Source of the DNA: Bacteroidales bacterium
GTDB lineage: Bacteria > Bacteroidota > Bacteroidia > Bacteroidales > UBA7960
Assembly (NCBI GenBank): GCA_007131245.1
Contig: SLQX01000131.1
Location: forward strand, 1 to 51,183
Direction of reading: 5' to 3'
Length of the DNA stretch: 51,183 bases
The notes under the pieces are model-generated. The model ran no database searches. It worked only from the letters and a program-made list of their open reading frames with translations, and was not told the DNA's origin. Of the stretch, positions 1 to 51,183 are shown one piece after another. A program made the position numbers and the translations under genes. Numbering within the stretch: position 1 is the stretch's first letter; every line of letters starts with the position of its first letter.

Positions 1-774
1 AACGACAACACCGGAGTAATTGAAGTAAGTGCTGCAGGTGGTGCCGGAAGCTTTACTTACACCCTCACAGGTGAAGGTGAAGAGCAGACTAATGAAACAG
101 GACTGTTTGAGTACCTGTATGCCGGAACCTACACCATTACAGCAGAGGATGCTGATGGATGTTTTGAATCCATTGACGTTACCCTGGAACAGCCTGAAGA
201 GCTGAACCTTGAGATAACAGAGCTTACCCCCGCTGATTTTGATGAGAACAATGGAGCCATTGAAGGTTACATCACAGGCGGTGTAGGACCTTACAACGTA
301 TGCCTCTATACTGAGTGTACAAATGATTTCGACCTTGACGAAGGTGATCAGCACAAGAACCAGGGTATTTACTACTGGGATCTTGAGCCAGGTGATTACA
401 TGATTACAGTGGTTGACCAGAACGGTTGCTATGTAACCAAGTGCATCACAGTTGAAGAAAATGGTGATATCGATCAAGACAACATCCTCAGCGACGGTCT
501 TAACACCATTGAAGAGGCCTCTGTGAGAGCTTACCCCAACCCCTTCACCACCGAGGCAACCATTGAGTTCAGACTTACTGAAAGTGCTGATGTAACCGTT
601 GAAGTTTACAACCTTGTAGGTGAAAGAGTAGCAGTAGTTCACCAGGGATTTGTAAACGCATACGAGAACAACCAGCTCACTTTCAAAGCTGAAGCAATCC
701 CCAGTGGTATTTATATTTACAGAATCACTGCAGGAGACAATGTTCTCAACAACAGAATTATCCTCACCAGGTAA
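1..774 (+). CDS. 3' end of SprB-repeat surface protein with T9SS sorting domain
   Basis: The reading frame is open from the first base of the window and stops at 774, so this is the last 257 residues of a larger protein. It contains two or three repeats of SprB type: glycine-rich strands followed by an 'AGTYTITAEDADGC'-like end, seen again as 'PGDYMITVVDQNGC'. The last ~80 residues are a type A T9SS C-terminal domain: 'AYPNPF' near nt 530, a central 'VEVYNLVGERV', and a terminal 'GIYIYRI...NNRIILTR'. Proteins with this tail cross the outer membrane through the type IX secretion system and are fixed to or released from the surface. SprB repeats occur in gliding adhesins and many large Bacteroidota surface proteins. 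An internal ATG at 400 is not the start. A strong terminator follows directly. The repeats and tail are clear; the exact role is unknown. Confidence 0.88.
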   Translation, partial: NDNTGVIEVSAAGGAGSFTYTLTGEGEEQTNETGLFEYLYAGTYTITAEDADGCFESIDVTLEQPEELNLEITELTPADFDENNGAIEGYITGGVGPYNVCLYTECTNDFDLDEGDQHKNQGIYYWDLEPGDYMITVVDQNGCYVTKCITVEENGDIDQDNILSDGLNTIEEASVRAYPNPFTTEATIEFRLTESADVTVEVYNLVGERVAVVHQGFVNAYENNQLTFKAEAIPSGIYIYRITAGDNVLNNRIILTR

Positions 775-797
775 CCAACCCTGAACTGAATACATTT

Positions 798-835
798 AAA
801 ACGGGGTGTCTCCATTGCTGGAGACACCCCGTTTT
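798..835 (+). terminator. Rho-independent terminator after the SprB-like gene
   Basis: A perfect hairpin with arms 798-813 and 820-835 (core ACGGGGTGTCTCC), a 6-nt loop and a T tract in the 3' arm. It lies 24 bp after the stop codon at 774. Confidence 0.93.
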
Positions 836-841
836 TGCATT

Positions 842-1360
842 ATGATTCATTCGAAAATAATTTGTTTAAGTAATAGGTCTGATAGCAAATCTCGCCAGAG
901 GCGAGAGAACTTGCATGGATGAGCTTATTTACTCACTATCGTTTATTATTATCGGTGTTCGTGAGCTCACTTCGTTCGGTTCATTCTCTTTTTTGAGCAC
1001 CCTGCTCATGTAAGTTTCATGCAATTAGAAAATATCAGTTATTTCACTTTGCATACTCTTTTCCATTGCTCTTCTTTCAGCCAATTAGAAATTAATCAGT
1101 TTTTTGACTTACTGGCTCTTATCTTTTGTCGACAATGGGGCTGAAGCCCATTGATCCTCCTGGCAACTCTGTCCGTCAGTTAAAACTGACGGCAATGGAT
1201 AGGGGCCAGTGCAAAAAATAATGAATGGGATAAGTTGAGTATTCTGTCCATGGTACTTCTTTTCATCAGAGTCTAATTTAGTTATCTTTTAAGAGCGCAG
1301 TACTCATGCAAGATTCTCCCCCAAAAAAGCACAACAGTCATTTAAAGAAAGAAGCATAGA
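842..1360. repeat. Gene-free, hairpin- and repeat-rich spacer
   Basis: No convincing gene. The stretch holds several short palindromes: CTCGCC/GGCGAG at 891-905, GTGAGCTCAC at 961-970, CAATGGG/CCCATTG at 1133-1153, and CCGTCAGTT/AACTGACGG at 1173-1192. It also has an imperfect direct repeat with a 60-bp period, CAATTAGAA at 1022 and again at 1082, with about 40 similar bases after each copy. This looks like an area of REP-type palindromes or debris of a small mobile element. No transposase frame remains. Confidence 0.5.
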
Positions 1361-1400
1361 AAAAAAGACCGCCTCATTCAGTTTTTGAGACCGTCTTTTT
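1361..1400 (-). terminator. Terminator of the dcw/yqeY operon
   Basis: Read on the minus strand, AAAAAGACGGTCTC pairs with GAGGCGGTCTTTTT with one mismatch and one G-U pair, and ends in a T run. It lies 25 bp after the yqeY stop at 1425 and probably ends the long minus-strand division operon. Confidence 0.8.
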
Positions 1401-1424
1401 ATTTTCAGAAACGGAAGGAAAGAA

Positions 1425-1874
1425 TCAGGAAAGTTTTTGTTTCACAATGTCTGAAACCATCTTGTTGTCAGCCTTTCCGGCAAGCTCTTTGGCAGCCTTG
1501 CCCATCACCTTTCCCATATCTTTCATCCCCTGGGCACCCAATTCACTTATCAACCGGTCAACCACTTCCTCGATTTGGGCAGCTGACATCTGCTCAGGCA
1601 AATAGGCCTGGATCACCTCCTGCTGAAACTGCTCTGCCCGGGCCAGGTCTTCTCTTCCCTGTTCCAGGTACATTTCGGCCGATTCCTTCCTTTGCTTAAC
1701 AAGTCTTTTTAACAAAGCTACTTCAGTGGCCTCATCCAGTTCTGAGGAAGCACCCTTTTCGGTTTTCTGAACCAGCAGGGCATTTTTAATGGCCCTCAAT
1801 GCATCCAGAGCTTCCCTGTCTTTGGAAAGCATGGCCTTTTTTATATCATGATTGATCTTGTCTGTTAAACTCAT
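1425..1874 (-). CDS. GatB/YqeY domain protein
   Basis: A 149-residue, mostly helical, charged protein matching the stand-alone YqeY family in length and pattern ('INHDIKKAMLSKDREALDALR', 'KRLVKQRKESAEMY', 'MGKVMGKAAKELAGKADNK'). The fold is the tRNA-binding tail of the amidotransferase subunit GatB, but single-domain members have no settled function; a role in tRNA or amidotransferase chemistry is inferred. The ATG at 1874 lies 30 bp after the ftsZ stop, so it is very likely co-transcribed with ftsZ. It is the last gene before the operon terminator. Confidence 0.9.
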   Translation of the reverse strand: MSLTDKINHDIKKAMLSKDREALDALRAIKNALLVQKTEKGASSELDEATEVALLKRLVKQRKESAEMYLEQGREDLARAEQFQQEVIQAYLPEQMSAAQIEEVVDRLISELGAQGMKDMGKVMGKAAKELAGKADNKMVSDIVKQKLS

Positions 1875-1904
1875 TGGTTCTTATATTGGTCTACTTATAA
1901 ACAA

Positions 1905-3449
1905 CTAATCTACATTATCGTGGAGGAAAGAGTTATTGGATTTGATTTGAGACTTTCCTTCCCCATCAGACAGGGTATACCTGGACACCTGTGACTCGGA
2001 GCTTACAGGTACTTTATTCAGGCTAACATTCCTACGCAGGTAAGCAGGTTGCTTTTCCAGGTCCTGGAGCCCTTCAGGGGTTTTCAGCTTCAGACTTAAC
2101 TCCCTGAGCCGGTGTTCTCTTTCAACAGCTTTTCTTTCCAGGTTAAAATCATCCAGCTCCCCGGCTGCATCCTCTTTCTTTTCATGAGGCGCAGGTTGAT
2201 TTTGGGGTGGTTGTTCTTCTTGCTTATGTTCAATAAAGTTCGGCTTAAAGGTTTTATCCTTTGTCCTGGTATGCACCTCAACATGATGGGGTTTATCAGG
2301 ATTTTCGGCGTTTTCTTTGCGGGTTGTACCGGCCTTCTGTTCACCTTTTTTATTGACCAGCTTAAAGCCATGCTCGTCCTCTGGCTGACTGCTTTCTTCT
2401 CTGGGCTTTTGGCGGGATTCAAGGCTAACCACTTTCTTTTGCACCTGGGTGTTATCAAGATTGTACCCCAGGTCAGAATTTTCACCAAAACCTGTAGCCA
2501 CCAAAATCACAGTGATTTTATTACCCAGGCTTTCATCTTTCCCGTATCCCCAAATGATATCAGCGGTAGAGCCTGCTTCCATCTGGATATAATCAGTTAT
2601 TTCGGTTATTTCATCCATGAGGATTTCCTCTTTTCCACTGATGATATTCAGCAGCACATTGCTAGCCCCACGGATGTTGTTATCATTGAGCAAGGGTGAA
2701 GCAAGTGCCATTTCAACAGCTTTAACGGCCCTGTCTTCGCCTTCGGCATTGCCGCTTCCCATGATGGCTACACCACTTTCCGACATGACCGTTTTCACAT
2801 CGGCAAAGTCGACGTTCACACCACCTGTGAGGGTAATGATTTCGGCAATTCCTTTGGCAGCCGTGGTAAGGACATTATCAGCCTTTGAGAAAGCATCGGT
2901 AACGGACAAATTGCCATAGAGCTCGCGAAGTTTATCATTGCAGATAACAATCAGGGCATCCACATTTTCTTTCAACTCTCTTAAACCTTCATCGGCCTGC
3001 ATACGCCGCTTGCGTCCTTCAAAAGCAAAAGGGATGGTAACAATACCAACGGTAAGTATGCCAATTTCTTTGCAGGCTTTGGCAATAACCGGCGCAGCAC
3101 CCGTACCGGTGCCACCGCCCATTCCTGCAGTTATGAAAAGCATTTTGGTATTTTTCTCCAGGATTTCCTTGATCCTGTCCAGATCTTCAATAGCGGCATT
3201 CTTTCCTACAGCGGGCACACTCCCTGCACCTCGTCCGTCAGTCAGGCTAACACCCAACTGAATTTTATTGGGTACCGGGCTGCTATCCAGTGCCTGGCTA
3301 TCGGTATTGCAAACGATAAAGTCCACGCCTTCAATACCTTGCTTAAACATGTAGTTCACAGCATTACTACCTCCGCCGCCTACTCCCAGCACTTTGATAT
3401 CTGATGATTGGTTCTTGGGTAAATCGAAGTTTATCATGTCTACGTTCAT
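1905..3449 (-). CDS. ftsZ: Cell division GTPase FtsZ
   Basis: Tubulin-like GTPase that polymerises into the Z-ring at midcell. The nucleotide-binding start 'GVGGGGSNAVNYM' is at residues 22-34, the tubulin signature GGGTGTG at 111-117, and the catalytic T7-loop region 'NVDFADVK' at 212-219. The conserved core ends near residue 325. It is followed by a long charged linker of about 130 residues and a C-terminal 'PAYLRRNVSL' peptide of the kind that binds FtsA in Bacteroidota. At 514 residues it is longer than E. coli FtsZ because of the linker. A 211-bp spacer separates it from ftsA, unlike the tight spacing elsewhere in the cluster, so it may have its own promoter, but I found no TAnnTTTG element there. 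Confidence 0.98.
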   Translation of the reverse strand: MNVDMINFDLPKNQSSDIKVLGVGGGGSNAVNYMFKQGIEGVDFIVCNTDSQALDSSPVPNKIQLGVSLTDGRGAGSVPAVGKNAAIEDLDRIKEILEKNTKMLFITAGMGGGTGTGAAPVIAKACKEIGILTVGIVTIPFAFEGRKRRMQADEGLRELKENVDALIVICNDKLRELYGNLSVTDAFSKADNVLTTAAKGIAEIITLTGGVNVDFADVKTVMSESGVAIMGSGNAEGEDRAVKAVEMALASPLLNDNNIRGASNVLLNIISGKEEILMDEITEITDYIQMEAGSTADIIWGYGKDESLGNKITVILVATGFGENSDLGYNLDNTQVQKKVVSLESRQKPREESSQPEDEHGFKLVNKKGEQKAGTTRKENAENPDKPHHVEVHTRTKDKTFKPNFIEHKQEEQPPQNQPAPHEKKEDAAGELDDFNLERKAVEREHRLRELSLKLKTPEGLQDLEKQPAYLRRNVSLNKVPVSSESQVSRYTLSDGEGKSQIKSNNSFLHDNVD

Positions 3450-3660
3450 ATTTTCTGGTTCTAAGGTAGTTATTAATTAAATTTTCCTGATTTTCGGGCC
3501 GGTGATTTTATCAACAGATTTTAAGGGTAAATTGTTAATAAACCCAGACTGAGAGAGCAAACCACCTTTTATATTCCTTTCGTCTTAGTACTTATCTTAA
3601 TAATCGTTTTATGGTTCTCCAACCAATGGTTCACCTTGCTGGAGCATTATTTGGTATATC

Positions 3661-4935
3661 TTAATCAGTATTATCGTTTTCAAAGAACTGTTTTCCACGC
3701 TGTAAAATGGCATCAAAAAAGCTGCCTTTGGTTTTTTTGGAGTGGTTAACCGGCTGAGAGTCCTTCTTGTTGCGTTGCCTCTCTGCATTGAGAAAGCCCT
3801 GTGTCACCAACCCCACACCGGTGGCATGCATCGGCTTGGAAACTTCTTCGGAGGGTGCTTTAGCAATATGCTCGCTGGGATATCCAATGCGGGTATCCAT
3901 ACCGGTGATGAACGAAGTGAGCTGAGCGATATGCTTTAGCTGACTACCCCCACCAGTGAGTACGATGCCGGCAATAAGCTTGTTCTCAAACCCGGAATTA
4001 CGTATCTCGTAATGCACATGTTCAATAATTTCTTCGGTACGTGCCTGGATGATATTTGCCAGGTTCTTGAGTGATATTTCTTTGGGCTCCCGACCTTTGA
4101 GTCCGGGGATGGAAACAATCTCCTCATCCTTATTCTCACTGGCCAGGGCAGAGCCAAAGTTTACCTTGAGAGCTTCGGCCTGGTTCTTGATAATAGAGCA
4201 ACCCTCTTTGATATCTTCAGAAACCACATTCCCTCCCAGGGGAATCACTGCTGTGTGGCGAATAATATCATCCTGGAAAATGGCGATATCGGTTGTACCA
4301 CCTCCTATATCTACCAGGGCAACACCTGCTTCTTTCTCCTCTTCACTCAAAACAGCCTCTGAAGAGGCAAGAGGCTCCAGGATAAGATCAGCAATTTCAA
4401 GGCCTGCTTTGGTAACACACTTTTCAATATTTTTGGCTGCTGCTAACTGCCCGGTGATAATATGAAAGTTGGCCTCCAGGCAAATACCTGACATCCCTAT
4501 GGGCGTTCGTATTCCCTGCTCATTATCAATAATATAATCCTGGGGTATAACATGGATAATGTCTTCGCCGGGAGGCAGCACCAGCTTAAACATGTTTTCC
4601 ACAAGGGTATCCACATCCTGCTGGGCAATTTCTTCATCAATACTATTGCGCATGATGCTACCCCGGTGTTGTAAACTGCGGATATGCTGACCGGCGATCC
4701 CCACATTGACCACCCGTATTTCAACGCCTGATCGTTGCTCGGCCTCTGTAACGGCAGCCCTTATGGAGTCGACCGTATGCTGAATATTGGCAACAACCCC
4801 ACGGCTCACACCCAGTGAAGGGCTTTTGCCAAGACCCAGGATTTCAATTTTTCCATATTCATTTTTACGTCCAACAATACAGGCAATTTTTGTTGAACCA
4901 ATATCTAAACCTACAATAATTTCAGATGGTACCAT
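3661..4935 (-). CDS. ftsA: Cell division actin-like ATPase FtsA
   Basis: Actin-fold ATPase that tethers FtsZ filaments to the inner membrane and recruits later division proteins. Phosphate-1 motif 'VGLDIGSTKIACIVG' is near residues 8-22, phosphate-2 'VDIGGGTTDIAIF' at 208-220, and the adenosine motif 'GIVLTGGGSQL' is further on. The C-terminal segment 'GSFFDAILQRGKQFFEN' is an amphipathic helix, the expected membrane-targeting sequence. At 424 residues it has normal family length. It starts 9 bp after the ftsQ stop codon, consistent with one transcript and coupled expression. Confidence 0.97.
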   Translation of the reverse strand: MVPSEIIVGLDIGSTKIACIVGRKNEYGKIEILGLGKSPSLGVSRGVVANIQHTVDSIRAAVTEAEQRSGVEIRVVNVGIAGQHIRSLQHRGSIMRNSIDEEIAQQDVDTLVENMFKLVLPPGEDIIHVIPQDYIIDNEQGIRTPIGMSGICLEANFHIITGQLAAAKNIEKCVTKAGLEIADLILEPLASSEAVLSEEEKEAGVALVDIGGGTTDIAIFQDDIIRHTAVIPLGGNVVSEDIKEGCSIIKNQAEALKVNFGSALASENKDEEIVSIPGLKGREPKEISLKNLANIIQARTEEIIEHVHYEIRNSGFENKLIAGIVLTGGGSQLKHIAQLTSFITGMDTRIGYPSEHIAKAPSEEVSKPMHATGVGLVTQGFLNAERQRNKKDSQPVNHSKKTKGSFFDAILQRGKQFFENDNTD

Positions 4936-4944
4936 AGCAGCAAT

Positions 4945-5736
4945 TTATTTTGAACAAACAATCTGATTTTTAAATTTTAAATTTACTCTGTTATAGCTGT
5001 TCCACCCCACATGGGTAAGCCCATTTTGATAAAACAGGCGGAGCTTGTCAAACTTTTCTTTCATGTTATCGCTTCGCCCAAACTCTACAATGTGCACCCC
5101 GTTCCTGGGTGTCAGCTCAAACTCTCCCGAAGGAGTTACGTATATATGGTCGAACCAGGCCCTTAAAAACCGGTCGTTGTTTATGTACCGGATTAGGGCA
5201 TAGAGTTCTTTCAAAGTTTTCTCATCCCTGCTCAGTTTGTCTTCACCCATCCCGTCAGGAACCTGCGTAAGATGGGCATACCTCGTCCTCAGATGCCCTG
5301 TAACTACCATCACATGAGCCGAGTAACGATCGCTGGTTTGCATAAGCATACCCCGGTCATCAATATAGTAAGGCTCATTGTATACATTCACAACCCGGGC
5401 AACGGGATTGCGTTGTTTGATATTGATGGTGACATGTCCGTCAATGGTCCGGTATACTGCACTTTCTTCAACATAGTGCATGTTATTCACCAGATCCTGT
5501 ATCCGGTCCAAACCTACCGTGTTTATCTTTTTTCCCTCAAGGGGGCCCATCACTTCAACCACCCGTTTAACAACCATGGCCGAATCAATAAAAGAGACAT
5601 CATTCATTTGTTGAATATTTACCCGCAGACTTTTACACTCCTTTAACTTATTATTTTCCACAGCAAAGCCAAGCAGCACAAAAAACAATGCAGGCAAACT
5701 AACATAAAGCAATATGGCGGCAATTCTCTTTATCAT
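4945..5736 (-). CDS. ftsQ: Cell division protein FtsQ/DivIB
   Basis: A 263-residue protein with one N-terminal membrane segment (about residues 5-26) and a periplasmic part. It holds a POTRA-like stretch ('MNDVSFIDSAMVVKRV') followed by the FtsQ pattern '...VEESAVYRTIDGHVTINIKQRNPVARVVN' and 'YYIDDRGMLM'. FtsQ links early Z-ring proteins to the septal synthase FtsWI through FtsB/FtsL. Its ATG overlaps the murC stop as ATGA, which indicates translational coupling. Sequence conservation is weak across phyla; position between murC and ftsA makes the call safe. Confidence 0.93.
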   Translation of the reverse strand: MIKRIAAILLYVSLPALFFVLLGFAVENNKLKECKSLRVNIQQMNDVSFIDSAMVVKRVVEVMGPLEGKKINTVGLDRIQDLVNNMHYVEESAVYRTIDGHVTINIKQRNPVARVVNVYNEPYYIDDRGMLMQTSDRYSAHVMVVTGHLRTRYAHLTQVPDGMGEDKLSRDEKTLKELYALIRYINNDRFLRAWFDHIYVTPSGEFELTPRNGVHIVEFGRSDNMKEKFDKLRLFYQNGLTHVGWNSYNRVNLKFKNQIVCSK

Positions 5737-7082
5737 TTTTCAAGGATTTGCTTGATGGGTGCTACAAAATGGTCAATATCACCGGCGCCCATAGTTATAA
5801 GCACCTCAAAGCTATTTTTTTCAACAAAGGACAATACTTGTTCCCTGGCCAACAGTTGTTTGTTTTCGTTTTGCATTTGCTCAGCAATGAGCTGGCTACT
5901 AACCCCTGGAATGGGCTGCTCGCGGGCAGGGTAAATTTCTGTTATCACAATCTGATCAAACTTGTCGAGCGCCTCCGCAAACGCCCGGGCAAAGTCGCGT
6001 GTACGACTGTACAAATGAGGCTGAAAGATACATGTGATTTTCCTGCCGGGGAAGAACTCCCTTGCAGCCTGAGCACATGCTTCAATCTCATTGGGATGAT
6101 GCGCATAATCATCCACATATACCATCTTATCATTCTGAACATGAATTTCAAACCTTCTGCGAACACCTTTATAGGTAGCCAAAGCTTTTACTACAGCTTC
6201 CGGCTTTACACCTGCTTTCAAAGCAATGATGGATGCAGCAAGGGCGTTGGCAAGATTGTGCCGGCCGGGTGCATGAAACACTGCCTCAAATATCCCTTCA
6301 GCACAATAAAGCTCAAGGCTGTACTTGCCTTCCTCCAGCCGGATGTTTCTGAAAGTAATCTCTTCATCCGATTCAAGACCATAGCACACCTGGCGTGGAT
6401 GAAGCCCGCTCAATCCATCCAGGGATTTATGGGTGAGCAGCATCCCCCCTTTGTTAACCAGGCCGGCAAACAAACGGAATGCATCTTCCATTTTTTCCCG
6501 GGTAGCGTACACATCAAGATGATCGGCATCCATAGATGTTATAACAGCCATGTGGGGCTGTAAATGTAAAAAGGACCGATCATATTCATCCGCCTCAACA
6601 ATCACCCAGCCCGGATCCTTTGACCCCAGGAAATTTGTTTGGTAATTACTGCTGATCCCCCCCATAAAGGCCGAAAATTCAAAACCTGCGGTTTGGAATA
6701 TATGTGCCAACATAGTGACAACAGTGGTTTTTCCATGAGAGCCTGCAACGGCAACAGAACGCACATTGCGGGTTATCAGCCCCAAAACTTCTGCACGTTT
6801 AAGCACAGGTACGCCAAGCTGACGATAGTGGACAAGCAATTTCAAATCATCAGGGACAGCGGGTGTATAAACCACCAGGTCAGGTTCGGTGGAAAAATTC
6901 TTCACATTATCCTGGTAAGTTATCATCATCCCCTCCTTTTCAAGCTCACGGGTTAGAGACGTAGATACACGGTCGTAACCCGACACAGATTTTCCGATCC
7001 AGTGAAAATACCTGGCCAGGGCACTCATACCAATGCCTCCGATGCCTAAAAAACAAACATTATGTAACTTACCAATATCCAT
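5733..7082 (-). CDS. murC: UDP-N-acetylmuramate--L-alanine ligase MurC
   Basis: Cytoplasmic ATP-dependent ligase adding L-alanine to UDP-MurNAc, the first step of the peptidoglycan stem peptide. The Rossmann motif 'GIGGIGMSALARYF' is at residues 13-26 and the ATP-binding 'GSHGKTT' at 114-120. 'EADEYDRSFL' and 'HHPNEIEA' match the Mur ligase middle and C-terminal domains. At 449 residues it has the usual length. The ATG is 9 bp after the murG stop, and the stop overlaps the ftsQ start. Confidence 0.97.
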   Translation of the reverse strand: MDIGKLHNVCFLGIGGIGMSALARYFHWIGKSVSGYDRVSTSLTRELEKEGMMITYQDNVKNFSTEPDLVVYTPAVPDDLKLLVHYRQLGVPVLKRAEVLGLITRNVRSVAVAGSHGKTTVVTMLAHIFQTAGFEFSAFMGGISSNYQTNFLGSKDPGWVIVEADEYDRSFLHLQPHMAVITSMDADHLDVYATREKMEDAFRLFAGLVNKGGMLLTHKSLDGLSGLHPRQVCYGLESDEEITFRNIRLEEGKYSLELYCAEGIFEAVFHAPGRHNLANALAASIIALKAGVKPEAVVKALATYKGVRRRFEIHVQNDKMVYVDDYAHHPNEIEACAQAAREFFPGRKITCIFQPHLYSRTRDFARAFAEALDKFDQIVITEIYPAREQPIPGVSSQLIAEQMQNENKQLLAREQVLSFVEKNSFEVLITMGAGDIDHFVAPIKQILEK

Positions 7083-7091
7083 TAAATATTT

Positions 7092-8198
7092 TTATTTAAC
7101 AAGACTTAAAGCAACATTGGCAATATTTTTTGCCGCATCACGATAAGCCATTCTTGTAATATTCTCCTGTAATTTATATATACGATTGTTGTCGAAAACC
7201 AGGTCCACAACCTCCTGCCCCAGCTTCTCGGCAGCCTGGTTATCGGGCACCAAAACAGCAGCATGAAGATTGACCAATGCCATGGCATTTTTGGTCTGGT
7301 GGTCTTCCGCCACATTGGGTGAAGGCACCAAAACAGAAGGCTTTTGTAAAGCACAAATTTCACTGACGGCAATAGCCCCGGCCCTTGACACCACCAGATC
7401 ACTGGCGGCATATGCCAAATCCATCCGGTCGATAAAAGGCATCACCTGAATACCACTACCGCTGAATTTACTTAATACCTCATCGGGAACCTGGTAGTGC
7501 CTGCCCGTTTGCCAAATCAGCTGGATCTCTTTCTCCATCAGAAGATCCAGGCTTTGACGAACCGCCTCATTGATGGAGTAGGCGCCCAAACTTCCGCCCA
7601 CCACCAGAACAACTTTTTTGCCGTGCTTCAAATCAAAGAACTTAAGGGCTTCCTCCTTGTTATCCCGGCCCTCCAAAATATCCTTTCTAACGGGGTTTCC
7701 GGTCAGAAATATTTTCTCTTTCGCAAAAAACTGCTCCATGCCTTCATAGGCAACACAAATCTTAGATGCTCTTTTGGCCAGCAGTTTATTGGTTATGCCC
7801 GCATAGGAATTTTGCTCCTGGATGAGTGTAGGTATACCCATTTTGGCGGCAGCCCTCATGACAGGACCACTGGCATAACCTCCAACACCAATAACCAGGT
7901 GGGGACGAAACCTTTTTACAATGTTTCTGGATCTCACCATGCTATCACACAGTTTAAAAGGAACCAAAAAGTTCTTCCAGGTAAATCTTCTGTGCAGTCC
8001 CGATATATTCAACCCCAAAATGTGGTAACCAGCAGCAGGCACCTTTTCCATTTCCATTTTACCCTTTGCCCCCACAAAAAGAATCTGGGCATAGGAGCGT
8101 AGCTCCTTGATGGCATGGGCAATAGCCAGGGCAGGAAAAACATGCCCCCCGGTACCTCCTCCGGCAATAATAATTTTCAAGTTAGGTTGCTGCGACAT
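7092..8198 (-). CDS. murG: Lipid II synthase MurG (N-acetylglucosaminyltransferase)
   Basis: Peripheral inner-membrane GT28 glycosyltransferase that adds GlcNAc to lipid I to form lipid II. The glycine-rich 'GGGTGGHVFPALAIA' near the N-terminus, 'VVGGSLGAYSIN' in the middle, and the UDP-GlcNAc-binding 'SRAGAIAVSEICALQKPSVLVP' region with 'NVAEDHQTKNA' are all visible. The ATG at 8198 is preferred over an in-frame GTG two codons upstream. Both lie inside the end of ftsW, so the two genes overlap by about 17 bp and are translationally coupled. Length about 368 residues, normal. Confidence 0.97.
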   Translation of the reverse strand: MSQQPNLKIIIAGGGTGGHVFPALAIAHAIKELRSYAQILFVGAKGKMEMEKVPAAGYHILGLNISGLHRRFTWKNFLVPFKLCDSMVRSRNIVKRFRPHLVIGVGGYASGPVMRAAAKMGIPTLIQEQNSYAGITNKLLAKRASKICVAYEGMEQFFAKEKIFLTGNPVRKDILEGRDNKEEALKFFDLKHGKKVVLVVGGSLGAYSINEAVRQSLDLLMEKEIQLIWQTGRHYQVPDEVLSKFSGSGIQVMPFIDRMDLAYAASDLVVSRAGAIAVSEICALQKPSVLVPSPNVAEDHQTKNAMALVNLHAAVLVPDNQAAEKLGQEVVDLVFDNNRIYKLQENITRMAYRDAAKNIANVALSLVK

Positions 8199-9342
8199 GC
8201 TCACCCCCTTCCTGTTTTTTCAGTTCTTCTATCTTACGGCTCACACTAAGAATAATGCCTATAGCCAAACTGGTAAACCAAAGTGATGTTCCTCCCATAC
8301 TAACAAGTGGCAAGGGCTGACCCGTAACAGGTATCAGATCAACGGTAACGGCGATATTGATCAATGCCTGGAAAACAAGGCTAAAAGTAAGACCCGCCGC
8401 CAGGAAAGCCCCGAATGTTCCAGGACTTCGGTGGGCGATACGGACACCACGGAATAACAATATAAGAAACAACATCAAAACAATGAACCCACCGATCAAC
8501 CCGTATTCCTCTACAATAATGGCATAAATGAAGTCAGAGAAAGCCTGGGGCAAAAAATTTCTTTGAATAGAGTTGCCGGGCATTTTTCCGGTTATCCCTC
8601 CCGTTGCGATAGCAATCTTGGCCTGGTCTACCTGGTAAGTATCAGCGTTTTCCCGATCCATAAACCTGTCAATCCGATTTTTCCAGGTATGATAGCGGCC
8701 CGTATCGGGTGAGTGCATCAACACCGCCAGGAAAACAGACAGCAAAACAACGCCCACACCTATCATGGCCAGGATATAACGTATCCGCACCCTGCCAATA
8801 AACATCAACACAACCGAGGTGGAAAACAATATGATGGCCGTTGAAAGATTGGCAGGCAAAATCAGTCCACATACCACGATAACAGGTAAAACCACCGGTA
8901 AAAAGGAAGACTTGAAATCTTTAATATTATCCTGCTTTTTGGTAAGCATGCGCGCCAGGTACATAATAAGCGCCAGCTTGGCAAAATCGGAGCTCTGAAA
9001 AGTAACATTAATCACCGGCAGAGTAAGCCAACGGTTGGCTTCATTGATATTGGTACCCATAAACAAGGTAACCACCAAAAGAGGAATGGCCACAATCAAG
9101 GCAAGCTGCGAAAGGCGCGAATAGTAGGTGTATTTGATTTTGTGAGATGCAAACATCAACACCAGCCCCATCACCAGGATCACAAAATGTTTGATAAGGT
9201 AGTACTCAGTATTGCCGGCCCTAAACCGATAGGCCAACGTCCCGGTTGAGCTGTAAACAGCCAGGATGGAAAACAGTGACAAAAATGCCACCACAAACCA
9301 TATTACCTTATCTCCTTCTAATTTACCAAGAATGGCCTTCAT
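8182..9342 (-). CDS. ftsW: Septal peptidoglycan glycosyltransferase FtsW (SEDS)
   Basis: Multi-pass SEDS-family membrane protein that polymerises lipid II at the septum together with FtsI. About ten hydrophobic segments are visible, plus the family motif 'PVTGQPLPLVSMGGTSLW' near the C-terminus and 'EEYGLIGG' before it. The frame is open to a TTG at 9375, but the ATG at 9342 gives a more usual start ('MKAILGKLEGDKVIWF') and 386 residues. RodA is the main alternative; the dcw location between murD and murG decides for FtsW. Confidence 0.95.
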   Translation of the reverse strand: MKAILGKLEGDKVIWFVVAFLSLFSILAVYSSTGTLAYRFRAGNTEYYLIKHFVILVMGLVLMFASHKIKYTYYSRLSQLALIVAIPLLVVTLFMGTNINEANRWLTLPVINVTFQSSDFAKLALIMYLARMLTKKQDNIKDFKSSFLPVVLPVIVVCGLILPANLSTAIILFSTSVVLMFIGRVRIRYILAMIGVGVVLLSVFLAVLMHSPDTGRYHTWKNRIDRFMDRENADTYQVDQAKIAIATGGITGKMPGNSIQRNFLPQAFSDFIYAIIVEEYGLIGGFIVLMLFLILLFRGVRIAHRSPGTFGAFLAAGLTFSLVFQALINIAVTVDLIPVTGQPLPLVSMGGTSLWFTSLAIGIILSVSRKIEELKKQEGGEHVAAT

Positions 9343-9411
9343 ATTCAGGGGTTTTAATACAATTACTCCAAACAATTATTCAAACCAAACGGGGAAAAGC
9401 CCCTGTGGCTT

Positions 9412-10758
9412 TTACAAATCAAAAACCTCTTTTTTAAATTGGTTACCGCGGTCTTCAAAATCATCAAACAAATCGAAACTGGCACAAGCCGGTGATAGCA
9501 GTACCACATCCCCATCCTGACCCAGATAATATGCTGACTTAACGGCATCAGCAGCACCAGAGGTTTCAATAATATTGGGAACCACAGAGCTAAATGCTTC
9601 AAGAATACGCTGGTTGTCTTTTCCCAGGCAAATAATGGCTTTTACTTTTTGCCGGACCAGCTCCTTCAAAGAGTCATAGTCGTTACCCTTATCAATACCT
9701 CCTACAATCCATACAATCGGCTTATTCATACTCTCCAGTGCGTACCAGGTAGAGTTGATATTGGTGGCTTTACTGTCGTTGATAAACTCAATACCTCTGA
9801 CCACCGCAACATGCTCAAGACGATGTTCAATATTCTCAAACTCCGTCAGGCTCTGCTTGATAACTTCCTTTCGAATATCCAGCAACCTGGATGTTATGCC
9901 GGAAGCCATGGTATTGTATATGTTTTGCCTGCCTGTTAATGCTAAATCTTTAATATCCATTTCAAGTATTTCTCCGTTTATATTGATTACCAATGTATTT
10001 TCATTTATTAAATAAGCTCCGCACCGATCATCGGCGGAAACGGTAAAAGGAATCTGCCGGGAAGAAATAACACTTCTTTCCAGATTCTTACGAATTACTT
10101 CATCATCCTGTAGATAAATAAAATAATCTACTGACGACTGGTTTCGTGTAATTCTAAATTTGGAATCCACATACTTTTCAAACTGTTGGTCATATCGATC
10201 CAGATGGTCGGGGGTGATATTGAGCAAAACAGCGATTTCGGCTTTAAAATCAAACATTCCATCCAGCTGAAAACTGGAAATCTCCAACACATAATAATCG
10301 AAATCCTCTTCTGCTACCTGCCATGCAAAACTTTGTCCCACGTTGCCGGCCAGTCCAACATTAAGACCTGCCTTTTTCATGATGTGGTAGGTAAGCATGG
10401 CAGTGGTGGTTTTTCCATTGCTCCCGGTAATGCCTATTTTGGTGGCATTGGTATATCTGGCGGCAAATTCGATTTCCGAAATCACGGGAATTTCTTTTTG
10501 CCGGGCCCTTTGCACCAATTCAACCGTATCGGGAATACCGGGGCTTTTGATAATTTCACCCACCGACATTATCCGTTCTGTAGTATGCTTTTGTTCCTCC
10601 CAGGGAATTCCATGAAGATTAAGAACGTTTTTATATTTATCACTAATTATTCCTTTATCTGACACCCATACCCGGAGTCCTTTTTGTTTTGCCAGCACCG
10701 CTGCACCGGTCCCGCTTTCTCCTGCACCCAAAATAGCTATGTCAAAGCTGCCACTCAT
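9412..10758 (-). CDS. murD: UDP-N-acetylmuramoyl-L-alanine--D-glutamate ligase MurD
   Basis: Cytoplasmic ligase adding D-glutamate to UDP-MurNAc-L-Ala. An N-terminal nucleotide-fold 'ILGAGESGTGAAVLA' starts at residue 9, and the ATP loop 'GSNGKTTT' is at 112-119. 'NITPDHLDRY' and a later 'FINDSKATN' match the MurD central and C-terminal domains. At 448 residues it has normal length. It lies 2 bp after the mraY stop; about 70 bp separate its stop from the ftsW ATG. Confidence 0.97.
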   Translation of the reverse strand: MSGSFDIAILGAGESGTGAAVLAKQKGLRVWVSDKGIISDKYKNVLNLHGIPWEEQKHTTERIMSVGEIIKSPGIPDTVELVQRARQKEIPVISEIEFAARYTNATKIGITGSNGKTTTAMLTYHIMKKAGLNVGLAGNVGQSFAWQVAEEDFDYYVLEISSFQLDGMFDFKAEIAVLLNITPDHLDRYDQQFEKYVDSKFRITRNQSSVDYFIYLQDDEVIRKNLERSVISSRQIPFTVSADDRCGAYLINENTLVININGEILEMDIKDLALTGRQNIYNTMASGITSRLLDIRKEVIKQSLTEFENIEHRLEHVAVVRGIEFINDSKATNINSTWYALESMNKPIVWIVGGIDKGNDYDSLKELVRQKVKAIICLGKDNQRILEAFSSVVPNIIETSGAADAVKSAYYLGQDGDVVLLSPACASFDLFDDFEDRGNQFKKEVFDL

Positions 10759-10760
10759 CC

Positions 10761-12017
10761 CTACCTCACTTTCAGGGTTAGGATAGATATCACGGCCAAA
10801 ACAATACCCACAATCAAAAACCGCTGCACAATTTTTGCTTCGTGGTAGCCCAGTAACTGATAGTGGTGGTGCAAGGGAGCCATTTTGAATATCCTCCGCC
10901 CCTCACCAAAGCGCCAACGGGTTAACTTAAACCAGGTCACCTGCATAACCACCGAAAGGCTCTCCATGAAAAATATCCCACACATAATGGGAATGAGCAA
11001 TTCCTTACGGATAATAATGGCAAAAACCGCAATGATTCCACCCAGTGATAAGCTTCCCGTATCGCCCATAAACACCTGTGCGGGGTAGGAATTATACCAC
11101 ATAAACCCTATACAGGCCCCCACAAAGGCAGCAATAAAAATTACCATTTCCCCGGTATTGGGGATGTACATAATATTGAGATAATCCGAAAAAATAACAT
11201 TACCCGATACATAAGCCAGCACCCCCAGCGCCACTCCAATAATGGCTGAGGTGCCGGTGGCCAAACCATCCAGGCCATCCGTCATATTGGCACCATTGGA
11301 TACGGCTGTTATAATCAAAATAACAATGGGTATAAAAATCAGGAATGTCCACCTCTCGTATCCATCGCCCATCCATCGCAACAAAATCGAGTAATCAAAC
11401 TCATTATCCTTAAAGAAAGGGATCGTGGTTTTTGTCGACTTGGAAGTCTCCAACACTGCCTCATCGGGAGATTTGTGCATGCCGTCAATTTCAAGTAACT
11501 CATCAGATGTAACATACTGGTAGTCGGGCACTACCTTTTCTCGTATCACAACCGAATCACTGAAATACAAAATGCTTCCCACAATAATGCCGAGTCCAAC
11601 CTGTCCCAAAATTTTGAATTTTCCGTGCAATCCTTTCTTATCTTTTCTGAAAACTTTAATATAGTCATCCAGGAAGCCTATGGCTCCAAGCCAAAGTGTT
11701 GAAAACAGGAGTAAAAGGATATAGATGTTATCAAGACGCGCAAACAACAACCCTGGAATAACCACAGAAGCAATTATGATAACACCACCCATAGTGGGTG
11801 TGCCCTGCTTTTGCATTTGCCCTTCCAGCCCAAGATTTCTCACCGATTCTCCCACCTGCTTTTTCTGCAAATAATGGATAATTTTTTTACCAAAAATCAT
11901 GGAAATAAACAGTGAGACAATGATGGCCATGGCCGCCCTGAAAGAGATATACTGAAACAACCCTGCTCCCGGTATATCAAAATTACTGTCCAGATATGCG
12001 AATAAATGATACAACAT
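10761..12017 (-). CDS. mraY: Phospho-MurNAc-pentapeptide transferase MraY
   Basis: Polytopic inner-membrane enzyme transferring phospho-MurNAc-pentapeptide to undecaprenyl phosphate (lipid I). Catalytic aspartates are in 'GFLDDYIKV' (residues 114-122) and '[10 protein letters not shown]' (244-253); the 'HHHYQLLG' loop is near the C-terminus. At 418 residues it is about 60 longer than E. coli MraY. The extra part is a hydrophilic, acidic segment at roughly residues 155-215, between two membrane helices. Bacteroidota MraY proteins commonly carry such an insertion; the reading frame is intact, so it is not a frameshift. It sits 13 bp after murE and 2 bp before murD. Confidence 0.97.
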
Positions 12018-12030
12018 AATAGTATATATT

Positions 12031-13491
12031 TTAGCCCAAAGCCTCTTTAAGGATCAACTTATCGTCAAAAGGGATTTTTACGCCCTCAATTTCCTGGTAT
12101 TTCTCATGTCCTTTACCTGCCACCAGAACAATATCTCCTTCACTGGCCAGAGCGGCAGCTGTTTTTATGGCTTCTTTCCGGTTAATAATTTCAAGCACCT
12201 TCTTTTTCTTTACGGGATCGAGACCTGCTTTCATATCGTCAATGATAGATTGTGGGTCTTCATTTCGGGGGTTATCACTGGTAAAAACAACTTTTTCACT
12301 AAAGGAAGCCGCAATGGAAGCCATTTCAGGACGTTTCTCAGCATCACGGTTTCCCCCACAACCCACCACAGTAATAAGCTGCTCCGTTCCCTTACGCAAA
12401 CGCTTTATGGTTGTAAGCACATTTTCAAGAGCATCGGGGGTATGCGCATAATCAACGATACCTGTTACATGATGGGAGCTAATAAAATAGTCAAACCGAC
12501 CCTCCACTGGCTCCAGCGTACTTATCGCCTGCAGCACAGGATCACTTTCAGCTCCAAGGAGCCTGGCGCTACTATATACGGCCATGATGTTGCTGGCATT
12601 AAACTCACCTGTAAGTTTACACCACACATCTTTATTATCAATTTGCATAACCAGCCCGGAAAGAAGGTTTTCCAGAACCTTGCCCTTATAATCTGCCGAA
12701 CTTTTCAAGGCATAAGAATATTGTGTGGCGAGTGTGTTTTGCAACATAACACGGCCATTCTTATCATCATTATTAACCAAGGCAAAAGCGTCCTTTCCAA
12801 GGGCATCAAAGAATTTCTTTTTAACCTTCAGGTATTCACTGAATGTTTTGTGATAATCCAGGTGATCATGAGTGATATTGGTAAAAACAGCACCTTTGAA
12901 GTTTACCCCCTCAACCCTCTTCTGGTGCAGTGCATGAGAACTTACCTCCATAAAACAATGGGTACAGCCTTCAGTGACCATTTTGGCAAACAATTCGTTC
13001 AGTGCGATAGCGTCGGGGGTGGTATAAGCCGAGAGGGATAACTGTTCCCCGATTTTATTGGAAATGGTTGAAATTAACCCGCTTTTTTCACCCAGAGACT
13101 GAAACAACCCATGCAATAAAGTGGCAATGGTTGTTTTTCCATTGGTCCCTGTAACTCCTACAATATTCATTTTTTCGGATGGGTTGCCATAAAAATTGGC
13201 AGCCACAATTCCCATAGCCACAGCCGTATCAGCCACCCTGATAAAAGTAACACCGGGGCTCCTCTTTTCTGGCAGCTCCCGGCAAAGAACAGCCACCGCA
13301 CCGGACTCCAAAGCCTTTGGGATAAACTGATGACCATCCACATTTAACCCGGGAATGGCAATAAACATTGAACCGGCCTCCACCTGTCTTGAGTCCATCG
13401 TAATTTGCCCAACAAAAATATCAGTAGACCCTTCAATCTCCTGAAGATCGCACTTATATAATATGTCGCTTAATAATTTCAATTCTATCAA
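12031..13491 (-). CDS. murE: UDP-MurNAc-tripeptide synthetase MurE (meso-DAP type)
   Basis: Cytoplasmic ligase adding the third stem-peptide residue. 'GTNGKTT' at 115-121 binds ATP. '[10 protein letters not shown]' contains DNPR at 406-409, the motif that recognises meso-diaminopimelate in MurE, so a meso-DAP cross-linked wall is predicted. No ATG precedes the conserved N-terminus: the frame starts with TTG at 13491, one base after the ftsI stop, or with a second TTG three codons later. This unusual start suggests translation by coupling to ftsI. Length 486 residues, normal. Confidence 0.96.
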
Positions 13492-13492
13492 T

Positions 13493-15598
13493 TTATGAAA
13501 GCTGTATTAATATTTCTCTTCCTTTAACGACTCTTACTCCTGGCCGGATGCTTTGCCTTGTCACTACACCCCTTCCGGTAAAACGAACACTCAGGCCGGC
13601 ATTTTCCAATAGATAAAGAGCATCTCCCAGACTCATCCCTGTTACATCAGGAACAAGGTTTTCTATCATTTCCTTTTCATGGGCCCAAATGGTATCATTG
13701 CCAGCCATTTTTGCATCAGCCCAGTCCAGGTTTTTGTGTTCAGGAATCAGCGAACATTCAAAAATGGAATAAATATCCCTGAGCTGGCTAAACCTTCCAC
13801 CAGAAATCCTGGGCAGAGATGCCAGAGTTGGGGCCTCAAGCACATGATCCTGGACATCAACCTGGGTGGCGTAAATTTTATCGGCAATTTCTCTGAATAC
13901 CGGGGCTGCCACCTGGCTACCGGTAAAAATCCAACCCCTGGGGTTATGCACCATAACAATCATCGAGTAAGCAGGGTTGTCAGCTGGAAAATAACCTGCA
14001 AAAGAAGCCCTGTACACAACGCCCTGTTCAGAGCGATACCTTCCCAAACTGGCAACCTGGGCTGTGCCAGTTTTTCCAGCAATGGAGTAAACATCAGAGT
14101 GAATACCTGAAGCTGTACCGTTTTCAACCGCCTGCTCAAGCATATGCCTTACTGCCTGGAGGGTTTTACCGGAAGCAATGGAGTGATTTAAAACCTGTGG
14201 GCTGAAGCGTTTTAAAATCCTGCCGGTTTGTCTAACCTCCTCCACAAACATGGGCTTCATGACCCTTCCATTGTTGGCGATGGCATTGTAAAAAGTAAGA
14301 ATTTGAAGAGGCGTAAGAGATACCTCATATCCAATTGACATCCATGGCAAACTCACCCCTGACCAGCTGCTACTTTCAGGATCCGGGATATAAGGTTTAC
14401 CCTCACCACGAATCTCAAGACCCAACGGCTTATCAAGCCCCATAGCCTTCAAATTATTAATAAATTTGTGGGGATTGTTTTCATAAGCCTCATTCACCTT
14501 TTTAGAAACAGCAACGTTGGAAGACAGGGCAAAAGCTTCCGTCATGGTTATAGTCCCAAAGCCACCTTCACGGGCGTCTCTCATGATGCGATCGGCAAAA
14601 CGAATACTCCCGTCGCCTGTATTAACATAATCTTCAGGAGTAACCACCCCATCCTCCAGCAATGAGATAATACTGGCAAGCTTAAAAGTAGAGCCAGGCT
14701 CGGCACTTTCGCCCACAGCAAAATTGAATGTTTCTTCATATATCCCTGATTCTGTGCGTGTCAGATTGGAAATGGCTTTCACCTTCCCTGTTTCTACTTC
14801 CATCACAACAGCTGTTCCATGCTCAGCAGAGAACTTCTCCAACTGTTTTTTCAAGGCAGATTCTGTAATATCCTGCATGTTGATACTGAGGGTGGTGATA
14901 ATGTCTTTCCCATTCTGAGACCTGATTTCGTTTTCATCGTTAACGGGCATCCAGTTTCCGCCACTAATTCTTTGCATAAGCCGTTTACCCTGCACCCCTT
15001 CCAGGTATTGGCGATAGGCGCCCTCAAGACCTACATAAACTCCTTCTCTTTCATACCCAATGGTCCTTGCGGCAAGCGATTTAAAGGGTGTTTCACGGCG
15101 GTTACGCTCTTCCACAATCAACCCGCCACGAAAGCGACCCAGGCGGAATATGGGGAAATCACGCAACTCTGTCAGCTGATTATAGGTTACATTCCTTTTT
15201 ACCAGGTAATATCTCTCCTGGTTTCGCCTGGCCTGCATCAATGCATTTTTATATTGAGCCTGTGAACGATCGCGAAACAATCGCGAAAGCCGAAAAGCCA
15301 AAGAGTCAATCTTACTGAAAAAGACTTCATCACTCACCACAGAGCGGTTCAAATCCATGCGAATCTCATATATGGGCACACTGGTGGCAAGCAATCTCCC
15401 ATCGTCGGCCAGTATATCTCCTCTTACTGCATCTATGCTTGCGTAACGCATGGTAGAGGTACGCGCTTTATCACGCCATTTCTCACCCTCCCCAAATTGG
15501 ACATACAACACCTTTAAAAGGATAACAAGTCCAAAGCTTACTGTTAAAAAGTAAACCAGGTAAATCCTCCATAATATGTCACCTTTTTTATTATCCAC
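13493..15598 (-). CDS. ftsI: Septal transpeptidase FtsI/PBP3 with C-terminal PASTA domain
   Basis: Class B penicillin-binding protein that cross-links septal peptidoglycan with FtsW. One membrane anchor lies at about residues 11-31, followed by a dimerisation domain. The transpeptidase has all three active-site motifs: STFK (303-306, nucleophile Ser303), SSN (359-361) and KTG (509-511). Residues ~644-701 form one PASTA domain ('LVPDVTGMSLGDALYLLENAG'). The first codon is GTG at 15598, and no better start is nearby. The 701 residues exceed E. coli FtsI because of the PASTA tail, which is usual for this phylum. It lies 34 bp after ftsL. Confidence 0.96.
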   Translation of the reverse strand: MDNKKGDILWRIYLVYFLTVSFGLVILLKVLYVQFGEGEKWRDKARTSTMRYASIDAVRGDILADDGRLLATSVPIYEIRMDLNRSVVSDEVFFSKIDSLAFRLSRLFRDRSQAQYKNALMQARRNQERYYLVKRNVTYNQLTELRDFPIFRLGRFRGGLIVEERNRRETPFKSLAARTIGYEREGVYVGLEGAYRQYLEGVQGKRLMQRISGGNWMPVNDENEIRSQNGKDIITTLSINMQDITESALKKQLEKFSAEHGTAVVMEVETGKVKAISNLTRTESGIYEETFNFAVGESAEPGSTFKLASIISLLEDGVVTPEDYVNTGDGSIRFADRIMRDAREGGFGTITMTEAFALSSNVAVSKKVNEAYENNPHKFINNLKAMGLDKPLGLEIRGEGKPYIPDPESSSWSGVSLPWMSIGYEVSLTPLQILTFYNAIANNGRVMKPMFVEEVRQTGRILKRFSPQVLNHSIASGKTLQAVRHMLEQAVENGTASGIHSDVYSIAGKTGTAQVASLGRYRSEQGVVYRASFAGYFPADNPAYSMIVMVHNPRGWIFTGSQVAAPVFREIADKIYATQVDVQDHVLEAPTLASLPRISGGRFSQLRDIYSIFECSLIPEHKNLDWADAKMAGNDTIWAHEKEMIENLVPDVTGMSLGDALYLLENAGLSVRFTGRGVVTRQSIRPGVRVVKGREILIQLS

Positions 15599-15632
15599 TT
15601 GTGTAGTTCTGTTTCTTAGATATTATATAGTC

Positions 15633-16052
15633 TTACTGTTTTGTACGAAATATTCTGAGTAAGAAACTTCTTCTTTCCTGCTGTTCCCTGAGTATCCTCG
15701 GGGGCACAGTAGACTCAACAAACCCCTTATCATCCAGCCTCTTTGCAATTTCTGACTGATTGCTTAAATACATCAGTTCGGCTTTGTTTGATATATAAAT
15801 GGTACGCAACTCAGTAACTTCACTACGCAGGTTTTCAATTTCCCGCACTTTACGTTCCGCATAAAAATTGTTAGCAATAAGCAATATAGCTATGGATGAC
15901 AAAAACAACAAAAGCGGAAGCAAGCCCGGTGATTTGTCGAAGGTCAAAAAACTACCATCCAGCAAAGTGCGGAAAATGCCATTGACTTTGCCTGGCTCCC
16001 GCTTCTTTTCACCGGTTTGATGTACAGCTTCTTTAAAGGTATTTTCTGCCAT
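15633..16052 (-). CDS. ftsL: FtsL-like division protein
   Basis: A small bitopic protein: a charged cytoplasmic N-terminus, one membrane helix at about residues 44-63, then a periplasmic coiled coil (~66-105) and a basic C-terminus. This is the FtsL layout; FtsL pairs with FtsB and FtsQ to activate FtsWI. The N-terminal cytoplasmic part is longer than in E. coli. Sequence identity to FtsL is not readable by eye, so the call rests on topology and on its place between rsmH and ftsI, with 2 bp to rsmH. Confidence 0.87.
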   Translation of the reverse strand: MAENTFKEAVHQTGEKKREPGKVNGIFRTLLDGSFLTFDKSPGLLPLLLFLSSIAILLIANNFYAERKVREIENLRSEVTELRTIYISNKAELMYLSNQSEIAKRLDDKGFVESTVPPRILREQQERRSFLLRIFRTKQ

Positions 16053-16054
16053 GG

Positions 16055-16948
16055 CTAACTGGTTTTTTCTGCAATTCTTAATTTCGCACTCCTTGATCTT
16101 GGATTTTCCTCCTGTTCCTCTTTGTCGGGAACAATCAGCTTTCCTACCGGTTTAAAAGGAGCAAGCACATTTCCAAAGAAATCCTTTTGCTGCTCCCCGT
16201 GAAAATTGCCAGCTTTGATAAAATTTTTCACCAGCCGGTCTTCCAGTGAGTGGTAGGATATAATAACCATTCTACCCTGGGGCTTGATGACCTCCGCACA
16301 TTGTGTTAAAAACTCACGAAGCACCTCCATCTCATTATTAACTTCAATGCGCAAGGCCTGGAATATTTGCGCATAAAATTTATTCTCTTTCCCCCTGGGG
16401 GCAAATTTTTGCAGGATGTTTAACAGTTCATCGGTTCGCTCAATTCTTTTGCTTTTTCTTTGAAAAACGATTTCGTCGGCCATTTTATGTGCTCCCTTAA
16501 CCTCTCCATAAAGCCTGAAGACATTGGCAAGTTTTTTTATATCAAAGGAATTGATGACATCAGCGGCACTTCTTTCACCCTCTTTATCCATCCGCATATC
16601 CAGGGGTCCCTGATGCCTTGTGGAGAACCCTCTCTCAGGGCGGTCGATCTGCCAGGATGAAACACCCAGGTCGGCCAGCACTCCATCCACAGGCAATGCC
16701 TTGTAAAGCTTCAGGAAGTTCTTCATATATCTGAAGTTTTCCCCTATGAAAACCATTCTCTTATCATCAATCACATTTCTACGCACATCAGAATCCTGGT
16801 CAAATGCAATGAGTCGACCGGATGAAAGCCGTTCCAGGATAAGGCGGGAATGCCCGCCACCACCGTGGGTTGCATCCACATAAACACCACCTGAATGTAT
16901 ATTCAGGCCATCAACTGATGATTTCAACAATACGGGTTTGTGGTACAT
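16055..16948 (-). CDS. rsmH: 16S rRNA (cytosine1402-N4)-methyltransferase RsmH (MraW)
   Basis: SAM-dependent methyltransferase acting on C1402 in the ribosomal P-site. The sequence begins with the typical 'HKPVLLKSSVDGL', followed by the SAM-binding 'VDATHGGGGHSRLIL' (24-38) and 'LADLGVSSWQIDRPERGFS'. The RsmH motifs 'LRIEVNNE' and 'ISYHSLEDRLVKNF' follow, and the C-terminus has 'NPRSRSAKLRIAEK'. 297 residues, normal length. It is separated by 3 bp from mraZ, the standard order at the head of dcw clusters. Confidence 0.97.
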   Translation of the reverse strand: MYHKPVLLKSSVDGLNIHSGGVYVDATHGGGGHSRLILERLSSGRLIAFDQDSDVRRNVIDDKRMVFIGENFRYMKNFLKLYKALPVDGVLADLGVSSWQIDRPERGFSTRHQGPLDMRMDKEGERSAADVINSFDIKKLANVFRLYGEVKGAHKMADEIVFQRKSKRIERTDELLNILQKFAPRGKENKFYAQIFQALRIEVNNEMEVLREFLTQCAEVIKPQGRMVIISYHSLEDRLVKNFIKAGNFHGEQQKDFFGNVLAPFKPVGKLIVPDKEEQEENPRSRSAKLRIAEKTS

Positions 16949-16951
16949 GAC

Positions 16952-17422
16952 TTACTCCTGGTTTGCTGCGTTATTATTGATGCGGCCCATCACCTCCTCT
17001 GCTAAATCAGAGAAGTCCTCAGGCTCAACACTCATGGTGTTTTCGTACTGCTCCTTCGACCATATTTCAATACGGTTTCCAAAAGCAAACAACACAATTT
17101 CTTTGTTTAAGCTGGCATAATCCAGCAGAGTTTTGGGTAATAGCAAACGGCTGGCAGAATCACATTGAAGCTCAGAAGCACCGCGGTAAAAATACCTTAC
17201 AAATTCACGATTTTTCTTGTTGTAAAGATTCAGCGAATTGATCTCACGGGTGATTTTCTGCCATTCACTTTCGGGATACAATGTCAGATTTTTCTCAAAC
17301 CCCCGATTCACGACGAATTGCTCCTGGTCCTCAGAAGCCAGCTGCTTCTTCAGGCCTGCAGGCAACATAAATCTGCCTTTGGCATCGAGCTTACATACAA
17401 ATTCGCCGAATAGGTTTGCCAT
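16952..17422 (-). CDS. mraZ: Transcriptional regulator MraZ
   Basis: First gene of the dcw cluster. It has two SpoVT/AbrB-like DNA-binding halves, 'CKLDAKGRFMLPAGLKKQL' (N-terminal half) and 'LQCDSASRLLLPKTLLDYA' (C-terminal half). MraZ forms a ring and binds short repeats upstream of its own operon, usually repressing it. Three matching 10-bp repeats are present at 17471-17500, 49 bp upstream of its ATG. 156 residues, normal length. Confidence 0.96.
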   Translation of the reverse strand: MANLFGEFVCKLDAKGRFMLPAGLKKQLASEDQEQFVVNRGFEKNLTLYPESEWQKITREINSLNLYNKKNREFVRYFYRGASELQCDSASRLLLPKTLLDYASLNKEIVLFAFGNRIEIWSKEQYENTMSVEPEDFSDLAEEVMGRINNNAANQE

Positions 17423-17427
17423 ATTTT

Positions 17428-17455
17428 TTTACACTGTACAGTTTGAAAGTGTAAA
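17428..17455 (-). promoter_or_regulatory. Inverted repeat in the mraZ leader
   Basis: TTTACACT (17428-17435) and AGTGTAAA (17448-17455) form an 8-bp inverted repeat between the putative -7 element and the mraZ ATG. It could be an operator or a small leader hairpin; nothing in the sequence decides between these. Confidence 0.4.
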
Positions 17456-17459
17456 TATA
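17452..17459 (-). promoter_or_regulatory. Putative -7 promoter element for the dcw operon
   Basis: TATATTTA on the minus strand matches the Bacteroidota -7 consensus TAnnTTTG in 7 of 8 positions. It lies 29 bp before the mraZ ATG and about 11 bp downstream of the MraZ boxes. No clear -33 TTTG is seen; the boxes occupy that area. Confidence 0.5.
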
Positions 17460-17470
17460 AGCAGTTTTTT

Positions 17471-17500
17471 ACCACATTTTACCACTTTCCCCCACATTGT
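17471..17500 (-). promoter_or_regulatory. MraZ-box operator: three 10-bp repeats
   Basis: On the minus strand the three consecutive 10-mers are ACAATGTGGG, GGAAAGTGGT and AAAATGTGGT, sharing a TGG/GTGG core with one-helical-turn spacing. Known MraZ sites are sets of short G-rich (TGGG or AAAGTG-type) repeats at 10-bp intervals just upstream of mraZ. Position, spacing and core all fit, and the boxes would cover the -33 region of the proposed promoter. Confidence 0.78.
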
Positions 17501-18000
17501 TGATAACTTTTTTTGGGTTATCTGCTGTTTTAAGCCGACAAACACACACAACACGCTGAATACATGTTAATTAAATACACCCGACAGGCAAGCTATGGCA
17601 TCATACCGCCATAACTCCCTGGCGACAAACTACTTTAACCTTCATTTAAGTTGCTCTTATTCTAATAAAAACCGACTCTACCAGGCTTTTATCACTCCGG
17701 GGATCCAGGATGGAAGATTGTACATCATTGTATGACTTCAAACAGGAACATCGCATGAGTATTTCGCCCGGGAAAGGGTATAAGGTTAAAGGATCAACCC
17801 ATGTGATAAGATCCTTCCCTTGCAATGCTTTACGCCGGAAAGCAAGCAATTCTTCCGGAGAATACAGACAACTTGCGCAGGCCCAGAAACGAAATCCAGA
17901 CCATTTGCAGCCCAGCTAATTAGTGGGTCGTTTGCCACAAAGCCTTTAAAGCTATCCGCAGAATGGCTCAAAAAGGGGGCATCAGTTAAAAAATAATCCT
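17501..18000. other. Spacer between divergent mraZ and glsA-like genes
   Basis: No supported gene. Short frames on the minus strand (for example 17646-17849, and 17786-18136 running into the next gene's antisense) have partly protein-like composition but no recognisable domain, start or conserved neighbour. A decayed gene cannot be excluded. The left end carries the mraZ control sites and the right end the promoter of the acyltransferase genes. Confidence 0.4.
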
Positions 18001-18008
18001 TAAATTTG
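18001..18008 (+). promoter_or_regulatory. -7 promoter element for the acyltransferase operon
   Basis: TAAATTTG is a full match to TAnnTTTG, 30 bp before the ATG at 18038. No -33 TTTG is found at the usual distance. Confidence 0.5.
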
Positions 18009-18037
18009 TTTGCCAAGGCAGAAAAGAGATATATAGC

Positions 18038-18907
18038 ATGACTAATAATGATAAAGAGTTGCAACAGGGCAACTCTGCAGATAAAAATATCATAGATATT
18101 GATCAGGTTTTCAAGAAGAAAGGAGGCAAACTCCATTCTCTCATTCCCGGCTTTTTCATCGGGTATCTAAAAAGAACCATCCACCAGGATACGATCAATG
18201 AAGCATTAAACAAGTATTCAGACAAGATGGGTCTTGATTTTATAGACGCCATCCTGAACGACTATTTTACGGCAGACATCCAGGTGGAGGGGTTGGAAAA
18301 CCTTCCGGCCGATGGCCGCTATATCATTGCATCCAATCACCCGCTGGGTGGTTTAGACGGAATGGCCCTGATGCATGTTGTCGGAAAGAAAAGGCAGGAT
18401 ATTAACTTTATTGTTAATGACATACTGCTGGAGTTAAAAAACCTGCAACCCCTGTTTGTACCTGTAAATAAGCATGGCAGGAACACCTCGGAAAGTGTAG
18501 CCATTATTGAAGAGGTTTATAAGTCGGATGAGCTGGTGTTGATCTTTCCTGCAGGGATGGTTTCCAGGAAGCAAAAAAAGGGGATCATCAGGGATTTGGA
18601 CTGGAAAAAAAGTTTTATCTCCAAAAGCATAAAGCATAAAAGAGACATCATCCCCGTATATATTGAGGGAAGAAACTCCAACTTTTTCTACAATCTTGCC
18701 CGTTGGCGCAAGAGGTTGGGCATAAAAGCCAATTTGGAGATGTTGTATTTGCCGGATGAAATGTTCAAGCAGACAGATAAAAAAATAAAAATTATTTTTG
18801 GCAAGCCTATTCCCTATACCCTTTTTACACGGTCAAAAACCTTTGATCAGTGGGCCAGGTGGGTGAAATCCAAGGTATATGAGATGGGGAAAGAGCATGA
18901 TATATAA
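18038..18907 (+). CDS. glsA: PlsC-like O-acyltransferase, probable GlsA
   Basis: A 289-residue glycerolipid-type acyltransferase. The catalytic HX4D motif is 'SNHPLGGLD' (His101, Asp107) and the substrate motif 'IFPAGMVSRK' starts at about residue 169. There is no long hydrophobic helix, only short hydrophobic stretches. Together with the next gene it matches the glycine-lipid pair of Bacteroides, in which GlsB N-acylates glycine with a 3-hydroxy fatty acid and GlsA then O-acylates the hydroxyl. The related OlsA step in ornithine lipids is the main alternative; an ordinary lysophosphatidate acyltransferase is less likely given the partner. A -7 element lies 30 bp upstream, and the genes run on into engB. 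Confidence 0.78.
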   Translation: MTNNDKELQQGNSADKNIIDIDQVFKKKGGKLHSLIPGFFIGYLKRTIHQDTINEALNKYSDKMGLDFIDAILNDYFTADIQVEGLENLPADGRYIIASNHPLGGLDGMALMHVVGKKRQDINFIVNDILLELKNLQPLFVPVNKHGRNTSESVAIIEEVYKSDELVLIFPAGMVSRKQKKGIIRDLDWKKSFISKSIKHKRDIIPVYIEGRNSNFFYNLARWRKRLGIKANLEMLYLPDEMFKQTDKKIKIIFGKPIPYTLFTRSKTFDQWARWVKSKVYEMGKEHDI

Positions 18908-19027
18908 TTTAAATGCCAAAATAGACAAGTAAGGTTTCAGACACAACAAATTAACAGCCATGATTTCAGGCCCCGGTATTCAAGGGCCTACTTATTTTAA
19001 TACATATTCAAAACTATAAACGGGACT

Positions 19028-19966
19028 ATGCAAGAAGAAATCATACAGCCGGTAGATCGTAATTTATTGCAAAAGGAACTTACCAGTGATACATTTTTAC
19101 GCAATACCAATAATGGCAACAATGAGATTCATATAATAACACACCATACTTCACCCAATGTAATGTTGGAGGTGGGACGCCTCAGGGAGCTTTCCTTCCG
19201 CACTGCTGGCGGTGGTACTGGCAAAGCAGCAGACATTGATGATTTTGACACAGGCGAAGTTCCTTACAAGCAACTTATTGTGTGGGATGCGGTAGAGAAG
19301 GAAATCGTGGGAGGTTACCGATACATTTTAGGGCATGAGGTGAGCACATACGACGATGGCCAGCCTAAGCTTGCCACATCAGGATTGATGGTATATTCAG
19401 ATAAATTTATCAAGGATTACCTGCCGTTTACTATCGAGCTGGGACGCTCATTTGTACAGCCCAAATACCAGCCTTCAAGAGAGAGCAGAAGAGGGCTCTT
19501 TTCGCTTGACAATCTGTGGGATGGATTAGGTGCGCTGGTAATTGACCATCCGGAAATTAAGTACTTCTTCGGAAAAGTTACCATGTACGATCACTTCAAC
19601 CCGGTAGCCCGCGATATGATTCTTTATTTTATGCATAAATTCTTTCCCGATAAAGATAAGCTAACCTATCCTAAAGAGCCACTCACCTACAAAACAGATG
19701 TTAAAGCCTTTGAAGGCATTTTTACGGGAGATACTTTTGAAGAAAATCACAAAATCTTATTCCAGAAGGTAAGGGAGCTTGGAGAAAATATCCCGCCCCT
19801 GGTGAACTCTTATATGGTTATCAGCCCCACTATGAGAACCTTTGGAACGGCATGGAATGAAGAATTTGGAGGTGTTGAGGAAACCGGGATTCTTATTAAA
19901 ATTGAAGATATTTACGAAAGTAAAAAGAACCGGCACATTAACACCTATCTGAAAAACAAACAGTAA
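19028..19966 (+). CDS. glsB: GNAT-fold N-acyltransferase, probable GlsB (glycine lipid synthesis)
   Basis: A 312-residue member of the hemolysin-like acyltransferase family (OlsB/GlsB type). Typical features are 'MLEVGRLRELSFRTAGGGTG', 'LIVWDAVEKEIVGGYRYILG', 'IELGRSFVQPKYQ' and 'LFSLDNLWDGLGALV'. In Bacteroides the homologous GlsB transfers a 3-hydroxyacyl chain from acyl carrier protein to the amino group of glycine, the first step to glycine and flavolipin-type lipids. The substrate amino acid (glycine or ornithine) cannot be read from sequence. It follows the O-acyltransferase gene by 120 bp and precedes engB by 30 bp. Confidence 0.8.
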   Translation: MQEEIIQPVDRNLLQKELTSDTFLRNTNNGNNEIHIITHHTSPNVMLEVGRLRELSFRTAGGGTGKAADIDDFDTGEVPYKQLIVWDAVEKEIVGGYRYILGHEVSTYDDGQPKLATSGLMVYSDKFIKDYLPFTIELGRSFVQPKYQPSRESRRGLFSLDNLWDGLGALVIDHPEIKYFFGKVTMYDHFNPVARDMILYFMHKFFPDKDKLTYPKEPLTYKTDVKAFEGIFTGDTFEENHKILFQKVRELGENIPPLVNSYMVISPTMRTFGTAWNEEFGGVEETGILIKIEDIYESKKNRHINTYLKNKQ

Positions 19967-19996
19967 ACCCATTAACACCTGCAAACCATACCCTGG

Positions 19997-20602
19997 ATGA
20001 TGAAAGTGACCCGTGCTGAGTTTGTCACAAGCTCAACCCATTACAAAGATTGCCCTCCGGGAAACTATCCGGAGTATGCTTTTATGGGGCGTTCCAATGT
20101 TGGAAAATCCTCGTTGATCAATATGCTCACTGGTTATGGGAAACTTGCCAAAACATCCTCTTCACCGGGCAAAACCCAGCTTATCAATCACTTTCTTATC
20201 AACCAAAGCTGGTACCTTGCTGACTTGCCTGGCTTTGGTTTTGCCAAGGTTTCAAAAAAAATCAAGCAAGGGTGGGAAAAGATGATCAAAAACTATCTCA
20301 TCAATAGGGAAAACCTTGTCTGCTCTTTTTTTCTCATCGATAGCCGTCACGAACCCCTGAAAAATGATTTGGAGACTTTACAATGGTTTGGAGAGCAGGG
20401 TCTGCCTTTTGCCATCATATTCACCAAAGCAGATAAACTGGGTGCATCAAAACTTGAAGCATCCTTATCTGCCTACAAAAAAGAACTTGCAAAGCAATGG
20501 GAGCCTCTTCCGGATATCTTTATCAGTTCTTCAGAAACCAAGAGAGGACGTGATGATATTTTAGCCTTCATCAACCAATACAACAATCAGGTTCAGCGCT
20601 AA
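19997..20602 (+). CDS. engB: Ribosome biogenesis GTPase EngB (YsxC/YihA)
   Basis: A 201-residue P-loop GTPase. G1 is 'GRSNVGKSSL' (31-40), G3 'DLPGFGFAKV', G4 'TKADKL', and a G5-like 'ISSSETKRGRDD' is near the end. EngB acts late in 50S ribosomal subunit assembly. Two ATGs are adjacent (19997 and 20000); either gives the same protein within one residue. It probably shares a transcript with the two acyltransferase genes. The stop lies 14 bp from the end of convergent gldB, with no clear terminator hairpin between them. Confidence 0.95.
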   Translation: MMKVTRAEFVTSSTHYKDCPPGNYPEYAFMGRSNVGKSSLINMLTGYGKLAKTSSSPGKTQLINHFLINQSWYLADLPGFGFAKVSKKIKQGWEKMIKNYLINRENLVCSFFLIDSRHEPLKNDLETLQWFGEQGLPFAIIFTKADKLGASKLEASLSAYKKELAKQWEPLPDIFISSSETKRGRDDILAFINQYNNQVQR

Positions 20603-20616
20603 CCAACAATAGTTTT

Positions 20617-21612
20617 TCACGGACGGTATCGTGATTGGGATAATATCTCTCGTGAATCGGTCATGCCAAACAACTCCTCCAGGCTTACGTCATCGTTTCG
20701 TTCCATAAAGCTTCGCACAATCTGCCAACCGTTATAAACGGCCATTCGTGGTGCAGATTCATTACCAAAAGGAGCGGTAAAAGGACCTGTACCTGTTAGT
20801 TTTTGAATCATTTGACGCTCCGTATCATAAAGGAGTTCATTGTTTACATAAAAAGACCAGGAGTGTCCTTCATTTTGCTGCGCCCAGTTGATTTGCCTGG
20901 TAGTGTAGGAAATTTTCAACGAATCGGGCAGATCGGGAAACATACTATCCATAAAATAAAGCAGTTTCCCTTCTTCTACCATAAAATCGAGCAAGGTTTC
21001 CGGAGCCATGGGGTAATTTTGTTGGAGCACTTGTCCATACTCCCGTATTATCTCTACTGATGCAGCATCAGGAACAAAGCGAGTTCTTTTAAAAGCAGGC
21101 ACCCCCACCTTTTCATAGTTCTCATAATCTCTTCCCAAAAACATATCCAGGCCTACAATTAGGTTGCCTTCAAAATATTTAACAGGGTGCTCAAAATCAA
21201 GACCGGAGATGTAAGAATAAAAAACCGGTTTAGGGTACTGAGGAAAATGATATTTGAGATATCTTAAAGCCAGGGTCAAATCCTCTTCAAGCTCATCGAT
21301 ATCGCTCCACACCTGCTGTGTGTCATCATAGAGATCTCTAATCATAGGATCAGTAATATAATCGTAAAGCTGCTGCTGTCCCATAGGTGTATTGATTTCT
21401 TCACCAAGGAAAAGATTATAGTCATCAATATACGGGTCAATCTCCTGGCGTAAGTTACCAGGGTCAATTTCAAAAAGCACCTTTTCATATCGTTTTACCT
21501 CAACCGGTGTCACTTCCACAGAAGAGATATTTACATCCCAGGGGCTTTTGCGTTTACACCCCCCCAAAAAAAGAATAATCAAAATAAGTACTGCTGCAGT
21601 TAACGATCGCAT
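20617..21612 (-). CDS. gldB: Gliding motility lipoprotein GldB
   Basis: A 331-residue lipoprotein: hydrophobic signal with lipobox 'LGGC' (Cys19). The body matches GldB in its motifs 'FFYSYISGLDFEHPVKY'-like core, 'GLDMFLG', and a zincin-like tail 'GHSWSFYVNNELLYDTE' with 'FGNESAPRMAVYNGWQIV'. GldB is required for gliding in Flavobacterium and belongs to the set of envelope lipoproteins associated with the gliding/T9SS machinery, though homologues occur in non-gliders. The adjacent barrel gene and the T9SS cargo at the window start are consistent. The biochemical role of GldB is unresolved. Confidence 0.85.
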   Translation of the reverse strand: MRSLTAAVLILIILFLGGCKRKSPWDVNISSVEVTPVEVKRYEKVLFEIDPGNLRQEIDPYIDDYNLFLGEEINTPMGQQQLYDYITDPMIRDLYDDTQQVWSDIDELEEDLTLALRYLKYHFPQYPKPVFYSYISGLDFEHPVKYFEGNLIVGLDMFLGRDYENYEKVGVPAFKRTRFVPDAASVEIIREYGQVLQQNYPMAPETLLDFMVEEGKLLYFMDSMFPDLPDSLKISYTTRQINWAQQNEGHSWSFYVNNELLYDTERQMIQKLTGTGPFTAPFGNESAPRMAVYNGWQIVRSFMERNDDVSLEELFGMTDSREILSQSRYRP

Positions 21613-21739
21613 AATTTTTTTACATTAAAACAAGATTTTTTATCCACAAGCGTTGAAAACAAATGGAATGAAGCTGTCTTGGTATTTTAAAATCCAAATT
21701 TTATAAGTATTATTGCAACGTGTTTTAAAACTCAAAATT

Positions 21740-22435
21740 ATGAAAAAAATTGCATTTGCTTTTGTTATCATATTCCTGGCACTCACTGCAAGCCATCCTT
21801 CAAAAGCCCAGAGTTTCAGGCTGGGTTTAACCGCTTCACCCTCCCTGGCATGGTTTAAACCGGAACACGATGAATATACCTCAGAAGGATTACGACTGGG
21901 ATTTTCCTATGGGTTACTGTCGGAGTTTATCCTGGCAGAGCAATACAGTTTTGCCACAGGCATCAATATCACCTATTTCGGAGGCAAATTAAGTTACCCG
22001 GTCAGTGACACGACATTCCAGGGTACAACCTACCAAAGCAAAGAGCGAACTTACCGTCTTCAAAACATGGAAATCCCGCTGACCCTTAAAATGAAAACCC
22101 GCGAAATTGGCTATAATACGTACTTTGCGGTTTTTGGCTTTGGAGGATCAGTGAACCTTAGATCCAAAGGTGATGACAGATACCAGCCTGCAGCAGAAGG
22201 TTCAAGGCACACGATAGAAGATATTGATATTGCAGGTGATATCCCTTTGTTCAGAATTTCCATGATCCTGGGGCTGGGCCTTGAACATTCTCTTGGGGGC
22301 ACAACTGCTCTTGTTGGCGGTATCACTTTCAATAATGGCTTTACCAACATTCTCACAGGCAAAGATTACCAAGGAAACAAAGACCAGCAAGCCAGGGCAA
22401 ACTACCTTGAGCTTAGCATTGGTATATTGTTTTAA
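21740..22435 (+). CDS. Outer-membrane beta-barrel protein (PorT-like family)
   Basis: 231 residues with a Sec signal peptide ('MKKIAFAFVIIFLALTASHPSKAQ'). Alternating hydrophobic strands follow ('FRLGLTASPSLAWF', 'ATGINITYFGG', 'LGLEHSLGGTTALVGG'), ending in Phe ('ELSIGILF') as outer-membrane barrels do. The layout matches the PorT/outer-membrane barrel families common in Bacteroidota; true PorT of the T9SS is one option but is not shown. The ATG at 21740 is chosen over an upstream in-frame TTG because it begins the signal peptide. It lies divergent to gldB and 18 bp upstream of the next gene. Confidence 0.8.
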   Translation: MKKIAFAFVIIFLALTASHPSKAQSFRLGLTASPSLAWFKPEHDEYTSEGLRLGFSYGLLSEFILAEQYSFATGINITYFGGKLSYPVSDTTFQGTTYQSKERTYRLQNMEIPLTLKMKTREIGYNTYFAVFGFGGSVNLRSKGDDRYQPAAEGSRHTIEDIDIAGDIPLFRISMILGLGLEHSLGGTTALVGGITFNNGFTNILTGKDYQGNKDQQARANYLELSIGILF

Positions 22436-22453
22436 AATTCCAATTATAGCTCC

Positions 22454-22765
22454 ATGAATCCCTTTTCTAAATATATCGACTGTATCAACTGTGGCAATGA
22501 GCTTACCAATTTAAGTGAGCTGGCCCTTCGCACCCCCGATGAATTGGAATGTGATTTTTGCGGCCAGGAATACCCGGGTTTGGCAGCAAGGGTAAAAAGA
22601 TTAAAAACCAACCTCACCGTTGTATATATTCTTATTGCCCTGTTAATTTTCTGGCTGGCTTTCACCCGTGCAGGATTCACAGCTGGGCTGTTTGCTATGT
22701 TCCCGGTTTTTATATTATTCATTTACACCCTGGGGTACACCATCCAAAAGATGGTGAAATTTTAA
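22454..22765 (+). CDS. Zinc-ribbon membrane protein, unknown function
   Basis: A 103-residue protein with two CxxC pairs ('CINCGNEL', 'CDFCGQEY') that would bind one zinc ion. About 30 residues later come two adjacent hydrophobic helices (~residues 56-72 and 76-95). The N-terminal ribbon should be cytoplasmic. It probably shares a transcript with the barrel gene (18 bp gap) and is followed by a terminator. I do not recognise the family. Confidence 0.7.
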   Translation: MNPFSKYIDCINCGNELTNLSELALRTPDELECDFCGQEYPGLAARVKRLKTNLTVVYILIALLIFWLAFTRAGFTAGLFAMFPVFILFIYTLGYTIQKMVKF

Positions 22766-22807
22766 TCCTATCTTACATTTCCGATGCAGTTAAAAAAATT
22801 AATCCAA

Positions 22808-22842
22808 AAACAAATGCCCGGCACATTACCGGGCATTTGTTT
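22808..22842. terminator. Bidirectional terminator
   Basis: Arms 22808-22821 and 22829-22842 (AAACAAATGCCCGG / CCGGGCATTTGTTT) pair perfectly around a 7-nt loop, with A and T tracts on both sides. It separates the convergent zinc-ribbon gene (+) and the six-gene exported-protein cassette (-). Confidence 0.9.
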
Positions 22843-22880
22843 AAAATCATTGAGAGTATAAATATTTTATTTTTCCGACT

Positions 22881-24170
22881 TCACCAGTCTGTTGTATATG
22901 CCTGGTTGTGCATGCGGTAGGTCTTGGTTTCCCCGGTCACATCAGATCTGTAGTTAATATACCCCGACAACATGGAGACTCTTCTGTTGGAAGATGTGGT
23001 TTTTTCCAGGTCCATAGGCTGGCTGACTTCAAGACTTATGGAGTGATTACCTTCACCTGAGAAACTTTCGCCAATATTTTCTGCCGATACAGGGGGGTGT
23101 CCCGGCCATTGGAGAACTACCCGGTCTATGGTGAAAGGGAATTCATAGCGTGAAACCACCGTAAGGTTTATACGGACGGTTTCAATCATATCATCCTTTT
23201 GCGAAACCTGAGATAAATGTATTGGGTCATTGACAAAAATGGACACTTTTTCACGGGTAATATCAAAATAAAATTGCTCACGCACATTGGTGTTGCCAAA
23301 CCTGTAGTGTACAAGGATATGATTTTCAGGATCCTCCCAGCAATTTTGATAATCATAATTGATTTGAACATACTCCTGCTCAACAGATGTTCCGGTAATA
23401 CGGGCACAGTCAGAACTAACTCTGGGCCGTTGTGTGGTATGAATAAACCGGTCACCCAGTCTCACGGCATATTTTAATTCACCCAGGCTGCTTTCGATCT
23501 CCACCAGATCAATATTTTCATAAATACCCCTATAACGGGAAATAGCCATTTGGGCCCTATCCTTTCGGGCGTCCACAAAATAATCAGCCAGTACCCGCAG
23601 CTCTTCAATGCTTTGGGCAACATCCTCCAGCGAGGAAACCTCATCTACTCCGTTATAAAGCTCATCGAGCTGTTCGCTCATTTCCCTGTCGCGCATGCGG
23701 AACTGCATGGCCAGCTTTTGGAGTTCGAAGTCAGGAAAAGGATATTTTATATGGTAATTAAAGGTGGTGCTGCCAGTGGAACGATTTTCAATTTTCTCCC
23801 AGTAATAGTCGTCTACTTTCGACAATGTAACACCTTGCAGGTAGGGAACAGGCCCGGATGCAGCTGTAGTGGTTGTGGCAAAACTCTGGAAATAGCTGGA
23901 TACCGAATTATTGATGCTCTCTTCTCTTGAAGAGAACTCAGCGGTGGTTTGTACATTTTGAGCAACGGCATTCACAATATTTTCCCTTATCATGTTGAGC
24001 GCATTCTTCTGGGCATCCTGTGCAGTATTACCTGTACCTGCCACAATAATATAATCTTTCTCAAGGCCGTTTACCCAGGAAGGCTTTCTCCCGCTTTGGT
24101 CGACAACACGGGATTGCCCCATGCATGCCAGCAGGGAGAACACGAAAAAAACAAACAAGATATTTTTCAT
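22881..24170 (-). CDS. LPP20-like lipoprotein, last gene of the exported cassette
   Basis: About 429 residues from the ATG at 24170; the frame is open further upstream but that start begins a lipoprotein signal ('MKNILFVFFVFSLLACMGQ', lipobox LLAC, Cys16). After 'KPSWVNG' comes the LPP20-type pattern 'YIIVAGTGNTAQDAQKNAL'. A helical segment (~170-230) and a beta-rich C-terminal half follow. LPP20/FlgP-like domains occur in outer-membrane-associated lipoproteins, among them parts of the Vibrio H-ring. No enzyme motif is visible. It is the last of six tightly spaced minus-strand genes, all with export signals, and is followed by the strong terminator at 22808-22842. Confidence 0.75.
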   Translation of the reverse strand: MKNILFVFFVFSLLACMGQSRVVDQSGRKPSWVNGLEKDYIIVAGTGNTAQDAQKNALNMIRENIVNAVAQNVQTTAEFSSREESINNSVSSYFQSFATTTTAASGPVPYLQGVTLSKVDDYYWEKIENRSTGSTTFNYHIKYPFPDFELQKLAMQFRMRDREMSEQLDELYNGVDEVSSLEDVAQSIEELRVLADYFVDARKDRAQMAISRYRGIYENIDLVEIESSLGELKYAVRLGDRFIHTTQRPRVSSDCARITGTSVEQEYVQINYDYQNCWEDPENHILVHYRFGNTNVREQFYFDITREKVSIFVNDPIHLSQVSQKDDMIETVRINLTVVSRYEFPFTIDRVVLQWPGHPPVSAENIGESFSGEGNHSISLEVSQPMDLEKTTSSNRRVSMLSGYINYRSDVTGETKTYRMHNQAYTTDW

Positions 24171-24248
24171 GTAAAAAGTGTTTGGGTTAAAAAAAACTGT
24201 CAACTCTGCACCTTGGGTGAGAGCTGACAGTAGCACTAGTAAAGCAGG

Positions 24249-24839
24249 TTATGGTCTCTCGTCACGGAGATTTTCCATTTCCTCGTTGAAGATTTCTTCA
24301 AACTTCATGCGGTCATAGTCCAGGCGCAGGCGGTCATCACGGCTGATTCTGGAGTTAATGTCATTGAGCAACTCATCTTTGTCCACTTCCACAGCCAAAT
24401 AAACCGAATAACGACCTTCGTTTTCAAAGGTGCGATTGCAAACGGTAGAAACATTATTGAGTGTTTGGTTAACCACCTGGCGGGTCATATCTTCAAAGTT
24501 TTGGTTAAACTCCATGGCATCACCAATGGTAACATCCTGGGTGTAGCGTTCAGTAACCGATTTAATGGTACTGTTGATGCTTGTTGCCAGGGCAGCGTTG
24601 GCATCAAGGCTTGCCTGGCGGCGTGCTGAGGCAAGGTTAGTGCTCTCGCCAATTCCTGTTCCCCTGAAGTGGGTATTGTCAGAGTAAAATTCATTGTCGC
24701 TACAGGGGATTTCCAGTTCAGTACCCATAGCACTGTAATCAGGCGTATCCTTTTTGCTGCGGCAGCCGGAAAAAACAACAGCCACAGCAAAAAAAACTGT
24801 AAATGCCATCATCAGGGTTTTCATTTCTGTTTTTTTCAT
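24249..24839 (-). CDS. LPP20-like small lipoprotein
   Basis: A 196-residue lipoprotein with a basic start, a hydrophobic segment and lipobox 'FSGC' (Cys26). The mature part has 'GTGIGESTNLASARRQASLD', the same glycine/alanine spacing as in LPP20-domain proteins, followed by helices and an acidic/basic C-terminus ('DRMKFEEIFNEEMENLRDERP'). The next ATG, five codons on, is an equal alternative start. Function unknown; its place between two other exported proteins (78 and 51 bp gaps) suggests a shared complex. Confidence 0.75.
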   Translation of the reverse strand: MKKTEMKTLMMAFTVFFAVAVVFSGCRSKKDTPDYSAMGTELEIPCSDNEFYSDNTHFRGTGIGESTNLASARRQASLDANAALATSINSTIKSVTERYTQDVTIGDAMEFNQNFEDMTRQVVNQTLNNVSTVCNRTFENEGRYSVYLAVEVDKDELLNDINSRISRDDRLRLDYDRMKFEEIFNEEMENLRDERP

Positions 24840-24890
24840 GTCATGATAGTTTTAAGTGAATAATATTGGTGATTAAAAGGTATTTTGTAT

Positions 24891-25850
24891 TTAATTTTTA
24901 TAGAGCCAACTCCAGTCGAAATGGCGTGCTGCCCCCCAGTAAGCCCACCTTTTGGCAACATCTCTGCCTGCTTCAATGCGCAATCTCTCCATTTCCACAT
25001 CATCCCGGTAGGTTTCCATTTTAAAGTCCCATGCACTGGCACCTTCGGCTTCCACATGCGCTGTTACCTCTTCCATGAGTCCCTGGGCTTCTTCATAGCA
25101 ATCCATGTCGGGGGTTATCTCGCCCATATTTTCCCTGAATGCATTCAGCTCTTTGGCCGACCATGCAGCCCGGGCTTTGGACAAATGCTCATCACACTTT
25201 TGGTTGGCATAATCCTGGTATATGTCGGCAGTAAGGGCCATGGATGTATGAAAACAATCACGGCTAACATCAGGAACCGACATAAGCCAGAAAAGCGCTT
25301 CTTCATACTTCTGTTGAGCGGCAAGAGCTTCCGATTGAGAGATAATCACATCGCACTGGGAGTTGTAATACTCTACAATTTTCTCTTTACCGGTCTCCAC
25401 AAACCCTCTGAACTGCCCATGGCTGGGGTTAACATTTCTCAAAGCCTGGGAGTAGGCTCTCTCTTCTGTGTTACCCACACCCCTTAGCTGAAGGGTTGTC
25501 TGGCTAAAGATATTCTGGCTTAATGCATCCACAATAAAAAGGCTCAACTCTATATTCATGGAAACCATAGGAGGTGCTGTGGGCGTCACATCGTGGGAAA
25601 TAACCGATACCATGGGAACCATTGCAAACTGAGTTCTTTCCTCCATGGCACCCAACCCATTGCGGGTAGCAACCTGCATCATCTTGCTCTGCAGCATGGT
25701 TTGCGCACCGCCGGGAATACCAGCCTCATCAGGCACCAGGGCAGCAATAGCAATACGCCCCAAATCATCGGTTTGCCCCAGGTTACTTTGGGCTCGTACA
25801 TGTACTGTAACTAAAAACAGGACGATAAGCCCGAGAAATACTTTTTTCAT
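24891..25850 (-). CDS. Exported protein with CsgG/TolB-like N-terminal region, unknown function
   Basis: 319 residues from the ATG at 25850, which begins a Sec signal peptide ending 'VHVRAQ'; an upstream TTG would extend it by 13. The first ~80 mature residues ('DLGRIAIAALVPDEAG...LQSKMMQVATRNGLGAM') look like the alpha/beta start of CsgG, FlgT middle and TolB-N domains, judged by eye only. A segment 'LRGVGNTEERAYSQALRNV' echoes the LPP20 motif of its neighbours. The C-terminal half is helical, with several cysteines (five in the mature part), suggesting disulfides or helical repeats. Function not known. Confidence 0.68.
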   Translation of the reverse strand: MKKVFLGLIVLFLVTVHVRAQSNLGQTDDLGRIAIAALVPDEAGIPGGAQTMLQSKMMQVATRNGLGAMEERTQFAMVPMVSVISHDVTPTAPPMVSMNIELSLFIVDALSQNIFSQTTLQLRGVGNTEERAYSQALRNVNPSHGQFRGFVETGKEKIVEYYNSQCDVIISQSEALAAQQKYEEALFWLMSVPDVSRDCFHTSMALTADIYQDYANQKCDEHLSKARAAWSAKELNAFRENMGEITPDMDCYEEAQGLMEEVTAHVEAEGASAWDFKMETYRDDVEMERLRIEAGRDVAKRWAYWGAARHFDWSWLYKN

Positions 25851-25907
25851 AGTCAATATTTTATGTAATACAAATACAAACAGTTGCATTGCACAGCTTC
25901 ATGTAAA

Positions 25908-26876
25908 TTATCTTTCACCAACGATAAGCCAGGCTTCACCAAGTCCTCTCATATAGATTCTTGAATCAATATCGAAGTTTTGGCGCAAATGCCGTCTTAA
26001 ATCACTCACAAAGCCCCTTGTATCAACAGCCCTTTCACGCCCCCGGCGATCAACGGTCATCATGGGTATACGCACCTGTTCCAGCCGCATCATGGTGTGA
26101 GAAGCATCAGCCAGGCTAAAACGTCCTTCAACTGTATTGTCAAAAAACCAGTCCTCGATATGTTCCAGCAGCTCCATTTCCACTCCATCGTAGTAATAAT
26201 AGGTTTCCAAATCTCCATCGTACCAGTCCTCCCATACTCTTACCATAACACTAACTTCACGCCCATTGGCAAACATGTCATCGAAGTGGCGCATCAAGCC
26301 GGCATTAAACCCGTCCATATGACTAAGCACAGCCTCTTCCAGCAAAAGTTCGGGTGAAGCCGCCGAGGAGGGTTTTCCGGCCCCTGCAGCCCCGGACACC
26401 TGCTTTGAGGTGTAGGCGTCAAGACCTCTGAGGTTGAATGTGATATAACGGTGAGGCCCTTGTTTTAGGATATCAAAACTCAAGTCGAGGATAATATCGG
26501 CCTGCGCAGTTCTTTTCAAAATATCGATAGGTGTTTCGGCAACCTGGGCGCCAGAAGAGGAAGCAATCATGGCCGTTTCAGCAGCTTCTCTTTCCATGTT
26601 GCGCAACTCCATTTCAAGGTCTTTCAGGGGAAATCCACGATCAGCCATAATCTCACCCATTTTGGTAATGACCAAGCGAAGATCGGCGTCGTTTTGCATA
26701 GCAGCTTTGTAATCGGGCAAGGTTTGAGTGCGGCCCATTGATTCAAACTCCATTTTATAACCCCGGCTGATACAATATTGATCGCTGGGAACAACCATAA
26801 TGGTTGGTCTGCGAGCCTGTCCAAAAAGATTTAATGCGATGAGGGAAAAAACGATAACAGTAATAAATGTTCTCAT
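25908..26876 (-). CDS. Exported DUF6175-like protein
   Basis: A 322-residue protein with a Sec signal ('MRTFITVIVFSLIALNLFGQA'). The mature protein begins 'RRPTIMVVPSDQYCISRGY', which I recall as the hallmark start of the DUF6175 family found in Bacteroidota. 'ADIILDLSFDIL' and 'YITFNLRGLDAYTSKQVSG' resemble the strands of CsgG-like or TolB-N-like folds. A later 'MVRVWEDWYDGDLE' precedes a beta-rich C-terminus. No catalytic motif is visible. It lies in the middle of the six-gene exported cassette (38 bp after the previous gene). Confidence 0.72.
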   Translation of the reverse strand: MRTFITVIVFSLIALNLFGQARRPTIMVVPSDQYCISRGYKMEFESMGRTQTLPDYKAAMQNDADLRLVITKMGEIMADRGFPLKDLEMELRNMEREAAETAMIASSSGAQVAETPIDILKRTAQADIILDLSFDILKQGPHRYITFNLRGLDAYTSKQVSGAAGAGKPSSAASPELLLEEAVLSHMDGFNAGLMRHFDDMFANGREVSVMVRVWEDWYDGDLETYYYYDGVEMELLEHIEDWFFDNTVEGRFSLADASHTMMRLEQVRIPMMTVDRRGRERAVDTRGFVSDLRRHLRQNFDIDSRIYMRGLGEAWLIVGER

Positions 26877-26914
26877 TGTTAAAGATTTTTTGGTGTTTAC
26901 GAAGTTACTGTAAA

Positions 26915-27451
26915 TTAAAACCCATGGTCAAGTCTGCGTGCAATACCGTCAGCTTCAAGCTGGCGGCGCAGATTATCATACAATACCTGGGCATAAATGG
27001 CCACTTTGTACCCGCGTGGGTTGTTCATCCTGAGCCTGTCCTGCCCACTGGGCATTCCATCGGTGGTGAGGTTTAAAAACCTGAGAAATGTACCATCGGG
27101 CTCAAAGAAGCTCTCAAAGTAATCAGCATGCTTATCTATGGCGTTGGGATCACGCAGTATGGCTGGAGTAGCAGCCGCCCCATGACCACCGGGCACACCT
27201 CGAAAAATCACTGCTGCAACCGCGTTCATTTTGGCCTGCAATATAGCATCTTCCACATTTCTTCCATATCCCCAAATCTTCATGGTTTTGGTACCATCCT
27301 GACCAACGCCGGTAATTTCCACCTCGTAATTTTGTTCGCTCCGGTAATGCGCTCTCCTGTCGCTCCTTGAATGGCGGGCTCCTGAACAACCCAGTTCAAC
27401 CCACACAAACAAAAACAACAGGAAAAACATTAAAACTCTTGTCTTTTTCAT
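26915..27451 (-). CDS. Small lipoprotein with LPP20-like motif
   Basis: 178 residues. The signal is hydrophobic with lipobox 'ELGC' (Cys22), and a basic stretch 'HSRSDRRAHYRSE' follows. The core 'IWGYGRNVEDAILQAKMNAV' has the glycine/alanine pattern seen in other members of this cassette. The stretch '...VIFRGVPGGHGAAATPAI' is glycine- and alanine-rich. I do not recognise a named family. It is second in transcription order, between the barrel protein and the DUF6175-like protein. Confidence 0.7.
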   Translation of the reverse strand: MKKTRVLMFFLLFLFVWVELGCSGARHSRSDRRAHYRSEQNYEVEITGVGQDGTKTMKIWGYGRNVEDAILQAKMNAVAAVIFRGVPGGHGAAATPAILRDPNAIDKHADYFESFFEPDGTFLRFLNLTTDGMPSGQDRLRMNNPRGYKVAIYAQVLYDNLRRQLEADGIARRLDHGF

Positions 27452-27521
27452 AGCAGGAAATTTTTATTTTGAAACAATTGTGACTCGTCGTTTAAAATTT
27501 TTATCCGGTAAAATTAATGAT

Positions 27522-29138
27522 TTAAAACATGAATTTTATCCCGGCGAAAAAAGAAAGGCCGCTCCTTCCTTCAAATAAATCATCCCAGGGACCATATGTA
27601 TTACCATCATCATCTTCGGCATCCGTAACAAAAGCATAATATCCACCCCCACCGATAAGCTGGAAATTGTGCGTCAAATTCAGTGCCAAATTACCGCCAC
27701 CTTTGACAAAATAGGCCGAAAGTTCATCGTCATCCTCAAAATCATCGTGGTCCGCATTTTCAATACCAAATCCTGCATAAGGTCTCAACTCCAGGTTTCT
27801 TGTAATATGCATCCCCTTGGCCAGGCCTGCACTGGCCCTAAGAAAAGTAAAATCTTCCTGTATTACACCATACTCTCCAGCATCAAAACCCAAATCCACA
27901 TAGACGTATAAAGCACTGATGCCCGTTAAACGCCCGGTTCTTAAATCCAAACGTCCGTAACCCCCGCCTATTTCTCCAAGTTCAGCCCCCAGGCTGATTT
28001 CTATACCAACATCATTTTTTTGCACCAGGGTATACCCTTCATGCAACCGGCGACCAGCCACCTGGTAAAACTGTGAAGTACCCATATCACCGATGGCTTC
28101 ATGACGATTATCATGAATTTTTGAGCTGGAGGCAGCCCTGATCACACCACGGCGAACAGGACGTGTTTCCCCGGTTCTGGTATCATATACATGTTCATAC
28201 ACAAAAAAACGATTATCCGTTTGCAGCCCTTCCTTCAATCCTATTTTAGCACCCAGTGGCCTGGTCTGATACAGAGGAGTAACCACCCTAAAAGCATCAA
28301 CTTCCATCTCAAGGTTATAAAGCACCTCTTCGTAAGACTTTTGAATCATTTCTGCAAAAAGCTCATCACTGGTTTTGGAGCCAAAGGCTTTACTTTGTGT
28401 AGAACGAACTCTGGCGGAAACGTTAGTTACATAATCCAAAGGGATATCCAGATTATCAAAAGCCTCGTTCTTTTGGGCACGGGTTTCAGGATCATCATCC
28501 GGATAAATCCATGTTTGATAAAACTGGCTTCGCACTTCATCATTAAAGTCAACCTGATAGAGGTACCCGTCAGCATTTGCTCTCCATCCTTCTGTATTAT
28601 TATCATCCACACTTTCAATATCCTGTAGGTCCATTACCAGCACATAACTCCTGTTAATCAACCTATTGCCCATATCACGCAAGGCCGCCTCTCCCCTGCT
28701 GGTAGCCTGTAACATTACCACATCGGCATCCGTAGCGGCAAACCGTCCCCTTTCATGAACCAACTCCATGTCCATGGTACCATCAGGCTGACGATTATAC
28801 CATTTGGCTATCATTTTGCGGCTTACATCATCCTGCTCAAGACGAGATAAAATTCTTTCGCTCAGTGGTTGGTCCTCATCTAATCGCCCACCTCGTCTTA
28901 TAGCAATATTCAAAATCAGCGTTTCCAGGTTGTGGACATCGTATTTGTCGGAAAAACCAATGCTGGGAATTTTTTCCCGGGCTTTACCCCAATAGCTGGT
29001 ACCTGACCTGTCAATAAAAAAAACAGCAACCGAGTTGCGATCATAAGATTCGGGCACACCCCCATCATCTCTCTTTTCCTGGCTCAATAACGAACTACTT
29101 AAAGCCAGAACAAACAGCACTAGTAGACTTTTTTTCAT
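27522..29138 (-). CDS. Exported protein with C-terminal outer-membrane barrel, first gene of the cassette
   Basis: 538 residues from the ATG at 29138, which begins a Sec signal ('MKKSLLVLFVLALSSSLLSQ'). The N-terminal ~340 residues are mixed alpha/beta ('NSVAVFFIDRSGTSYWGKA', 'RSYVLVMDLQDIESVDD') with no motif I know. From about residue 365 the protein turns into alternating strands and glycine-rich turns ('GIEISLGAELGEIGGGYG', 'ELRPYAGFGIE') and ends in Phe, as an outer-membrane barrel does. An acidic loop rich in Asp lies between late strands. A perfect TAnnTTTG element is found 116 bp upstream of the ATG. As the only predicted barrel of the group it may anchor the others to the outer membrane. 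Confidence 0.72.
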   Translation of the reverse strand: MKKSLLVLFVLALSSSLLSQEKRDDGGVPESYDRNSVAVFFIDRSGTSYWGKAREKIPSIGFSDKYDVHNLETLILNIAIRRGGRLDEDQPLSERILSRLEQDDVSRKMIAKWYNRQPDGTMDMELVHERGRFAATDADVVMLQATSRGEAALRDMGNRLINRSYVLVMDLQDIESVDDNNTEGWRANADGYLYQVDFNDEVRSQFYQTWIYPDDDPETRAQKNEAFDNLDIPLDYVTNVSARVRSTQSKAFGSKTSDELFAEMIQKSYEEVLYNLEMEVDAFRVVTPLYQTRPLGAKIGLKEGLQTDNRFFVYEHVYDTRTGETRPVRRGVIRAASSSKIHDNRHEAIGDMGTSQFYQVAGRRLHEGYTLVQKNDVGIEISLGAELGEIGGGYGRLDLRTGRLTGISALYVYVDLGFDAGEYGVIQEDFTFLRASAGLAKGMHITRNLELRPYAGFGIENADHDDFEDDDELSAYFVKGGGNLALNLTHNFQLIGGGGYYAFVTDAEDDDGNTYGPWDDLFEGRSGLSFFAGIKFMF

Positions 29139-29253
29139 AAACAAAAAATTAATTAACGGTATGTTTCCCTTGGATTCATCCTCTGCATAGGTCCTACTTT
29201 TCATAATTTCATATGGATGGCAGATAATTTTCTATTTCCATCTTTCAACATTA

Positions 29254-29261
29254 CAAATATA
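29254..29261 (-). promoter_or_regulatory. -7 promoter element for the six-gene exported cassette
   Basis: TATATTTG on the minus strand is a full match to TAnnTTTG, 116 bp upstream of the ATG at 29138. No -33 TTTG at the standard distance. Confidence 0.5.
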
Positions 29262-29546
29262 TAAAAAAGCGTTAATTTTGTTAGTTTAATTCCACAAAAT
29301 GTGAAATATGTTTTAAACAATTAAAATAAAGATAAAACACTAAAAAGTTATAACAACGCTAAAACACTTGAAGCTGACAACACATTTTGTTAAAAACATA
29401 GCCATTACCTACTTTGAGTTTTTTTTTAAACGTTATTAACATGTCTGCAAGGGGTTATCAACAAGGTTATAATTTCCTGCAAAGCATCATCAGAAGTATA
29501 AATATACAAACACCATCCAAAACGCAATAACTACCTTAAAAATTTT

Positions 29547-29554
29547 TACTTTTG
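29547..29554 (+). promoter_or_regulatory. -7 promoter element for the 29577 gene
   Basis: TACTTTTG is a full match to TAnnTTTG, 22 bp before the ATG, which predicts a very short leader. No clear -33 element. Confidence 0.5.
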
Positions 29555-29576
29555 TTTTTCACAACATTCAAAAGCC

Positions 29577-30053
29577 ATGAAACAAACCCTATTGCTTATT
29601 GTCATTATTTGCCTTAGTGCTTTAGCTACACATGCACAGGACAATCGCGCTCTAAGAGCTGCGAGAATGAGTTTCAATGATGCAGAAACAAATTACAACA
29701 GGGGAAACTACCAGGAAGCAGCCAGGGAATTTACCATTGTAGTTAACACCATACCCACCGGCATTGATTCACGAAGACACCTGCAAAGGAGGCTCGAATC
29801 GCTCATTTATCTGGTGGATATCCATTTTTATAAGCATGTTAATATTGATCAGGCGTGCGAATACCTTAACATGTATTACCGCGAAATGAACCTCATAAGA
29901 AATGATGGTATATTGCGGTCTTCCCGCCTTTTGAGATATCAGCAAAAAGAACAGGAGTTCAGGGAGTCTCATACGCCAAAATGCAAAGGATACCATAGGA
30001 TTAAACAGGACAGGGATAAATTCAGAAGAACCTTTGAAAAGGAATTCGAATAA
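29577..30053 (+). CDS. Small exported protein, TPR-like
   Basis: 158 residues with a Sec signal peptide ('MKQTLLLIVIICLSALATHAQ'). The next stretch 'RMSFNDAETNYNRGNYQEAAREFTIV' has the spacing of a tetratricopeptide-type helix pair, and the rest is helical and basic at the end. No further domain is recognised. It is transcribed divergently from the exported six-gene cassette and could belong with it. A full-match -7 element lies 22 bp upstream. Confidence 0.68.
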   Translation: MKQTLLLIVIICLSALATHAQDNRALRAARMSFNDAETNYNRGNYQEAAREFTIVVNTIPTGIDSRRHLQRRLESLIYLVDIHFYKHVNIDQACEYLNMYYREMNLIRNDGILRSSRLLRYQQKEQEFRESHTPKCKGYHRIKQDRDKFRRTFEKEFE

Positions 30054-30210
30054 AACAAATCCAAAAACCATCTGTTTTCTCCGGCTTCAAAACTTTAACC
30101 CCAAAATTTTTATTGATTTTGGAGGGGGAGAGAATAAACATTATTGGATACTTTCCGGCTAGCTCTGGATATAAAATATCGACCAATACTTAATTACAAT
30201 TTCAAATAAG

Positions 30211-31854
30211 ATGAAAATTGCCCTTGCACAATACAATTACCATGTTGGTAATTTCGAAGGAAATACCAGCAAGATCATCCATGGAATAGAAGAAGCAAAA
30301 AAACGAAATGCGGATTTGGTCGTATTTTCCGAATTGGCTGTCTGTGGTTATCCATCGGCCGATTTGCTTGAATTTGAAGAATACATTCATAAAAGCTATG
30401 AATCGCTGGAAAAAATCGCAGCACACTGCACGGGTATAGCAGCCGTAGTGGGAGCACCTGACAAAAATCAAGGCCCAAAAGGGAAACCACTATACAATGC
30501 TGCTTTTTTTCTGAGCAACAAAAAAATAACCAGGGTTTTCCACAAAGGGTTGTTGCCAAACTACGACATCTTTGATGAGTACCGGTATTTCGAACCGGCA
30601 AACCAATTCCAGGTCCTGGAATACAAAAACAAACGGATTGCCCTGACCATATGCGAAGATTTATGGAATCTGAATGACAACCCGCTTTACCTGCAAAACC
30701 CCATGGATAAGCTTTATAAACAGGGAGTGGATTTGATGATAAATATTGCCGCTTCTCCTTTTTCCTGGAACCATATTTACGAGCGCAAATCCATGCTTAG
30801 CCAAAATGCTGCAACCTATAACTTGCCCATGTTTTATGTAAACCAGGTAGGTGCTCAAACAGATGTAATTTTCGATGGTGGTTCGATGGTCATAAACCCA
30901 CAAGGTGAAATAGTTAAAGAACTTGCCAGCTTTGAAGAAGATCTTTCAATAGTGGAGCTCTCCCGGACCTTGTCTTCAGAAGGTTCCCGGCCAATTCCCT
31001 CCCAGGATACTGACCAAAAAAACGAAAGGATATACAAGGCACTGATATTGGGCGTAAAAGACTATTTCCAAAAATTGGGTTTCACCAAAGCCATCCTGGG
31101 GTTATCAGGAGGTATTGATTCAGCCGTAACCATGGTCATTGCGGCAGAAGCACTAGGGGCAAAAAACGTACTTGGAGTACTGATGCCAGGTCAGTTTAGC
31201 TCAGACCACTCTATACAAGATGCTCAGGAGCTTGCAGAAAACCTGGGTTCGCCTTATCACACCATCCAAATCACAAAAACCGCACATACTTTTGAGCAGC
31301 ATTTGCACCCCTGGTTTAAAGATACCGATTTCAATGTAGCCGAGGAGAATATCCAGGCACGCACAAGGGCTGTATACCTGATGGCCCTAAGCAATAAGTT
31401 TGGGCATGTACTCCTGAACACTTCCAATAAAAGTGAAGCTGCTGTGGGGTATGGCACATTATACGGGGATATGTGCGGAGGGATGTCGGTATTGGGAGAC
31501 CTTTATAAAACAGAAGTTTTTGAACTTGCCCGCTATATTAACCGCAAAAAGAGAATTATTCCACAAAACAGTATTACCAAACCTCCATCAGCAGAGTTAA
31601 GACCAGACCAAAAGGACGCTGACTCATTACCCGAATACAATATTTTAGACCCCATACTTTTTGAGTATATTGAGAACCGGAAAGGGCCAGAGGCATTATA
31701 TAGTATGGGGTTCGAACAAACAATGGTTGACCGGGTTCTCAAACTGGTAAACTACAGTGAGCACAAGCGGTTTCAGACACCACCGGTACTAAGGGTATCT
31801 CTGAAATCCTTTGGTGCTGGAAGGAAAATGCCCATTGTGGCCAAATACTTGTAA
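30211..31854 (+). CDS. nadE: Glutamine-dependent NAD+ synthetase
   Basis: A 547-residue fusion of a nitrilase-type glutaminase and an NAD synthetase. The N-terminal half has the Glu-Lys-Cys triad (Glu41 in 'VVFSELAVCGYPS', Lys112 in 'FHKGLLPNYD', Cys148 in 'TICEDLW'), which releases ammonia from glutamine. The C-terminal half has the PP-loop 'GLSGGIDSAVT' (297-307), which adenylates nicotinate adenine dinucleotide, plus 'TSNKSEAAVGYGT' and 'PPSAELRPDQKD'. It makes NAD+ in the cytoplasm. It stands alone, with A/T-rich spacers on both sides. Confidence 0.97.
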   Translation: MKIALAQYNYHVGNFEGNTSKIIHGIEEAKKRNADLVVFSELAVCGYPSADLLEFEEYIHKSYESLEKIAAHCTGIAAVVGAPDKNQGPKGKPLYNAAFFLSNKKITRVFHKGLLPNYDIFDEYRYFEPANQFQVLEYKNKRIALTICEDLWNLNDNPLYLQNPMDKLYKQGVDLMINIAASPFSWNHIYERKSMLSQNAATYNLPMFYVNQVGAQTDVIFDGGSMVINPQGEIVKELASFEEDLSIVELSRTLSSEGSRPIPSQDTDQKNERIYKALILGVKDYFQKLGFTKAILGLSGGIDSAVTMVIAAEALGAKNVLGVLMPGQFSSDHSIQDAQELAENLGSPYHTIQITKTAHTFEQHLHPWFKDTDFNVAEENIQARTRAVYLMALSNKFGHVLLNTSNKSEAAVGYGTLYGDMCGGMSVLGDLYKTEVFELARYINRKKRIIPQNSITKPPSAELRPDQKDADSLPEYNILDPILFEYIENRKGPEALYSMGFEQTMVDRVLKLVNYSEHKRFQTPPVLRVSLKSFGAGRKMPIVAKYL

Positions 31855-32039
31855 TTATATTTGAAGAAAACAAAATATTCACACACCATTTCATCAATTC
31901 ACAGCACCCTCCCAAAACAAATTGTTAACTACTTTTTTAACTGCAAATCACCTGTTTATAACAAATATCAATAGGTGCATCTCCCTTTTTTTTAGCCAAA
32001 TAAAAGGCGACATTAAATTTGCGTTTATATTATTCCCTT

Positions 32040-32073
32040 TTTGGAAGTTTTTTGTGATTTTCTGCTATTTTTG
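32040..32073 (+). promoter_or_regulatory. Promoter for the 32160 lipoprotein gene
   Basis: TTTG at 32040-32043 and TATTTTTG at 32066-32073 (full match to TAnnTTTG) are separated by 22 nt, slightly more than the usual 19-21. The ATG lies 87 bp downstream of the -7 element. Confidence 0.5.
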
Positions 32074-32159
32074 TATAGTCCAAAATAGCTATGGGTGAGG
32101 ATAAATGCATTGAAAATCAAAGGCTGGTGCACACTTTTTATCAATAAATACCACAAACT

Positions 32160-33563
32160 ATGAAAGTATTTCAAACCGGTAGACAATGGCTTATCATGGG
32201 TCTTTTGCTGTTTACAGCCGGAATAATTACTTCCTGTGACAGAGATGATACCCAGCCGGAAACCCAAAGCATCAGAGGGATTGCCCTGAATGCCATATCC
32301 TTTGATAAGCTGGAGGGGGCAACCCTGACAGCCGAACCGGCTGCCAATAGCTCTTCTTCGGCATCAACCCGACAAACCCAGGTTGATTCTGATGGCAATT
32401 ACCTGTTGGAAGATATCGTTATCGGAAGATACAATATATATATCGATAAGGAAGGATATTATACTATGTCGGCCAACAACATTGACCTTGTAAGGGGCAA
32501 ACCATTTATTGCCATGCTGCCCGTTACCCATGATATTGAAACCCCCATTGGTGGCATTACGGGCATTATAATGGATAATGAAGGTAATCCTATACCCAAT
32601 GCAAACATCTCCATCAGTGCGCAGGATGAGAGCATCAGCAACGGTTATTTTTCATCCACCAAAAGTAACGAAAAGGGAGAGTTTTATATCGGAGCCATCC
32701 CTGTATCTCCTGCCATAAATAATGTATTTAAAATCAGGTGCATTGCCGATGGGAAAGAAACCCAAATTATCCAAAACAAAACCATCCTGCAAAATGAAAT
32801 GGTTGTGCTTTATTTTGAGCTAAAAGAGGAGCTACCCGCTACGGCCATTTTTCACGAGGGCTTCGAAAGCATGCTTGAAGGGTGGGAAATGGATGGATTT
32901 TGGCATATACACGATAATTCTGCAATCTATAATGAAGCTTACCCTGATTTTGTGCAACTGGCACCCAATGATAACTCAGAGGGGCGTATCCCCAACGCTT
33001 ACAAAGGCTCTCATGCTGCCTGGTATGGCGACCCCGAAACAGGGAACTTCATGGGTGAACAAAACTCAAACGACCACGAGTTGTCTGGTGGCACCAGCGT
33101 AGTTGCCAACAAGGGTGAAATGACTTCACCCGAAATAAACCTGAAAGGGATTACCCAGGCAAGTGTAAACTTCCGGTCATGGTTTGAAGTAGAAAGTGTC
33201 AATCCCAATGAATATGGATTTGACTTGATGGAGGTTTATGTAATAGACGAAGATGAAAATGAGCAGCTGTTGGGCAAGCTCAACCCCTATACCGATCCAG
33301 TTCTGCCTGACAGAGCACCATTACCCTATACTTCAGGCGGGTTTAATCAGGCGCCTGTATGGAGATACGAAGAGTTTGACCTGGGGGCTTTTACCGGCGG
33401 CATCATTAGGCTAAAGTTCCTGTTTGACACCCGGGATGGATTGTACAATGGTTTCAGAGGATGGATGATCGACGAACTCCAGGTGGTAAACAAACCAGCC
33501 GCTGAAACGACCAAATCCGCTCCCGACCCAACACGTCCCCTGATGCAAAGAGACCATAATTGA
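32160..33563 (+). CDS. Lipoprotein with CarboxypepD_reg-like domains and a MAM/jelly-roll-like module
   Basis: 467 residues. A lipobox 'ITSC' (Cys26) is followed by 'DRDD', an acidic signal of the kind that sends Bacteroidota lipoproteins to the cell surface. Two regions resemble carboxypeptidase regulatory-like (Ig-type) domains: 'RGIALNAISFDKLEGATLTA...NYLLEDIVIGRYNIYIDKEGY' and 'GGITGIIMDNEGNPIPNANISI'. From about residue 230, 'FHEGFESMLEGWEMDGFWHI' begins a jelly-roll-like module also seen in secreted peptidases. It ends with 'LKFLFDTRDGLYNGFRGWMIDELQV'. No catalytic residues seen; probably a surface-binding protein. Confidence 0.7.
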   Translation: MKVFQTGRQWLIMGLLLFTAGIITSCDRDDTQPETQSIRGIALNAISFDKLEGATLTAEPAANSSSSASTRQTQVDSDGNYLLEDIVIGRYNIYIDKEGYYTMSANNIDLVRGKPFIAMLPVTHDIETPIGGITGIIMDNEGNPIPNANISISAQDESISNGYFSSTKSNEKGEFYIGAIPVSPAINNVFKIRCIADGKETQIIQNKTILQNEMVVLYFELKEELPATAIFHEGFESMLEGWEMDGFWHIHDNSAIYNEAYPDFVQLAPNDNSEGRIPNAYKGSHAAWYGDPETGNFMGEQNSNDHELSGGTSVVANKGEMTSPEINLKGITQASVNFRSWFEVESVNPNEYGFDLMEVYVIDEDENEQLLGKLNPYTDPVLPDRAPLPYTSGGFNQAPVWRYEEFDLGAFTGGIIRLKFLFDTRDGLYNGFRGWMIDELQVVNKPAAETTKSAPDPTRPLMQRDHN

Positions 33564-33605
33564 TTTGACCGCTAAGTTTTTGAAATAATTACGATACACA
33601 ATATT

Positions 33606-33652
33606 AAACCCAAAGAGGCTGATCCGGAAAAGAAATCAGCCTCTTTGGGTTT
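33606..33652 (+). terminator. Strong terminator after the 32160 gene
   Basis: Two 18-bp arms (33606-33623 and 33635-33652; AAACCCAAAGAGGCTGAT and its complement) pair perfectly around an 11-nt loop, followed by more T residues. Confidence 0.93.
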
Positions 33653-33693
33653 TTGTATATATCATCATTGGGCCCTGAAATCACCTACTCTTT

Positions 33694-33731
33694 AATACTG
33701 CAAATTATTATCAATACTGCAAATTATTATC
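33694..33731. repeat. Perfect tandem repeat, 2 x 19 bp
   Basis: The unit AATACTGCAAATTATTATC occurs at 33694-33712 and again at 33713-33731 with no gap. It lies in the spacer between the terminator above and the 3' end of nfu. Confidence 0.85.
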
Positions 33732-33765
33732 CAAGTAGTTTATTTCAGGATAATGGCAACCTGAA

Positions 33766-34032
33766 TTAATATACATTAAGGTTGATGGCCTCAACTGATT
33801 TGATCTGGGGAATTGCTTTTTTCATGGCTTGCTCAACGCCTGATTTCAGGGTCATGGTGCTCATGGGGCAGGAACCACACGCTCCAAGAAGCTCCACATT
33901 TACCACCATATCGTCTGTAAGATCAACAAAGCGAATGTTGCCACCATCTGCCTCAAGATAAGGCCTGATTTGATCAATTACACCTTCTACTTTTTTAATT
34001 AACTCCGGATTTTGATTTGAAGTCATAGTCAT
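33766..34032 (-). CDS. NifU-like Fe-S scaffold protein (Nfu domain)
   Basis: An 88-residue stand-alone Nfu domain. 'IRPYLEADGGNIRFVDL' and 'LLGACGSCPMSTMTLKSGVE' include the CxxC pair (Cys52, Cys55) that, as a dimer, holds a [4Fe-4S] cluster for transfer to target proteins. Small stand-alone Nfu proteins are usual in Bacteroidota. It is flanked by spacers of over 150 bp, so it probably forms its own transcript. Confidence 0.92.
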   Translation of the reverse strand: MTMTSNQNPELIKKVEGVIDQIRPYLEADGGNIRFVDLTDDMVVNVELLGACGSCPMSTMTLKSGVEQAMKKAIPQIKSVEAINLNVY

Positions 34033-34191
34033 TTTTTTAGGGTGAATACATAGAATAGTTTTGAAATTTTTCTCAACAACTAATCCTCAGTGTTTTACAG
34101 TTTTATACTTATTTAGACTAATTACGGGTAAAATTACAAAAAATAAATGATGTACCAAGTTAATCAACACAAAACCTATCTATGGGGTATA

Positions 34192-34518
34192 CTATAATTC
34201 TTTGGCGGGATCCCAGTGGATGTTTTGATAATCCTGAACCTGGTCGTCAATCACTTTAACTCCCTCGGATTCAAGCAGCTGCTGCATAATATGAGGAGAC
34301 CCAAAATGGTGCTTACCAGTTAGCATCCCTTGTCTGTTGACAACCCTGTGGGCAGGAATCGATGGATCGGTTTTGTGAGACTGGTTCATGGCCCATCCCA
34401 CCATACGTGCGGCACTGGGCGCACCAAGGTAGCCTGCAATGACACCATAGGAACTAACCCTACCATAGGGAATTTTTTTTACTACCTCGTATACGCTATC
34501 AAAAAAGGAATTTTCCAC
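34192..34518 (-). CDS. Alkyltransferase-like (ATL) DNA repair protein
   Basis: A 108-residue protein of the MGMT family ('VVKKIPYGRVSSYGVIAGYLG', 'ARMVGWAMNQ'). The active-site PCHR motif of O6-alkylguanine methyltransferases reads PAHR here (residues 55-58), so the acceptor cysteine is replaced by alanine. Such alkyltransferase-like proteins bind O6-alkylguanine, flip it out and hand the lesion to nucleotide excision repair instead of repairing it. It lies 22 bp after trmB and ends that group. Confidence 0.9.
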   Translation of the reverse strand: MENSFFDSVYEVVKKIPYGRVSSYGVIAGYLGAPSAARMVGWAMNQSHKTDPSIPAHRVVNRQGMLTGKHHFGSPHIMQQLLESEGVKVIDDQVQDYQNIHWDPAKEL

Positions 34519-34540
34519 AAGCGAAGTTTTTGAGTAAATG

Positions 34541-35212
34541 CTAGTTTATGCTAAACCGGATGAAACAAATTTTTTCGCCCTTATCCAGGAACATATTTTC
34601 GTAATAAGTCTGAATGGAAAGCACAATGGGGTCAATATCCCCCGGGTTGCCATAAAGGTCGCGGGTGGCCATATGCAGGTTAAGTTCTCTTTTCTTGATA
34701 ACCCCAAGTGTATATTCAAAAATATTGTAATTATCCGTTTTGAGGTGAATGGGTGCCCCTTGTGTGGTAAAACCTTGATATATATCCAAAAACCTGGGGG
34801 AGGTAAGCCGTTTTTTTATACGAGGTTTATTGGGTTGAGGGTCAGGAAAAGTAATCCATATCCCGGCAACCTCATTTTCACCAAAAAAACAATAGAGATG
34901 CTCAGCCTGGATACGCAAAAACCCAACATTGGATATGGCATTTTCCAGGGCGGTTTTGGCACCTGACCACATCCGGTTTCCTTTTATATCGATACCAACG
35001 AAATTATACTGAGGATAAGCCTTTGCCAGGCCAATGGTGTATTCGCCTTTACCACAGCCTATCTCAAGTATAATGGGATTATTATTGCAGAAAAACTTTT
35101 TATTCCAATTCCCTTTCAGAGGATGATCGTTTACTGGATAGCGATATCCGGGCTGAATAACATTTGGAAAAGTGTTGAGTTCAGCAAACTTCCGGTGTTT
35201 GTTTTTTGACAC
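34541..35212 (-). CDS. trmB: tRNA (guanine46-N7)-methyltransferase TrmB
   Basis: A 223-residue SAM-dependent methyltransferase. The SAM motif 'LEIGCGKGEYTIGLAKA' starts at residue 49, and 'NFVGIDIKGNRMW' follows. The TrmB signature 'ITFPDPQPNKPRIKKRL' is at about 120-136. It makes m7G46 in the variable loop of tRNAs. It follows the HU/SPOR gene by 35 bp and precedes the ATL gene by 22 bp. Confidence 0.96.
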   Translation of the reverse strand: MSKNKHRKFAELNTFPNVIQPGYRYPVNDHPLKGNWNKKFFCNNNPIILEIGCGKGEYTIGLAKAYPQYNFVGIDIKGNRMWSGAKTALENAISNVGFLRIQAEHLYCFFGENEVAGIWITFPDPQPNKPRIKKRLTSPRFLDIYQGFTTQGAPIHLKTDNYNIFEYTLGVIKKRELNLHMATRDLYGNPGDIDPIVLSIQTYYENMFLDKGEKICFIRFSIN

Positions 35213-35247
35213 AGTATTAAATTCGGATAAAAAACAACAAAAGAGGA

Positions 35248-36441
35248 TTAACGATGAAGAATCCAGGCGTTGGGGTTGACTTCTTTGGCTTGCTGCAAGT
35301 GTCGTTCGGCTTCACTGAGGTCATAATAGTATCCGTAGGAAACTCTATAAAAGCCCAACCTGTTAATAGGGAAAACGCTTGCTGTTCGGGCCCCTTTGGT
35401 TCGCAGTTCTTCGGCCAGGATATCCGCACTATGCTGCTCTTCAAAGCTTCCTACAATAATATAATAAACGGTACGACCGGCCTCGGGGGATGGAGGGGGC
35501 TGGGTGGGGTCAAAAGCTTCGGCCTCAGCTTCAGCTTCAACCTCGTCAGCTCTCTCATCAGCAGGTTCAGCAACAGCTTCTGGAGCTTCATGCCGGGTTT
35601 CCACAGCTGGCTCATCTGATCTCCAAACATCTGATTTGCCACCAAAGAAATAATCGAAGTTTAATGCCAGCACAATAATAACAATCAATAAGGGGACCAC
35701 CGTAAGCGCAACCCATTTGGCTGCCGGGGGTAACCCTTGCTTGCCTGCAGGTGGTTGTTGACTGGTAGCTGCAGGGCGGCTGGCTTTAGTCTCTGGTTTT
35801 TGGGGAATATCCAACGGTTTTTTAGATGTGGGGGCAGTGGTTTTGGGCTGCTCTGTAGGTTTTTGAGACTCTGCAGGCTTTGGAGGCACTGCGGGAGCGC
35901 CTTCAGCCTTCTTTACGGGGTCAGATTTATCTTCTTTTTTTGGGGGCTCCTCTTTTTGGGGAGGGGTTTCAGTCTTGGCCTTCTCAATCAGTTTATCAAG
36001 TTCACTTTTGGCTTCCTCTTCTGACTTTTTAGAGGGTTCTTTTACACTGCTCATTCCTGCAGAATCGCTCAAATAATTGATGGACTTATCAGGCGTAAAC
36101 TTGATATCACCACCTTCTGCAAGGGCAAATACACCTACACTTTCCAGCTCAACCTTTTTCCCGGATTTGAGAGAGTTCTTCATCTCATCTACAAAGTTGG
36201 TCACAAATTCTTTTGCCTGTTGACTGGATATCCCTTCCTTTTCGGCAATATACTCAATCAAAAGACCACCCCCGGTTTTGTTTTTGGGGTTAAAATCGAT
36301 AACCTTTGAGGGTGATTCTACCTTCTTCAGTTCAGGTATAAACTTAGCAGGAATGTATTTGGTTGAAAACTCACCAAGTTCAGGAAGTATTACAAAATCA
36401 TTATCAAATAATAATTCGCTGATGTATTTGCCTATTTTCAT
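35248..36441 (-). CDS. HU-CCDC81 and SPOR domain membrane protein
   Basis: 397 residues from the ATG at 36441; an upstream extension with non-conserved residues is rejected. The N-terminal ~130 residues ('GKYISELLFDNDFVILPELG', 'IEYIAEKEGISSQQAKEFV', 'GVFALAEGGDIKFTPD') match the Bacteroidota HU-CCDC81 pair, an HU-like fold. A proline- and lysine-rich linker (~135-242), one membrane helix (243-262), an acidic periplasmic linker and a C-terminal SPOR domain (325-397, 'YYIIVGSFEEQHSADILAEE') follow. SPOR domains bind denuded glycan strands at the division septum. The HU-like part faces the cytoplasm. The protein could connect nucleoid or division machinery to septal wall; that is inference. Confidence 0.92.
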   Translation of the reverse strand: MKIGKYISELLFDNDFVILPELGEFSTKYIPAKFIPELKKVESPSKVIDFNPKNKTGGGLLIEYIAEKEGISSQQAKEFVTNFVDEMKNSLKSGKKVELESVGVFALAEGGDIKFTPDKSINYLSDSAGMSSVKEPSKKSEEEAKSELDKLIEKAKTETPPQKEEPPKKEDKSDPVKKAEGAPAVPPKPAESQKPTEQPKTTAPTSKKPLDIPQKPETKASRPAATSQQPPAGKQGLPPAAKWVALTVVPLLIVIIVLALNFDYFFGGKSDVWRSDEPAVETRHEAPEAVAEPADERADEVEAEAEAEAFDPTQPPPSPEAGRTVYYIIVGSFEEQHSADILAEELRTKGARTASVFPINRLGFYRVSYGYYYDLSEAERHLQQAKEVNPNAWILHR

Positions 36442-36815
36442 AATTTTTTTGTTTTGGGTTAACTCCAGTATGTTCTGGAACACAGAGAAACGCTATGATA
36501 TTTTTGGAAAATTGTCTTAAATTATCGAATTCTGCTTTTTGGCTTTGAGTTACTTCATTTATACGCAATATATTGGGCGAAGTTATAAAAAACAATGCAA
36601 AAAATTTACATTCACTAAAACTTCGTTGCAACAAATAGGCGAAAAATCTTCTCCAGAGGGATTCTCCCTTCAGAAGAAAGCTCGCATAAGCCTTTATACC
36701 AATATCTTTCACTAACACCAATCAATTTTCAGCCTGCATTTTTTACCTAAATAAAGCCTTACCTGGGGCCTTTAACATGTGTATTGCAGTTAGTTTAGTT
36801 CACCAAAAGCATCAA
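36442..36815. other. Spacer upstream of the HU/SPOR gene
   Basis: No gene supported. The stretch probably holds the promoter of the HU/SPOR gene; a near-match TAAATTTT is the best -7 candidate. A small inverted TCTTCT/AGAAGA pair is the only other structure. Confidence 0.4.
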
Positions 36816-37577
36816 TCACTGTTTAGGGTTAAACTTCTCAAGGTCTTCGGGGGTGTCAACAGCATGAGATTCTGCAAGAGTAATCCTGGTTTGAATATGA
36901 AAACCATTTTCCAGCCATCGCAACTGCTCCAACGATTCGGCCTTTTCCAGGGGTGAAACCTGAAGCTTTGTAATATCATCAAGCACATTAAACCGGTACG
37001 CATACATACCGATATGCTTAAAATAGCTATTTTCTTCCAGCCACAAACTCTTTTCTCTGGTTCTGCAAAAGGGTACAGCTGAGCGGCTAAAGTACAGGGC
37101 CTTTCCATCCAGGCCGGTTACAACTTTAACAACATTAGGATTGAACAAGTCTTTTGTAGAGTCAATCTTTTTTACCAATGTAGCAATGTGTGTGTCAGGA
37201 TTGTCAAAGCATTCGCACAACAGCTTAATTTGCCCGGGGTCTATGAAGGGTTCATCTCCCTGGATGTTCACCACCACATCATGTGGTTTCCGTTTCCATT
37301 TTCGTGACATATATTCAGCAGCTTCATAGCATCGGTCTGTGCCACTGGGGTGTTGGTCAGAAGTAAGAACAGCTTTGCCAAAGGCATCCACATGTTCCAA
37401 AATTCGTTGGTCATCGGTGGCAACAACCACATCCTGGAAAATTCCGGCCTTAAGAGCTTGCTCATATACCCTTCTGATCATGGATTTGCCTTGAATATCG
37501 GCCAGGGGTTTGCCGGGAAACCTTGTGGATGCATAACGGGCTGGAATAATTCCAAAAAACTGCATGGTATCTTTCAT
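36816..37577 (-). CDS. kdsB: 3-deoxy-manno-octulosonate cytidylyltransferase KdsB
   Basis: CMP-KDO synthetase, 253 residues. The nucleotide-binding start 'GIIPARYASTRFPGKPL' is at about residues 9-25, with 'TDDQRILEHVDAFG', 'TSDQHPSGTDRCYEA' and 'NIQGDEPFI' further on. It activates KDO for attachment to lipid A, so the organism makes KDO-containing lipopolysaccharide. The second ATG, four codons on (37565), is equally plausible. It ends a minus-strand group, 33 bp after the deoxynucleoside kinase gene. Confidence 0.97.
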   Translation of the reverse strand: MKDTMQFFGIIPARYASTRFPGKPLADIQGKSMIRRVYEQALKAGIFQDVVVATDDQRILEHVDAFGKAVLTSDQHPSGTDRCYEAAEYMSRKWKRKPHDVVVNIQGDEPFIDPGQIKLLCECFDNPDTHIATLVKKIDSTKDLFNPNVVKVVTGLDGKALYFSRSAVPFCRTREKSLWLEENSYFKHIGMYAYRFNVLDDITKLQVSPLEKAESLEQLRWLENGFHIQTRITLAESHAVDTPEDLEKFNPKQ

Positions 37578-37610
37578 AACTATAATCGATTACCTAATGA
37601 CGATTAAAGA

Positions 37611-38228
37611 TTATTCAAACAGCCCATGAATTTCGGCATCAATTTTCTGAATCACTTCACCCAGGTGGGTTGGTTTTTCGGAAAACTTATTATTATCAAC
37701 ATCAATGACCAGAAGTTTACCCTCTTTGTACCCATGAATCCACTCGGTATATCTCTCATTAAGTTTTTTGAGATAATCGAGCCTGATGGTATTTTCATAC
37801 TCCCTGCCCCTTTTCTGAATCTGGCTTACCAATGTTGGGACACTGGCCTTGAGGTAAATAAGCAGGTCCGGAGGTTGGATAAAAGAGCTCATAAGCTCAA
37901 ACAAACTCGAGTAGTTATCAAAATCGCGACCGGACATCAGCCCCATGTCATGAAGGTTTGGCGCAAAAATATAGGCATCTTCGTAAATGGTTCGATCTTG
38001 TATCACGGTTTTCCCACTTTCACGTATTTCAACAATTTGTCTGAACCGGCTATTGAGAAAATACACCTGCAGATTAAACGACCAACGTTGCATATCCTCA
38101 TAAAAGTTGTTCAGGTAAGGGTTTGTTTCTACATCTTCATAATGGGCCTCCCATCCATAATGTTTTGAAAGCAGACCTGCAAGGGTTGTTTTTCCCGAGC
38201 CAATATTTCCGGCAATGGCTATATGCAT
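37611..38228 (-). CDS. Deoxynucleoside kinase
   Basis: A 205-residue kinase of the deoxyadenosine/deoxyguanosine/deoxycytidine family. The P-loop 'GNIGSGKTTLAGLL' starts at residue 7. 'VIQDRTIYEDAYIFA' (family DRS/ERS-type motif) and 'RGREYENTIRLDYLKKLNERY' (arginine-rich lid and helix) follow. It phosphorylates salvaged deoxynucleosides; which base it prefers cannot be read. Co-oriented and close to kdsB (33 bp) and the upstream exported-protein gene (41 bp). Confidence 0.92.
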   Translation of the reverse strand: MHIAIAGNIGSGKTTLAGLLSKHYGWEAHYEDVETNPYLNNFYEDMQRWSFNLQVYFLNSRFRQIVEIRESGKTVIQDRTIYEDAYIFAPNLHDMGLMSGRDFDNYSSLFELMSSFIQPPDLLIYLKASVPTLVSQIQKRGREYENTIRLDYLKKLNERYTEWIHGYKEGKLLVIDVDNNKFSEKPTHLGEVIQKIDAEIHGLFE

Positions 38229-38269
38229 AATAAAGGGATTGTTAGATAATACTGTAAAGTAGAGTTTGG

Positions 38270-39106
38270 TTAATTAAAAAACTGCCTGGTAAATCGATAT
38301 TTTTTTAAGGCATCATCCGTTTGAAGGAAAATATGATGGTTATCCGGTATATAAAAGGTATGCACATCAGATTCCGGCAACAAAAATACATTTTCCTGCT
38401 CAAGAAAAAAATCCCACGCATGCAATTTATTGTCTTTGAGATAAAATATTTTATTTTTCACAAGCTGGAAGTCAGGAGTTTGTATATCATAAATCGTAAA
38501 CAATAAATTGGCAAACAAATCGAAAACCCAAATCCCGTTGGCATACAAAAACAACCTTTCCCGGTGCTCAGTCAAGCGGAGCACATTAGCCAATCCCGAA
38601 TATTCTCTGCTCAAATCCTGACTTACCAGCTCTGGTTTACCCTGGTTAGTAAACCGTGCTATTTTATAAACATTGGGAAAATATGCCCAAAAGCCCGAAT
38701 GAGAGGAGTGGCTGACACTTTGCGGCAAGTCATCTTTGAGTAATGACCTTCCTTCAATAACCTGTTTTTGGGTCAGGTTTTTATCCAGCAGTACAATATT
38801 ACCAAAATCCGCAAAAAAAACGAGAATATTCAGAGGGTCAGATACATCGACATGGGTAACGGGTCCAAAACCTGACCGGCTATAAGAAAGGGTTTCACCT
38901 TCCAAAGGGTGGTGCTTATAGAGGGATCCATTACTGATAAAAAAAATATTACCAAGGGGGTCAGGAGCTACAAACCCCGTGATATCCTCAAAGGTTTTAA
39001 GCAGGGTGAAGTCATCCGTGTCACTCCAGACAATAATGGGATACAAGCTTAAAAATATCAGAACAAAAACGGCCTTCACATTTCTGAGGATGGGTTTATA
39101 CTCCAT
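38270..39106 (-). CDS. Exported protein, propeller-like, unknown function
   Basis: About 278 residues starting with an N-terminal signal or anchor ('VKAVFVLIFLSLYPIIVWS'). The rest is beta-rich with repeated short strands ('GFVAPDPLGNIFFISNGSLYKH', 'NILVFFADFGNIVLLDKNLT', 'GIWVFDLFANLLFTIYDIQ') like a beta-propeller. No enzyme motif. The ATG at 39106 lies 2 bp after the GH3 stop; a TTG overlapping that stop is less likely. The tight coupling to the GH3 gene suggests a linked role, but none is known. Confidence 0.72.
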   Translation of the reverse strand: MEYKPILRNVKAVFVLIFLSLYPIIVWSDTDDFTLLKTFEDITGFVAPDPLGNIFFISNGSLYKHHPLEGETLSYSRSGFGPVTHVDVSDPLNILVFFADFGNIVLLDKNLTQKQVIEGRSLLKDDLPQSVSHSSHSGFWAYFPNVYKIARFTNQGKPELVSQDLSREYSGLANVLRLTEHRERLFLYANGIWVFDLFANLLFTIYDIQTPDFQLVKNKIFYLKDNKLHAWDFFLEQENVFLLPESDVHTFYIPDNHHIFLQTDDALKKYRFTRQFFN

Positions 39107-39108
39107 TT

Positions 39109-40623
39109 TCAAGAAGAAAACTTCAAAATCTGATCGATGTATTTACGGTTGTTAAAAAGGCGCGGAACTTTGTTCTGGCCTCCTACCCTGCCTTTTGATT
39201 TAAGCCATCTGAAAAAAGTACCTTTTTCCATGGAACGCACCTTGGGCATTTTCAACAAAATATCTGCAGTCCTTTTGGCTTCATAATCTGAATTGATATC
39301 CTGCAATTCTTTATCCAGCACCTTGGCAAACTGTTCCAAATCGCTGGGTTCTTTCTCAAATTCAATGAGGTACTCATGCGATGCCGAGTCATTTTCCTCC
39401 AGGAATACCGGTGCAGCTGTATACTCACTTATAACAGCACCAGTGGCTTTACATGCCAATTCCAGAGCTTTTTCGGCATTATCCACTATCACCTCCTCAC
39501 CAAAGGCATTGATAAAGTTCTTGGTACGACCCGAAATTTGAATTCGGAAAGGGTGTGTACTTGTAAACTGAATAGTATCACCAATCATATAACGCCACAA
39601 CCCAGCATTGGTAGAGATGAGCATGGCATAATTGGTGTCAGTTTCAACTTGCTCCAGGGTGAGGGCCTTTGGGTTCTCTTTGTCTAACTCATCTGTAGGA
39701 ATAAACTCATAATAAATTCCATAATCCAACATTAGCAGCATCTCAACAGAATGAGCCTTATCCTGTATGCCAAAGAAACCTTCAGAGGCGTTATAGGTTT
39801 CCATATACCACATTTGATCGGAGGGGATAATCTTCCTGAACTGCTCACGATATGGGGCAAAACTTACACCACCGTGTATAAATAACTCCAGGTTGGGCCA
39901 AACCTCCAGCACGTTTTTTCGGCCGGTGATCTCCACTATTTTTTTGAGCAACATAAGGTTCCATGAGGGGACACCACTTAAGTTGGTTACATTTTCGGTG
40001 ATGGTAGCATGGGCAATTTTATCCAGTTTCACTTCCCAATCATCCATCAGTGCAATAGACAAATCGGGCGTGCGCATCAGCTCTGCCCAAAATGGGAAAT
40101 TTTGAACCAGTATGGCAGAGATATCTCCAAAATAGGAATTGCTGCTAAATTCACTAACGCTATGACTGCCACCCATTACAAGTCCTTTACCCGAAAAGAT
40201 CTCCGTATCAGGGCGAAAGTTACAATACAAAGAAAGCATATCCTTGCCTCCTTTCATATGGCAATCCTCAAGGGCTTCATTGCTGACAGGGATAAATTTA
40301 CTCTTATCGCTGGTGGTCCCGCTGGACTTGGCAAACCACTTTATTTCAGTGGGCCACAACAGGTTATGCTCCCCCTTACGTAACCTTTCGATGTAGGGTT
40401 TTACTTCCTCATAATCCTGAACAGGGACTCTTTCCTGGTAAGTTTTTACATCTTTGATGCTCCCATAGTCATACTTTTTGCCCCACTCTGTGGAGCGGGC
40501 CTTGTGAATCAAGTCCATCAGCAATTCGTTTTGGGCTTCAAAGGGGTGTTGTTTAAAGTAATCTATCTGTGATACCCGTTGTTTTAAAAACCAGGAAATA
40601 ACCGAATTAAGAATAGGCGACAT
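39109..40623 (-). CDS. GH3-family acyl-adenylating enzyme
   Basis: 504 residues of the GH3 superfamily (plant auxin-responsive acyl-acid amido synthetases and bacterial relatives). The ATP/AMP motif 'SSGTTSDKSKFIPVSN' is at about 100-115. 'WYMETYNASEGFFGIQDKA' (second adenylate-forming motif) and 'RYMIGDTIQFTSTHPFRI' are in the C-terminal part. Plant members join amino acids to jasmonate or auxin; bacterial substrates are unknown. The start at 40623 is preferred because an upstream TTG overlaps a full-match -7 element (40675-40682). Confidence 0.9.
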   Translation of the reverse strand: MSPILNSVISWFLKQRVSQIDYFKQHPFEAQNELLMDLIHKARSTEWGKKYDYGSIKDVKTYQERVPVQDYEEVKPYIERLRKGEHNLLWPTEIKWFAKSSGTTSDKSKFIPVSNEALEDCHMKGGKDMLSLYCNFRPDTEIFSGKGLVMGGSHSVSEFSSNSYFGDISAILVQNFPFWAELMRTPDLSIALMDDWEVKLDKIAHATITENVTNLSGVPSWNLMLLKKIVEITGRKNVLEVWPNLELFIHGGVSFAPYREQFRKIIPSDQMWYMETYNASEGFFGIQDKAHSVEMLLMLDYGIYYEFIPTDELDKENPKALTLEQVETDTNYAMLISTNAGLWRYMIGDTIQFTSTHPFRIQISGRTKNFINAFGEEVIVDNAEKALELACKATGAVISEYTAAPVFLEENDSASHEYLIEFEKEPSDLEQFAKVLDKELQDINSDYEAKRTADILLKMPKVRSMEKGTFFRWLKSKGRVGGQNKVPRLFNNRKYIDQILKFSS

Positions 40624-40674
40624 TAGAGAATTGGTTTTAGCGATAAATAAAATATTTTGGCATATATTCAAAGA

Positions 40675-40682
40675 CAAATTTA
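40675..40682 (-). promoter_or_regulatory. -7 promoter element for the GH3 group
   Basis: TAAATTTG on the minus strand is a full match to TAnnTTTG, 51 bp upstream of the ATG at 40623. Confidence 0.5.
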
Positions 40683-40864
40683 ACCAATATGTTAGTAATT
40701 GGATTAAATTTTATAAACTTTTGTGCCATTTCCCTTAGCAGCTTTGATAAAAATGTACCCCTAACCCTGTTGGTTATTTATTTTTCAAAATATTTAACCT
40801 TTTTCAGTTATTCATCAACACTTTTTTATTTCCAGCTACCAAAAAGGTAAACCAGGAATTTGTC

Positions 40865-40872
40865 TAAATTTG
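40865..40872 (+). promoter_or_regulatory. -7 promoter element for ispE
   Basis: TAAATTTG is a full match to TAnnTTTG, 20 bp before the ATG at 40893; a short leader is expected. Confidence 0.5.
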
Positions 40873-40892
40873 TCCCAGCTTGCAAATAACAA

Positions 40893-41720
40893 ATGACTAT
40901 GATAGTATTCCCCAACAGCAAAATAAACCTGGGATTGCATATCCTGGAAAAAAGAAATGACGGATATCATGAACTGGAAACCCTTTTTTACCCTCTTAAG
41001 CTTTCGGGTAGCCTGGAAGCAATACCGGCCCCTGACAACAAAACCACCCTGACTTTTAGTGGTCTTCCCATCCCCGGCGACAGCCAAAACAACCTTTGCA
41101 TGAAAGCCTACAGGCAGCTACAGGAGCATTACAAAATACCTCACGTCAAAATTCATCTGCATAAAAAAACCCCTGTTGGAGCAGGACTTGGTGGAGGAAG
41201 TGCTGATGGTGCTTATACTCTGATGTTGCTCAACGAACTCTTTGAGCTAAAAATCACTGAAGATCAGTTAAAAACAATGGCTGCTGAATTGGGAAGCGAT
41301 TGCCCGTTTTTTATAAACAACAAACCTTCCCTGGCTTCAGGACGGGGAGATATTCTCACTCCCTCTTCACTTAACCTGAAGGGTCTGTATCTCTTTTTGG
41401 TAGTACCCCCCCTACATATCAGCACCAAAGAGGCGTACGCCGGTGTTGTGCCCAACCAACCAACGCACCAACTGAAAGAGGTTGTTACCCTTCCCCTGGA
41501 CCAATGGAAAAGCAAGCTGACCAATGATTTCGAAATTACAATCTTTCGTAAACACCCTGGCATTCAGGCCGTCAAACAAACCCTCTATGATGCAGGAGCT
41601 GTATATGCATCCATGAGTGGCAGCGGCTCAGCAATTTATGGTATTTTCAAACAGGAGTCCCCGGAACAATTGAGAAAAGATTTTTCCCCATACTTTACCT
41701 GGCAAGAAAAACTGGACTAA
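40893..41720 (+). CDS. ispE: 4-diphosphocytidyl-2-C-methyl-D-erythritol kinase IspE
   Basis: A GHMP kinase of the MEP (non-mevalonate) isoprenoid pathway, 275 residues. 'KINLGLHILEKRNDGYHELE' is the typical IspE N-terminus (Lys10, with the 'RNDGYHE' stretch). The ATP loop 'VGAGLGGGSADGAYTL' is at 95-110, and 'ASMSGSGSAIYGIF' is the C-terminal GHMP motif. Two ATGs lie near each other (40893 and 40899). It acts in the cytoplasm and supplies precursors of undecaprenyl phosphate used by MraY. Confidence 0.96.
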   Translation: MTMIVFPNSKINLGLHILEKRNDGYHELETLFYPLKLSGSLEAIPAPDNKTTLTFSGLPIPGDSQNNLCMKAYRQLQEHYKIPHVKIHLHKKTPVGAGLGGGSADGAYTLMLLNELFELKITEDQLKTMAAELGSDCPFFINNKPSLASGRGDILTPSSLNLKGLYLFLVVPPLHISTKEAYAGVVPNQPTHQLKEVVTLPLDQWKSKLTNDFEITIFRKHPGIQAVKQTLYDAGAVYASMSGSGSAIYGIFKQESPEQLRKDFSPYFTWQEKLD

Positions 41721-42123
41721 GGAATATTCATTGCAAACTTTATCAAGCAAGCACCTCGTGTCACAGCATGTTATGTTGTTCATGTTGGCTTTGCATGAAG
41801 CCAGCCCCTATTTGCCCTTAAAAAAATGTCGCATTGGTTGCCCATACATATACAACACCCAGCCTTCTTAAAGCTATTTAACATACAATGCTTGTTGATG
41901 TATTCTGCCCTGAATATATAGCACCTATAAAAACAGAAAGGAGCCAAATGTAGGCATTGTCAAACAGTTAATATTTCGGTGTATTATCAAATCAATAGAT
42001 ATTTTCCAGCAGAACATAAAATATTTAGTCCTTGCAGGTTGTCAAATTCAGGATTGTTCATAAAAATGTTTTGTATTTTCGACAAATATTTACATCCAAT
42101 TTATAAATCAAAAAACGCCTGAA
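41721..42123. other. Spacer between ispE and the S9 peptidase gene
   Basis: No gene or clear repeat. Near the right end TATTTTCG (42074-42081) matches TAnnTTTG except for one base, with TTG 17 nt upstream (42054-42056); a weak promoter candidate for the peptidase gene. Confidence 0.4.
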
Positions 42124-44157
42124 ATGCAACTAAAAAAACTTCTACTCATTGTGGGTATCATCTTTATTTGGAGTACCCAGTCAGAGGGTCAAAATACCCT
42201 GACCCCCCAAAATCTGTTTGACATGAAAATGGTATCGGAGGTAGCCGTATCACCTGACCAAACCCACATTGCATATGCTCTTAGTGTGCCACGCCCCTTT
42301 GGGGACGAGGCAGGCGGGGACTACCGGGAACTGCATGTATATGATATTGACAACCAGGTGTCTATGCCATTCATAACCGGCAACAAAAGGGTTTTTTCTC
42401 TGGATTGGACGCCCGATGGAAGTGCCATTACCTTCCGGGCCAGCTTTACTGACCAGCCTGGGGTGCAGGTTTATGCTATCAATTTAAAAGGAGGCGAAGC
42501 TTACCCTCTTACGGAGCATACATCAAACATCTTATCCTATGAATTTATTGACGACAACAGCCTTGCCATAACAGCCCTGGAACATGACGAACCCATGCGC
42601 AGGATATTAAAACAAAGAGGTTTTGATATTGACGTCTACGAGGAAGAGTACCGTCACCGAAATCTTTATGTATATGAACTTGACACACACCATACGCGAC
42701 AAGTAACAGACGGGGTTACGGTTTTTGATTTTGTTTTGAGCCCCGATAAAGCAACTGCAGCTGCAGCCATTGCCCCCCGCAACCTTGTGGACGACTCCTA
42801 TATGTTTAAGCGAATTCACCTGGTGGATATGGAAACGGGAGAGACCACATTACTTGTGGAGAACCCCGGCAAGCTTGGCAACATGGCCTGGAGTCCCGAC
42901 GGAACCAAGCTCGCCTTCCGTGCAGCATCCAAGCTGAAAGACGCGGTTGTAGGAAGCCTTTTTGTTACAGAGGTTCCCTCCGATAAAGAATTTGAAGACC
43001 TGCGAAATTATGCAGAGGGGATGGAACTGAGCATAATAGATTTTGCATGGAAAGACAACCGAACCCTGCTGTATGCTGCCGAAGAGGGAGTAGATATTGT
43101 ACTAAGCGAACAGCGAATAGACCGTGATGCGCGCAATATCCTCATTGAACCTGAGCAAGTTGTTTTTTCCCGATTCCACCATGTGGATGGGTTAATAGCA
43201 TTTGCCGGTAACACACCAGAGCATCCTTCTGAGCTTTATTCATTCACCACACGCAGAAACCGTTTAAACAGGCTAACCCACACCAATCCGTGGATGGAAC
43301 ATATCGAGTTAAGTCAACAAAGAAAGGTTGTTTACGACGCCAGGGACGGAAAAGATATTGAAGGCGTTTTGCTGTACCCCCTCAATTATGAAGAGGGTGA
43401 AGAATATCCTCTTATTGTGTATATCCACGGAGGCCCTGAAGCAGCTGTCCAAAATGGATGGAGCACCTTTTACAGCATTTGGGGACAAGTGGCCACGGCC
43501 CGTGACTATTTCGTATTTATGCCCAACTACAGGGCCAGTTCCGGACGTGGAGTAGATTTTACAATGGCCGGATATGGAGATTTGGTTGGAGTAGAATACG
43601 ATGATGTTTTGGATGGCATTGACCATCTTATTGACATAGGTTATGTAGACGAAGACCGGGTAGGTATGGGCGGCGGCTCTTATGGCGGATACTTCTCAGC
43701 CTGGTCAGCCACCAGACACACAGAACGTTTTGCTGCATCCGTAGTATTTGTTGGCATCTCCAACCAAATCAGTAAAAGAAACACCACCGATATTCCCTGG
43801 GAGGACTACTATGTACACTGGGGCTATTGGACCCATGAAAACTGGGAAGACGTTTACAGCCGCAGCCCGGTGAAGTATGCCCCCGGCAGCCAAACCCCCA
43901 CCCTGGTGCTGCATGGTGCTGATGACCCAAGGGTACACCCATCGCAGGGGCTGGAGCTCTACCGGTCATTAAAACTCCATGGAGAGGCCCCCGTACGCTT
44001 AATCTGGTACAATGGAGAAGGACATGGCAACAGTAAAAATGTGCACCGCCTGGACTATATTGTAAGAACCATGGAATGGTTTGACTATTACCTTCAGTCG
44101 GATGAACCCAAAGATCAAATGCCTGACAAATACCCCGACTACCAGGTTTTTGACTGA
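42124..44157 (+). CDS. Exported S9-family prolyl oligopeptidase-like peptidase
   Basis: 677 residues. A Sec signal ('MQLKKLLLIVGIIFIWSTQSEGQ') is followed by a beta-propeller ('AVSPDQTHIAYALSVPRP', 'LDWTPDGSAITFRAS', 'NMAWSPDGTKLAFRA') and a C-terminal alpha/beta hydrolase. The catalytic serine is Ser519 in 'MGGGSYGGYFSAW', the aspartate is Asp600/Asp601 in 'LHGADDPRVHP', and the histidine is His634 in 'GEGHGNSKN'. Members cleave oligopeptides, often as acylaminoacyl- or dipeptidyl-peptidases; specificity is not readable. It is probably periplasmic. A terminator follows. Confidence 0.93.
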   Translation: MQLKKLLLIVGIIFIWSTQSEGQNTLTPQNLFDMKMVSEVAVSPDQTHIAYALSVPRPFGDEAGGDYRELHVYDIDNQVSMPFITGNKRVFSLDWTPDGSAITFRASFTDQPGVQVYAINLKGGEAYPLTEHTSNILSYEFIDDNSLAITALEHDEPMRRILKQRGFDIDVYEEEYRHRNLYVYELDTHHTRQVTDGVTVFDFVLSPDKATAAAAIAPRNLVDDSYMFKRIHLVDMETGETTLLVENPGKLGNMAWSPDGTKLAFRAASKLKDAVVGSLFVTEVPSDKEFEDLRNYAEGMELSIIDFAWKDNRTLLYAAEEGVDIVLSEQRIDRDARNILIEPEQVVFSRFHHVDGLIAFAGNTPEHPSELYSFTTRRNRLNRLTHTNPWMEHIELSQQRKVVYDARDGKDIEGVLLYPLNYEEGEEYPLIVYIHGGPEAAVQNGWSTFYSIWGQVATARDYFVFMPNYRASSGRGVDFTMAGYGDLVGVEYDDVLDGIDHLIDIGYVDEDRVGMGGGSYGGYFSAWSATRHTERFAASVVFVGISNQISKRNTTDIPWEDYYVHWGYWTHENWEDVYSRSPVKYAPGSQTPTLVLHGADDPRVHPSQGLELYRSLKLHGEAPVRLIWYNGEGHGNSKNVHRLDYIVRTMEWFDYYLQSDEPKDQMPDKYPDYQVFD

Positions 44158-44162
44158 TAACC

Positions 44163-44195
44163 AAAAAGGCCGCTCCAGATTAGCGGCCTTTTTTT
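44163..44195. terminator. Bidirectional terminator between convergent genes
   Basis: AAAAAGGCCGCT (44163-44174) pairs with AGCGGCCTTTTT (44182-44193) around a 7-nt loop, with A/T tracts on both sides. It ends both the S9 peptidase gene (+) and the sensor kinase gene (-). Confidence 0.9.
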
Positions 44196-44211
44196 ATCCT
44201 ATAAACGCAGG

Positions 44212-46170
44212 CTAAGCTTCGAATAGTTTTTGCATCAAACGGGTAAACTCATCCAGGTGCAATGGCTTGGTAAGATATTCATCAAAGCCCATTTCCATAT
44301 ACTTTTCTCTGTCGCCTTCAAAAGCATTGGCGCTAAGCCCCACCACCGGGGGGAGGTCGGCCCAGGCAGACCTTAGTTTTTCTGTGGCAGTGATACCGTC
44401 CATCATGGGCATCTGTATATCCATAAGCACCAGGTCATACACGCCTGGCTTAAATTTATCAATGGCCTCTTTTCCATTATTAGCTACGTTAACATGGTGC
44501 CCCATTTCAGAGAGCATCAACCGGATCACTTTCTGGGTTACCATTTTATCTTCCACCAGAAGAATTCTTAAAGACATTTCAGGCATCTTTGATGTAGCAT
44601 CGCCCGAAACAACTAATGGTTTTTGATCACCCTCATAGCCGGCCTTAAAAGTAAACCAGAATGTACTTCCTTTTCCGGGCTCACTGTTTACTCCAATCTC
44701 ACCCCCATGCATTTTCACCAGGTTTTTGCAGATGGAAAGCCCCAAACCTGCCCCTTCATAACTGGAGGTTTCTATTTGGTTGATTTGTGAAAAGGGAGAA
44801 AAAATCTGATCCACCAATTGAGGGTCAACGCCAATACCTGTGTCTTTTACTTCCACCCGCACCAGCAATTCCCTTTCATTGATATGCTTATCCTTTTTAA
44901 AAGAAAGCTTAATGGTTCCCTCCCTGGTAAACTTCAAGGCATTAACCAGCAAGTTGTTAATTACCTGCATAATTCGTTTTTCATCGCCCCTGATATAATT
45001 GGGCAGGGTACTATCCTGCTCATTACTAAAAGTGATGGGCTTATTACACAAACCATGAAATAACTTTTCGGTTTTTCGGATTAGATTGGATACGGAAAAG
45101 GTTTTAAGTTTCAACCTCACCTCCCCTGCTTCCAGCTTGGAGTAATCAAGCACCTGATCAATAATATCCTTAAGGTTTTCGGATGAGCTGCGAAGGGTGT
45201 TCACAAAATCCAATTGCTTATCATCCAGATTGGTTTTTTCTAAAAGCTGTACCACTCCCAAAATACCTGTCAGGGGTGTACGCATCTCATGGCTCATTGT
45301 TGCCAGGAAGTTTTGCTTAAACACCAGGGTTTTTCTGGCAATATCCATTTGCTTTTCCAGGTCTTCTTTCTCCTTGCGGTCGTTAATATCCTGGTGTGTA
45401 CCTGCCATAAGCAGCGGATCTCCATCCTTGTCAAAATCAATGACACACCCCCTGCTTAAAGCCCAAACCCATTTACCCGTTTTGTGTTTTAGCCTAAGCT
45501 CCAACTCGTAGTAATCAACCTCACCTCTAATATGTTGTTGCAGCAAATTTTCACTTTTTACAAAATCATCGGGATGAATAATTTTCTGCCACGCATCTAC
45601 AGTTACCGGGGCCAATTCCTCCAGCGTATATCCGATTATGCCTGCCCAGCGCTCATTCAAAACCACCTCTCCGGTTTTCACATTCCACTCCCATGTACCC
45701 ACATCCGTAGCTTTGATGATGTTGGCCAGCCTTCGTTGCTCTTCAAGCAATTTTTCTTCCGTTTTTCGCCGCTCTGTCAGGGCTTTTTTAAGCTCGTCTT
45801 CCCGCCGGATATCATAAAAGACCCTGTCTACCACACTGGGAATACGTTTAATGAGTGAAGCATCTTTTAAAAGGTACTCCCTGGCACCCAGCTTCATCAT
45901 TTCCACGGCGATCATTTCATCACCCTGGCCGGTAAAGACAATAAACGGTGGGACTTCTATACCTTTACCTGACAGGTGCTCCAATAGTTCGCTGGCATTC
46001 ATATCCGGAAGTGAATAGTCCAGCACCATCAAACCAGGTTGGGTTCTTTCAAGGAATTGAATGGCCTCATATCCCGAATGCACTTTTTCAACCCGTCTAC
46101 CCTCTTTGGTAAGCACCTTGCTGACTAATTCGGCAATACCCAAATCGTCCTCTATCAACAAAACACACAT
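44212..46170 (-). CDS. Hybrid sensor kinase: REC-PAS-HisKA-HATPase-REC
   Basis: A 652-residue signalling protein without membrane segments. An N-terminal receiver (phosphate acceptor Asp51, '[11 protein letters not shown]') is followed by a helical linker (~120-150) and a PAS/PAC domain (~145-265, '[18 protein letters not shown]', then '...[18 protein letters not shown]'). Next come HisKA ('[18 protein letters not shown]', His294) and HATPase ('[14 protein letters not shown]', 'VKDTGIGVD', '[18 protein letters not shown]'). The C-terminal receiver has '[12 protein letters not shown]' (Asp584). The protein is cytoplasmic and has no DNA-binding output; it should pass phosphate to another protein. 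No partner regulator lies next to it. Confidence 0.95.
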
Positions 46171-46513
46171 ATTTAAATTTTTAGCGTTTATTGTTAGTAA
46201 TGCTACTTAGATGGTAACCATAAAAAACCAATCAGGAAAATTAAAAGGTTTTATCTGAGTAAAGATAGTTTTTATTTAAAAAACAAATAACTATTTTACG
46301 CGGAAATACTATGCAAACCTGCTGGAAGTAGTCATTAAAACCGGGGGTGAAAGCTCACGGCATGGATCAAAGGTTTGTCAGCCCCGGATTGCAAAACATT
46401 GCCAGGGATTCAGGCATGGCGGCATTGCACCCAGGCAACCAACTGCTTTTCAGCAAGCTCTGTAATGATTTTTGAACCAACAGTGCAAATAATAGTGGTA
46501 AGTTGGGTATAAT
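46171..46513. other. Spacer between the sensor kinase and acyl-CoA ligase genes
   Basis: No supported gene. The part nearest the kinase is A/T-rich and probably its promoter (TATCTTTA is a near match to TAnnTTTG on the minus strand). The part at 46320-46500 is richer in GC; its short frames are not convincing. Confidence 0.4.
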
Positions 46514-46544
46514 AAAAAACCCGGGATGGTTAACCAATCCCGGG
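46514..46544 (-). terminator. Terminator of the acyl-CoA ligase gene
   Basis: On the minus strand CCCGGGAT and ATCCCGGG (arms 46537-46544 and 46520-46527) form a hairpin with a near-palindromic inner part, followed by a run of six T. It lies 32 bp after the stop at 46576. Confidence 0.88.
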
Positions 46545-46575
46545 CTTAAAAATTTGTTCATACTGTTGAGAACTG

Positions 46576-48393
46576 CTATTTCTCGTCACTTGATCTTACA
46601 GCAATAACCTTAAGCTTGGAGTTATAAACCCTTTCCACCAGATCATTATACTTCTGAGTAATATATTTTCTTTTCAGTTTCAGGGACGAAGAGAGCTCAC
46701 CGGTAATGGGGCTCCATTCATCGGCAATCAGGATAATTTTTTGCACCTGGTCGGTTTGACTGAGTCTTTTGTTAAACTGTTTGATTTCATCCTGAAAATG
46801 TTTCAGCACCTGTGGCATTTCGATCAGCTCCGCCTGATTCTGAAACTGGATTTTCTTCTTTTTACTCCACTGAATCAGCTCCTGGAAGTTGGGGCTAATG
46901 ATGGCAGCGGCAAATTTTTGGTTTTCACCCACGACCATTGTTTGCTGAATAAAGAAACTCTCTTTGAGTTTGTTCTCAATTTGCTGGGGCGCCAGGTATT
47001 TACCATTGGACATTTTGAAGATTTCCTTCTTGCGATCTGTGATTTTAAGGTATTTGCCATCCTCAAGGACACCAATATCACCGGTATGAAACCAACCCTC
47101 TTCATCGATTACCTCCCGGGTGGCTTGTTCATCTTTGTAATAGCCCAGCATAAGACCAGGACTTTTGGCAAGGATTTCACCATCATCGGCCAGCTTTATT
47201 TCCACTGTATCCAATACGGGTCCAACACTTCCTATACGAACAGCACCGGGCTGGGAATAGTTAACCGCTAAAACGGGTGAAGTTTCGGTTAGGCCGTATC
47301 CTTCAAAAACGGGTAAGCCTGCAGCCCAAAACAAGCGAGCAAGGCGGGGCTGTAATGCGGAACCGCCACAACCAATAAAGGTAATATTATGACTTAACGC
47401 ATCGCGCCACTTGGAAAAAACCAGCTTGTCAGCCAGTTTGTGTTGTATCCGATAAGATAGCGATTGTTTTTCATAGGGCACATATCTTTGGGCAAGCTTA
47501 AGTGCCCAGAAAAAGATAGATCTTTTCACCAATCCCAGGCCACGGGCTTTATTCACAATTTTCTCATAAATAGATTCCAGCAATCGTGGTACCGCAATAA
47601 ACCCATCCACCTGAAGCTCTTTCACATCTCTGGCAATGGTCGTCAGACTTTCTGCATAATAAATGCTTACACCCAGGTATTGGTACTGGTAGTTGACCAT
47701 ATGCTCAAACACATGCGAAAGGGGCAGAAAACTGAGAGCCTTGTGATTATAGTTCAAATGCTGCACTGCTGAAGTAGTGATGGCATTGCTCATAAGGTTT
47801 TTATGAGAAAGCATAACCCCTTTGGGAGAGCCGGTGGTTCCGCTGGTATATATAATGGTAAGCAAATCGTTTTCAGAAATACTTTCTTTGATGCTTTGCA
47901 CCTGGTCGAAATAACCGGGTGCGTTTTGCTCACCGGCATCCGTAATAACGGACCAGTGCCCAGCCCCTTCAACCTCGTTGAAAGTTAACACCTGGGTAAT
48001 GTTCTCAAGCCTGGGACGGAGGGTCTCAATTTTTGCAAACAACGCTTTGTCAGAAACAATCAATAGCTTTGCTTCAGAATGATTCAGAATGTAGACAAAG
48101 TCATCATCCGACAAGGTGGGGTGAACCGGCACATGTATCATCCCAGCCTGTGCGGCACCCATTTCTATAAAGTTCCATTCAGGACGGTTATTGGTGATGG
48201 TGGCTATCTTATCACCAGGTCTATACCCCATGGACAACAGCCCCATACTAATATTCATAACAATGTTGTTATATTGGGTAGTATCGTACTCTTTCCACCT
48301 TCCGTTTTCTTTTCCGGCAAGTTTGAAGCGCCCTATGGTTTGGGGCATTTGAGCGAACCTGTCCAGCAGGTCAAAGTTTCTTTTAATTTCCAT
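46576..48393 (-). CDS. Long-chain fatty acid-CoA ligase (FadD15-like)
   Basis: 605 residues from the ATG at 48393. An upstream extension to 48495 is rejected because a full-match -7 element (48420-48427) lies inside it. Adenylate-forming motifs are present: 'LLTIIYTSGTTGSPKGVML' (about 177-195), 'FEGYGLTETSPVLAVN', 'GWFHTGDIGVLEDGKYLKI' and 'DRKKEIFKMSNGKYLAPQQIE'. The N-terminus 'YNNIVMNISMGLLSMGYRPGDKIA' is typical of AMP-forming long-chain acyl-CoA synthetases. It activates fatty acids to acyl-CoA at the membrane for lipid synthesis or breakdown. Chain-length preference cannot be read. Confidence 0.93.
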   Translation of the reverse strand: MEIKRNFDLLDRFAQMPQTIGRFKLAGKENGRWKEYDTTQYNNIVMNISMGLLSMGYRPGDKIATITNNRPEWNFIEMGAAQAGMIHVPVHPTLSDDDFVYILNHSEAKLLIVSDKALFAKIETLRPRLENITQVLTFNEVEGAGHWSVITDAGEQNAPGYFDQVQSIKESISENDLLTIIYTSGTTGSPKGVMLSHKNLMSNAITTSAVQHLNYNHKALSFLPLSHVFEHMVNYQYQYLGVSIYYAESLTTIARDVKELQVDGFIAVPRLLESIYEKIVNKARGLGLVKRSIFFWALKLAQRYVPYEKQSLSYRIQHKLADKLVFSKWRDALSHNITFIGCGGSALQPRLARLFWAAGLPVFEGYGLTETSPVLAVNYSQPGAVRIGSVGPVLDTVEIKLADDGEILAKSPGLMLGYYKDEQATREVIDEEGWFHTGDIGVLEDGKYLKITDRKKEIFKMSNGKYLAPQQIENKLKESFFIQQTMVVGENQKFAAAIISPNFQELIQWSKKKKIQFQNQAELIEMPQVLKHFQDEIKQFNKRLSQTDQVQKIILIADEWSPITGELSSSLKLKRKYITQKYNDLVERVYNSKLKVIAVRSSDEK

Positions 48394-48419
48394 TCTTAAA
48401 CGTTTGATAAAAAGTCCAG

Positions 48420-48427
48420 CAAAGATA
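48420..48427 (-). promoter_or_regulatory. -7 promoter element for the acyl-CoA ligase gene
   Basis: TATCTTTG on the minus strand is a full match to TAnnTTTG, 26 bp upstream of the ATG at 48393, and supports that start. Confidence 0.55.
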
Positions 48428-48871
48428 CAAATAACTTTAATTCTGGGGATCTTAAATTTAAACAAAAACGACCAGACTACATAACCTTCAGCCATTTAGA
48501 GAAACACCTTGCATTTGCCCTGTACTGTTCCCCCACACTGCCAAGGGCTTGCAGGTGTTAAATTTTATCAGTGGTTCCTAAAAAATATGTTCTCTATGTT
48601 TCTCCCAACAAGTATAAATAGGTAAAACACGCTAAATGTACAGAATGTTTTGCATCATAAAGGCAGAATATGATTCATGGTAAGGCAGAAACTATACATG
48701 TCATAAAAAATAAAACAAGTACATCCACAAAGGCAGGAACTGAAACAGGGCTCTGATAAAGTTCAGGTTTTATGATCAACAGTTTTACATATTTTTTCAC
48801 AAAGCTTGCAGCGTAATATTTGTCAGACAAGTTAAGTCAATCACACCATAAAGAGCTGGTTTACTCCTGGA
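48428..48871. other. Gene-free spacer upstream of the acyl-CoA ligase gene
   Basis: No supported gene. It contains an imperfect inverted repeat (48503-48559; see the separate entry). The rest is A/T-rich with no structure I can name. Confidence 0.4.
48503..48559. repeat. Imperfect long inverted repeat
   Basis: AACACCTTGCATTTGCCCT (48503-48521) and AGGGCTTGCAGGTGTT (48544-48559) pair over about 15 bp with small bulges around a ~22-nt loop. There is no T run, so it is not a typical terminator. It could be a structured RNA, a decayed mobile element end or a regulatory stem. Confidence 0.55.
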
Positions 48872-49474
48872 TTACAGGGATAGAAAAAACGCGACCAGGA
48901 AGGGGACTAAAATGGTGAGGAGAATGCCATGAAAAAAGGCAATGAGGGCAAACTCTTTACCGGAAGTGATATTGATAATGGGAAGGGTAGTATCCATACT
49001 GGTGGCTCCTCCGGAGGAAACCGGTGCCAGTTTGCCAAAACCTTTTACCAGCAAAGGGGCAAAAAGAAGTGTAATGATTTCGCGCATGACATTGGAAAGC
49101 AATGCAATGACCCCAAGTTCAGCGGAATGCAATTCGGTGATAATAACACTGGAAAGACTGTAATAGCCAAAGCCGGCACCTACCGCCATTAACTCTGCAA
49201 AGCTGATTTCTCTTACCACAAGCCCTATCAGCGAAACACCCAGCAATGTACCAATAATGGTGGAGACGGGCACCATGAATATTGTCAGGTTGAAAGTTGT
49301 GAGGGTTCTCATGGCCTTTTTGTCGGCCCCCACTCCCACGCCAATGAGAAACATCAGCAAATAGAGCACCCAGCTACTATACTTGTCAGGGCTGACCCAT
49401 GCCGGAAAATGGTTAAACTGTCCAACAAAAATCCCTACAATGAAAAACCCGAGAATAATAAAACTGCCTCTCAT
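48872..49474 (-). CDS. LysO-type lysine exporter, C-terminal part
   Basis: About 200 residues with six or so hydrophobic helices and the LysO/DUF340 motifs 'LMFLIGVGVGADKKAMRTL' and 'AVGAGFGYYSLSSVIITELH'. The latter, with the following 'VIALLSNVMREIITLLFAPLL', is the transport core. LysO exports lysine and toxic analogues across the inner membrane. In E. coli this is one protein of about 300 residues; here it is two genes. The ATG at 49474 overlaps the stop of the N-terminal-part gene as ATGA, so the two halves are translationally coupled. Confidence 0.88.
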   Translation of the reverse strand: MRGSFIILGFFIVGIFVGQFNHFPAWVSPDKYSSWVLYLLMFLIGVGVGADKKAMRTLTTFNLTIFMVPVSTIIGTLLGVSLIGLVVREISFAELMAVGAGFGYYSLSSVIITELHSAELGVIALLSNVMREIITLLFAPLLVKGFGKLAPVSSGGATSMDTTLPIINITSGKEFALIAFFHGILLTILVPFLVAFFLSL

Positions 49475-49752
49475 CCCTTGTTCTCTTTTCTGAACATTAA
49501 TTTCCATAGCACCCAGGCCATCGAAACACTGCCCAGCACTGCCATGATGGTGATAATGAAAGCCATGAAACCCAGCTCAGGCAATTGCTGCATAATATAC
49601 TCATCATGACCGATAACCATGCCCATAAAAAAAAGCAACAAGTAAATGGTCCACATGGTCATTCGGGAGTTGATGCGGAGAATTCTTTTTCTTCCCCTGA
49701 GCAGATAACCGGCCAGCATTCCAGCAAGCATTATTACAGCAACAATCAGCAT
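49471..49752 (-). CDS. LysO-type lysine exporter, N-terminal part
   Basis: About 93 residues, three hydrophobic helices, 'MLIVAVIMLAGMLAGYLLRG' at the start and 'IYLLLFFMGMVIGHDEYIM' in the middle. This matches the N-terminal third of LysO. The ATG at 49752 is chosen because the upstream TTG (49770) lies inside a full-match -7 element (49768-49775). The stop overlaps the start of the C-terminal-part gene (ATGA). Confidence 0.85.
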   Translation of the reverse strand: MLIVAVIMLAGMLAGYLLRGRKRILRINSRMTMWTIYLLLFFMGMVIGHDEYIMQQLPELGFMAFIITIMAVLGSVSMAWVLWKLMFRKENKG

Positions 49753-49767
49753 AGGCTGTTTTTGCCG

Positions 49768-49775
49768 CAAAAGTA
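49768..49775 (-). promoter_or_regulatory. -7 promoter element for the lysO pair
   Basis: TACTTTTG on the minus strand is a full match to TAnnTTTG, 15 bp upstream of the ATG at 49752; an almost leaderless transcript is predicted. Confidence 0.5.
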
Positions 49776-50019
49776 CGAAAAGTCTTTACTTCCGGGCAGC
49801 AAAACATTGTATTTTACACAAGCTTTTTTTTGGACAATCATGCGGACAATGTCCATTATTTAACATCTCAACCCTTTCAATTACAGACTGTAAGGGCCAA
49901 CAGGGTTTGCCAGGCTTAAGCCCACATAACCAATACCAGTACATTCCTCACCTTAGCAATAATCCGGCAGCGGCTTCAGCCCACGCCCGGATTCTAATAC
50001 CTAGATGCGTTGTTTTTCT

Positions 50020-51183
50020 TTACTCGTATTTCAGGGTAATTGAAGGATTAATCCTGCCTGCTTTCAAAGTTTGTACAGCAATAATGGCCATACTGATACC
50101 CGTTGTTATAAGAAGTGCGGCAATAACGGTCCAGTGCGGAAAACTTATGACATATGCGAAACCGGCAAGCCAGCTTTCCATAAAATAGTAAGCCAGTGGC
50201 ACTGCCAGGACAGCAGCAACAAGAATCAAAACCACATACTCAACAGAAAACTTTTTGAAAATATGCAGAATTGAAGCACCCAGCACACGTCGCACGGCCA
50301 CTTCTTTCATGCGTTGCCGGGTTGAAAGCATTGCCAGGCCCAACACTCCCAGCATAGCGATGACGATAGTAAGTGCAGAGAAAACCAAAAACATCAACCC
50401 GAAATTTCTCTCCACCCTGTAATATTCGCCCATTACCTGTTCAACAAAGTGTAAATAGATGGCTCTTTCAGGGAAAACCTTCTCCCACTCTTGCTGAATA
50501 ACGGGCAAAGCCTGCGAGGCATTTCTTTCATCAAAGCGCAGCAGCAGCCATAATCCATAACCAGGCATGCTGTTTCCCAAAGCCGAAATTACCAGGGGAG
50601 TCACCGGCTGATGAAAGGATTCAAAGTGAAAATCTTCCATTACACCCACCACCCGATAGGTTTGATTGCGATAAAGAGTCTTGCCAATGGGATTGTCCCA
50701 GCCGGCCCTTCGCACCAGCTCCTGGTTCACTACAACATTTTCCAGTTCCAGCCCATCTTCCTGCTCAAAAAAGCGGCCTTGCTGCATACCTGCACCTAAT
50801 GTCTCCATAAAGTTGCGGTCAGCCTGCATATGATATATCAGCAGAGACTGGTCAGAACCTTCCAGCTCAAATCCCTCCCGGTAGTTCATATCTCCGGGGA
50901 ATGCTGTGGCAATGCTTTTTTGCGTAATCCAGGGGTACGCCGTGAAGTTTTCTGCCAGTAGTTGTGCATCCTGGCGTCTGTGTTCTCCTTCAAATCCCAG
51001 GGCAATCAGGTTGTGCTGTTCAAACCCGTAACTCTGGTTTCTGAAAAAATACAACTGAAGAAATACAACAAGGGTACAAATAATCAACCCCACAGAAATA
51101 ACAAATTGCAGGGTCAGCAGCACTCTTCGCAGGGAAATATTGCCGGCAGGATTTACAAAGTTCCCTTTCAATATTTTAGCAGG
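50020..51183 (-). CDS. MacB/FtsX-type ABC transporter permease, C-terminal part (runs off the window)
   Basis: The frame continues past the right edge ('PAKILKGNF' precedes the visible part), so the 5' half is missing and the apparent start at 51171 is internal. What is present is the second half of a permease with two FtsX-like units. It has a membrane segment ('VLLTLQFVISVGLIICTLVVF'), a periplasmic MacB-PCD-like domain (~35-270: 'QADRNFMETLGAGMQQGRFF', 'VVVNQELVRRAGWDNPIGKTL') and three C-terminal helices. The FtsX signature 'RQRMKEVAVRRVLGAS' lies between the first two of them. Bacteroidota have many such permeases of ~800 residues, often next to a MacB-type ATPase. Substrate unknown. Confidence 0.92.
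   Translation of the reverse strand, partial: PAKILKGNFVNPAGNISLRRVLLTLQFVISVGLIICTLVVFLQLYFFRNQSYGFEQHNLIALGFEGEHRRQDAQLLAENFTAYPWITQKSIATAFPGDMNYREGFELEGSDQSLLIYHMQADRNFMETLGAGMQQGRFFEQEDGLELENVVVNQELVRRAGWDNPIGKTLYRNQTYRVVGVMEDFHFESFHQPVTPLVISALGNSMPGYGLWLLLRFDERNASQALPVIQQEWEKVFPERAIYLHFVEQVMGEYYRVERNFGLMFLVFSALTIVIAMLGVLGLAMLSTRQRMKEVAVRRVLGASILHIFKKFSVEYVVLILVAAVLAVPLAYYFMESWLAGFAYVISFPHWTVIAALLITTGISMAIIAVQTLKAGRINPSITLKYE

Follow-up and report, generated by a model that had tools for sequence, protein, structure and literature searches.

The Vibrio flagellar H-ring (FlgO, FlgP and FlgT) combines LPP20/SHS2-type domains with TolB/CsgG-like domains, and the H- and T-rings aid stator assembly. 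FlgT carries an N (SHS2), an M (TolB-like) and a C domain in one protein. CsgG and PelC serve curli and the Pel polysaccharide, respectively, as a collar under an outer-membrane exit, and TraT is a decameric outer-membrane lipoprotein. CsgG/TolB-N folds also perform unrelated tasks. Here we compare these systems with six genes, g1 to g6, carried by a 51,183-nt contig of a Bacteroidales bacterium (the window), together with a divergent neighbour:

g1, 27522..29138 (-), exported protein; predicted FlgT-like periplasmic region (residues about 28-375), then a predicted 8-stranded outer-membrane barrel (376-538)
g2, 26915..27451 (-), exported protein; resembles LPP20/FlgP in topology alone, as judged by inspection
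g3, 25908..26876 (-), DUF6175 (PF19672); N-terminal half with a predicted CsgG/PelC/TolB-N/FlgT-M-like fold, from the model of a fused relative
g4, 24891..25850 (-), exported protein; alpha/beta N-domain, then a weakly TPR/ARM-like part
g5, 24249..24839 (-), LPP20 lipoprotein by profile; lipobox Cys in 19/19 members
g6, 22881..24170 (-), exported protein; N-terminal LPP20-type domain by profile and a long C-terminal part without assigned fold
29577..30053 (+), small, divergently oriented gene for an exported TPR-like protein, considered outside the system

With inner Met starts chosen for clean signal peptides (g1 29138, g4 25850 and g6 24170), the intergenic gaps are 70, 38, 57, 51 and 78 bp, matching the six consecutive minus-strand ORFs with 38-78 bp gaps of the initial annotation. 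An export-type signal, also claimed there, was found at the N-terminus of 6/6 proteins by inspection. Three lipoproteins had been proposed, a count not borne out: in the window, only g5 and g6 fit the lipobox pattern; the g2 cysteine is preceded by E-L-G, which does not fit the usual lipobox. Across aligned members, the lipobox pattern occurs in 8/41 g2, 14/19 g5 and 9/34 g6 proteins and Sec-type ends in 30/41 g2 and 20/34 g6 proteins. The lipoprotein cysteine is invariant in g5 alone. Scans for sigma-70-like and Bacteroidota-type promoters gave nothing above chance, and PADLOC returned no match.

Conservation was examined in 80 loci, all from MAGs, which, as the top-ranking 80 among at least 544 relatives, are biased towards close ones. 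Gene order could be judged in 46 of them (of the others, 33 had flanks that were too short and L119 had no g3 call), tolerating a doubled g2 and other ORFs in between. The order g1-g2-g3-g4 on one strand was observed in 41/46 loci, and it persists while g3 identity falls from 84% to 50%. By ORF clustering, no other family is as widespread in the 80 loci as g1-g6, the next largest occurring in 11. DUF6175 is present in 67/295 genomes of the window's order, and in a separate set of DUF6175 loci a g4-type gene, or the deep-lineage protein K1 described below, adjoins it in 19/19. The g2 and g4 profiles each match 5/296 genomes of the phylum, all among 13 DUF6175 carriers, and each miss the other eight carriers, which for g4 are the deep loci L032-L039. 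The initial annotation had called for such a neighbourhood survey, and would have seen a chance group of exported proteins had the genes not been kept together and their models lacked LPP20- or CsgG-like folds; linkage is conserved and, as described below, the models are FlgT/CsgG-like. Thus, g1-g6 form a real conserved system. The divergent TPR-like gene, suggested as a possible member, is not part of it: it occurs in only 4/80 loci (L040, L041, L042 and L044), each also containing nadE.

Membership is uneven outside the core. Both g6 (35/46 judgeable loci) and g5 (25/46) are patchy, and g5-type genes adjoin LPP20 genes in regions lacking a g3 match (L170, L171 and L172), as might be expected of loosely grouped exported proteins that are co-expressed but form no complex. 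This is distinctly unlikely in our view, given the core order kept from 84% down to 50% g3 identity and the fusions of these genes. Indeed, g2 and g3 are fused in 5/80 loci and in deep-lineage K2 proteins, whose fused rows aligned by hhalign with g2 at 95.2 and with g3 at 96.2. In K1, an LPP20 domain is joined to a g4-type domain (92.5 and 93.0, respectively, the latter being the probability between the g4 N-domain and the K1 C-domain). All hhalign comparisons rest on mature regions only, since retained signal peptides inflate scores.

A motif had been said to be LPP20-like and shared by four genes. Its strict form, G.G.....A...A, was found in 30/41 g2, 25/37 g4 and 20/34 g6 proteins, compared to 2/19 for g5, 3/47 for g1, 0/7 for g3 and a background of 6/447 ORFs (at least 150 aa, unmatched to window genes, from the 80 loci). 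Most g5 members lack it, and the window g5 has it only in loose form. A single common domain was ruled out as its source: g5 and g6 are LPP20 relatives by profile and the g4 copy lies in another alpha/beta domain.

Profile comparisons argue for LPP20-type folds, as initially proposed, in g5 and g6 and not in g4. Against LPP20 (PF02169, gathering cut-off 25.9), g5 scored 26.3 bits in the genome scan and 25.3 in another search, with a match in 15/19 members. The g6 protein remained under the cut-off (16.3-16.4 bits), with a match in 13/34 members (best 4e-5). Aligned by hhalign to LPP20 proteins (9 of 19, once the g5/g6 relatives matching window genes had been removed), g5 reached 96.4 and g6 95.7, and reversed profiles 0.1-0.2. 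As judged by the same comparison, g4 (6.1) is not an LPP20 protein. No sequence link was obtained for g2 (0.6), nor any relevant Pfam family among its 41 members; it is probably LPP20-like in topology, as read by inspection of the model of L109, a fused g2-g3 relative. Ring-forming members of the FlgP/FlgT family have an insert that follows the SHS2 helix and precedes the next strand, a beta-hairpin in the case of FlgP (PMC12222027). At this place about 40 residues (81-120) are present in the g2 model, modelled as helices in contrast to the FlgP hairpin.

The g3 protein belongs to DUF6175, as the initial annotation had supposed (348.6 bits, E 3e-104, cut-off 23); no paper on this family turned up in the literature searched. 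Its first half, read from the same model (residues about 164-356), is predicted to adopt a CsgG/TolB-N/FlgT-M-like fold: it matched CsgG 4q79 (Z 10.2, rmsd 3.9 over 130 residues), PelC (Z 9.9, rmsd 2.6 over 108) and FlgT (Z 8.7, rmsd 3.8 over 136) in VIA lists, each of which is dominated by one domain so that other folds may go unlisted. By Foldseek, FlgT was the top match of the whole fusion model (E 1.1e-4), over 432 columns but with an rmsd of 24.3. A CsgG/TolB-like start had earlier been assigned, seemingly, to g4. The best case for it is now g3 by structure, followed by g1, and g4 is probably also of the CsgG/TolB-N/FlgT-M type, as suggested by its profile similarity to proteins of deep lineages together with a visually judged alignment; a TT21 ARM match (E up to 0.1) occurs in 22/37 g4 members. 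Sequence searches did not reveal these relations: Pfam CsgG (PF03783) had no match in the six proteins at E up to 1 nor any in the window's own genome, g1, g3 and g4 reached at most 1.1 against the CsgG profile by hhalign, and searches of solved structures with alignments A3, A5, A6, A7 and A9 (A9 containing 15 g3 rows, after trial selection of rows that MAFFT could place) yielded no credible match (best E 0.06).

The g1 model (pLDDT 90.2, pTM 0.84) predicts a FlgT-like region followed by an 8-stranded barrel. The barrel strands span residues 379-537 and resemble OprF, NspA and OmpA (Z 16.2-16.8), in agreement with the initial reading of this protein as ending in a beta-barrel, and a C-terminal Phe is present in 38/47 aligned members. 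The barrel, seemingly missing from shorter g1 relatives, is therefore not a core feature. The fold search that had been advised pointed to FlgT here as well. By Foldseek, FlgT 3w1e matched with E 3.4e-6 and probability 1.00, over 391 columns but with an rmsd of 13.2; it ranked fourth, behind one barrel protein, and was the best match other than an outer-membrane barrel among the 50 listed. By VIA, the whole-chain fit to FlgT was also loose (Z 8.7, with an rmsd of 11.3 for 222 residues) and little better than common arrangements give. Pfam FlgT was found in none of 47 g1 members, 41 g2 members or the window g1-g6.

Since CsgG and PelC are the top VIA matches of the g3 first half, these domains could instead act as a collar beneath an outer-membrane exit in an export or assembly device. 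Consistently, a 275-aa relative in the g1 position of locus L022 passes Pfam CsgG (21.0, cut-off 20.8). Nevertheless, the g1 barrel has only eight strands and resembles OprF, OmpA and similar small barrels, and the 80 loci hold no additional family as widespread as g1-g6; we consider this device unlikely. The L022 protein also scored 21.8 for LpoB, raising the idea that the system regulates peptidoglycan synthases as LpoB does. This score from a distant relative is below the cut-off (22.3), and six exported proteins seem to us many for such a task, which makes the idea very unlikely.

A scaffold for an ExbBD-type ion-driven motor was considered because of 10/80 loci in which the same gene families lie upstream of g1 in the same orientation, separated from it by an alkaline-phosphatase-type gene. 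These families are ExbB (by Pfam, in L057), TatD, an asparaginase and two ExbD (by eye), and g3 identity inside the group goes down to 58%. Such linkage may be plain inherited position, and it is confined to one subset and absent from the window's own clade, leaving a motor scaffold a slim prospect.

Bacteroidota had been described as non-flagellate. FlhA is absent from 18/20 carrier genomes, including the window's own (96.95% complete), and present in the other two.

Taken together, we favour, with a probability of about one half, an outer-membrane-anchored scaffold with H-ring-type folds, possibly ring-shaped. This periplasm-facing scaffold would be made of both fold types of the Vibrio H-ring, LPP20/SHS2-type domains (g5, g6 and probably g2) assembling beside CsgG/TolB-N/FlgT-M-type domains (g3, g1 and probably g4). 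Anchorage to the outer membrane would come from the g1 barrel (in this clade) and from the lipid of g5, and the assembly would brace or organise that membrane around a non-flagellar envelope structure. We infer the single complex, the ring shape and the bracing role. Of the outer-membrane ring or scaffold with another use proposed initially, the scaffold is thus retained, in view of the linkage, the LPP20 relation of g5 and g6, the FlgT/CsgG-like models and the lack of FlhA; the lipoprotein count and the TPR gene are not. A non-flagellar H-ring proper, that is, a Bacteroidota outer-membrane ring machine with the fold types of the flagellar H-ring, common in the window's order and barrel-locked in this clade, is a tentative and rather doubtful proposition. 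If true, H-ring parts would derive from a general outer-membrane scaffold also serving another, non-flagellar machine, and the flagellar H-ring would be one application of a broader set of scaffold parts. More than 1/5 of the sampled genomes of the order, as counted by DUF6175, would carry an undescribed outer-membrane assembly, and DUF6175 would gain a testable structural role.

Among known systems, the LPP20 family, with Campylobacter FlgP and Helicobacter Lpp20, is joined to g5 and g6 by profile comparison, although g6 lies under the cut-off, g2 is alike by topology only and g4 is outside. CsgG and PelC, both lipoproteins, share the fold predicted for the g3 first half, although the six proteins lack a Pfam CsgG match. 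The likeness to TraT is below cut-off and indirect: the C-domain of L169, a 457-aa LPP20 protein of the window's own genome, scored 27 bits against TraT (cut-off 31; solved TraT, E 0.08), and a domain of this kind lines up by eye with the g4 N-domain; TraT is not among the 25 families listed, out of 27, for the 37 g4 members. The Vibrio H-ring uses the same fold pair, also in several exported proteins. Operon carriers mostly lack FlhA, so that the system would not be part of a flagellar basal body. In further contrast to the H-ring, g1 bears a predicted outer-membrane barrel, and the FlgT-like domains appear to be split here over separate genes.

The six exported-protein genes of the operon (g1 to g6 in order of transcription) lie on the minus strand with the spacing reported in the initial annotation, and the gaps of 38-78 bp agree with inner methionine starts:

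27522-29138, minus strand: g1
26915-27451, minus strand: g2
25908-26876, minus strand: g3, DUF6175
24891-25850, minus strand: g4
24249-24839, minus strand: g5, LPP20 with a borderline score
22881-24170, minus strand: g6, LPP20 below the cut-off

The sole confident Pfam name among them is DUF6175 for g3 (348.6 bits), and an NCBIfam scan of the window proteins gave nothing useful. In the Pfam scan LPP20 reached 25.3 bits for g5 and 16.3 bits for g6, both under the cut-off of 25.9, which g5 passed (26.3 bits) in a six-frame scan of the genome carrying the window. Three of the products had been described as lipoproteins, a number that is not upheld: among the window proteins the lipobox pattern fits g5 and g6 only, and the lipoprotein cysteine is invariant in g5 alone (19 of 19 aligned members).

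Counting the genome of the window, DUF6175 is carried by 13 of 296 genomes of the phylum and 8 of 31 close relatives; within the order, 67 of 295 genomes, belonging to 50 of 184 genera, have it, 66 of them above the cut-off. In all 19 other loci read from the phylum and close-relative sets, the DUF6175 gene adjoins either a g4-type gene or the gene of K1, a fused-type protein which replaces the g4-type neighbour in the eight loci L032-L039, all of them deep-branching. Named records were scanned as well; the 80 top-ranking loci out of at least 544 were kept, and gene order was judged in the 46 having at least 3.0 kb before and at least 3.5 kb after g3. The order g1-g2-g3-g4 on one strand, a doubled g2 being allowed, was found in 41 of these 46 and missed in five (L073, L101, L102, L103 and L115), showing that the genes are kept together in relatives. 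Presence in the same 46 loci was 43 for g1, 45 for g2, 44 for g4, 35 for g6 and 25 for g5, the last of which varies in placement: it is divergent and upstream of g1 in L046, L069 and L071, and 3' of g6 in others, e.g. L052 and L060.

The g4 and g2 profiles each matched 5 of the 296 phylum genomes, all five within the 13 DUF6175 carriers (hypergeometric chance of about 7e-8, computed by hand and uncorrected for kinship). Since each missed 8 of the 13 carriers, these profiles are insensitive to the deep forms. Fusions also link the genes. A single g2-g3 protein is found in L091, L106, L108, L109 and L112, and in L032-L039 the gene of K1 neighbours that of a second fused-type protein, K2. The halves of K2 match g2 (95.2) and g3 (96.2) in a profile comparison using the eight fused K2 rows only, and DUF6175 was recognised by Pfam in the K2 proteins of L032 and L039, the two that were scanned. 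The N-terminal part of K1 matches g5 (92.5), with a less certain match to g6 (68.2), while its C-terminal part matches the N-domain of g4 (93.0); all three K1 proteins scanned (L032, L034, L039) passed the LPP20 cut-off.

Ten loci (L043, L045, L048, L054, L055, L057, L061, L062, L074, L081) carry the same families 5' of g1 on the same strand, namely genes of the asparaginase, ExbB and ExbD types (two of the last) plus a small gene, with a TatD-type gene in 9; next comes an alkaline-phosphatase-type gene, a family present in 11 loci. Pfam names ExbB and the phosphatase in L057, the asparaginase, ExbD and TatD labels being assigned by eye. Further exported proteins lie beside g5 or g1 (L060:12977-16665, L046:183-5771, L052, L063, L065, L069, L071, L084, L094, L095, L107), including one of 320-378 aa in 8 loci and one of about 885 aa, transglutaminase-like by eye, in 9 loci, neither with a Pfam match when scanned in L060, and a 605-aa LPP20 protein in L046. 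An ORF of 1640-1985 aa, in some cases cut by the locus end, lies upstream on the opposite strand in L085, L090, L093, L103, L111, L114 and L119; that of L090, the only one of the seven scanned, has PKD repeats. A GldB-family gene close to the operon (20617-21612) is found near it in 3 of the 80 loci (L040, L041, L044), all keeping the other window neighbours too.

The motif said to be shared by four of these proteins and to resemble LPP20 is indeed conserved, but it is not a mark of a single domain. Pfam member scans (E up to 0.1) found LPP20 in 15 of 19 g5 and 13 of 34 g6 members and in none of 41 g2 members; for g4 members, it was not among the families listed at the same threshold (25 of a total of 27). 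Compared with nine LPP20 proteins lacking window-gene matches, the profiles of g5 and g6 gave match probabilities of 96.4 and 95.7 (reversed-profile controls, 0.1-0.2), and those of g2 and g4 only 0.6 and 6.1. The motif therefore occurs in at least two domain kinds. Two further clusters contain LPP20 genes. Another contig of the genome of the window (C16, 7664-10701) encodes a further LPP20 lipoprotein, which scored 48.3 bits in the genome scan and has a C-domain that is TraT-like below the cut-off; it adjoins a protein with weak TPR scores and lies near a gene judged BamD-like by eye. In L170:8157-11553, consecutive CsgG, LPP20 and g5-type genes occur without a g3 match; this cluster is related to, yet separate from, the g1-g6 operon.

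The g1 model, built from a 47-row alignment, is confident (pLDDT 90.2, pTM 0.84). Residues 376-538 are predicted to fold as a barrel of eight strands that matches OprF (Z 16.8, rmsd 2.9 over 132). Outside the barrel the model aligns with FlgT, which Foldseek ranks fourth behind three chains of one barrel protein (E 3.4e-6, probability 1.00, yet rmsd 13.2). By VIA, residues 28-375 matched FlgT 3w1e (Z 8.7, rmsd 11.3 over 222) and chain 0 of 8z5n, titled LPHT ring (Z 8.9, rmsd 11.8 over 210), a chain which we take to be FlgT. Such loose fits (rmsd 11.3-13.2) imply that domain placing differs, and the model provides moderate evidence for a FlgT-like g1. Judged by length, g1 apparently lacks the barrel in L021, L070, L082, L092, L116 and L118 (404-486 aa). 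Its place is held in L022 by a protein passing the CsgG cut-off (21.0 against 20.8), and a protein near this place in L023 scores LpoB weakly (14.9, cut-off 22.3).

The fused g2-g3 protein of L109 was modelled with pLDDT 81.2 and pTM 0.69. Only FlgT (E 1.1e-4, probability 0.89, whole-chain rmsd 24.3) and, second, GNA1162 (E 5.7e-4) reached a Foldseek E below 0.001. The first half of DUF6175 in this model (about residues 164-356) resembles CsgG 4q79 (Z 10.2, rmsd 3.9 over 130), PelC (Z 9.9, rmsd 2.6 over 108) and FlgT (Z 8.7, rmsd 3.8 over 136), with LptE and TolB lower down. In these models the first half of g3 takes up an H-ring-type fold and g1 may do so over its non-barrel part; whole-chain fits to FlgT stay loose. 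As for g4, its C-terminal parts vary among relatives and may serve different partners; L043:9997-11511 holds a second, longer g4 copy bearing an F5/8 type C domain, and other long forms have different tails.

Bacteroidota had been described as non-flagellate. FlhA is missing from the genome of the window and from 18 of 20 carriers; the completeness of the 20, between 84% and 100%, could allow an occasional missed FlhA. The two FlhA-bearing carriers (G109, G243) lie outside the class of the window, and their FlhA contig differs from the DUF6175 contig.

Among the open-licence literature, DUF6175 was named in no paper found, and no title among the matches listed pointed to such an LPP20/CsgG/TolB/FlgT system in Bacteroidota nor to a non-flagellar FlgP/FlgT one. 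The H-ring, composed of FlgO, FlgP and FlgT (PMC6375700), is thought to aid outer-membrane crossing and anchoring of the flagellum and to be required for stator assembly (PMC7990780). Helicobacter FapH is a lipoprotein whose gene adjoins flgP; the ring it builds has been proposed to safeguard the barrier function of the outer membrane (PMC11756786). TraT is a decameric outer-membrane cork (PMC11733297). From these parallels, we infer that the g1-g6 products could form a scaffold anchored by barrel and lipid, which would brace the outer membrane around some other structure. Campylobacter FlgP forms concentric rings associated with the outer membrane, and in its family an insert after the SHS2 helix accompanies ring formation (PMC12222027). 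The g2 part of the L109 model consists of a strand, a helix, an insert of about 40 residues, strands and a final helix; its insert is predicted as helices whereas that of FlgP is a beta-hairpin, and the order of elements appears, by eye, to agree with the description of FlgP (PMC12222027).
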